A stretch of DNA of 64,000 nucleotides, from contig NC_058338.1 in assembly GCF_905475395.1 (NCBI RefSeq), positions 72,985,435 through 73,049,434 on the forward strand, given 5' to 3'. Under the pieces are notes generated by a model. It did no database searches and was not told the origin of the DNA. It saw nothing but the letters and a program-made list of their open reading frames with translations. Positions 1-64,000 of the stretch are shown in pieces (position 1 is the stretch's first letter; each line of letters begins with the position of its first letter). The stretch comes from Chrysoperla carnea (Eukaryota; Arthropoda; Insecta; Neuroptera; Chrysopidae). The position numbers were made by a program, and so were the translations under genes.

Positions 1-6058
<6,058 letters not shown>

Positions 6059-6103
6059 ATAGTAACGATTCCATTTTTTTACTCAATTGTGTATTGACAC
6101 TAA

Positions 6104-6109
6104 AATAAA
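6104..6109 (+). terminator. Poly(A) signal of Prp40
   Basis: AATAAA lies 45 bases after the Prp40 stop codon in AT-rich 3' flank. Position and spacing fit a cleavage and polyadenylation signal. Confidence 0.7.
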
Positions 6110-6280
6110 ATATAAATTGTAAATAGAAATTTGTATATATTCTTTCCCAATCTTTGTCTTGATTTTCAGATTAGTAATTACAAATGTATAAAACTCCATG
6201 AATTGCCGAATCTCACATCGCAGAAATTGAGAAAGGATTGAAAACAAGTAAATTTAGTATACACGGAAACCACGAGTTAT

Positions 6281-6900
6281 TCAAGAAACAACATCTGTTA
6301 AATGCTGTCTGATTAGAAAAATAACATCTGTTAAATGCTGTCCGTTTTTGTCCATACACTCCTGTAGGCGTTGTGAGAAGTTGTCCATACTCCTCTGAAG
6401 CATTGCACGTGGTATCGCTCGAATTTCTTGTGTTATTGTTTCACTCAGGGCTTCAAGTGTACGTGGTTTGTTTATGTATACGCGTGCTTTTAGGTAGCCC
6501 CATAAAAAATAGTCACAAGATAACAGGTCCGGTGACCAAGGAGGCCACCCCACATCTCCAACAACAACAACGAAAAGTGGCGCCCAAGGAAGGTCTGCCT
6601 CAAAAATTCCATAGCTGCTCTTGATGTATGACATGTCGCCCCATCTTGTTGAAACCATATTGTGGCAGAAAAAACTTACGCAGCATCGTTAGGTAACGAT
6701 CTGTATTGAGAGTGACGGTTCGACCGTTTTCTTGGAAAAAGTAAGGGCCAATAATGAAGTTTCGACTATTGCCACACCAAACAGTCAATTTGTCGCTGTG
6801 TCGCCAATATCTAAAGTTCTGCTTGTTTACCACTCCTGACAAATGAAAATGGGCTTCGTCACTCATAATCAAGTGTATGGACAAAAAGATGTTATTTTTC
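6281..6900 (-). mobile_element. Decayed Tc1/mariner-superfamily transposase (DDE type)
   Basis: Three minus-strand frames must be combined to follow the protein. The first (6884-6660) has SDEAHFHLSGVVNKQNFRYW and IIGPYFF. The second, overlapping about 6655-6560, has WFQQDGATCHTSRAA. The third (6560-6281) has WPPWSPDLLSCDYFLWGYLK and a C-terminal MDNFSQRLQECMDKNG stretch. The three conserved acidic positions of the catalytic triad are recognisable, but at least two frameshifts separate them, and the N-terminal DNA-binding half is missing. At the upstream edge (about 6873-6900) the coding remnant runs directly into an inverted copy of its own 3' terminal region (about 6318-6360), so the element is internally deleted. 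A 24-base segment is also duplicated at 6290-6345. It is a non-functional relic just 3' of Prp40. Confidence 0.85.
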
Positions 6901-7826
6901 GTACGTAATCAATGTTTTAATTTTTTCCTCTTAAATTTTTATAATGGCAACATCTAAGGTACACATTAAAAAAAATTAATTTTGAATTTCGTTTAAAAAT
7001 GAATGTGTAGCTGTTATTTCAAATCATCCATACCTCCCTGCCCAACCCTGTATATCGATATATCGAATATCTCAGATTTTTCAACATAAGAAAAAGTTAT
7101 AATAGGGCTTGTAAAAAATGAGTGTGAATATAATAACTATAACACAAAAATAGTTTAACATAATTTATTATACAATGAATCAATTTATCACAAATCAACT
7201 AACAGATCTTCTCTAGATACAATTTTTTTTTTAAATATAGATTGATAATTAATAAAATTACATTGAAAAGAATACAAATAGATAAAAATAAAAACAAAAA
7301 ATATTTATTTATAATATTAATAATAACATTGAATATAATATATACGTATTTAAGAATTCATTCTCGATCATATTTTCAAACAAATATATATATATATTAT
7401 GTAAATATGGCTATATCTCTAAACGGAAAAACTCATTTTCGTACAAATATTTAAAAAAAAAAGTAAGGAAATCAACTATTCTCACAATATGTATTTTTGT
7501 GTGCGCAGTTGTGAGTTTAACAGAAGATTTTTCTAATTCTAGACATCGGGAAGTTTATGAAAGATACAATTAATTCCGAAAAAACTGTGGCAAAGAAGCG
7601 CAAATATTTTGATAAAAAATTGTTTGAGTGGTCAGATACAAAAACCACACAATTTTGCCCGAAGCCTTTCTATTTTTGAAAAAAAGCGCGACAAAAATTA
7701 TAAGTTTTAAAAGTTTAAAGTTTTGCTTTATCTCTCAAGCTAATAAAAAAAAAAAAAAAAAAAAAAAAGAATTCAAATAAACATTTAAGATGGATTACAT
7801 TGCAACCTAGTTATATTGTAAGTAAT

Positions 7827-7973
7827 CAGAGCTGTGTTCTTTTGAGATTAAAGTGATCTACTGATGCATGTACACAAAGTATTTATTTTGATGGTGAATA
7901 CAGTTTGCGTAAGCATAAGCGAATCACTTCAACCCTAATTGGATTCCTTTAAACTCAAAAGAACACATCTCAG
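7827..7973. repeat. Short inverted repeat, about 147 bp
   Basis: The left arm contains GTGTTCTTTTGAGATTAAA and the right arm contains TTTAAACTCAAAAGAACAC, about 100 bases apart. The size and arrangement fit a MITE or the relic of one. Confidence 0.5.
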
Positions 7974-10900
7974 ACCAGTGATCTACAGAAAGAACCCTCG
8001 ACTGTGCTTCATATAATGATGGTAATTTGGTTATTCAAGGTGCGTCCTTTTAATAATCGATTCATCAAAACATCTCCTAAAATATACCAGCAGTAAAATG
8101 TGGTTCAGACAAATATAGTTAAATCAGATAAAGGACATCTTTTTCTGACTCTAATTTAACGTCTTCGGAATCATTTAATTGTCAACCCAAGTACCTAAGT
8201 ATAAAGAGGCAGAAGAACGCTTTAGAAAGTTGTTCCTCATATAAAAAAACACTTTTTTATTTAAAATTCTTTTCCCAAGATAGAATTCTTTCAAAGGAAT
8301 TGCGTCTTAAAGAATCATTACCCAATTAAAAAAGTTAACTGAGAATAGTATTAATTTCTGTGGTCAGATGAAATCTAATCTATGCAAATTTCTCTAAACT
8401 TTTCTGATACCAGATCCGAAATAAATTCGTCATACTTAATACTTTCATAAATAATGTTTTAATTTTCAAAAACATTAATGAAGTCCACTCAGAAAGAATC
8501 CTTACTTATTTTTAATATATATGTACATTGGTAATTTGTACTAAATTTTCACCATTTTGAAAATATGATCAAAATTTTTGTGGGATATAATTGATAAGAA
8601 ATTTTATTACAATAAACAAAATATTTTGGATATGTACAAATTGCTGTATAGTTAGTTAATAATATGGGTTGACATTTTAAAATAAAAGTTTTAAATTGCC
8701 AATTTGACACACTGTTCTGTCTGCGTTTCGTCGCCTTAAAAATACTTCATTGAAATGATTATATAATAATAATTAAATTAATTTTTTTATGGCAGAAGTT
8801 TCAATAAAGCTATTTGTTCAAAAATTTGAGCTAAATATTTCTCTTATAATTAAAATTTTTAAATTAATGAATTAATCTTTTTTTTTTTCAAAAATATTTA
8901 TTTTAGCTTATTATAGCAAAATTTAGGTGACATATTTTTATAAAAAAATTATATGCATTTGTTAATCAAATTAGGCCCTCATATAAGAACATAATCTTGT
9001 GTGGGTTTTCATATGCAAATGATTTTTGATGATATGCAATTCTGAAACCTAGAGATTTTATCCATTCCAATCATTCTTATCCATAATTAAAATCAGGCCA
9101 TCAAAGTATCCATTTCGTTTAGTATTGACATTATGTAGTTGGTACAAAAAGGAATAACTCTTCAATATATTGATACTTTCATTAAATTGGGTACATGCGT
9201 TAGTGAGATATATTTGTAAATTTATTTTTAATATATTGTTCGATTAATTTTACTACTAAATATACGATATTTATAACATTTTAATAATTAAATCATTAAT
9301 AAATTCAAAACTCTCCGATTGTATGCCAAACATACTCGAGTTAAGTCTTTATTATGTGAATTTGACATCATTTTACAAATTCAATTTTAAAACAAAGAAA
9401 TTAACTAAGCGGATAATTTTTCGCTGGGGTGACAACGAGTATCAAGTACATGTAATTTTTTTAATTACACCGTCATAATCGGAAACGGATGTATTTTCTT
9501 ATTCACGTTACGCTTATTGCAGAAGCACTGGTTAGCGAAAAAAAAATAACGTTATGGTTCAAATTCCTCACAATTTGTTTCTATTTCAATTTTTAAAAAA
9601 ATAATTTTAGAATTATGTTTGGAAAAATTGAGGTAAATAAAACAATAAGCAATCGAAAAATAAATCAAAAGCATTGTATTTTATTTTGCAGTTCACTATT
9701 TTGCTCTGGGTGATATGGTTCATATTTTGATGTGCGGATTTATTGCCAAAAATATTAATTCAATTATAAATTAAATCATTCGTAAGTTAAGAATTTAGAA
9801 TTAAAACCATCAGTTCATTTGCGCTATTCAGTATTCAGCGTATTGTTTTAGAAGTACTTCAAATTCTTTGATTTACTAAATTTTTTTTGTAATGATTAAA
9901 TACCCAAATTAAAATTTAAAATTAAAAGAAGTTGTGAGCAAGTATATTTAATTATATCAAATTTTCATCTTAAAATTATATTGAAGTCGAAGTATCAATA
10001 TTAAAAAAAAGCACTTCCAATGTTTCTTGCATTCAGAAAATGTAATCGATCAATAATTGGTTTATTTCTAATAAATAAGCCATAAAACCGAAGTTATTAT
10101 TCAGCTATCGTAAAAATCAATGATCTGACACATTTACTAATCGTTTTCGAAATACTACCCTGAATCAAATTATGATTACTGGTCACGGATTTTATAGCTA
10201 AACAGGCGGTGATAGCTGGGTTAACGCTTACTGATCAGATATTTGTCCTGAATGCACTTAATAAATAGACTTAAATTAGAAAATTTTTTTTATATCCAAT
10301 TAAGAATTCTTTAATTAATATCTAAATGTTAGTACGATCTTGGAAAATGTTTAATTACATAAAAATAAAAACGACGAACATACCAAAATTCTAATTAAAT
10401 TTTTCAAATTTCAATTACTACTCGTTGAAATTTATCGAATTTTATCTCAGTTCATTTTTTTATTTATTTAAAATTAGCCTTATATTCAATTTTTAAATCT
10501 TATTTCACACATAACATTTTTTTTTTTTTTTTAATTGAAGCTGCTGTAACTTTTTTATTTAATTTATATTTTCTCAGTACGATTTACGTGTATTTTTTTG
10601 TTTATTTAAAAATTTGAAATTACAACATTTAAGTTAGAATTCTTCATTTTTAGAAAATATTTTAGCTAACGTAAATCAGAGATTTATAGGACTGTAATTA
10701 TGTGTCTATGACTACGCTAACCCGGAAACCATAATGAATGATAGATAATATTGTGTGAGTCAATAATATTATTTTCTATCCAAAAGAAGTCACCTATTAA
10801 TCTTACAAAGACTGCCTGCATCATGAATTAAAACGTCGGTGGTGATTGTTAACACTTACTTATTTTATAGAATACATAAATTATGTGTATGCCAAAATAA

Positions 10901-11093
10901 AAATTTGAACGTAGAAAATAAGGCTAAGAGGCGCGTTAGGCCTACATAATTCATAAAAATGAGGCTCTTTTATTTAGAAGCTCGGTTAATTCTATAAAAA
11001 TAGGCTGCCGTTATACAGATGCCCGCATCCTCAAGGCTACCTTAGTTTTATTTGAATCGTTCATTTTGGGAAGGGTACTAGTGCATATTTTTT

Positions 11094-11251
11094 TGAAATC
11101 GAGTTAAGTATGCGACAACATTACGTTAAAAGACGTGTGTTTTCACCGAAAAGGAGTCTAGTTCAAAGAATATTAATTGGACCAGAGCCGTTCTTGGTGG
11201 AAATACACATCTCTTAACGTAAAGTATGGCCGCTAACTTAACTCGATTTCT
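11094..11251. repeat. Foldback element with about 60-bp arms
   Basis: The outer ends are GAAATCGAGTTAAGT and its complement ACTTAACTCGATTTC. The two arms (about 11094-11153 and 11190-11251) stay complementary with scattered mismatches around a loop of roughly 36 bases. No coding content. Probably a small non-autonomous element. Confidence 0.65.
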
Positions 11252-14042
11252 CAGATTACTAAAAAAAAAATATTGACTTGTTTAGGTTTTTACAAAGTCC
11301 AGTATTATATAAAAATATGTAATATAGATTCTTATTTAAATATTCTTGTAAATTTTGGGAAGGACACAGGTTCAGCACCTTATTTTGACATTTTCTGACA
11401 CTTCCAATAAATAAAAACACAAAAAATAATTCAGGCGCTTTTATGTTAGAATAGACCTATCAATTTCCATAAACTATTTAGCAACTTCAATAGCTTTTTA
11501 TTCAACAGAAAGTTTTTTGTGTCTCCTGTAAAATTTAGTCTGCTGGACATGTGCCCTTACAAAAATAATCGATTCATTTAATTTTTCATGATATGAGTAA
11601 CTTTTTGGTAATGCTCAAGGTGACTTATTTTAGATTTGTGGTAATATTGTACTTCAACAATCTATTTATAGACTTTCGAGTTAAAGTAACATTTTAACTT
11701 TGACAATATTTCTTATAAACTAACATTGAACTTCATACTCACAGTCCTTAATGAAGAAATCTATAAAGAAATTACATTGCAAAGGAAAGAATGGCATTAG
11801 CCATTATTTTTATGTGCTGAACAAATAATATTTTACAAATATTCTAAAAAACATTAATTAATATACATACACAGATTGACCCGGGTTGAGTGCATCAAAC
11901 GTTAGAAGCGGCCTTTACTTTCATCATAAAGCTTACGATTTCAGAAACATCGTACGACTGTTTTAGTACAGCAAACGCTGAATTTTTAATGCACAAACGT
12001 GTGTATTTCATTCGCAAAATTAAGCTTGAAAAACATAACATTTTTATCGGTGCTCCTAAAGTTTAGTACATTCCTCCCGTTTCATTCTTTATGTTATAAT
12101 TAAAGCATTAATTAATTAATTAATATTTATATATGTACAGATAAAGGATAAAGAGAGCAAAAAATTTCAATATAAAAAGCATTTTAAAATAAAAAATTTA
12201 ATACATTCATTATATAAAATTAAAAATATGATTTCATAGTTTGCTAGTCCCATAGTATGAAGTTTTTTAGTACGATTTGATGATTTTTTAAACTAATAAT
12301 TTAAAAATAATAATAACAAAATTTGTCGTATAATAAAATATTTTGATATTGACATAGGTACATTGAAAAGGAATTTAGTTGCTTCGTAAATCTGTGAGGA
12401 GAAAGGAGTAGAATGTAGTTTCAAAAGAATTTTCCTAAAAGTTTATGGCATATCTGTCATAATTTGTTAAATGAATACCGAATTCGCCTTATTTGGCGTA
12501 AAATGCACGTTATGGGTAGAATTATTTATAACATTTTAATTTCAAATTTTATAAAGATTGTAGAAATTTTCTCAAAGCTAACAATAAATCTTTTGGTTGC
12601 AAATTATTGTAATAAGCGACACATTCGAAAGGATTCAATATCCCTCGATTTTGCCTTTGACAAGCTAATTATTTGACAGAAAAATTATATTAATTTATCT
12701 CTTGACTGCTTACTTTGGAAATATTTGAAAGAAAGAGTTCTGTTAATAAACTTTCGAGATTACAAAAAATAAAATTTTGCAAGCAAAACAAAAGTAAACA
12801 ATTAATATATCTTAAATAAAAAAGTTATAAAACACTCAGACCATAACGGTTTTTTTTTTGCGCTACTTTAAGGTAGCTGGTGTAAAACAGGCACGTACAT
12901 TTTTCCCAAATTATTTTTGAGATAATTTAAAGTAGGAAAATAAATAGTTAACATTCCATTAAAAATAACTGTATTTGTTTGTAAAAAAAATTTAACCAAA
13001 AAAAAAAAAAAACAACAAAATCAAATTTGACATAAAAACACTTAAAATTAAAATATATATATTTTTTATAAAAAAATAAAACTAATTAACTAATTTGTTT
13101 TCAACAAGAAGCGTATTAAATAATAATAATGAAGGGCTTGGGGCTAATTATTTAAAATGGGTGGGTTTTTTTAATATGCATTTTTTAGGGACTTAACATA
13201 ATGAAAATAAAATCACGATTGTCATACACGCATAAACATTTTTGTTTTAAATACAGTTATTTTATGAAATTATTTTCACTGGCACCAGCTTTTAGTATAT
13301 TTAGAAATTTCGCTAACTAATCATGGTAATAAATAAATTTTGGGCTAACCAAACAGTAGATGTTTTCTGCTACCCTCTCAAATAATAAAATATAAGATAG
13401 TGAAGGAATGGTGAATTACAATAGCCAAAAAGTCACTAAATACTTCACTTAAAACCCTATGTTCACTTAATACCCTCAACAAAATTATTACAATCACTGA
13501 AGTATGAATTTCGAAAGTAGAAATTTTTATTAGATTTTCTAATTTTTACGACTTAATAGCTCAGTAATCTTGCTTAATAAGAAATTTTTATAAGTAATTA
13601 ATTGATTCGAAAATAGTTGAAAGAAACTTACACTTGGGATTTTTCCGCTTTAATCACCCCTACCGTTCCAAAAGTGATGCATTGAAGTATAGTAGAGAGC
13701 TTAAATAATGTATTAAACACTTATGAAACTCAACAACTAATCCTTCTAAATAAAATTTTATAACATGCCTGAAATTTCGTACCATATCAACAAATTTTTC
13801 CTTCATCACTCTATACTGTATTTTACTTTTCTCTAATTTGCTAGAATTTTAACAGTGTTTTTTCATGGGAAGATATAAAAAAGCTTTCATGTAAATATAA
13901 TTTACTCAAATAGTCAAAACCGAAAAATAACATCTTTCACCAATACGTATAAATCAGAAATCATTCTCTTACTAGTAATTTTTATACTGCAGTGGTAAGT
14001 CAAAAATCTGTGTGAACAGCAGAAACTTTATTGTACGTAGAC

Positions 14043-14340
14043 TAGTACAGTCAAAAATGTAACAGATTAAGGAAAATGAAATAAACCGCTCATTTTGTGC
14101 ATAGCAGTCCGGATTTCTGAATCAGATAGTATTGGATGGCATATATTTTTTCTTAGTCGTTTCATTTATTTAACAATTTATTGTTTATTAACAAATAGAA
14201 ACATTTGCGCAACTAACTCATATTTTACGAATGCTATATGATACCTAAGAAACACATGCCACCAAATTTTTGGCAAAAAACGAAAGGTTTATTTCATTTT
14301 CCTTTATTAGCCGATTTTTGTGACATCTTTTACTGTACTA
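14043..14340. mobile_element. Palindromic MITE, TAGTACAG family, copy 1
   Basis: The ends TAGTACAG and CTGTACTA are exact complements. The inner parts remain complementary for roughly 45 bases (GGAAAATGAAATAAACC on one side, GGTTTATTTCATTTTCC on the other). A diverged second copy lies at 40991-41466 in the KIAA0930 homologue. A TA at each end suggests Tc1/mariner-type mobilisation. It has no coding capacity. Confidence 0.75.
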
Positions 14341-14623
14341 GAAAGTGCGAAAAAAAATTCCAACCACCTAACAAAAATAATACCCATTTTTCTCATAAAA
14401 ATTTTCCCCATTTTATGTATGTATGACAATCGTAACACACGTAATGAATTAAATGAATTCATGCACTTTCATTATTACTTCTGCCACACATCATATCAAC
14501 AATACATTGAATTTTTCTTCTACGACAAGAAGAAAATATAATAATGACAATAATAATAATAATAAGATATTTTAAAAATTGATGAATAATATAATAAGAA
14601 CAATATTCGATGATAAATATTAA

Positions 14624-17600
14624 TCACGCAAATATTGATGATAATAATAAATATATAATAATTAATATTAATGGTGCTGTATAAATGAATATAATTGTTT
14701 GTGAACGTGAATTTAATATATTTAATTCATTACGTGTATTATGTAATTGTTCCTCTAATTTTATACGTTCAGGTACGCATTGTGCATGTATCTCTTTAAT
14801 TAATACCAATTCATCTTCTAGTTCAGTGATACGATGTAATAATTGTGTATCTGTATCTGATAATATTGATAAATCCTTGTTAGTATGATCACCACCATTT
14901 GCACTTATATTTAAATTATTATATGAATTTGTTGTTGTTTTATTATTATCATTATTTTTTATTGATAATAATTCCTCTTCCAAATGTAATTTTTCATCAC
15001 GTAATATATTTATTGTTGATTCTAATTTTGTTATATAACTTGAATCGTGATGATTATTTAATGTTGTTTGTGTATTTGTATCGTTATTTGTTATCGTTCG
15101 TTTTTCATTTGTATCAGCAAGTAATCCATTTAACTGTGAAAAATGATAATTTTTATTTGATATTTATTACAATCGTGAAAGATTGGATGAATGGATGAAT
15201 GTTTGTTACTTTTTCACGGAAAAACTACCGAACGGGTTTAAATAAAATTTGGCACAGAGATAGATTATAGTCTGGAATAGCACATAGACTTTTTATCCCC
15301 GTAAAATATATGGTTCCCAAGGGATAAATTTGTTTTAATTTTTAATAGAGCAAAGAATCGACATGATTTTTTGCATAGGTAGTGGTAGTTTAGGGGTCAG
15401 AAAATGACCGGAACCGTGTTTTTTAAAGGGTTTTGTAAAAGTTTGTGAAATAGATAAGATAATAACTCTCAAAATCTCTTTTAATCACGGGTAACATCAC
15501 TTTCTTTTAACCACGGATAACACCGCGGGGCGCAGCTAGTTTTATGTAAATTTTAAAAAGTCGTTTAAAAGTAAATAAGATATCCTTTCTCTTTTAATAT
15601 CAATTTCTGATTTTTAGAAATTCATAAAAATGAAAGTCGTCAGATGGTAGAATTTTTTGCAAAATCGGCCAATATCTCGAGGTATTGCCAGTATTTCAGG
15701 CAAAAATTCTCAAAAAGGCCATTATAAAATACCTTTTAGTCACGCTACGCCATAATTTCTGTAACCCTCCTGTAAATGACACGCTATGATTGTTAAACCT
15801 ATGTCTTGAGAGGGCTATTCTAAAATACGCAACACAAATTTTGCCTTTTTGATTCACCCCACCCTCCCCAAATAGCGTCCCATTTCATCACATGTTCTGT
15901 AACCCTCCCGTAAATAAAACGCAATGATTGTTAAACTTCACCCAACCTCACGTCTTATCAAATACAAACATCCCCTATTACATTTTGTCACTCTTAATAA
16001 TATCTCTCCCTCTTTGTACTTACGTGACGAAACATAAAAACTCATTTTATTTTTGGATAATTTCTAAGCTTTTTATCTTTTATTTCAAGAATAATTCCCC
16101 GTTTATTTTATTCTTTGATAGTTCCCAATTTTCCCGTTTTATTTCCAATCAAAAATTTTATTTATAAAAAAAAAAGTTGGGACACAAAAAATTTGGGAAA
16201 GTATTTGGGAACTTGTAAAAGAGAAAAATGACTTGTTATTTTGTGCATGTAAAATCAAATAAAATACGTAAATATTTTACCTTATCACGCATCTGTTGTG
16301 ATTCATTTAAACTTTCTTTCGCCATTTGTTCCATAGTAGTTAATTTTTGTCGTAACTCTTCATTCTCTTTCTGCAACTTTTCCTTTAATTCCTTCTCCAA
16401 TATTAGATTATTCTCAACGATTCGTAATTGTTCGTCATCATTGTCTATATCATTGTCTTGTACTTTTGGTGGTGATAATAATATTGCACTTTGATCATGA
16501 TTCTTCTCACTATTGTCTTTGTATTGTGTAATTGCCTTTTCAATAATTGATTGTGGTAATGTTTTATATAAAATATCGATTTGCTCTTGTATTGTTGTTG
16601 ATGTTGTTATTGTTGTACTCTGTGTTTTGTTACCATCACTTTCTAGATCATCCTGTATATCGTTCTGGAAAAAAATTCATATCCATGAAAATTAAGTATA
16701 CTGTAGATTATAATATGCCTTTATCCTAAAAAATTTTTATTGCTTCAAAAACGTTCGTTATCGAGCCAAAACATCGTGTGAAATCAATTTTTGGATAACA
16801 TCAATAACTACGAAAATATGAAGGATTTAAATGTACAAATAGAAAGAAAGGTAAGTAGCGCTTGGTGACGCCATAGAGACTACATATCAAAAGTTTTTTT
16901 GCAAGAATAAGATAGAAAAAATTATTTAATTGTTTATATCGTTAATGTTTATCAATCGAATTTAATTTTTGATTTCAGATCTTGTCATCTATTCTCGCAC
17001 ATTTTCAAATTTTAACGAAAGATACATTGAAATCGACATACATTGATTTCGAACAAAACTGTTTGTTTTAAAAGGAAAATTTGTGTGTGTTTAAACTTGC
17101 CTTATTTAAATTTCTTATGGTAAATTGGGTCTCATGGACCCATGTTCCAAACGATCAAAGTTAATTTTTAGATCTAGAACACGCTTTAAATATTTTATTT
17201 ACCTCTTTTCGTTTTTGATTTATCGTTTAGGTTTGGGTTACAGGCGGACAAAAAATAACTAGTTATTATGTGATTTTATGAACATCTATACAAAAATTTT
17301 AGTTCATCAATAATTCTAAGCGTTACAAGGTTAGGTTAGGTTATATTGGATGTCCACGAGAGAGACATTTAGGCCATAGTGATACTACACACACATTGTG
17401 ATACCACACATGTGTTTTACCAACTGAGCTAAGGGGTTGACAAAGCGTTACAAACTGTAGACTAAATTTAACATGCTCATTTTTTGTATTTGAAATTTTA
17501 AGTCAACATCATCAAGTTGTCGTGTTGATGAAGACATAGAAATATACTAATTAGACGACTTTATGAACAACTATACCAAATTTTGTTTCTACGATCAATA

Positions 17601-20600
17601 TTTGTAAGATATTATTCTCCAGGCAAATAAATATAGGCGAAGGAGAGTACTATTGCCTATGATTAAAATTTGATTACCAAATCTGAAATTTTAGGATTTC
17701 GTATCTGCGGAAATTTTTGATCTATTCTTCAAGGACTACCTAGAATCCTAAATTTAACATTTTGAGCAAAAACTATTTTCCATAAAAAACGGACGGGTCT
17801 TTTTTAAAATAAATTTATCAAAATAAATCAATTTGAACTTACCAAATTCTCTTCAGAACTATTATTAATTTTTTCATCATCACTATTTGCCTTTTGATCT
17901 TGTTGTAGCTGCTGACGTCCTAATTCCGCTTTTAAATTAGTAATAATATTTGGATTTAATGCTAACGCTTCCATCGTGTCTAACTTAATATTTAACGTAC
18001 GCTCACGTTCTAACAATTCATCAACTTTTGTTCGTAAATCAGTATCTTCAGTTTCAGTCTTTGCTAATTTTTCAGTTAATTCATTTGTTAAACGTTGACT
18101 ATCCGATAATTGCAAGGCAATTTTATGTAATTCATCTTGTGCAGTAATACATTGTTCCACCGCAGCAGAACGTGCTTCTTCAGCATTAACCACAGCACGT
18201 TCCAAGGCAATAACACGATCTAACGCATCCAAACGTTCTTTATGTAATTTTTGTAATGAATCTTTAGCGGCATTTTGATATGCGGTTTTATCTTCTTGTA
18301 ATTTTAATAGTTCTTCACGGATTGTATCATCGGTACAGTTTTTACTATACGCACGTAATTGACTCTCCAATACAGCGACACGACTTAGTAGACGATCCTC
18401 ATCAACGGCCGCACGCCAACCTAATTCAGCTGCTTGTTTTGCTTGTTCGACTAGTCGTTGCAATGCGGTTAATTTACTTTCAAGTTGTTGTTCACGTCGA
18501 GCGGCTTCACGTAAATGTTGTGCTAAACGGCATAGTTCATCCGCAGTACCCGCGCCCGTTGATTTTCCCGCACTTAAACGTTTAGATTTCGCTTCTTTGC
18601 CATCCGGTAAATATAATTTTAATGTAACAATTACACAACCGTGAGTCACTCGACGATTATTTTCTACAACATCTACACCAAATTGTACTATGTCACCGGA
18701 ACAAACTTCTCGTGGTGACGATTCTTTTCCCCCTTCACTTAAACGACTGTTATTGACAAATGTTCCATTACTGCTTTTTGTATCCTTTAAGAAAAGTACT
18801 TTGTTAGTTTTAAATGACTGCGTTAAATTGGAAAATTTAAAACTATTACGTTACATAAAGTACAACTTAAAAATAAAATTTCAAATTCCATCCCGATTTT
18901 TGCTCCACAAATATAATGTCTAGTAATTTGTTAGATTATAATTATTAATTGTCGTCTAATTATTCTCAGAAGAGTATTATTTTTCTCTTGGTAATAAACA
19001 CCAAATTAAAAAACATTAGCAGGGAAAAAATAAAAGAGGAAAAAAGTTTACCAAAAGCATCTTTAAAAGCAATCCCGGGAAAATAAGGACACACCAAAGA
19101 ATATTATTGAAAGGCGTATAAAATTTTCTAAAATCAATGAATGATAGGGATACAATTTTTAGGAGGTCTTATAAATATTGAAATTTATGCCAATTAAAGT
19201 TGATTCATATCTACATTAAGTAAGCGTATCGGGATATACAATCCTTCGTTTGATTAAATCCTTTCATGTTCTCTCTCCTAAACTTCAAATTGAGTTATGT
19301 CTTACTCATTTTTTAAATAAAGCCAATTTAAAATTAGTGAAAAAACTAATGAGATATATGCTTCAAATTGAAAGCAACTTTTAGCTGGAAACCATTTTGC
19401 AACCAGTTTTTCTTTGTTGTTTGCAACCAGTTGAAAACTTATAAACAAGCAAAAATTCCATTTATGTGAGGAATCCTTAAGAGTTTTATTGAAACCCATT
19501 TTCCAAAAAGGCCAAACTACATTACCGCGATAAATACACGTATTAAGTAGCGTTAAACAATCAAAAGCCAACATTTCCTTCCCGTTTCGTTATAGATGAC
19601 CTGTGTATGGAATTAGAACAGCGCCAATTCAATGGTAGCGATCTAAATATGATTACCTGACTGATGTCATACTATTGATAAGTTGTAAGTAACCTGTTTG
19701 TCTAAATTGGAACTAGGTACTGAAAACGGGTCTACTTCCTCTTTTAATTACCACAAATTATTACCGCCAGTTGGAGGAATTTATCTGATTTGATTGGATT
19801 AGCTGTGATTGGTCTTTAAAAATGGTAAATACAAGTATTGCCACCTGGTAGTCTAAATTTCCTCTTTTAATTATTACGAATTATTATCGCCAGTTGGCGG
19901 TTTATAACTCCCAGTTATCAAAAGTCCCCGTAAAATTACTGTTATTGTGAATAATTTATCTAAATTACGTTGAATCTAGACAATTTTTTATGATTATCGC
20001 TTTGGTTCTACATATTTTTAATCCGGTCCATGTAATACGATGTTTCTGTTACGTGATATGTTCATAAAATGTGAATCATTCTTAAGATTAAATATGACGA
20101 ATGTAAAGTGTGAATTAACCTTAAGGTGAATTTTAAATTATGCTAAAACGTATGTGTTGGGGAAAAATCTCAAAAACTTCGAGACCTGCGATTGAAACGT
20201 CATGAACAAAAAGATACTCTTTCAGAAGGAAACGTGGAATATTTTTAAAACGGATACATAGATGAAATACAGGTTAAGAAAGAGTCACCTTCAGGAAACA
20301 GACTTTGAATTCAATTACCATTACTTTAAACATAAATAGTCCATTTGGGTAATTCTTACGTAACTTTTAAGGCGCGTCTTTTTTTCATTGATCCTCAACT
20401 TGGGTGTCAAGTAGTGTGAAACTGACACCTAACGACTCTAATTACTGTCAGTCTGAAATTTGTTATTTGAGTTATTTAAAACAGACATTAGCTTCAAATA
20501 TTTGCTCGTTCGGCGTTAATTGAAAGAGATATGATTTTTTATAACACATAAAAACGTAAGACATTAGCAAATTGAATCAATCATATATCTTATGTCAAAT

Positions 20601-21659
20601 TTGACAATTGGGAAGATCAAATACTTGACAGTTAAACTCTGATGATGACTAGTTAATTGGCTTTCATCTTTCGCTTCCTTTTTTTTTTTTGTTGTGAAGA
20701 CCATCAATAAAAACACATTTTTACGATAGCATAAATTTTATGAGCCTGAATCCAATCATATATCAACGAGTATGATAGCAAAATAGTAGAAATGAATAGA
20801 GATCTAAATCCATAAGATTCTTTTGGCTGATAAAAATTATTGCGTTTTTATCATGTGACTGTTTACGCAGATATTTAATTGAAAATTAGATACAAATTAT
20901 AAATTCGCGCCAATAATGATTTATTTATTAATAATATTTAATAAGTGATTATGGAGAAATAAAATTTTTTTAATTGGATGAAATATTTTGTTTTTAAATT
21001 TATTATCTTTACCAAATAGTGTATTTGTAGTCTCATATTTTTAAGAATGTGACATGTAAAACGTTTATTTGATATTCAAAAACAAGTAACTTGTATAGGT
21101 TTTGTAAGTAATGCGGAATGAAAATAAAATGAAATAAAAATAGATTCCTAAGTAGAATAGACGAAGTAAAGAATGTGGAAAATGAGACCTTGTAGAAAGA
21201 AATTGTTATTGAATTACGTAAACAATTGTCACTTAGATATGTAAACAAATAGAAATTCAAATATTTCCCACAATGAAAAAAATGATCGCATTGATTAATC
21301 ATTAAAAAAGCAGCACAATGATTGAAAAATTTTCAAGAACAAAACATTTAAAATAATTTACGTCGTACCTGAAGTAGGAATTTTCCATTTTCATACCAAA
21401 GTAAAGCATGGTGTCTGGATAAGACTTTACAATCGAATATAGCATTATTACTAGCGGGTCTAGCACGCGCCACAGAACGTCCAACTTTAACAGGTGTGTC
21501 TAATATTAAGGTACGTTCTTGAAATGGATGTGAATTGGGGCGACATGTCAGTATAGCCCTAGCAGACATTTCTGTTGACGGAACAACAGTATTTGCGGTG
21601 ATGCCAGCTACTGGATATGCCGTCACTTTCCTTACACGACCTCCACTGACAACGACCAT
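14624..21659 (-). CDS. Slmap: Sarcolemmal membrane-associated protein homologue (Slmap)
   Basis: FHA-domain tail-anchored protein. In the known family it tethers the STRIPAK phosphatase-kinase complex and recruits Hippo kinase for dephosphorylation. Exons (minus): 21659-21369, 18784-17843, 16664-16281, 15133-14624, giving 708 residues. The FHA domain lies near residues 55-125, split by intron 1, with GRS (60-62), SRHH (81-84) and NGT (103-105) as the phosphothreonine-binding loops. A KVTHGC block (at the 18660 end of exon 2) and long heptad coiled coils follow, about residues 170-670. The last 25 residues form one hydrophobic segment ([18 protein letters not shown]) as a tail anchor. Human SLMAP aligns from Met31 here ([19 protein letters not shown]), so residues 1-30 may be an extension and Met31 the real start. 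The introns carry a Helitron-like element, a diverged dispersed repeat and a direct repeat. Confidence 0.95.
15162..15540 (+). mobile_element. Helitron-like non-autonomous element, copy 1
   Basis: It shares long stretches with the copy at 39791-40407, for example AAATTTGGCACAGAGATA and CGACATGATTTTTTGCATAG. It ends in GCGGGGCGCAGCTAGT; a GC-rich hairpin followed by CTAG is the usual 3' end of Helitrons. It lies in Slmap intron 3, and its 5' side begins about 28 bases from the acceptor of the last Slmap exon. No Rep/helicase coding is present. Confidence 0.6.
17110..17345 (+). repeat. Dispersed repeat family R1, diverged copy
   Basis: It shares TTTTCGTTTTTGA, a nearby region rich in GGAC, and a following TTTTATGAACA...CAATAATTCTAAGCGTTACAA segment with copies at 32440-32730, 48455-48625 and 62225-62525. 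It lies in Slmap intron 2. A second, weaker partial copy follows at about 17510-17610. The family has no coding content that I recognise. Confidence 0.5.
17385..17440 (-). repeat. tRNA-like A-box fragment, possible SINE head
   Basis: The minus strand reads CCTTAGCTCAGTTGGTAAAA, a good match to the internal A-box promoter of tRNA genes. No B-box (GGTTCGA) is visible at the proper distance and no cloverleaf can be drawn, so it is not a tRNA gene. It is probably a degraded tRNA-derived SINE. Confidence 0.4.
19733..19900 (+). repeat. Direct repeat in Slmap intron 1
   Basis: TTCCTCTTTTAATTA, a few bases of divergence, then CGCCAGTTGG occurs at about 19735-19776 and again at about 19859-19900, a period of about 124 bases. 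It looks like an old local duplication with substitutions. Confidence 0.55.
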
Positions 21660-22140
21660 TGCCTAGGTACACACAATTCAAATATCGAAGAACATTCACG
21701 CCTACCTAATTCACTTCAATTAATACAGTTAAAATTTTTGACACAAGTCAATGCAAGAAAGAGTTCATTACTTTCTTTCTAATATGAGATAACTGAAGTT
21801 TGACAATTACTTCATTCTAACATTCCCCTATATGGGATTGCCACTTAGGGTTGTCAATTATTATTACTCTTTAGTCACATGAGAGCTACGCTGCATACAG
21901 CACGCAACAAGCAATTAAGAAATAATTCTTAAGATGTGAAATATTCGATTTTATAGTTTATTGAAGAAAACTCTGACTGCATAAAACGCGAATTTTTTTT
22001 ATTTTATCATAACATATGTTTATGTTACTATTGTCGTTTAGGTACCTTAGTAACTCATTTAGATCGCGTGAGAGACAATCCCTTGGGGGATGCGCTAGAG
22101 TCACGTGTATTCGCAAATATACATATAATGCAATCAGATA

Positions 22141-22372
22141 AACATTTTCTTTCTTCTTTGTCAATTCGATCGGTTATTTTCAAAATGTATTTTTCTTTAT
22201 AAATTTCACTATTATATTTATCCACAGATATGATATAAAAATCACGTGATGCGTCAAACATTTTCTTTCTTCTTTGTTAATTCGATCGATTATTTTCAAA
22301 ATGTATTTTTCTTTATAAATTTCACTATTATATTTATCCACAGATATGATATAAAAATCACGTGATGCGTCA
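22141..22372 (+). repeat. Two-copy 116-bp tandem duplication
   Basis: Positions 22141-22256 and 22257-22372 are nearly identical, differing at only a few bases (for example GTCAATTCGATCGG versus GTTAATTCGATCGA). The high similarity implies a recent duplication. Frames through it are repeats of each other and encode nothing recognised. Confidence 0.85.
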
Positions 22373-22399
22373 AACACAGTGGCGGCACATACGCAAAGT

Positions 22400-22656
22400 A
22401 ATAATAATAATAATGGAGTTTAACCTCCATTTCTCAGACCATGTCTATAACAGAGGCCACTCGAATATACAATTAATTTTATGATATGAGTGGAGTCGGT
22501 TGCTTCGTTCTTATCAAGCGACGACAGTGTGATCAATTTACCGCCCCATTAACTATTTTTTTCATACTGCCATGCTTGGGTTCGAACCCACAACCTCCCA
22601 GCCAATAGTCAAAGCTCGTAAAGACGCTTTATAACTCGCTCGGCTACTGAGCCGGT
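22400..22656 (-). mobile_element. tRNA-derived SINE with target-site duplication
   Basis: On the minus strand the head contains a box-A-like TAGCCGAGCGAG followed by the box-B sequence GGTTCGAACCC at tRNA spacing, preceded by a TGGCTGGGAGGTTGT stretch like a long variable arm (tRNA-Leu/Ser type). A tRNA-unrelated body follows, and then a tail of ATT repeats (plus-strand 22400-22413). The same 10 bases, TACGCAAAGT, flank both ends (22390-22399 and 22657-22666), a typical duplication made by LINE-driven insertion. The element is about 257 bp and looks complete. Confidence 0.85.
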
Positions 22657-23149
22657 TACGCAAAGTGGAGCTACCGATTCGTTTAAATTTAAGCAATTTT
22701 TTTTTTAATGTTAAACAGTTTAAATATTTATTTTTAAAAAAAATTAGTTTTCCAAGAATTATTAAAAATAATAAAATGACAATATTCACTATATTGCAAG
22801 ATTATGAAAATACCCAATTATTTTGATTCGTTGAGTTGTGGAATATTTCCAGTTCAAAAAAATAATAAAAATAATAATACATATTTTTGATTTTAAGATA
22901 ATTTGACTTTATTCTTTTGATGTATTCCGAGTTTATTAATAAAATTTTAATTTTACTTAGCCCTGGTAAATAAAATAATTTCATTTTAATAAGTTTGTAA
23001 CATTGACTTTTTATTGTGACAGTAATTTAATACTGTCATGTGATTATTAGTGCCTCATATTACAAAAAAATAAAAATATATGATTATTAACTTATTCAAA
23101 ATATTATTAATTTAAGATAAATAAATCAGATTATCGAATCAAATCAACA

Positions 23150-23584
23150 ATGTTTAGTACAATAATAGAAAAAATATATGCCGATGTACGTGACATGAAA
23201 GATATCTTATTGTCAGATTTAACAAAGGCCGAAGATGATATACGTAAACGAAATTTTCAACGGGTGAATTTTAAAGCAGGGTCACATATTCGTAAACATT
23301 TCCAAACAATCCATGATGATGTTAATCAATTAAATCGTACCAATTGTCAATTATCTGATAATTGTGCTCAAGAAATCCAATTAATACATCGTACATCATT
23401 ATTACAATCGAAAAATTTAGCTGATATTACAATGTTATTTAATTATGTGAGTGGTGTTGTAGAAAAATGTAATGATCAATTAGAAACATTAAAAATAACA
23501 TTTGAATCGGTTGAATTAGGTTTAATTAATTTAGAAGAGACAATTAATCAAATTGAACGACATACGAAAGAAACTGTATTGTAA
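23150..23584 (+). CDS. Small coiled-coil protein, dysbindin-like (BLOC-1 subunit)
   Basis: The open frame gives 144 residues, almost wholly helical with heptads and no signal or membrane segment. Residues about 46-139 can be placed without large gaps against the coiled-coil core of dysbindin. The best stretch is FESVELGLINLEETINQIE against the family's FEEVENNLLHLED segment. Dysbindin is a subunit of BLOC-1, which acts in endosome-to-lysosome-related-organelle traffic and synaptic homeostasis. The protein is shorter than vertebrate dysbindin, and the KE-rich helix that normally follows is absent. The terminal TAA overlaps a strong donor (GTAAGT at 23581), so the gene may continue; an acceptor at 25237 would add only three codons before a stop. 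Identity is tentative; other BLOC-1 or generic coiled-coil proteins remain possible. Confidence 0.55.
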   Translation: MFSTIIEKIYADVRDMKDILLSDLTKAEDDIRKRNFQRVNFKAGSHIRKHFQTIHDDVNQLNRTNCQLSDNCAQEIQLIHRTSLLQSKNLADITMLFNYVSGVVEKCNDQLETLKITFESVELGLINLEETINQIERHTKETVL

Positions 23585-26500
23585 GTATTTCCTTATTACT
23601 AGCTTTAGAACTTGGAGTTACTCTTTTTTATTATGCTTCATTGTTAAGGTTTCTATATTAGAACGACTATTATTTATAGCAGATAGAGTGTCGCAAAATT
23701 TAGCTGATTGTGTTCGTTTTTGTCCTCTATTTTTATAAGTAAACGATCGAACGTTTTATTATAAATTTTTGCAATCTTTGACATTATTTAAAAATTTTAA
23801 GAGCCACTTTTTATGCAGAATTGAATATGCTGTATTTTTGCTGGTTCCTTGTAATTATATTAATTTTAGACTGATATTGACTTAAACGTTGATGGCACCA
23901 GTCCCTCCGAATTCTAAATACGACCCTGTGCTTGTTTTTTATTTAAAAGCATCCCTACAGTAATAAATTGATTGAAGATTAGAGTCTCGTCTCATTTAAC
24001 AGACTAAATAGCGGTTTATCTTTGCACTTTAAATGAATATCAAGTCCAACGAGTTGGGTCATTTTAGTTTAACAACTCGTTTCCCTCCTCTTTTGCTACT
24101 TGGTTTCTGGCTCCTTGATTTGGGTCTAATATAGCGCTAGACTACTTTATAACTATATTTTAATCACGCAAGGGTATTTTTGTGATAAAATTTTGATTAC
24201 CATATTCAAAATAGTTCACATAAGATATTTTTAAGTATAATCAATATTTTTGAAAAATAAACTTGAACTTTAATCTCATAAAAAATAATTTATTTTAAAA
24301 ATATTTATCTCACTTTTATGAATCATAAATTTATGTGGTAATTGAACATGATCCGTAATTGCAAATGATTCATTTAATAAAATAATTAAGGGAAACTAAT
24401 AGGTGCAATCAATAAAACTTAGCACTAATCTAGCCGTCGGAGTTACGGTGAAGGTCGTTAATGTAATAAAGTTGGTTGAGGAAATTTTACAAAATAAAAT
24501 TTTTACAAGCGCGAATCAAAAATTCCTTTTTATGACAATACGATATATAATATGAAATTACCCTGGGATATCGCCTTTCATATACGATTTTAGACGACAT
24601 AGTAGAAATTACATGATTTGATGATTACTCGTCCAATCGCCAAATAAACCCGATTTTTGTTTTTTTTTTTTTTGTTAAAATTATTCCAGAAAATGACTTT
24701 TATCCAAAGCGAAAAACAAAAATATTTTCCAATTTTTTTCAAAATAATAATTTTCTTGGAAATAATTAACAAATTTACAACAAATTTTTCGTTTGTGGAA
24801 TTTGTTGAAACATAGTATATAGAATAATTTCGACCCAAACAATACAAAACTCGCGTTCAATTAACGATTGGGTGAATAGTATTTGAGATATCGACTAAAA
24901 TCTATTTCGAAAAGACTATTTCGAAGCAGTAACTGAGATATCTCGAAAAATACTACTTTAATAGTCAAATGAGAGATTTTTATATTTTTTGGAACATAAT
25001 TACCGTAAATAATTATTCAGAAACGTGATTGATCAATTCAATTCAATCTAGTTGATTTATCAATTTAACGACTAGTTTCTTTAAGGTGTCCACTGAAAAA
25101 ATTGCTTTAAGATATCACTGTTCATATGCATATTTTCCCTATCTTATTATTTAAGTAATTCACAAAAAACATTATTCTTAAATAATGTTATTAGAGTGAT
25201 TAAATAATATTTCATTAACTTTTTTTTTTGTTCCAGATTGGAAAGTTAGCTGGATTTCTATGGATCTGACTAAAAAATGTACCTTAAATATGCCTTATAA
25301 CTCATTTCGAATACTTAGAATTATGTGATAATCTTCGTTATGTTAAAAAATATTTCTAAAAAGATTAAATTTAAAGAGTTATTAAACAATTGATCCCATT
25401 AAAACTTTTATTGATTCCTGATATATAAATATATGCTCAGATTCTTTATATATTTGTTTCACTCCCAGTGTTAATGGAGCTTTAAAAATATGTAAATTTT
25501 TAATTAATTTTATGACTAAAATTAATGACATCGTTTAACTAACAAGGTGTTTTCCGTATAAATTTTCTTTCTATCGAATTAACCTTTGAAAGAAAGTTTT
25601 CGATGACCGAAAAGGTCTCTTGACATAAAGCTTTAAGACCGTATATGATTGGACCTAATCACTAGAAGCGTTGAAACTCGTATACACTTTTTTTAACATT
25701 GCCAGTAATGGAAGCCTTCTCCTCTACCTTATACTCTTTGATTCAGGGTGTTCTGAAAGTCATGCTCAACATATAAGGAGTGATTAGGAGATTCAAAAAC
25801 AAAATGGTCGCAAATTTTATCGTATTTAATTACGTTTTCAAATTTTATATTTTATAACATCGAACGTAAATATATCTGTAAAATATTTCAGAAAAAATTA
25901 ACAAATTACAAATTGTGGTAACTTTTCTTATGAGTTTCAATTTTACCAATATTAATCGAGAAATCCTCAAAATTACAGAAGTACTTTTTTAATCGTTCAT
26001 CGGTAATTCATTAAAAACAATAACTATAGAAGCCGTTCGATTTCCTTAAGAGTGCGCCAGATCATTAAACGCCAAGGAACCTTTCATTTTAAAATCGCTT
26101 CATCCTTTTCTTATTATCCAGAACTTTAGAGACTAAACTGTGCTTGCTCACATAATACGTATTAAAATTACAACGAAAAATTTAAAACTATATATATTCT
26201 ATTGAATGGTTTGACCACAGACATTTAATCTGCGGATTTCATGACGTAGGTAGGTAGACTTAATCATCACATTAAATATAAGAATTGTTAAAATTTAAAA
26301 TGTTTACCAATATTACATTAGCAGCTTAAAGATTTAGAGCTTATATTAGGTTAAGTATTAGAAAGTTTTATATTTCGAATTTGATCCTTTTTTCTTTTTA
26401 AATAGTTGTAAAGTTGTTTATAAAATTAAAATATAATGTAATATTAAATTTTTATACAAATCGAGGGATATATTACAAAATAAATTTACTAAAACTTAAT

Positions 26501-27154
26501 TTGACTTGTGATTATTTCTGTTTTTTTGAAATCCTGTGATCCTGCAAATATAAAAAGGAACTAAAATAAACATTTTACTATTGTAGAGGTCCCCAAACTT
26601 TTTTCTTGTTGGACATTCCTTTTTGGGTTTTATGTGGACTCCCTGTTTAGCTATTATTGCATTTTTGAAACCCTCGGCTTCACCTCAGGCAACAATGAAT
26701 ATAAGATCTGAGACATTCTTTACTTGCTCCATTGGTGTGTATACTATTTTTCTAGCCGACAGAGGTGGAAAGCGCCAACTTCGTTTTGCACAGTGGGCAG
26801 AAAGTTTACTCTTTCTGCACGGAGGTGAGAAAAATTATTTTTAACATTCCCTTCTGTTATTATTTTATTAAAAATGTCAGGAACGGAAAGACAGGAACTA
26901 TTTTTGAGAGATTCAAAAATTAACAAAACTTTAATTTTTTTTCTATTATAAACTATTATTTTATAATATACAAATCGTTAACCATCCTTTTATAATTTCG
27001 TTGCCCTCCTTTTTCTCTATCTACTCCCTTAAAGCTACTGAAGGGCAGAATTTATTTAAACTTCGATGTTCGAATTTGTTCGCGTTTATAATCCGTTCTT
27101 ACTGCTAAATGGATCCTATAATGAAAATATAATGATCAAATCTTCAATTTTTTT
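23585..27154. other. Intergenic region before the spondin 3' end
   Basis: About 3.6 kb of AT-rich sequence with short random frames. A strong polypyrimidine-acceptor (about 25215-25236) could belong to the dysbindin-like gene. A frame at 26623-26844 has no recognisable homology. No RNA gene or intact mobile element seen. Confidence 0.5.
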
Positions 27155-27167
27155 TTTATTATTTATT
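27155..27167 (-). terminator. Poly(A) signals of F-spondin
   Basis: Two minus-strand AATAAA hexamers (plus-strand TTTATT at 27155-27160 and 27162-27167) lie about 70-80 bases past the spondin stop codon. Confidence 0.65.
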
Positions 27168-27237
27168 CCTTAAAAATGAAAAGTATCAAGCTAAATGTTT
27201 AAAGTACAAAAATGATTAATAATAAAAGATTTGTGTC

Positions 27238-30200
27238 CTAATTGTTACAACTTGGTCTGTTACATCGACGATATTTTACAAGTCTTTTAGGACACGCAGC
27301 ACCACCGTTTCGTGGATGTTCCAAAATTGTTCGGGTTTGCTGAGAGCGTCCTATTCCACATGTAACACTACATGCAGACCATGGACTCCATTGAGAAACT
27401 TGACAATCGATTGGCTGATTCTCGTCTCCAGTGACATCAGCTGTTAAAGTATCTGGAATTAAATTTTTTCATGATGAAAATTTTGATTTTGGCTATATTT
27501 TCTGAACTTACTTCTCAAATTTTGACATAAATTGTTACATTCATCGGCCGTTTCAAAATTGTTACGATTTCCTCGACATCCTCCATATTGGAATGGAACA
27601 CACATTAATTTTTTTGGTTCGAAATACCAACGAGTTAATGTTCCACGACAGGGTCCATTTTCTGGAGGTAGCATACATATTTCTTTGGCATCGTTTTCAG
27701 TTAGTTTTGGACATGGATTTCCACCACATGGACTAGTTTGATATACCTCAGTTCTTGCCGCACATTGACGTTGTTTTTCTGGTGGTACTAATAAATAACG
27801 AGTACGTACAACTACACCTTGATTTGGTCCACAAGACACAGTACACGGACTCCAATCGGTCCATTCAGTAACGGGACATTCAGTATCAACTGGTTCACTT
27901 GGACCGGTACATTGCGTGCTTACCATACAGACATCCTTTTCAACTGAAGAAAAAATAAATTTTTACATTTTTATCAATCAAGGAAATTTACTAATTTTAC
28001 CTAGGGATACATCAAAACATTTTTTAGGTCCCATACGATCTAAAAAGTGACGACGTCGCATTTTAAATCCTTTGCCACATGAGACGGAACATGGTGACCA
28101 TTCGCCCCACACTGTAACGGAACAAATACCTTCTGGACGCTGTTCTAAGACTTCTTCTTGTTCTTGAGAAATATCGTCTACACCATTGCCACTAAAAAAT
28201 GTTAAAAAAAAAAAAATTCAAAGTTTTAAACAGCTTTCAATGAATAAATAAACTATTCTTTGTACCTTTGGGAGGTATATTTAATTTTCCGGAATGAAAA
28301 CTGAGACATTTTGTGAATTAGCCGTTCAATTGACAGTCTAGCCTTTTTAATAAACGGCACAGTTAAACCAGCAGCCTTAACGATAATCTGCCATTCAATC
28401 AAGCAGCTAGGCAAATGACTTGGATCAATAACCCTTAACTAATAGTCTGGTCTAGTCATTTTAATTTAGTTCCACTTCCTGCCATCCGGCGCTGAAACCC
28501 ACACACTGTCAGTATGGCTTTGGAAAACAACAATATTGTTGGTGTCTCTAACAGTTTGATTGCGTTGACGCAAAGAAAAATTCAATGGAAGAGTGTAGTG
28601 ACAAACAGTTGGAACTAAGTATGGTACTATTAAAAACTAGTTTTCATGGCATGGTATTAAAACCTAAAAACTGGTTTTCATGGCATGAGTTCAGCAGTAC
28701 TCAGATTCAAACCATGTGAACGAAATTTTAGAAAGTTCAATTTCTTTAACAGATACTGTGGTAAGTCAGTTATCTTTAGGTGGTCAGGAAATCCATAAAT
28801 TTAGTTGTAGATCTGCTGTAAATCAGTGTCGCAATAAAAGATGTCCCTGTTTTAAAATAAAGTTCTTTCTTATTGAGTTACGCTATTTAGTCTCATGATG
28901 ATCAAATGTTTTAAATTACGAAAATAAATAGTTTCTAATATCAGATATTTCATCTTTTTTGTCAAATGGACGCTCTATTGTAAGAATAGCCCAAGCAACA
29001 GCCAGTCATTTCATTAAATTTTGAATAGGGCATGTTGACTCGATTGTTTTTTCATCACTTCAGGTGAAGAATTCTCACTGCACGGGCAGAAAAGTGAAGT
29101 TGGTTTTTGAAAATCTTTAGGAGCACACAAAATATGAAAGCTTAAAATTCCTAATTAAACAAAGAAGATATAGGTGAGTGACGTCATTGCCCGCTATCAC
29201 TATAGAGATATAAATAAAACTTTGTTTTGCTAAAAGGAGATGGGCAACAACCTCTGAATGCTTATAATTTCTTCGTTTCTTAATCAATTTTAATTTCACT
29301 TTCAAATTTTGTCATGGTATCAAGTCTAGTTTTACATTCTTATATGTAATATGGCAAGTTCGGCATCAGGCAACTACCGTATTAGATGCTATGGAGTAAT
29401 ATCATTCAGACCGATTGTTGAACAGCGCCGTTTAGTAAAAAAGCTAGGCTGTTAATTGAATGGCTAATTAAGCTAATTGACTGACATATATACCATAATA
29501 TTAACATCAAACTCAAATTACCCTTCACATTCAGGAACATCCGCAACACACATTTCTTTACCCACTAGTTGTCGACTACATTGAAACATTTGTGCTTTGG
29601 CTGGTAAAACATATTCTCTAGTATGCATACGTAATCCCTTACCACATGTTACAGAACATGGACTCCAATTTGACCATTCAGTTACGGCACATTCCGCTAA
29701 AATATTGCAATAGTTTTGACAAAGATCTTTGTGGAGTTAAATATTAGGTACATATTTAAAAAAAAATCTATTTACGCTTGGAAACTTCTTCGGTATTCTC
29801 AGAGAATTCAATTTGTGATGTTAAAAATTTATCATCACAACTTTTTGGAATTACTTTTTCTCGTTTTAAAAACAATCGTGCCATTGGCTCCATTTCCTTT
29901 TTATGTGGTTCATAAAATGGGGCTCGTGGATCTTCTGGATACTTTGTGGTTATGCGGTACATTCGTTCTCGAGGTTTTGTTTCAGCGTTTGGTGACTAAA
30001 ATTTGTTAAAGTAATTATGAATAGCTCACTCATTTTAAACGGGATTACGACTACATATCCCTTCAAAAATTGTCTAATTGATTAGAATTTTATTCACAAA
30101 ATTATTCTTGCACTGGACATGTTTTGACGCAATATAACTTTAAACCGATCAAGGCGCAGTAATATTCTTACCTCATATGAAATTCCACTATCAGTACCAG

Positions 30201-33200
30201 CATCCCATGGATATAAATCTACGATAATGTTCTCCTTCCATGTACAATCTTTTTGGCATAAATCCAAACCATTTACACCGACAACCCAATCTGGAGATGG
30301 TCCGAACATAGAAACCAAAGATACTAAAGGACGCTTGCGATCCACCTTAAAATGACTAGTCGTGTTTGTATTCACTTTTGGATACCAAAGTCCAGCGGCT
30401 TTAAAAATACTTCGAAAATATTTTGATTTTAACCGTAATTCTTGATCTAAACCACGAATTGAACCCCATTCGGCTAATAATCGAAAACCATCTGTGGAAA
30501 TATGACCTTCGCCCCAAAAACTGAAATTCTTTTCATGTGATCCTCCAATAATATCCGAAAAGTGTGTTAGCCATAAAGATTGTGGAAAATCTTTTGGGTG
30601 TGTTACATTTGACCATAATCCTTCAAATGTCATCTAGAAAATTAGGAAGAAAATGAGCTATTAATATATCACTAACTTTCCGATTCAATTCAAAATTTTG
30701 AATTCAAAATTAATCCTGATTAATTTCCGATTCATTGGAATTGGTAATCACTTCGGTCTTTTTGCTGTAAAAAATGTGCAAATTTGCCTTTTTTTATGAA
30801 ATAAATAGAAACTGTTTTTCAGTTGGCCGATTCTGAACTAAGTACCGGATAACGTACACTTTCTTCTTTATAATCGAGGCTGCCTGAGGGTATATGGATC
30901 TTATATTTTGAACCATTCTAAGCCTATTTGTCCTTCGACATTTTAATTTTAGCCGAAAAAAAAACGATTTTTTTCAAGACTTCGACATCTCGAAAACGGC
31001 GAGGTTGGGTGAAAAAAGTCATATAACAAAAATTATTTATAAATGTCCAAAATATAAGATCCAATTGGTTTTGAAATAAATATTTTACCAAAAACTACAC
31101 AATAATAATTAATTTTGTCAGTATCAAATTTTCATCAAAATAACGAATTTTTTTTTAACGCTTGTATCTATAAAACGATTTAGGAAAATATTTCAAAGAA
31201 ACGATTAGAATATTTCAGAATATCAGATCTAATTTTTTTCTATTTTCTTGATTTTTTAGCACGATTAATTAATAAGAAATTGTAAGCGCGCGTAAATTTA
31301 AAGATTACACTTTTATGAGCCTCGTAAAAATCGGAGTTATATACTTTTAAATTCATAGACCTCAAATGTGGTGATCAGCCTTTTTAATTAGAAGTAAATT
31401 AGTGTTATAAAAAAATATTTAAAAGGGTTTATCAGTTTTGCTTACAGTGTATTTGGCTTCATCACAAGCACAGCATTCATCTTGTGTTACTCTTTCAGTT
31501 TGTTCACATAATTCTAAACTTAATTGCCCATCATCTGCATACCAATGATTGCGATCTTCTAAGACCATGACTCTAAAAATCCATGAATTAAATATTATCC
31601 GCCTCGAAGAAAATCGATATATTCACTTCTTACTTTAAAATAATACATCCTGAACCAGCTGGTGGTGCTGTCCAAATAACTTCGATTACACGTTTCGATA
31701 ACGTACTTTTTTCTGATACTGTGTTCACACATTCTTCATGAAAATTTGTAAGGGCGTCACCAAATAATTGAAAAATTCCATGTTGATTTGGTGATTCATC
31801 CTCTCTTGGAATCTTAGATTCCGATGTTAACATAAATCGTGTAAATCTTTTATTTTGTGGACTAACCAATGATACTGTAAATTTAAATTTATTTTCCAAA
31901 ATATTGAAAACTTTCGATTTAAGAAAAAATTGTTCCAGCAAGTTTTTTTTTTTATAAGAAACAAATTAAAATTTCAGAATAACAGTCTTGGATATTATGT
32001 AATGTTTCTCAAAATTCGTCTTATAAAGAAACTAAACCCGCCTTCTTCGTTAGGTGATTCAACGCTTTCGGTATGACTTCGGTCTCCAGCTCACTTTCCC
32101 ACTATATTTTATCTATGAGCTCACTTTGCTTGCTGTATATAGTCCAATAAAATGAAGATTTCAACTACCCCCAAAATCACTTTTTTGAAAATATCTCAAA
32201 AACACGAAGATATGGAAAACAATTTTCAATAAAAATTTCTAGATATCAAATATATCAAAATTTAAATAGTAGATATCAAAATTTTTTATAAAATCATTTC
32301 CTAATCACTTTTGACGTATTTGCAATAGAAACCGAGATATTTGCAATAAATAAAGCTAATTTATAACTCGAAAAAATGTTTGAGGCAAAAGTTGTTTATT
32401 TTTTTATAAGGAACATTTTTTACATTTAAACTTTTGTTCTAATATCTAACGGATTACAAGATGGGTTCTACGGACCCAAGACCTAATTGACCTTTGTCGG
32501 TAATTTACGAACTTAGCCTCATTTTTTACGTCCTGAGTACGCTATAATAATTTCACCTTTTCGTTTTTGAGTTATTGTGTCCACAAACGGACAACCGGAA
32601 ATGGAATAATTAGGTAATTTTATGAACACCTATACCAAAATTTTTTTCGTAGCATCAATATTTTTAAGCCTTTCAAACTTGGGACTAAACTTAGTTTACC
32701 TTGCTATATATTACATATATACAGAGTATAAAAAGCGATTTTGATGGTGTGTGTAAGAACTTTAATACAATAAGTAAGCTATAAATTAATCAAGGCATAG
32801 GTACTATACTCTATTAAAATTCCTATACACACTTTCTGAATCAATTTTTTTGTAGATGATATTATTGTAGATTGGTACGGTTTTTTGAGCTTTACTATTA
32901 TACTCGTAATTGTGAATAATTTTTCACTCGGGGTTTTGAATGGGTTTTTTTTCCATTCAAGATTTCGATAACATTTCATGAGAGCTTTCAGTAGGTATTT
33001 ACTGTTTGGGTACAAATTCGTGAGGCACAATGCTAGTTCTTAAAATATGAATGCTATTTTACCTGTATAAGGAGTACCCGGTGTATATTTGTTGGTATTT
33101 TCACTTAATTTAATTTTAAATCCACCATCACCACGTAATTTTCCAGAACGTGCATATCCCACATGTGGAACACGATCACAAGCATTAATGATTAACGCAT

Positions 33201-33243
33201 TAAAAACACTTATAATTAACAAAATGAATATAAATTTATTCAT
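27238..33243 (-). CDS. F-spondin (spondin-1), with Kunitz domain
   Basis: Secreted extracellular-matrix protein of the axon-guidance and cell-adhesion class. Exons (minus): 33243-33063, 31874-31634, 31572-31446, 30633-30172, 29995-29776, 29696-29522, 28191-28001, 27943-27512, 27452-27238; all phases agree, 747 residues. Order: signal peptide (FIFILLIISVFNALIINA, about 1-21), Reeler domain to about 180 ending in APPAGSGCIILK and CCACDEAKY, Spondin_N about 184-340 (IIGGSHEKNFSFW, GPSPDWVVGV, WDAGTDSG), then TSP1 repeats with WxxW motifs (WSNWSPC, WGEWSPC, WTDWSPC, WSPWSAC). A Kunitz domain (Cys622-Cys672) lies between TSP1 repeats 3 and 4; its P1 position is Arg632, as in trypsin-type inhibitors. 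Vertebrate spondin-1 has six TSP1 repeats and no Kunitz domain. Intron 6 is nearly filled by a transposon. Confidence 0.95.
28317..29467. mobile_element. 1.15-kb element with about 47-bp terminal inverted repeats
   Basis: Left end 28317-28364 (contains GCCGTTCAATTGACAG and AATAAACGGC) and right end 29421-29467 are inverted copies with about ten mismatches. Together they occupy almost all of F-spondin intron 6 (28192-29521). No transposase frame is visible inside, only a short tandem at about 28632-28690 sharing TTTTCATGGCATG. Most likely a non-autonomous DNA transposon. Confidence 0.7.
32440..32730 (+). repeat. Dispersed repeat family R1, copy in spondin intron 1
   Basis: It carries AACTTGGGACTAAACTTAG and ends with ACAGAGTAT; both recur at 48455-48625, and the complement recurs over nearly the same length at 62225-62525. 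No coding potential recognised. Confidence 0.75.
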
Positions 33244-33557
33244 TTTGAATATAAATAATTTTAAAATTACTTAATTTAAATGCACGGCGTGCATAAGTGT
33301 GTGCGTGGAATCGCTTTTGATTTTAACAAATAACAATGTAAATTAATTCTTAGGGATACAATGTATTTAATTTTTTTTAAAACTAGAACTAACTACAACA
33401 TTTTGAAATTATTATTAATGGATCATGTAATTTAAGGTTGTTAGTGAAATAGATTCAGGAAATTCTACAGTATTCGAAGATACAATATGATGCATTTTAA
33501 GGCGTTTAGATACCAAAACGATAATGTAACTAAAAATCTGAAATTTTTAATGTCAAT

Positions 33558-33867
33558 TAAGGTAGTACGAACGCCAAGGAAAGTTTAGACTTGTGGTTGA
33601 AATTATTTGTACCTTATTTTCAACTTTGATGATGAATTTCGTTATAACTTCATGAATGTCGACGAAAAAAATTATAAAAATTTTCGATATTTGCCTTGTT
33701 TTTCGAATTGTCGAAAGCTATTAATTAATTATTCCAGATATCGAACAATTTTATTCGGACTTTTCGTCTTATATTGCCAAATATAACAAAACTCACCATC
33801 AAAATTGAAAATATATAATTTTTTAAATTTGTATTCCCACTACCGTGCTCATACATCCTTAATTAGT
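33558..33867. mobile_element. MITE family M1, copy A
   Basis: It starts with AAGGTAGTACGAACGCCAAG and ends with a degenerate complement (GTGCTCATACATCCTTAA). It shares GTTGAAATTATTTGTACC with copies at 47782 and 59643. Non-coding. Confidence 0.65.
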
Positions 33868-33899
33868 CGGGCACAACGGTTTTTTTTGTTTTCAATAGA

Positions 33900-34150
33900 T
33901 TATTAAATTTTTTTTTAAGCCTTTTCCAAACTGAGCCAATTTTGAAGTTCATCGCCAATTTTAAAAAATTTTTTTTGGAAGGCAACCCAAATCTCGCACT
34001 TTAAATATAGCTAAGAGAACTCTCCATTAAATTACCTTTCAAACGAAACAAAAAAATCAAAATCGGTTCATCCGTTTAGGCGCTACGATGCCACAGACGG
34101 GCAGACAGACACACACACACATAGCGGTGAAACTTATAACACCCTTTTTT
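33900..34150 (+). repeat. Dispersed repeat family R3, copy 1
   Basis: It contains GGCGCTACGATGCCACAGAC, a CAGACACACA stretch and CTTATAACACCC. An inverted copy lies at 36106-36340 and a partial one at 53307-53420. The AATCGGTTCATCCGTTTAGG phrase resembles sequences common in LINE 3' ends of insects, but no reverse transcriptase is attached. Confidence 0.65.
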
Positions 34151-34619
34151 TTTAGTTTTATAAATATTTCTCAAGTTTTAAGCTTTATAATCCAAACAAA
34201 TTTAAGAACTTTCTCAGTCTCATTATTTAATAATTTAAATAAAACTGTACATAAAAATGAAAAATCGATGTATACTCAGTCAAAAATAAACGCAAAAGTT
34301 CAATCATTCTAAGTGTTATTACTATAACATTACATGTGTCTCACATATAATGTTATAGTTATAACACTAAAAATGGTAAATTTATCAATTAATCATACTT
34401 TTATACGTCTTTTGTTAAAAATTCATATCGATTCTCTGTACAATTTAAGAGAAATTAACTATCAACGTCAGTGTTTTTACCAAAAAAAGCACATTCCTCA
34501 ATTTACCAAAAAATAGCACATTTCTCATTTTCAGTTAATAAACCTATAAAATATTAGTTTGTTCGCTCAGGAAAATTACAAAAGTCAATTTGTGTGTGTT
34601 TGCACATCGCAGTATCGTA

Positions 34620-34905
34620 TTTAGACTTTAAACTACTGAACCGATTTTGATGAAATTTTTACAACTTCAAAATATATCAGATTAAATTAAACGCTAATAT
34701 ATATGTCAAGTATGGTGGAAGCGATGAGAAAATCAGGTCGCCACTTACCTTACGATGCATTTTCATCCAAACTAAGCGTGCATGCTAAATTTTAACTCAA
34801 TAGGTTGACGATAGCTGCTTCAAAATTGAGTTGCAAGATTCCACCCGGACAAACACACATACATACATACATTGCAAGTTAAAAATAAAAGCTTGTAAAA
34901 ATATA
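34620..34905 (+). repeat. Dispersed repeat family R2, copy 1
   Basis: It contains TATGGTGGAAGCGATG, GCATTTTCATCCAAACTAA and a CATACATACATA run, and ends in AAAAGCTTGT. Related copies lie at 47515-47705 and, inverted, at about 49840-50120. Confidence 0.65.
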
Positions 34906-34943
34906 ATCTTGCTTCAAGTGGTTCGGCTGTCACGTGACTAATC

Positions 34944-35049
34944 AACTAGGCAATTTGTATGAAGTAAATGTAAGAAAATGCTCCAAAAATATTGTAAACT
35001 AGGCAATTTGTTGGACGTAAATGTAAGAAAATGCTCTCAAAATATGGAA
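34944..35049 (+). repeat. Two-copy 53-bp tandem repeat
   Basis: AACTAGGCAATTTG followed by GTAAATGTAAGAAAATGCTC occurs at 34944 and again at 34997 with few differences. Confidence 0.75.
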
Positions 35050-36105
35050 AAAGCGTCAAAAACCAAAGTTTTATATGCTTTGTTTTTGGAAAGCGCTGTA
35101 AGGTTTTGTTTTTTTTGTAAAAACAGAATCTGTGATAAATTTTTTCATGATGAAAAATTTTTTGAAGGTCATTCACCGATTAATTTTTGTACAATTAACA
35201 TTATTGTGAGTTCTTCCAGAAAGTACTGTGTTAAAAATCACAATTTTAAAATGAAATAATTCAAAATTTTGTTCCGCAAGAGGCCCCAAAACTGTGTTTA
35301 TTGTAATCAAGGGAGCTATCATTTACCTCAAAATATATGAACATTCACCGTACTCTCTCAAACAGCCGAACCAGTATAATTTATTATTTCGTTAACGTCA
35401 GAATGGAATCTAGCTTTGTGTATAGCATACATTAAAAAAATAAAATATCAGTATTGAATCTTTAAACTCATTTACTGTACCCAACCAACTTAAGAGAATT
35501 ATTTTTTATCACAATATTTATCTAATTAAAAATATTATGTAGTAGGATGTTTTAGTTCAGTCTTATACAAGACGAGTCGATTTCTCTGAAATGAGATCAT
35601 GTTTTTATATAAAGGTCGTAACCCGGGATGATAAAACATTATTTTTTGTAGAAGAGAAAAAGTTAAAATAAAACATTTTTATTATTATTTTAATAACACA
35701 TTTTTTATAGTTTTCGAAATGGGAGACTTCTTACAAAAGAGTTCATGAAAAATGGACGGGATTCGGGATAGTATTTAGAAAGTAAATTTTCTGTGCGTAC
35801 CCATCTATTAATTCAAAAAGGGAGGGGGGAGCTAAAAATAAAAATTTTTGCTACTGTGTCTCTTGTCTTCCCTCGATACGTCGCCCATGCTTGGTTATAT
35901 AGACATTAGGCCGACAGGTAATAGCATAATTTTTGAACGATCGAACGTAACCGCTACAAGATTTTTATTATTTGAACGAACAATCTAAGTTAATAATATG
36001 AACATCGTCGAAGAAGTGTACCTAGAAAAGGAAGAGTACAGTGAACCTTGAAAAAATATTTCTATTATTGGAACATTTTTAATTTTCATTTATAACCCCT
36101 GAATT

Positions 36106-36340
36106 AAAAAAAGGGGTGTCATAAGTTTTACCGCTATGTGTGTGTATCTGTCTGTCTGCCTGTGGCATCGTAGCGCCTAAACGAACGAACTGATTTTGTT
36201 TCGTATGAAAGGTAATTTAATGAAGAGTGTTCTTATCTATATTTCAAGTGCAAGTTTAGGATTCCGTACTGGAAAAACTAAAACATTGGAGATTATCTTC
36301 AAAATCAGTTCAGTTTGGAAAAGGCTATAAGAAAAAAGGT
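36106..36340 (-). repeat. Dispersed repeat family R3, inverted copy 2
   Basis: It carries the complement of copy 1 (GTCATAAGTTTTACCGCTAT, then GGCATCGTAGCGCCTAAACG, and further AAAGGTAATTTAATG). The two copies face each other over about 2 kb. Confidence 0.65.
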
Positions 36341-39300
36341 AATTTAATGGAGTGTGTTCTAAATTATGTTTAAAGTGCGAGTTTATAGTTCCTTACCCGA
36401 AAAATTTGTTTGGCGTTTTTTAAAAGTTTTTGTAAGTTTTACTTGTTTTTTCATAAGCTCGAAGGATTTACAGCAATTTCAGTCTAAAAACCTGCAATTA
36501 TTTTGTAATATATGATTAGGTACCTAAATGAATTATTAACACAGCAATTATTTTACGTTGCGTAAAAATTATGCATATATAACGTTTATTACAAACAATT
36601 TGTTTACAAGCGAGAAATACATTTTAACAGAATAAGAAAAGTTTTGGTTGATAAAACTTTAAAATATGGTTCTTAATAATTTATCTACTCCTCATGTTTT
36701 AATATAAGAGAGTTGGTGAACAATTTGGGGTACGTTCTTGAAGCATTGCGGAAAATTTTGGAATTGCCCTTGAAGGATCTCTATAAATAAATAAACGATA
36801 AGACAGTCGAGTTCTGACTGAAGGGTATAGCGGCACCCTACCAAGCCTTGAATTTTTTTAAGGGAAATTTCTTTATTAAAAAAATGTTTTTGAAGCATTT
36901 TGAAATTTTTATATCTTTAAGTTGGATATTTAAGGAATTAAAAATTAAAAAGCCACACAAATCATTCGGGTTTAAATGTTAATGCGACTGCTTCAAATTC
37001 CCAAAGTGATGCTGACTGACTGACTCACTTCCTGACCTTTACAAATTCTAAGGCACTTCTAGACATGCTAGAAAGATGTGGTTTATTTCTGGTCGACTGG
37101 TGAAAGTCCTATCTTTCTAGCGTGCATAGAAGTGAAAAATCTAATTTTGGGGCGGTTTTCCCATTTTTCGGGGAGTTGCGATGCGGGTAAGACAATTTTT
37201 AGAACTATTCTGTTAATTTGACTTTATTTCGAGTCACATATTTATTTTCGAGTCATTCCATTTTGGCTGTCGTTTATTTATTGATGGGGATAGGTAAAAT
37301 GTCTACCTAATTATTAATACATATGTTATTTTGAGCAATAAAACATTTTTTTTTTAAATTTTTGTCTCTCATGTTTAAAATAATACCAAATAAAAAAATA
37401 CCTAATAGTGAGCCATGAGGACTCTCGACAGAAGTGAAAACTTAAAACTTTAGAATAAATGTGCTTTTTTTGAACTTTTAAATTAATTACAGTATGAATA
37501 TTTAAAATGCAATGACAACACATGACAATTACGCGAGCTAAGTGCTTTTTTCCCCACCCCTAATGGGGAAATATACATAGCCTTTACAACATAGGCTACA
37601 CTCAAAATATTTTCTTGAAAAAACATAACTGAAAATTGTTATAAAGTTTTAAAAAGCTCAATATTGAATTTTTGTCCCCCAAACAGGTCAAATTAAAAAT
37701 ATGGTGGAAGCGCATGTAAGTGTATTGTACATAGTAAGAATTGATATTCTGCGTAATTGAATTGCGTTTCCATCATTTATTTATTGTATGTAAATATTGT
37801 TCGTAATATTTAGGAATAATATTATAAAAACCATATTTTAAATAAAATAAAAAAATTGAATTCATATCTTTTGGCATAATATTTGTAGTCTAAGAGTCAA
37901 ATTAGGGCCGATCTTCACCCACCCGTTTACGGAATGAAAGTTATTTTTTATGAAACGTTTGTCTAAAAAATGTGGTCAAGACTACTTTTAGTAAAAATAT
38001 CAAGAGTAAAATTTTTTAGAATTTTTCACTGACTTACGTATATATACACGATTTTTGGTGTACTTGAAAGTAAAAGTTGTGCTGTCTGCCTTTTTTCGTA
38101 TCTAAATAAAGATAATTTTATTGCAAATACGGTTGTATAATATTGTCCACGAAATATCGATCAAATAATTACGTTTACCTACAAGCTTTCGAAGTATTGA
38201 TATTTTTATTAAAAGCAGTCTTGTCCGCATTTTTCTAGGAAACCCATTACAGGGATATTTGTTAATATTTAACATTTCATAAAAAATTACTTTCATTCGG
38301 TAAATAGATGGACGAAAATCGACCCTAATGAGTCTCTTGTACTATTGGATGTTCTTAGATGTCAGACATGTCTTATTTGCCATAAGAAATTAAACACCTT
38401 GTAATTTTATAAATAAACAAATTTATCACAGAATTTAATACAAAAATAAATAAATGGATATATAATTTAAGTTTGGCCTGAATTTTAAAAATGGTATTTT
38501 TGCGTACACTTATGGAAGATGGTTAGAAAGTGATTCAGAAGGCATTAACCCGGGGACTAGCAGGTAACTTTCCGATTAGTAACACTTCATAACCGACTTG
38601 GAAGTTGGTGTTTCATTATTTATTTCAAAGTTGACAATATTATCTTTATAGAATAATGTAGGTACTTTTCATTAATAAATGTAGTATTTTATTTACTGTT
38701 TCACTCAAATAATTGTAATATTTGCATCCTAAGCACAAAAAATAACTTTTTATCCGACTTAATTAGTACCGAAAATTTGATATTAAAGTTTCGGGTATCT
38801 TACATCCATCTGGCAGTTTCTATAACAATTACTGACCTGGTAATTTACCCACGGGTTAATATTTTCAAATAACTTACTGTGTTTAAATGATAAATAAATG
38901 ATTACAGTTAAAAAAATTTGTTTACGATATATGTATTTAAAAAAAATGGTCTTCATTCAGTAGTTTTTCAAAAACCACTTTACTAAATTAAAGCCACCAA
39001 TAGATATATCACGTACAATATAATTTTTACGTCTTAGACGAACTTTTTTTTATACCTTGTTTTTTTTTGTGGTAATTCGTGTTCTTCAAGAAACTATCGG
39101 TAGCACTTTAATGGTGGTTTAAGAGGGTATAAACATCTTATTCCATGGTATAAACAAACAAAAAACCATAAAACATATAATCTATTTTATATCATTCACA
39201 CCTCTGGTTGATAAATCAATTAGAAGAAATTCTTTATCTGTTCCAAGGTAATGTTTACACCCTCTTCTGTATTGTATATTTAAATCGGTAGAGATCGGCT

Positions 39301-39790
39301 CAGTATTTTGGAGTCGCGAATTCGAATCGCAATAAATAGATAACATTTATTGGGCCATTAGTTTTTTGGATGGTGAAAACCGATGGTCCAATTCTTACAT
39401 ACTTTCGGTGGCAATGAAAGTAAAACGGAAAATTTTTACTGAAACACGAACTATCGACACAGGATAGTTAATTAAGACGATAAAAAAATCCCAAAATTAT
39501 TACGTTTAGGCATTTATTTCACGTTAAATCGAAATATTATATAATTTTATATCGAATTTGTAAATTTTCTTTTTACGAATAAGTTTTTTGTTACAATTTT
39601 CTTTTATAAATAACAATTTGTTTGTACATAGTTTAATAATTTATATAATATAGATTCTATAACAAAATAATTATATATTTTATTAATTAAAATGTTAAAA
39701 TAGGGCCTTCACGATGATCCAAAATATCTGCAAAATAAAATTTTTTTTAGATATTTTTATTTAGAAACTTGATTTCATGAAGCTGTTAGT

Positions 39791-40407
39791 CTTATATATA
39801 TTAAAATTGTGAAAGTATGGATGGATGTATAGACAGGGTTCAAGGGGGGGGGAGTCACAGGGGTCATGACCCCCCCCCCAAACAGCCCACATTTCAAAAA
39901 ATAAAACTAAACCAATTTTTTAAAAACTGAAAAACAAAAAACGGTTTGCTTTGTTTATTTGGTTATTTTTGATTTTTGTGACCCCCTCTGGAAAAAATTC
40001 TAGAACCGCGCCCGTGTATAGATGGATGTTTGTTTCTTTTTACGCAAAAAATTCGGAACAATGAAATTTGGCACAGAGATAAATTATAGTCTTTAATTAT
40101 ATGCTACTGTTTGTCCACGTAAAATGTATGGTTCCCGTGGGATAGATTTGTTTTAATTTTTTATAGAGCAAAAGATCGACATGATTTTTTGCATAGGTAG
40201 TAGTAGTTTAGGAGGCAGAAAATGAGGTGAGCTAATCTTTATCCCGAAAAAATGCACGGGACCGTGTGTTTTAAAAGGTTTTGTAAAAGTTCATGAAATA
40301 AAATTTTAGTGCATTTTTATCAAGAAGGCTTGATTTATTTACACAGTAACGATATAAACTCTCAAAATTTCTTTTAATCGCGGGTAACACTGCGGGACGC
40401 AGCTAGT
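39791..40407 (+). mobile_element. Helitron-like element, copy 2 (interrupted)
   Basis: It begins with TTATATATATTAAAATTGTG and ends with GCGGGACGCAGCTAGT, the same 3' end as the copy at 15540. It is interrupted by an insertion at 39833-40014. No coding capacity; it lies downstream of the KIAA0930 homologue. Confidence 0.6.
39833..40014. mobile_element. Nested hAT-like MITE
   Basis: A 182-bp G/C-run-rich segment starting ACAGGGTTC and ending GAACCGCGCCCG, with GTTC/GAAC complementary near the ends. It is flanked by TGTATAG at 39826-39832 and 40015-40021 (7 of 8 bases match if extended by one), as expected for hAT insertion. It interrupts the sequence shared by the two Helitron-like copies. 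Confidence 0.55.
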
Positions 40408-40645
40408 AATAACTAATTTTGTGGGTAAAATATGATAAATTAACATTAACAGAATTTTCAGTTAATTTATGGCCATGTCGCTTTCACCATAAATTTATTT
40501 CGCTACATGTTTTTTGCTATATTTGAAATAAAACATTATTAGACATAATTTATTGAATTTTTACGATAAAATCTTAAAATTGTTCGTTTAATCATAATTT
40601 TTATTTTTACATAAAGGTATTTTGATCTTGCAAAACAGTGAGGAT

Positions 40646-40651
40646 TTTATT
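40646..40651 (-). terminator. Poly(A) signal of KIAA0930 homologue
   Basis: Minus-strand AATAAA (plus TTTATT) about 90 bases after the stop codon at 40743. Confidence 0.55.
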
Positions 40652-40742
40652 TTCAGAAGGGCCTTAAAAATTAGTTCTCAACGGTGGAATTTTCAAAACA
40701 TTCGATGAAAACTTTATAAAATAGCTAGTTTATGATTTTATT

Positions 40743-46794
<6,052 letters not shown>

Positions 46795-47781
46795 ATTAAA
46801 ATATACTCTCCACACATTCACATGCGTAATCCAAATAGTAAACTTGTTTTTGTAAATAGGTATATAATTTGCACTTTGTATAATTTACATTTTGAGGAAT
46901 ATTTAAATAGACTTTTTGTTTTTTTGGTATTTGTTTGTTACGATTTATTAACACTTAGTTTAATTAATAAGCTGAACAAATTTAATTTGTTGTCAGCTTA
47001 TAATAATAGAAAATATATAATTTTTATTGACTAACATTTAAAACGTTACTAATAAGGATATTCGATGTGTCATGTCGCCGTCGCTGTTCAGTAGAATATT
47101 TTATAGATAGTAATGGTTCGAAAAAGGTAGTGTACAACCAAGAATGAATTTATATCATGCGCGTAAACATCGATCGAATATTACGAATATACCTAAATGT
47201 ATTGTTTCAATTTATATGGGAGAGAGTCTTACCTTTACCAATTCACATTTATATGTTTCTATAAGTCAATCTTTAAAAAAATTTTTTAATAAAAAATACT
47301 TTTTAAGGGACAAGCTTTTATTGTACTAAAAAGTAGAAGATAATTTTTTTTCCTATGAGTCACTCATACCCGACTATTTGTTAAAGCTCAATTTAAAATA
47401 TCAAAAATGAATCGGAACGCCTCATCTACTCCACATGCCTAATTATTTTTGATATTAAGCGCCTCAACTTTTAGAGATAGAATTAAATTATTTTCTACTT
47501 TTTTATACAATAAAAGCTTGTCAAATATGGTGGAAGCGATGGGAAAATCAGGATGCCACAACCTTACCATGCATTGTCATCCAAACTAAATGTGCATGCA
47601 AATTTTCAGCTCAATCGGAAACCGGGAAATGTATCAAATTTGGCTTGCAAGATTTGATTACAGACAGACAACGGGACAGGTGAAACTAAATAAAAGCTTG
47701 TAATATAAAGGAATATAATCTTTTCTTCGAGTTTCATCATTCTCAATAACTTTGAATTTTTTTTGAAAAATAAAAATACTT

Positions 47782-48060
47782 AAGGTAGTACGAGCGCCAA
47801 GGCCATTTTATATTTAGGGTTGAAATTATTTGTACCTTTTTAAAGACTCCATGAATGTAGACGAAAAAATAATAATAAAATTTTTTGATATCTGTATTGG
47901 TTTTCGAAATATCGAAAGCTAAATAATTAGATAAAATTTTCAATTTTCGATATTTTGAAAATTACCTACTCCAGATATCAAAAACTTGTATTCTTACTTT
48001 TCGTCTTATATTGTCAAGTTATAACATAATTCACCATCAAAATTGAAAAATTGTTTGCTT
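47782..48060. mobile_element. MITE family M1, copy B (right end missing)
   Basis: It starts TTAAGGTAGTACGAGCGCCA and shares GTTGAAATTATTTGTACC and TTCACCATCAAAATTGAAAA with copy A. The terminal complement at the right end is not found. Confidence 0.55.
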
Positions 48061-48454
48061 TTTACAATAAAAAATGTCCTTCTGGTATGCTCTCTTTTTC
48101 TTCATATTTTAAACTTTTTCTTTGCATTCTTTATTCATTTACATTGTCTTCACGGTACAACACTTTCATCAATTTTAAATATATAGTCTATGAGAAAATG
48201 GCGCATGAGTAAAGAAAATTTTTGTTTTCCAAAATTTTTCGATTTTGACTTCTGGTGATATTTGTAATAAATACGGTTTATAATGGCCATTAAATTAGTT
48301 TTAAGATATTAACACAAAGTCAAGATGTCTATGATTTATTAAAATATTTTTAAAATATCGTCTGGAATAATCTAAAAAACGTTCAAGAATATTTTAGAAT
48401 GTTCTCGAAAAACTTTCGTTGGTTCAACAACCACCTGGAAGACTTTGATATGTC

Positions 48455-48625
48455 TTTTTGTTTTTGATCACAGACGAGTAGCCAGAAATGAACTCTTTAG
48501 GGGATTTTATGATCACCTATACCAAAATTTTGTTCGTAGTATCAATATTTTTAAGCGTTACAAACTTGGGACTAAACTTAGTACACCTTGATATATATTA
48601 CAAATATACAGAGTATAATAATGCA
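48455..48625 (+). repeat. Dispersed repeat family R1, copy 3
   Basis: Close match to the spondin intron copy through CACCTATACCAAAATTTT, AACTTGGGACTAAACTTAG and ACAGAGTAT. Confidence 0.7.
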
Positions 48626-51400
48626 AGCACTCACATTCAACAATTTATATACAGAGTATTTTAACAATGAACTCAGTAAATTGCTTGTTTTCACTTGCTT
48701 GACTTAAAAAAACACATAAAAACACTCGAAAAAATTAAATAAAAAGAAAAATTCTATTTAGCTTAATATCTATTCTTAGCTTAATAACTTCGGTTTCGTT
48801 ACTCTCATTTATAATCGGTAGGTATTTACTATAATACATATATTTAGTCAACAACAAAAAAGACTGATTTAGTCTCGAATATAGATCTTTAATAAAAACA
48901 ATTGTTTAAATATATAAAAATATAAATATGTTTTGGAAATTTTGTTAAATTTTTATTTAGATATTTCCTCTCGCCATCAAGCAAAAATAAAAAATTTTAA
49001 TGCAAAAGCCCAATTAATCCAACTAAATTTTCTTTAAACAAAGTGTTTTCGAAAAAAATAGTCCGAATAAAAGTTGTAAAATTTGGAAGGGAACAATAAC
49101 CTCGAATTTTATCTGCAATTTTAAAATATAACTCATATTTGTTACTAATATATGAAATTTTTAATTGAAAAATTATTCTACAAACAATTTTTCTTGAAAA
49201 AAATTTTTCAAACACCTAAAATTCGCCAGTAATAAAATGCAAAAAAATATATAAAGTTGGCCTTAGTCACCTAGATTTCGAAGAAATCAAGCTACGACAG
49301 ATTTCTGTATTCTATTTCCATCGAATTTATTAAGTTTGCGAAAAAATGTTTTTACAAGTGTTGTATGTTTTATAAAGAATATTTTCTGATATAAACATTT
49401 CCTCTATCTCTTTTTGTTTTTAAATTTGAATATTCAATCATACAGAAAGTTATGGTCAAATTCGATATCATCGAAATATGTCTTCCTACAAGAACAACAA
49501 ATTTTATCCGCGCCATTTTGTTCCTGTATAAAAGTGCTGTTAAAGCTACAATTTTTTATAACTTCATTATTTCCTAATAGTATAGTAAAATCGTCGAAAA
49601 AAAGAATGTAAATTTGCGTTAAATTGAAATTCAAACAAATTTTAATAGAAAATAAGGGATGCATCCAGACTTAACTTAATCTGAAAGTTATAGGTTTTGT
49701 CTCTAAAAGTCATATTTATCACAATTGGTGGATAACGTCTGACCACACACTCCAAAAACAAAATAAAAAATTATTTATAATTTTTATCAGTTTTATAAAT
49801 CACAAAATCTTGATATTCCATAGTTAAGGTACCGGAGTCTCATTTTACAAGTTTTTATTTAATTGGAAATTTTTGTATCTTGCTTGTTCGGATTAAATCT
49901 TGCAACTGAATTTTAAAACCGCTATCCTCAACTGAATGCATGGCTACACCTATGTGATCTCATACTAAATCCAATCCCTCACATGATATGGGTATAAAAT
50001 TAAAGAGTTTGCTAAGAAAAATATAATAAAATTTGTAAAACGAGGATGACAATGCATTTTTATAGTAAACATGACTTGATTTTCCCAGCGCTTCCACCAT
50101 ATTTGATATACATACCTACTTTTTTGAGTTTTAAATTAAAAATATAAATATAAATTACTTTTTAAAGGACAAGCTTTTATGGTATTAAAGCATGAGGCGC
50201 TTTGAAACATCCTTGATACTTTTAAATGAGCACCCAATCTTTTACGAATAGTCATGTATAAGTGACTAATAAAAATAATTATTTTCTACTTTTTAAAAAA
50301 TTAAACACTGTCTTTTAAAACGTATTTTTTATAAAAATTTTTTAATTATATGTGAGTGTAGTAAATGCCTATAAATTAATTGCAAAATTTCCGACAAAAA
50401 GAAGTCGCACAAACAGATATTTTTGCATGTATTTTGCAGTATTTGAAGTTATCTTATTTTTTATTTCTCTAACCTACATTTCCCTGCGTACTTCCTTATT
50501 TGTTTTTCATTATTTACTTCTCATTTTAAAACTTATCGTGTTGGTTAATGATAGGCTAGAGAAATAATATTAAGATTTAATTTTGTTCATTAGGTTATTT
50601 GTATATCATATCTGTAATAAAGTTGCCTATAAATAGAAAGAAAGTAAATTACTTTTGATATTTTGTATCACATATACATAATACATTATTTATCTACGCC
50701 CGTGAGATAAGAAGTACTTTTCTCACTCAGTATGTGTGGGAAAATAGTTCATTACCACCCAAATAGTTAGAGGCGTAGATAAAGTTTTGTAAGATACACG
50801 TGTAATAACGCATTATTGTCGCGATTGTCCAACTCGTGCCACGCACTTGTTGTGCAAATTTCGCAGGCGTACGTTAATAATGCTGTTAACTTACTAGTAT
50901 CGTAAAGAACTATTCTATAGCTAAGTTACGGTATAATTAATAAGAAGCTGTAAGAATAATACTTATCTTAAGAACTAGTGAGGTACAGCTTTTAATTTTT
51001 AACGTTTTTCAACTTTTTCAGCTTTATAAGTTTTAAAATTTTTGGAAGAAAACTGTTTTTTTCATTTCTCAATTATCCAAAAGATCTATATGATATCAAA
51101 TTTAACATTAAAATTATTTTATAGCCTTTCAAATATCTATAACCAAATTTTCAGCGTTACTCAAATTTTTGAATTCAAAAACTGTATTTCTTATACTATT
51201 ACTACATTTTTTAAAGTTAAAAAATTTATAGATATTTCTCCCTGCCTTATCAATGTGACAATGTCTTGTTTCTCTCGTCTTTCGCGGTATCACTGTTTAC
51301 AGATAAGTTTAAATTAAAATATAATAGCTCGCACTTGACAGTAAATTTTTAGGTTTTATATTTGTTTAAGTTTTAATTACATATAGTTTTAGATTACACG

Positions 51401-54105
51401 ATGAACAAAATACATAAATATTTAATTATTTTAAGTGCAATAAGTGTTTATTTATCTGAATGTGAAAAAATACCAAAGAGAAAAGGTGTATTTACGTTGG
51501 TGTATTTTTTAATCATTTTCAAAATATAATTTTTTGCTCTCATCTTTTAAGTGGCTTGTATCGATGTGGAAAGTCCAGAGGCCAGTAAATGTAGACCTCG
51601 AAATACTACCGTTGATATTTTGGAATTGTTAGTTAACGAAAAAGATAGGAGGACCTACCCTTTAATCTCTGGCGCTAAGGTAACTAAAGTTGTATAGATT
51701 TTTATAAAATTAATAGCTGTACCCTGCTAATGTTTTTACTTTATTGGTTAAATTCAATAGGCCCTGCCCATAACTTCTTAACTATTGGGTTTTGGACATA
51801 GCTGAATGTTAATACTTTTGAAAGCAGAGCTTTTTATAAAGAATACATTTTTAAACCTTATAATAAAACAGTTTTCCATATGTAGCCAACTTATCTAGAC
51901 GCCCTGCTAGATTGATAAACTCGTGTGATTTTTAAGTATCTATAGTGTGGACATAAACTCATGAATTATCAAAACTAATCAAACAAACTTTCTACATTAG
52001 TAGTACAAACTCTTTTTACGATATTTGATTAATTTCAGTCGATTAATAATGTATTTATTATTTTTAGATGTATACAGTAATTTTACCTCGTTGTTCGGGT
52101 AATTGTGACGACCAAGAAACAAGCTGTATGCCAGTGAAACATCAAATTACAAAAGTAAAAAAGAAAATCTGGATAGAAGAGTCACAAAAAAAATTTGTTG
52201 TAGAGTTAGTTATGCACGAAGGTTGTGAATGTGGCTGTGACATAAAGGCAGAAGATTGTAATTCAAATCAAGTATATAATGAAGATTCGTGTTCCTGCAG
52301 ATGTAATAAAGATAAGGTAAATCTTGAAATTGTATACCTCTTTGATCTTCATGTGTATTCTACAGAAAAATGCAGTAGGTAAAAGTGTTCTATAATGATC
52401 CCTCATAGTAAAATGATCCCTCGTTGTTTTAAGTGAACCATTAAAGCCATCTAGTATATTTATCTATAGATGGCTTCCACGTGATCAAATTAATCGTTCA
52501 ACAAAGACTTATGGATATTAAGCTATTTTATGTTTCGTAGCCAAAATATTAATTTTACTGTTTATGGTCTATGGTAAGACAAACATCGCAATTTTTTTGT
52601 TTTTTGTGTTAGTTTCTGCCGCTTGGTTGGTTTACCCTTGACTTCTGTTGTCTTTCAATTACATTTTGGTAGGCGTATAATAAATTTTTAGTTTAGTTTT
52701 TATGACGATGTTCAAATATGTATTTACGTTTAAAATGATCCTTTTTATATTCGTTAAAATGTTCCCTATTTTGTGTGTAAAATTATAATACGTAAATAGA
52801 TACCTCATCATGTGGCGGGTCTTGAATGCGTTTATTTAGGTGATTTTAACAGTGATTCTTGTTTTCATACTAATCGTTGATGCAATGTAAAAAAGCAATT
52901 AATATTTAGTGTATAGTGTTTTGTAAAAAATGCACTGACCTGAATTATTTCACCCACCATTCTTACAAGGTCAGCAAAACGATGTTTTGAGAAATATCGA
53001 AAAATTTTAAATATTTGAACAAATCAAAAGAAATTGGCATGCCAATAATACAACACTTGAATAAAGAAACCAAAAATATTTCGACGGTATACATATCGCG
53101 AATATTTTGGCTATAAATTACATATTTTCTTAGGGGGATCATTATAGACCTATATCACCTTCCCCTAGTAATATTAAATTACAGAAACTGATTTAAAAAT
53201 TTGATTTTTCTGTCTATTTAAAAGCTGACTGAGTTTTTAGAATTTCTCGATTTTCAAAACTATAGTTAACGAAGTTAATGGGACTTTTCGACTTATTTTT
53301 AACCCTCGACCAACAAAGAAGGGTGTTATAAGTTTAATGTCTTTGTGTATTTGTGTATCTGTCTGTGCCATCGTCGTTTTAGTTTGAAAGATAATTGTTC
53401 TTTGCTATGTTTCAAGTGTGAGTTGAGAGTTTCGTACTTGATGATAACTAGAAAAGAGGCGAAGATGTTTAAGTGGCTGAGCAGATTTTCTTGAAGCATA
53501 GCTGTTGATTAAATTACCTTTAAAAAATATCAAAATTGGTTTCTTCGTTTAAATTAATTCGTTTAAAGATTTTGTGTCGAGGTTTCTTTAAATTTTTAAT
53601 TTTGTCTAATCACTTGACAACTTTAATCTCCAGAGATTCGTCGTGGCTAACGATACACCTGTATATTTTTAACTCAATTTTTGTATAATGTACAAAGAAT
53701 TAACTAGTTTTATTGACTAAATTTATTGACTAGTTTTATTTTTATTTTCAACTCTCGACTCTTGAGCCGTAAACCTTACTATTTTTATCCACAAATTAAT
53801 TTTTCGAATAATCTTTACTGCCTTGAATTGTCTTCTCCATCTAAAGTTGTATCCGTTATTCGTTGTCATCTGAATTTGGATATTATGTTTTCAATGCTAT
53901 TATGAAAAATGATTTTTTGTCGTAATTTGCTAAAGTTTAGAATTTAACTTTCGTTATTGTACTTTTGTACTAAAAAAGTTTTTATTCCTAGGTAAAGTGT
54001 ACAGAATACATGACTTTAGATGAAGGAGAATGTAAATGTATTTGTCACATGAAGCCAGATGCTTGTAGTTATGGAACTGAATTTTATCCAGACATATGCC
54101 AGTAA
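51401..54105 (+). CDS. PDGF/VEGF-related growth factor (Pvf-like)
   Basis: Secreted cystine-knot ligand; in insects such factors activate the Pvr receptor tyrosine kinase in hemocyte and epithelial migration. Exons: 51401-51485, 51552-51679, 52068-52316, 53992-54105, phases agree, 191 residues. The signal peptide is about residues 1-20 (LIILSAISVYLS). The knot domain runs from Cys42 (KCRPRNTTVDI) through RCSGNCDDQETSC (80-91) to GCECGC (123-128). Cys-rich tail repeats of the C-x-C-x-C type follow. Against PDGF-B and VEGF-A the domain aligns without gaps in the RCSGCC region, but both cysteines of the inter-subunit disulphides are replaced: Thr74 and Asn83. The stop TAA (54103) overlaps a donor-like GTAAGT, so a further exon is possible; I found no Cys-rich continuation downstream. 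Confidence 0.88.
53307..53420 (-). repeat. Dispersed repeat family R3, partial copy 3
   Basis: GGGTGTTATAAGTTTAATGT, then GTATCTGTCTGTGCCATCGT, matches the inverted R3 copy. It lies in intron 3 of the PDGF/VEGF-like gene. Confidence 0.5.
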
Positions 54106-54384
54106 GTTTCAAACTTATATAATGCTTTCTTTTGAGATTTTTCTCCGAGAATATTTTTTCGATACTGAAACAATAGCTGGATTATTATTTTTATTTCTGG
54201 TCAGTGAATATTCTCTATAACGGTGAGTAAATTTCTTTTGGGGTTTTTACAATATATATTCTTCTTAAATAATGTAATACAACCATTTAATTCTATTTTT
54301 AGTCATATTATCTCGAAAATATGGACTTATGCACTGTATCGAATGTCTACAGGTAGGGGTAGGGTGCATTAAATCTGTTTTAAA

Positions 54385-55035
54385 ACTAACTAATAGCTCG
54401 TTTTGTAGTTAACCAATCAATCATGTTCTGACATCACACTAGACCTAGTTCTTCGGGTATCTTTAATAGCCAATTTAGATCCTAAACGGCAAGAGATAGT
54501 ATGCCATTAAATTAGAAAGTTGATCCTCATAAAAAAACTAACATTTTTCATCTTAACAATTTTTTCGAAATTTGTCAGCTTTTGAAGAAAATTCAACCTA
54601 AAAATATGCCATTATTGCATTTAATCGAAAGAAAACACGCTAACTGCGGAAAAATGGTTAGCCAAAAGTTATCAAGGGCAATAGAAGACATTCTGTGCCC
54701 ATGATTTTGACCTGCAATTATCGATAAACTTTAAGCGCATTTTCTTTCGATTAAATGCAATAATGATATATTTTTAAGTCGCATTTTCTCCGAAAGCTAA
54801 TGTTTATCGAAAAAATATTTTAAACAAAAATTGTTATTTTTTTATGAGATTCAACTTTCTAATTTAAAGTGCTATTTTATCTCTTACCTTTTAGAATCTA
54901 AATTGGCTATTAAAGCAACTAGAAGAAGTAGGTTCAATATGATGTCAGAACATGATGCCCTCCATCAAACTATGTAACTTTTGTTGGAGTTATTTTTTTA
55001 TTGGTTAACTTCAAAACGAATTATTTGCCATTATT
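54385..55035. repeat. Foldback element with about 230-280-bp arms
   Basis: The left arm (about 54385-54652) and right arm (about 54730-55035) are complementary at roughly 75-80 percent by eye. Landmarks are GTTAACCAAT, CATGTTCTGACATCA, TTTAATAGCCAATTTAGAT and TTATTGCATTTAATCGAAAG, each with its complement. The right arm has about 40 extra bases near the outer end. It lies between the convergent PDGF/VEGF-like and arylsulfatase genes. Confidence 0.8.
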
Positions 55036-55223
55036 GATTAAAATGAACGACTCTGTACATAATTTTTTTCCGGTTGCATATGAGCGTCAATAGCGACCTT
55101 CTGTGGTTAAGGTGAGCGTAAATTCAATATTTAGGGCTGTTATACTAGATGAGACAATGTTATAAATGAATTTCGGCAGTTTAAAAAGAATTAAAAGAAT
55201 AATATTTATGTATTGTTCTAATT

Positions 55224-55229
55224 TTTATT
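55224..55229 (-). terminator. Poly(A) signal of arylsulfatase-like gene
   Basis: Minus-strand AATAAA (plus TTTATT) about 56 bases past the stop codon at 55285. Confidence 0.6.
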
Positions 55230-55284
55230 GATTAATTTTTTCGGGAATTCAAAAAGAAAAGAAAACTCAAAAGAAATATGTTAG

Positions 55285-58200
55285 CTATACAAAAACAAAG
55301 TAGTGGTGATGTATATCAGAGTCTTTGCTTAAATCATTTGGAAATTCAGGAATTGCGGTGATTTTTTGTCTTTTAAGGTTTTTCGGAAATCTGTTTTTAT
55401 CTTGTATTGTATTTTTAGTTATCGCACCACTATACCATCCGTGATCATGCAATTTTTTCATTCTATCACTCTTTTTCGTGAAATTATCACCAAATGCTGA
55501 CTTTCCCATTACATTATTATTTCTAGAAGCACTTTTTCCAAGTGGTATATTTTCATTACCATTTCTAAATTCAATATCATCGAAATAAGTCCATACATGA
55601 CCATGATTTTGGGGGTTAGTACGAGGATCTCCGTCTAAATTCGATGGAGGCACAATTGAGCCTTTGTATTCATCTAATTGTCTTTTTAGTTGAACGTATA
55701 TTTCCAGATTCCTAAAAAATATAATCAAAAAATTACCACAAATATTGACAATAAATAGAGTAACAATTAACAAAAAATAACAACTTGCAATAATTATAAA
55801 CTAAGTTAATACAAATTAAATTGTTACGGATTAAAAAGTTTATGAAAAGTTCTAGATAGGATTGGTTAATTTTTTAAATTAACGTGTTACTATTTCGCTC
55901 CAAAAATCGCCACTATGTTTTTTTAACGCGTATCTAAGGACACTTGGCTTTTGAAGACGAATAAAACGATACCTGAATTGTCGAAATCCATCGATCCGTT
56001 TAGAATACGACTTAATAAATAAATTTACAAACATACATACATAAAAAGTACGCGCGAATAAAATAACCACTCTTACTACGAGCGCCAAATCAAAATTGAA
56101 AATATATTTTCTTTTAAATTTGTGTTCCCACTACCGTGCTCATACATCCTTAATTAGTCGGACACAACGGGTTTTTTTTTATTTCATTAATTTATTAAGG
56201 TTTCAGCTTTAATTTAAATGTGTGTTTTTTTTTTGTTTTTTTTTTTTTTTTTTTCCCTAGTTTTGGAGAAAACTATGAAAATATATCATCCATCTACCGT
56301 TTTCCTATAAGACCTACTTATGTCCCTATATATACCTACTTTTGAAATCATTTATTTATTTAAAAAACCAAGCCTTTAATCAAAAATTTCCCTGGCGCTC
56401 GTACATCCTTAACAGTAAAATTAGGCAATGTGTTTTTATATTAACCAAAGGTTTTTTTAGCTTAAATCAGAAATTTGTATCATATTTGCGCAAAAAACTT
56501 ACTTATTAGCCAAATTCTCAAATTCACATGGATCATTCTTAATATTAAACAAACATGGAGCTTTTCTTAACTGGCATTTATTATTTTCAGTTGTCGTTAT
56601 ATTTGGACAAATTCGTCTCAACTGGGCATCATTTCGTAATTCAATAATTTTTTTTGGGAGGCTTGCCATATTCATGGAACTGAGAATTTTGCCAACAGTT
56701 GAATTTGTAATATCCGTTAACTTATATTCTTTATTTGAATCAGCAGGGGAATGCCAATGGGATATTGATTCAGGTTCATCAGGTCCTAAAATTTAATATA
56801 CATTGTTAAGCAAGTAAAACGAGAAAAACAAGAGTTAAGATGGCTACTTAATTATGATAATCGAGACAAAAAAATTAACCCCCTCCAAATTAAGGGCTTT
56901 GTTTCTAAGGGTCTGGAATACAAGAAATCTGAATTTTATAGTTGAAAATTTGTAGATAGCTTATTGATTTACATAACAACATTATCCAATATTATTTAGA
57001 AGATAAAAATTTGTTACCTATTAATTAATTAATGCTCCAAAAAATATTTCTTTTTTGAAATATACATAATTTGAAATGAATATTCTTCATATATCGAAAT
57101 ATATTTAAGATTTTTTTTCTAGAAAGTTTTTTTTAAGTGTCTTGTTAATAATTAAAAATGTAAATCTAAAAATTCTTACCCATAACGATTTTATAATCAC
57201 CAACAGTTAAAGCTGCAGTTCCGTCAATATCATCAATATTGTGCAATATTTCTGTACGATTTGTGGGTTTATCTTCCGAAAGAGTATTCCAAGAATCAAT
57301 CCCATCTATATCCTTTCTCAATTCTCTAGAAAAATTTACCATATATAGATTTATATAGAAAACAAAAATGACAGCGCGTGAGTTTTGAAAAACTTGGATG
57401 CTTCATAATCTGACTTCAACTTCCAAGCCAGATGAAAAGTATGTCAGTGTTGAAAATTAAGGCAATTTCCCGAGTGAACATGGCTAACGTATTATTTAAT
57501 ATTACATTTATATTTTCCGGATAAATGTTTTCACAATATGTATTCTGTATATGATAGAGCCTAACATAAAAAATCGATAGGTATAAAGATTACTAAAGTG
57601 ACTAAAGAGTTGAAAAAAGGACTTGATCTTTGGACCAAAATATGATAAATTGTCATTTACTTAGTTTTTCTAGACTAGATTAGAGACATAAATTTCGATT
57701 TTTGCCCCAATTTCCTAGATCAGTTTTTTGTATTTTTAAAATACGTATTTTCGACTACCAAGTAGTCATCATCAGTAAGAATTAGCTAGTGAATGTTACT
57801 CTTTGCTAATTTGGTGGCGGACTGCACACTAGCTAATTCTTACTGATGATGACTACTTGGTAGTCGAAAATACGTATTTTAAAATACAAAAAACTGATCT
57901 AGGAAATTGGGGCAAAAATCGAAATTTATTTCGATATATCCTAGAGTTCTCATTTATTATCTTCGATAATATTTATATTAGATTAGAGACGTCATCTCTG
58001 CATAGAGACCTGGAAGACGTCCTTATTTTAATCCTTTTGCCATGCAATCCTTATGTCAATGGTCAAGTGAGATTAAAAGCCCAGATGTGGGGAGGAGTTT
58101 AGTCATACGCAGATCTTATGTCAATTTTTTGTGATCTACTCAAGATACCCACTATCTTAATGTCCTATGACAGATTTTCGGTGCTTTATACTAACATAAA

Positions 58201-61200
58201 ATTTCAATACTAAAAGAAAATGATTTTTTCAAATGTTTGCTACGCGTTTCACTCGTAAATTTCAATTCCCTTCCTGCAACATTGATCTGTCATTAACACA
58301 GTCGATGGAAAAATAAAAGTTTAGTTACGTTATATTCCCACCAGCTGCATGGTATAAAGTTGGTAACCAATCGGTCATATCAAATGGTTTTGTTGAAATT
58401 CTTTGCCTTTTTGATAAGAATGGACTCCATATGAATCCAACACCGCGCACACCACCTTCAAATAATGAACGCTTTCCTCCACGCAATGGCCAATTTGATG
58501 CGACATTAAAATGCGGTTTGTTTTTAGCATCTTCAATATAAATTGATCCACCATTATCGGTACTAAATACTATAATACTCTTAGCTAGTAAATTCTTCTT
58601 TTTTAATGCATTCACAATTTCACCCACTGAATCGTCCAATTTTTTTACCATAGCTGAGAGGGTAAAAACAAAATAAATTACTTGCTAGATCGGGGTTCTC
58701 ATTGAGTCTCGTTTATTCAAGCGAGATATATAATATATATTATATATTATTTGGTATCTATCAAACTGATCTCTATTTAAAATAATGGGAGAGCCAGGCC
58801 AAAAAAATTTCCTTGAATTGAATAAAGCTGATCATTTGAGGATTGGTTTAAGTAGTTGTGACTCACACATACTGCGGGCAGTCAAGCGAACGATAGAACA
58901 GGAGTCAGATACATGCTATCGAAACGGTTATGCTTTCCGTGGAATTTACTAAAGCTGAAAATTGTTATAAAGATTGAATATTGCAACGTAGTTTTTGTTT
59001 TCTGATAGCAATTTTGTCATCCGTTTCGTAGATTAATTGGATTATTTGTATGTTTTTTGAATCGATTTTGACCATAAAATTACCCTTCATTATATTTTGG
59101 CCAGAAATTTGATATAAATACTCCATTGTGTGGTTGTTATTGTTTTATCGCCAGATGATCTGTCTAACTGTTTCTTAAATTTTTCATACAAAAAATTAGT
59201 TACCTGCATATTTTCGCCGATAAATATTTTCAATTGAATCAAACAATGCAACGTCTTCATCTAATGCCGGTAATGGATTATATGGATTGCCTGAATGGAC
59301 AGCTGCATGCGCGACGTATAAAAATAATGGTTTAGTTTGCTTATGTTTATGTATTATTTTTACTGCCTCTTTCGTAAAAATGTCGGTTGTGTATTGTCCG
59401 TGCAAATCGTACGCAATATCCATATTACGTCGCATATCATGACCCCATTGCTTTCCCTGTATAGATGTGTGATCGAAATAATCTTGGTATTCTGTCCAAA
59501 ATCCTAGGTGTGAATCAAAACCGCGAAATGTAGGTGTATACTCTTTACGATAATGACCTAAATGCCATTTGCCAACCATTCGTGTTGCGTATCCTGTAAA
59601 AATTGTGATGTACTTTTAAGAATAAAAAAATTTAAAAAAAGTTAAGGTAGTACGAGCGCCAAGGAAAGTTTAGACTTGTGGTTGAAATTATTTGTACCTC
59701 ACTTTCAACAAAAATAAAAATAAAATTTTTCGATATCGGCGTTGATTTTCGAAATATCGAGAGTAATTAATTAAACAAAGTTTTCAATTTTCGATATTTT
59801 GAAAATGACTCCAGGTTTAAGGTTATAAGGTTTTAGCATTAATTCGTTTTTTTTAAATTTCCACCGACTAGTTTTGGAGAAATCTGTTACCACCAATGTT
59901 AAATATGTCTACTTTTGAAGTTTCATTTATTTAAATAATCGGACAATCCTCCCTAAAATTTTCAGAATTGATTTAGACTTAGTCCAATTTTATATTTAAA
60001 AAATCAAGCCTTTTATCGGAAATTGTCCTGGCGCTCGTACATCTTTAATTTACAGCTTACGATCTCACTTCTGTAGAGAGAGTTGGACGACTGGGGATTT
60101 TTAGGTGCGAAAGATGAGGGTGTCCTAGCCACAATTGTGTTGACTTAACAGGGTTAGAGCAATCACCTCTTTCATCAATCACGCTGCAGGAGAGGTTGGG
60201 GTTGTAAGTTGCATATTAAATTTTTTGACGTACCCAAATCTTTAAAATATTCCGGCATTAGTTTTTCATTTAATGATAGACCACGTGTTTCGTTGGCATA
60301 TAAATTACCATGCTGCATACCCGTATGTATTGGATATTTTCCTGTCATTAATGCACTTCTTGAAGCCGCGCCAGAGGATGGCATTGTGTAACGATTTAAT
60401 ATTACACCAGAATATGCTAAAGCATCGATATTTGGTGTTGGAATTTCATTCGAACCATGAAATCCGACATCATTAAATCCCTGAAACATAGTAGACACAA
60501 AAGTAGACATAAATATTTTTGAAAATGTACAAAATAAAAAAAAAACGAATAATCGTACGGTTATAAATTACGTATCAAATTGGAAAAAATAGACCTTTTC
60601 GTAAATATATATATGAATTTTTAATATTTTTTTGTTCAGTTTTCGCTTTCTTTTTCGTACTATCGAAAAAAAATTCATAAATATGAAAAAAAAAAACTCA
60701 TTACTTTTTGTTGAAAAAATTTTGCCGAGTAAGAGTAAGCTGCACTGACTGATTATTGATCTCGGATTCAGGCTATATTGCGTATTTGATGGACGCCCAA
60801 GCCTCGAGTTACAAGTCGGTGAAATGAGAGATACAAATAAAACACAGCACCTTGGTTGACACGTTCCCAGCCCTTGTAGTGATCCGAAAAAATTCTTTCC
60901 CAGAAAATATGCTGTATCTCCAAAAATAATTCGACTATTGAAAAATCCGTTTAAGGGCTGATTGTTTAGGGTCTAATCTTTAAAAATATGCACACACAAA
61001 ATCGATTTCATCAATTTTCTAGACCAGAATACGGCCTTAAGTAAGTTCGATCAGAGGCGGATTAAAAGTCGATCTCATCGCCCCTATAGCGGTCATATTT
61101 TATAAATTTCAACTAGTCTAATCTAGGTATGTTTTGAGACGACGCAAGGTTGAAAAGAAGCGTTCATTCGTCGCTGTTAGCACAGAAAAAATTGCTAGAA

Positions 61201-61976
61201 CGCAAAACATTTAGTAGACATTCGGAAACGCATCTTTATTGCAAATATAGAATGCTTCGAGTGAATTTTTGGCACCCAGGCAGGCAATGCGTTTTCGCCA
61301 AAGGTAAACTTCCGTCTACCCAGATATCACGGGAATCATCGCGCAAAATTGAATATTCTAAATTTGATAAAAAATTGCGATGATTTAAAATTCGATATAT
61401 AACCTTCAAGTGAATCAGTCTGTATATTCGAGCGTTGAGTCTATTATGATGCGAACATTGACTTCCGCACTTCTATGTCGTATTCATCGCAGATATCGCT
61501 CATTGAAAATTTTCCTGAACTCTTCTCTGACGTTTCCTCTTCTTTCAAGCAAAATATGTTTTTCAGCATCAGTTAGTTCGATAGCCTCGCTAAGACCCAG
61601 GTTTTCTGCTTGAAGTACTCGATTCAAAGACAAAGTGAAAGAGCCTAAAATATGTATAGATATTTGATTCGTCAGTGGAAATGAGTCTCATAAATGGGTG
61701 AATTTACAGGACTTAATTGTAAGTGCAAAATTTTTGTCAACAGATTCTCAATGGGAGAAGTTTTGACCCCCAAAACCTCTCCCTTACGCACGGGCCTGTT
61801 TGAAACATTGACGCAAATTAAATATTAATTGTTAAATGAATCGTACTTACCAAATCGTCAGCTAATATAAATATAATATTTGGTTTCGCATCTTTGGCTG
61901 CAGTGACTAATATTGTTTGAATAAAAATAGTAATTACAAGTGTACATTGTTGTATTATTGGCAACATCTTATTCAT
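55285..61976 (-). CDS. Arylsulfatase B-like protein, probable pseudoenzyme
   Basis: Sulfatase-fold protein of the lysosomal/secreted arylsulfatase B group. Exons (minus): 61976-61851, 60480-60234, 59593-59204, 58653-58329, 57325-57180, 56785-56503, 55711-55285; phases agree, 647 residues. The signal peptide is about residues 1-27. Metal and active-site residues present: Asp40-Asp41 (ILADDLG), Arg83, Lys133 and His135 (GKWHLG), His224 (LFLYVAHAAVH), Asp287-Asn288 (STDNGG), Lys315 (NWPLRGGK). The formylglycine motif C-x-P-S-R is instead G-A-A-S-R (residues 79-83, RYTMPSSGAASRSALMTG): the catalytic Cys is Gly (codon GGC) and the Pro is Ala. Without the Cys no formylglycine can form, so classical sulfatase activity is not expected. 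The frame is intact, so it is not a pseudogene by sequence. The C-terminal exon is longer and more polar than in vertebrate ARSB. Confidence 0.93.
56073..56412. mobile_element. MITE family M1, copy C
   Basis: It starts near TTACTACGAGCGCC and ends with CCTGGCGCTCGTACATCCTT. An internal GTGCTCATACATCCTTAATT at about 56136 duplicates the right end of copy A, so this may be two partial copies joined. It lies in the last arylsulfatase intron and contains long T-runs. Confidence 0.55.
57688..57929. repeat. Near-perfect intronic hairpin (104/103-bp arms)
   Basis: Arms 57688-57791 and 57827-57929 are complementary over their full length except for one extra T in the left arm; the loop is 35 bases (57792-57826). 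The 12 bases TAGATTAGAGAC occur as a direct repeat just outside, at 57676-57687 and 57979-57990. The segment lies in arylsulfatase intron 4 (57326-58328). Confidence 0.95.
59643..60048. mobile_element. MITE family M1, copy D (most complete)
   Basis: The left end TAAGGTAGTACGAGCGCCAA and right end CCTGGCGCTCGTACATCTTT are imperfect complements of about 22 bases. It is 406 bp long, non-coding, and lies in arylsulfatase intron 2. Confidence 0.75.
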
Positions 61977-62224
61977 GAATCTTTTATATTATATAAGAAA
62001 TAAATCATATTTCATATTATTTATATAAAAATATGTGTAATTTAATATAAGATATAATTAAAATCAGATACTGGTATTGTGTTTAGATTTTGAATTAATT
62101 CTAAATCATATTAAGTTGCGTTAAAGAGTCTGAATTTTACTTTAAGATGGGTGGTGCAGTCTTTCATACCTACAAGATACAAATATAGATAGAACTTTAT
62201 CCATCTGTTTATCGAATTAAAGTT

Positions 62225-62525
62225 ATTATTCCCTGTATATATGAAATATATATCAAGGTATACCAATTTTAGTCCCAAGTTTGTAACGCTTAGAAATATT
62301 GATGTCACTAACAAAGTTTTGGTATAAGTGTTTATAAAATCACCTAAGTAGTCCATTTTCGTTTGTCCATCTGTACGTCTGTCCGTGAACACGATAACTC
62401 AAAAACGAAAAGAGATATCAAGCTAGAATTTTTGTATCGTAACGTAAAAAGTGAGATTGAATTTGTAAATGAGCAACATAGATCAATTGGGCGTTAGATC
62501 CGCAAAATTAAATCTTGTAAACCGT
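62225..62525 (-). repeat. Dispersed repeat family R1, inverted copy 4
   Basis: It carries the complement of the 32440-32730 copy over nearly its full length, including CTAAGCGTTACAAACTTGGG-type sequence and TCGTTTTTGAGTTAT. The open frame at 62111-62392 arises from this repeat and is not a gene. Confidence 0.75.
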
Positions 62526-63889
62526 TAGAGATAGAACAAAAGTTTAAATACATATTTATAAAAAAATAGCAACTTTTGTTGTAGCAGCCAAAAGACCGCC
62601 ATATAATTGTGTTAGTTTCTTTAAACTTTTCTAATTTACTAAAAATAATACAAGCACTGGCATTCAACTTTCTACACAGGGTTTTTTTTTTCAATTTTTT
62701 TACCGGACTGTCAAGGAGTTTTTCGCGCGTATCTTGTATGCATGCATATATTTGTTTGTAAATTTCTTTATCACCTAATATTTTCCAAACGGTTCGATGG
62801 ACTTCGACAGAAGGTATCATTATATTCGTCTTAAAAATCCAAGGGTTCTTAGATGTTTGAAATAAAAGAGCAAACTTGGGTATTTTTGGCGCAAAATAGT
62901 AACGTTTATAAAAAAATTAAGCAAAGCTATTGAGTATAGTATCAAATTAAAAGAAACTAAAAGCGTATTACAAAAATTTGTATACATTTCTTCAAATTTA
63001 ATTAGAAATAGGTTTAAAAAGTTTTAATATAGTATACTTAACAAGAAGGTTTTTGTAGTGCCGTAACACTAAAAAGTAAAAAATATGATAAAAAATAAAA
63101 ACCCGACTACGTTAAATAAAATCTGAAAAGAAACAAGTACAGTTGTTTACATAGCAACTTTAACAACTAGGACCAATTAAAATAAAGACGGGCTCATATG
63201 TTCCCAATAATAGACCCCGACTGCTGGGCTTTTTCTTTTTTTTCAGATTTGATTTAACGCAATCAGGTTTTTATTTTCTTAATTATTTATTTTTTACATA
63301 AAATGTTAACTAAGATCTCAGAAATGTAAATATTGTGAATTAAAACACCAAAACTTTGAAACCTCGCGACCCTCATGCATGACCAGTTTTTCAGAATCAA
63401 CCTTAACCTGTTTTCTTTGTCTGGATTCGAAAAATAATCCAGTTTTTCTTAGAGATTTATTTATTACGTAAGAATTTTGCATCATAAGAATTACTTGAAG
63501 GGTTTGAGAAATATTACATGTTTTGTAAAAAAACAAAACGGTTGATTTAGGCTAAATTATGCCGAAATCTGTTTGGTTTTATGTGTAAAATCTGATACAG
63601 CATATTATATCTATGCCAAAATTAAATAAAAGCTTTTTTGAAACGGAGCGCTGGAAAATTAATAACTATTCATTATTATTGTGACACGTTTTCAAATATG
63701 AAATTCATATAAATTTCCATTAAATTAGTTTGAAATAAAACTCTATATAAGGATAATATAATAATAATTAAATATCTTTTTTATTCCAATTTAATGTTCT
63801 GGTTCTTGAACGAATTGGTAGAGAGACGTATTTTTAGTGTGGTTAGGTATATGGTAATATCATAAAATGTAATCAAATTATCGACGGGT

Positions 63890-64000
63890 AGTGTCCGACC
63901 GAAGCTCCAGCTTCGGCTTCGGTTTCAGCCACCTTCGGCCAAACCTTCGGCTTCGGCCTGAACTTCGGCCGAATTTGAAGGTTTGACCGAAGGTTCTTAG
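63890..64000 (+). repeat. CTTCGG-rich minisatellite at window edge
   Basis: About ten CTTCGG or TTCGGC units with interspersed complements (CCGAAG, GGCCGAA) in the last 110 bases, so it is both tandem and partly palindromic. Its GC content is far above its surroundings. It continues past the window end. Confidence 0.8.

What the first reader, a model, noticed from the sequence alone, without database searches (positions are those of the whole stretch)
60234..60480. Arylsulfatase with only its catalytic cysteine motif destroyed
The protein keeps the metal-binding Asp-Asp, the active-site Arg, Lys-x-His, distal His, Asp-Asn and Lys. Yet the C-x-P-S-R formylglycine motif reads G-A-A-S-R (Gly79, Arg83). 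Two motif positions differ, plus a one-residue insertion just before, so a single sequencing error cannot explain it. The frame and splice sites are intact across seven exons, which suggests selection for a non-hydrolytic role such as binding sulfated glycans. Loss of activity is inferred from known sulfatase chemistry.
Basis: partly seen in the sequence, partly recalled or inferred. Interest (0 to 1): 0.72.

Follow-up and report, generated by a model that had tools for sequence, protein, structure and literature searches.

The report
Lacewing arylsulfatase without its catalytic cysteine
A green lacewing gene keeps the shape of a sulfate-removing enzyme but has lost the one residue that does the chemistry, next to a sister gene that still has it; similar losses are already reported in beetles and moths, so this looks like another insect 'dead' sulfatase, probably kept for another job.

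Summary
The main observation holds. The gene (7 exons, minus strand, 61976-55285, 647 aa) is an arylsulfatase-B homologue. Its formylglycine motif reads G79-A-A-S-R83, while the other catalytic and metal residues remain. The claimed one-residue insertion is not supported: the loop has the same length as in its tandem sister and in human ARSB. Instead, eight consecutive codons (60387-60364) were rewritten from YVTALCTP to TMPSSGAA.

The assembly matches Chrysoperla carnea chromosome 2. The head-to-tail sister, just beyond the window, keeps CTPSR, as do the two other ARSB-like genes found, so the loss is specific to this gene. Pairwise omega to the sister is 0.08, and outside the loop it evolves about as fast as the sister. 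Silent sites are saturated, so the loss cannot be dated.

Cys-less insect arylsulfatases are already published: Ser in beetle Sulf2, Gly in Tribolium Sulf2 and in lepidopteran SulfB (PMC6823443). I judge this a new member of that kind, most likely a retained pseudoenzyme that can still bind sulfate esters. A 6-residue insert beside the metal site and a basic 93-residue tail fit binding, but this is inference. Recent decay is not excluded.

The parts
61851..61976 (-). Exon 1: signal-peptide-like leader (by eye) and the metal-binding Asp40-Asp41 (LADDL)
   Evidence: Splice model, donor GTAAGT; matches sister exon 1
60234..60480 (-). Exon 2: altered catalytic loop; flanks nearly identical to the sister
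   Evidence: 12 amino-acid differences among the 74 codons outside the loop
60364..60387 (-). Rewritten loop: 8 consecutive codons TMPSSGAA in place of YVTALCTP of the tandem sister; no length change
   Evidence: 14 of 24 bases differ; 62.5% G+C against 34% for the CDS
60358..60372 (-). G79-A-A-S-R83 in place of C-T-P-S-R (formylglycine motif); Arg retained
59204..59593 (-). Exon 3: GYATRMVGKWH signature (Lys133, His135) and distal His224
58329..58653 (-). Exon 4: Asp287-Asn288 metal ligands, Lys315
58529..58546 (-). Six extra residues (SIYIED) directly after D287-N-G-G, absent from N, X and Y
   Evidence: MAFFT alignment
57180..57325 (-). Exon 5
56503..56785 (-). Exon 6
55285..55711 (-). Exon 7 with stop codon
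55288..55566 (-). 93-residue C-terminal tail, almost all of it absent from the sister: 17 K+R, 9 D+E, computed pI 10.0

Best explanation
The gene is a tandem duplicate of an arylsulfatase-B-type (family S1) enzyme that lost its formylglycine precursor. Without Cys79 no FGly can be formed, so the covalent sulfo-enzyme cycle cannot run: it is a pseudoenzyme as a sulfatase. Because the metal ligands and the sulfate-contacting Lys/His/Arg residues remain, it probably still folds, is secreted, and can hold a sulfate ester without cleaving it. It is probably retained for that binding (sulfated glycans or sulfated small molecules) or for pairing with an active paralogue. Shown here: the sequence change, its gene specificity, intact frame, purifying selection on average since duplication. 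Inferred: loss of activity, folding, secretion, binding, continued selection after the loss.
For: Gly79 aligns without gaps on the formylglycine position of human ARSB and on Cys of the three paralogues. Three of three ARSB-like paralogues found keep CTPSR, and FGE-family exons are present in the genome (which FGE-family gene was not determined). The other signature residues are kept. T-N pairwise omega is 0.083 over 512 codons and 0.081 over 504 without the loop. T branch omega=1 is rejected over 357 codons (p = 0.001) and weakly over 349 without the loop (p = 0.04); equal omega for T and N is not rejected (p = 0.67 and 0.30). Unique changes outside the loop are 13 in T and 10 in N (p = 0.68). 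The new loop is 7 of 8 small residues and 62.5% G+C, unlike neutral drift in this AT-rich DNA: 53 of 59,167 open 24-base frames from the gene's introns and window bases 1-50000 (both strands) are as rich in small residues (criterion chosen after seeing the loop).
Against: Silent sites are saturated (T-N dS about 3.3; T-X and N-X near 37-39), so selection before and after the loss cannot be separated. If the loop arose by one complex mutation, the loss could be recent. The branch test without the loop is weak (p = 0.04) and rests on a four-gene model of my own in which one branch length sits at its bound. With X as only outgroup there is a non-significant excess of changes in T (49 v 38, p = 0.28 without the loop; 56 v 38, p = 0.08 with it). 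No expression, population or orthologue data were available. Nothing here shows binding.
Confidence: 0.6

Rival explanations
1. Early-stage pseudogene: the loop was destroyed recently, the gene is no longer selected, and the frame has not yet broken.
For: Silent-site saturation hides recent events. One complex mutation could make all eight changes at once. The T omega=1 test without the loop is only p = 0.04. T has no E<0.001 match to Sulfatase_C, which N has, though N's match (21.2 bits) is below the family cut-off of 30.9.
Against: All seven exons, 6 of 6 introns' splice sites and 647 codons are intact. Changes outside the loop are about as frequent as in the sister (13 v 10). The other catalytic residues are kept. 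The loop's small-residue, G+C-rich make-up is unlike drift.
Confidence: 0.22
2. Changed catalysis: the gene still hydrolyses something, with water or a neighbouring Ser (Ser77/Ser78) replacing FGly, for example as a weak phosphodiesterase.
For: The metal site and Lys/His residues are complete. Pfam also reports the related Phosphodiest family (33.4 bits, cut-off 23). Ser replaces Cys in beetle Sulf2 (PMC6823443).
Against: N, with Cys, scores about the same for Phosphodiest (30.4 bits), so this is shared ancestry. The Ser residues are out of register, Gly being on the nucleophile position. Pro81 of the motif is also gone.
Confidence: 0.1
3. Assembly or consensus error, or a rare haplotype.
For: Reads were not available. 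The alternate haplotype is a separate accession (PMC10116181), which I did not see.
Against: 14 substitutions in 24 bases, in frame and with clean flanks, do not resemble read error. The matching published assembly was built from 40-fold PacBio long reads and 147-fold 10X reads. A 21-base stretch of the loop occurs once in the genome at up to 2 mismatches, so it is not a misplaced repeat.
Confidence: 0.04
4. Orthologue of lepidopteran SulfB or coleopteran Sulf2, so that one ancient Cys-less clade spans Holometabola rather than a fresh loss. (This concerns origin and does not exclude the best explanation.)
For: Gly at the same position is reported for lepidopteran SulfB and Tribolium Sulf2 (PMC6823443).
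Against: T is most like the Cys-bearing sister N: 308 of 512 identical against 253 of 579 to X and 185 of 362 to Y. T and N share an exon structure that X and Y lack, and tandem position. That paper's tree, per its text, puts SulfB and Sulf2 in order-specific clades.
Confidence: 0.12

Closest known systems
Lepidopteran SulfB clade and Tribolium castaneum Sulf2 (arylsulfatase-like; PMC6823443)
   Same: Insect arylsulfatase paralogues in small families, with Gly at the formylglycine-precursor position (stated in that paper; passages read; alignment figure not held).
   Different: Reported as order-specific clades. Here the loss is in one of two tandem sisters of a lacewing, with the whole loop rewritten, a 6-residue insert after DNGG and a basic tail. 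The loop sequences of SulfB and Sulf2 could not be compared.
Coleopteran Sulf2 (Ser-type; PMC6823443) and weevil RfARSB-11581 (PMC7084252)
   Same: A conserved Cys replaced in an insect arylsulfatase. For Sulf2 it is the formylglycine position; for RfARSB-11581 the passage seen says a Cys at the calcium-binding site became Ser, without naming the formylglycine position.
   Different: Ser instead of Gly, so the Sulf2 authors consider Ser-type sulfatases possible in beetles; Gly cannot give formylglycine.
Human arylsulfatase B (1fsu)
   Same: Best solved-structure match, E 1.5e-73, gapless through the loop.
   Different: Human enzyme has the formylglycine. After DNGG it is 10 residues shorter than T in the alignment. 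The tail was not compared.
Psylliodes PcGSS3-5 (catalytic His to Asn; PMC6823443)
   Same: Duplicated insect sulfatases with a changed catalytic residue that the authors report under purifying selection with function unknown (passages).
   Different: A different residue is lost and the formylglycine Cys is kept.

Membership tests
S1 formylglycine sulfatases (PF00884) | Match to the sulfatase family over its full length | tested here: met
   177.6 bits, cut-off 25, profile 1-300 of 301
S1 formylglycine sulfatases | C/S-x-P-x-R motif (PS00523 as given in PMC5066984) | tested here: not met
   G-A-A-S-R; both the Cys/Ser and the Pro are absent
S1 formylglycine sulfatases | PS00149 G-[YV]-x-[ST]-x(2)-[IVAS]-G-K-x(0,1)-[FYWMK]-[HL] (pattern) | tested here: met
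   GYATRMVGKWH, compared by eye with the protein
S1 formylglycine sulfatases | Metal ligands Asp-Asp and Asp-Asn, plus Lys/His/Lys of the site | tested here: met
   D40 D41, D287 N288, K133 H135 H224 K315; roles recalled
Active sulfatase | Hydrolysis of a sulfate ester | not testable with these tools
   Expected absent from the missing formylglycine precursor
Lepidopteran SulfB / coleopteran Sulf2 | Falls inside that clade in a tree | not testable with these tools
   No insect sequence outside this genome was reachable; look-ups in supplements are capped at 0
Pseudogene | Broken frame, splice sites or relaxed rate | tested here: inconclusive
   Frame and splice sites intact; rates close to the sister's; omega=1 test p 0.001 with the loop and 0.04 without; recent loss not excludable

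The most novel reading that the evidence does not exclude
A lacewing pseudosulfatase evolved, independently of the moth SulfB and beetle Sulf2 losses, into a secreted lectin-like binder of sulfated ligands: the nucleophile loop was rebuilt from small residues, six residues were added beside the metal site and a basic tail was gained, so that repeated loss of the same cysteine in tandem arylsulfatases marks a recurrent route from enzyme to binding protein in insects.
Probability: 0.22. Interest if true: 0.65.

Novelty: new member of a known kind. Interest (0 to 1): 0.42.

Why it matters
Eukaryotic sulfatases depend on one oxidised cysteine. Repeated loss of that residue in duplicated insect arylsulfatases, with the rest of the site kept, would be a natural test of what a sulfatase fold does without catalysis. 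It also warns that automatic naming as 'arylsulfatase' is unsafe: this gene scores 177.6 bits against PF00884 without the nucleophile. A Cys-bearing sister about 3 kb upstream gives a built-in control for any assay.

Tried and rejected
Compensated frameshift as the origin of the loop: other frames of the stretch do not resemble the sister's (by eye). Templated insertion or gene conversion: no other copy in the genome at up to 2 mismatches of 21 bases, and no word of 10-13 bases of the loop region elsewhere in the window (hits within 60341-60419 left out as the loop itself). Alternative exon 2 carrying the motif: none in 50001-64000. Loss of the modifying enzyme: FGE-family exons are present. 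A role in venom: the words sulfatase, arylsulfatase and sulphatase do not occur in the main texts of two lacewing venom papers (supplements not read). Glucosinolate link: C. carnea was studied as predator in PMC6934381 (passages); nothing on a lacewing sulfatase was in the passages shown. The whole-protein run test is not significant (longest run of changed residues 10, P(run of 8 or more) = 0.17 of 10,000 shuffles); the clustering claim rests on exon 2 (run of 8, P = 0.0001) and the conserved-site test. The codon models had not fully converged (a nested model scored higher); one search repeats them with more starts and its p values are the ones used (0.001 and 0.04, against 0.0008 and 0.03). 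A heparan-N-sulfatase-like gene on C3 (identity by eye) was searched for its motif exon, not found.

Full report
Identity of the window. The held genome has 337 contigs, a 100.74 Mb C2 and a 77.48 Mb C4. The published Chrysoperla carnea assembly inChrCarn1.1 has 337 scaffolds, chromosome 2 of 100.74 Mb and chromosome 4 of 77.48 Mb (PMC10116181, part 1 of 2 of the text read). Total length and chromosome 3 differ slightly (559.5 v 560.2 Mb; 94.12 v 94.41 Mb), so it may be another version of the same assembly. The species name is my inference from these numbers.

The gene (T). Seven exons on the minus strand, 61976-55285, join into 647 codons with GT donors and AG acceptors at 6 of 6 introns. Pfam gives Sulfatase at 177.6 bits over profile positions 1-300 of 301; the best solved relative by sequence is human arylsulfatase B, 1fsu (E 1.5e-73). 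Asp40-Asp41, Arg83, Lys133, His135, His224, Asp287-Asn288 and Lys315 are present (roles recalled). Position 79, the formylglycine precursor, is Gly, and the motif reads GAASR.

T has a head-to-tail tandem sister, N, also with seven exons. N lies just beyond the window, at C2:73050296-73057681 (64862-72247 if window numbering is continued), its stop codon about 2.9 kb upstream of T's start codon; the two start codons are about 10.3 kb apart. N reads NRYYVTALCTPSR where T reads NRYTMPSSGAASR. The two are equal in length, and T is equal in length to human ARSB here, so the claimed insertion is not supported. Eight consecutive codons all changed, 14 of 24 bases, while the exon-2 flanks are nearly identical (20 amino-acid differences in 82 codons, 12 of them outside the loop). 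Two further ARSB-like genes at 46.34 and 46.41 Mb (X, Y) keep CTPSR. Searches with ARSB exon queries found only these four genes, plus one weak match (E 0.14) to another sulfatase; the tool scores only the best candidates. Of the seven motif-bearing sulfatase exons seen in this genome, six have Cys and T alone has Gly. The motif exon of a heparan-N-sulfatase-like gene on C3 was not found.

Was the loop lost by neutral drift? The new loop is 62.5% G+C in a CDS of 34% and a window of 29.5%, and 7 of its 8 residues are small (A, G, S, T, P). Only 53 of 59,167 stop-free 24-base frames (104,556 taken) from T's introns and from window bases 1-50000, both strands, are as rich in small residues (the criterion was set after seeing the loop, and the sample includes any genes in that stretch). 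Among 154 sites identical in N, X and Y, T differs at 5 of 5 in the loop and 13 of 149 outside (p = 1.3e-5). First and second codon positions in the loop differ at 9 of 16 against 232 of 1008 elsewhere (p = 0.005); fourfold sites outside it differ at 65 of 126, so the loop has diverged about as much as silent sites. This favours a single complex event or selection for a new loop over slow decay because of its composition; the degree of divergence alone would also fit an old loss without constraint on the loop. These cannot be separated here. Against a strong clustering claim, a run of eight changed residues somewhere in the whole protein is not rare (P = 0.17); within exon 2 it is (P = 0.0001).

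Selection on the rest. T-N pairwise omega is 0.083 (512 codons), 0.081 without the loop (504 codons). In a four-gene codon model of my own, T omega=1 is rejected at p = 0.001 over 357 codons and at p = 0.04 over 349 without the loop, while equal omega for T and N is not rejected (p = 0.67 and 0.30) (earlier, less converged runs gave 0.0007-0.0008 and 0.025-0.03). Unique changes outside the loop are 13 in T and 10 in N (p = 0.68), or 49 and 38 with X alone as outgroup (p = 0.28); with the loop they are 18 v 10 (p = 0.18) and 56 v 38 (p = 0.08). Weaknesses: dS between T and N is about 3.3 and far larger to X, one branch length sits at its bound, so absolute values are unreliable and a recent loss cannot be excluded.

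Other T-specific features. Six residues (SIYIED) are inserted directly after DNGG, next to the metal ligands. A 93-residue tail, almost all of it absent from N, has 17 K+R and 9 D+E and computed pI 10.0; the whole protein has pI 8.67 against 5.97 for N. Both features fit binding of acidic, sulfated ligands, but this is inference.

Likely mechanism. Recalled chemistry: formylglycine is made from Cys in C-x-P-x-R by FGE and its hydrate attacks sulfur. With Gly79 there is no side chain to oxidise, and the Pro is gone as well, so FGE could not act and no sulfo-enzyme can form. FGE-family exons are in the genome, so the sister can presumably be modified. The remaining metal and charge residues could still hold a sulfate ester; solved entries of human arylsulfatase A appear (1e2s, 1e3c), which I recall as Cys69 mutants, one with bound substrate, but did not verify.

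Known cases. In PMC6823443 (passages read) the authors state that Cys is replaced by Ser in the coleopteran Sulf2 clade, by Gly in Tribolium Sulf2, and by Gly in the lepidopteran SulfB clade. PMC7084252 (passages) reports a Cys-to-Ser change at the calcium-binding site of weevil RfARSB-11581. The phenomenon is therefore in print. The listings of searches showed no report on a lacewing case, in a library that lacks most subscription journals. T/N sisterhood rests on identity (308 of 512 T-N; 253 of 579 T-X; 185 of 362 T-Y), tandem position, and a shared exon structure: X and Y have an intron after HTG that T and N lack. It suggests a loss separate from the moth and beetle ones, which I could not test by a tree.

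Verdict. A gene-specific loss of the sulfatase nucleophile in an intact, conserved gene; a new member of a known, little-studied kind.

Noticed in passing
57690-57940: Long inverted repeat (arms with AAAATACGTATTTTCGACTACCAAGTAGTCATCATCAGTAAGAATTAGCTAGTG around a short centre) in intron 4; looks like a small inverted-repeat transposable element. Seen by eye.
   Followed up: no
61100-61660: Intron 1 contains a coding-like stretch on the minus strand (TATNERFFSTLRRLKTYLD by eye) resembling the C-terminal part of hAT transposases; family recalled, not searched.
   Followed up: no
63895-63990: Short imperfect repeats of CTTCGGC type at the window's end, unusually G+C-rich for this genome (by eye).
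   Followed up: no
L012 (C2:46337000-46346900), minus strand: Paralogue X ends in a hydrophobic stretch (FNIILLAVIVILFIIVLVILLIISVKG) followed by a charged tail, suggesting a membrane-anchored arylsulfatase; no such stretch is seen by eye at the ends of T and N.
   Followed up: no
L014, C2:46411573: Paralogue Y has a strongly diverged small exon (MQGYPLRAMEPRAVPPGKLLPGYLK) in place of the conserved MQH...EPWGLPL segment of X, though its Cys motif is intact.
   Followed up: partly
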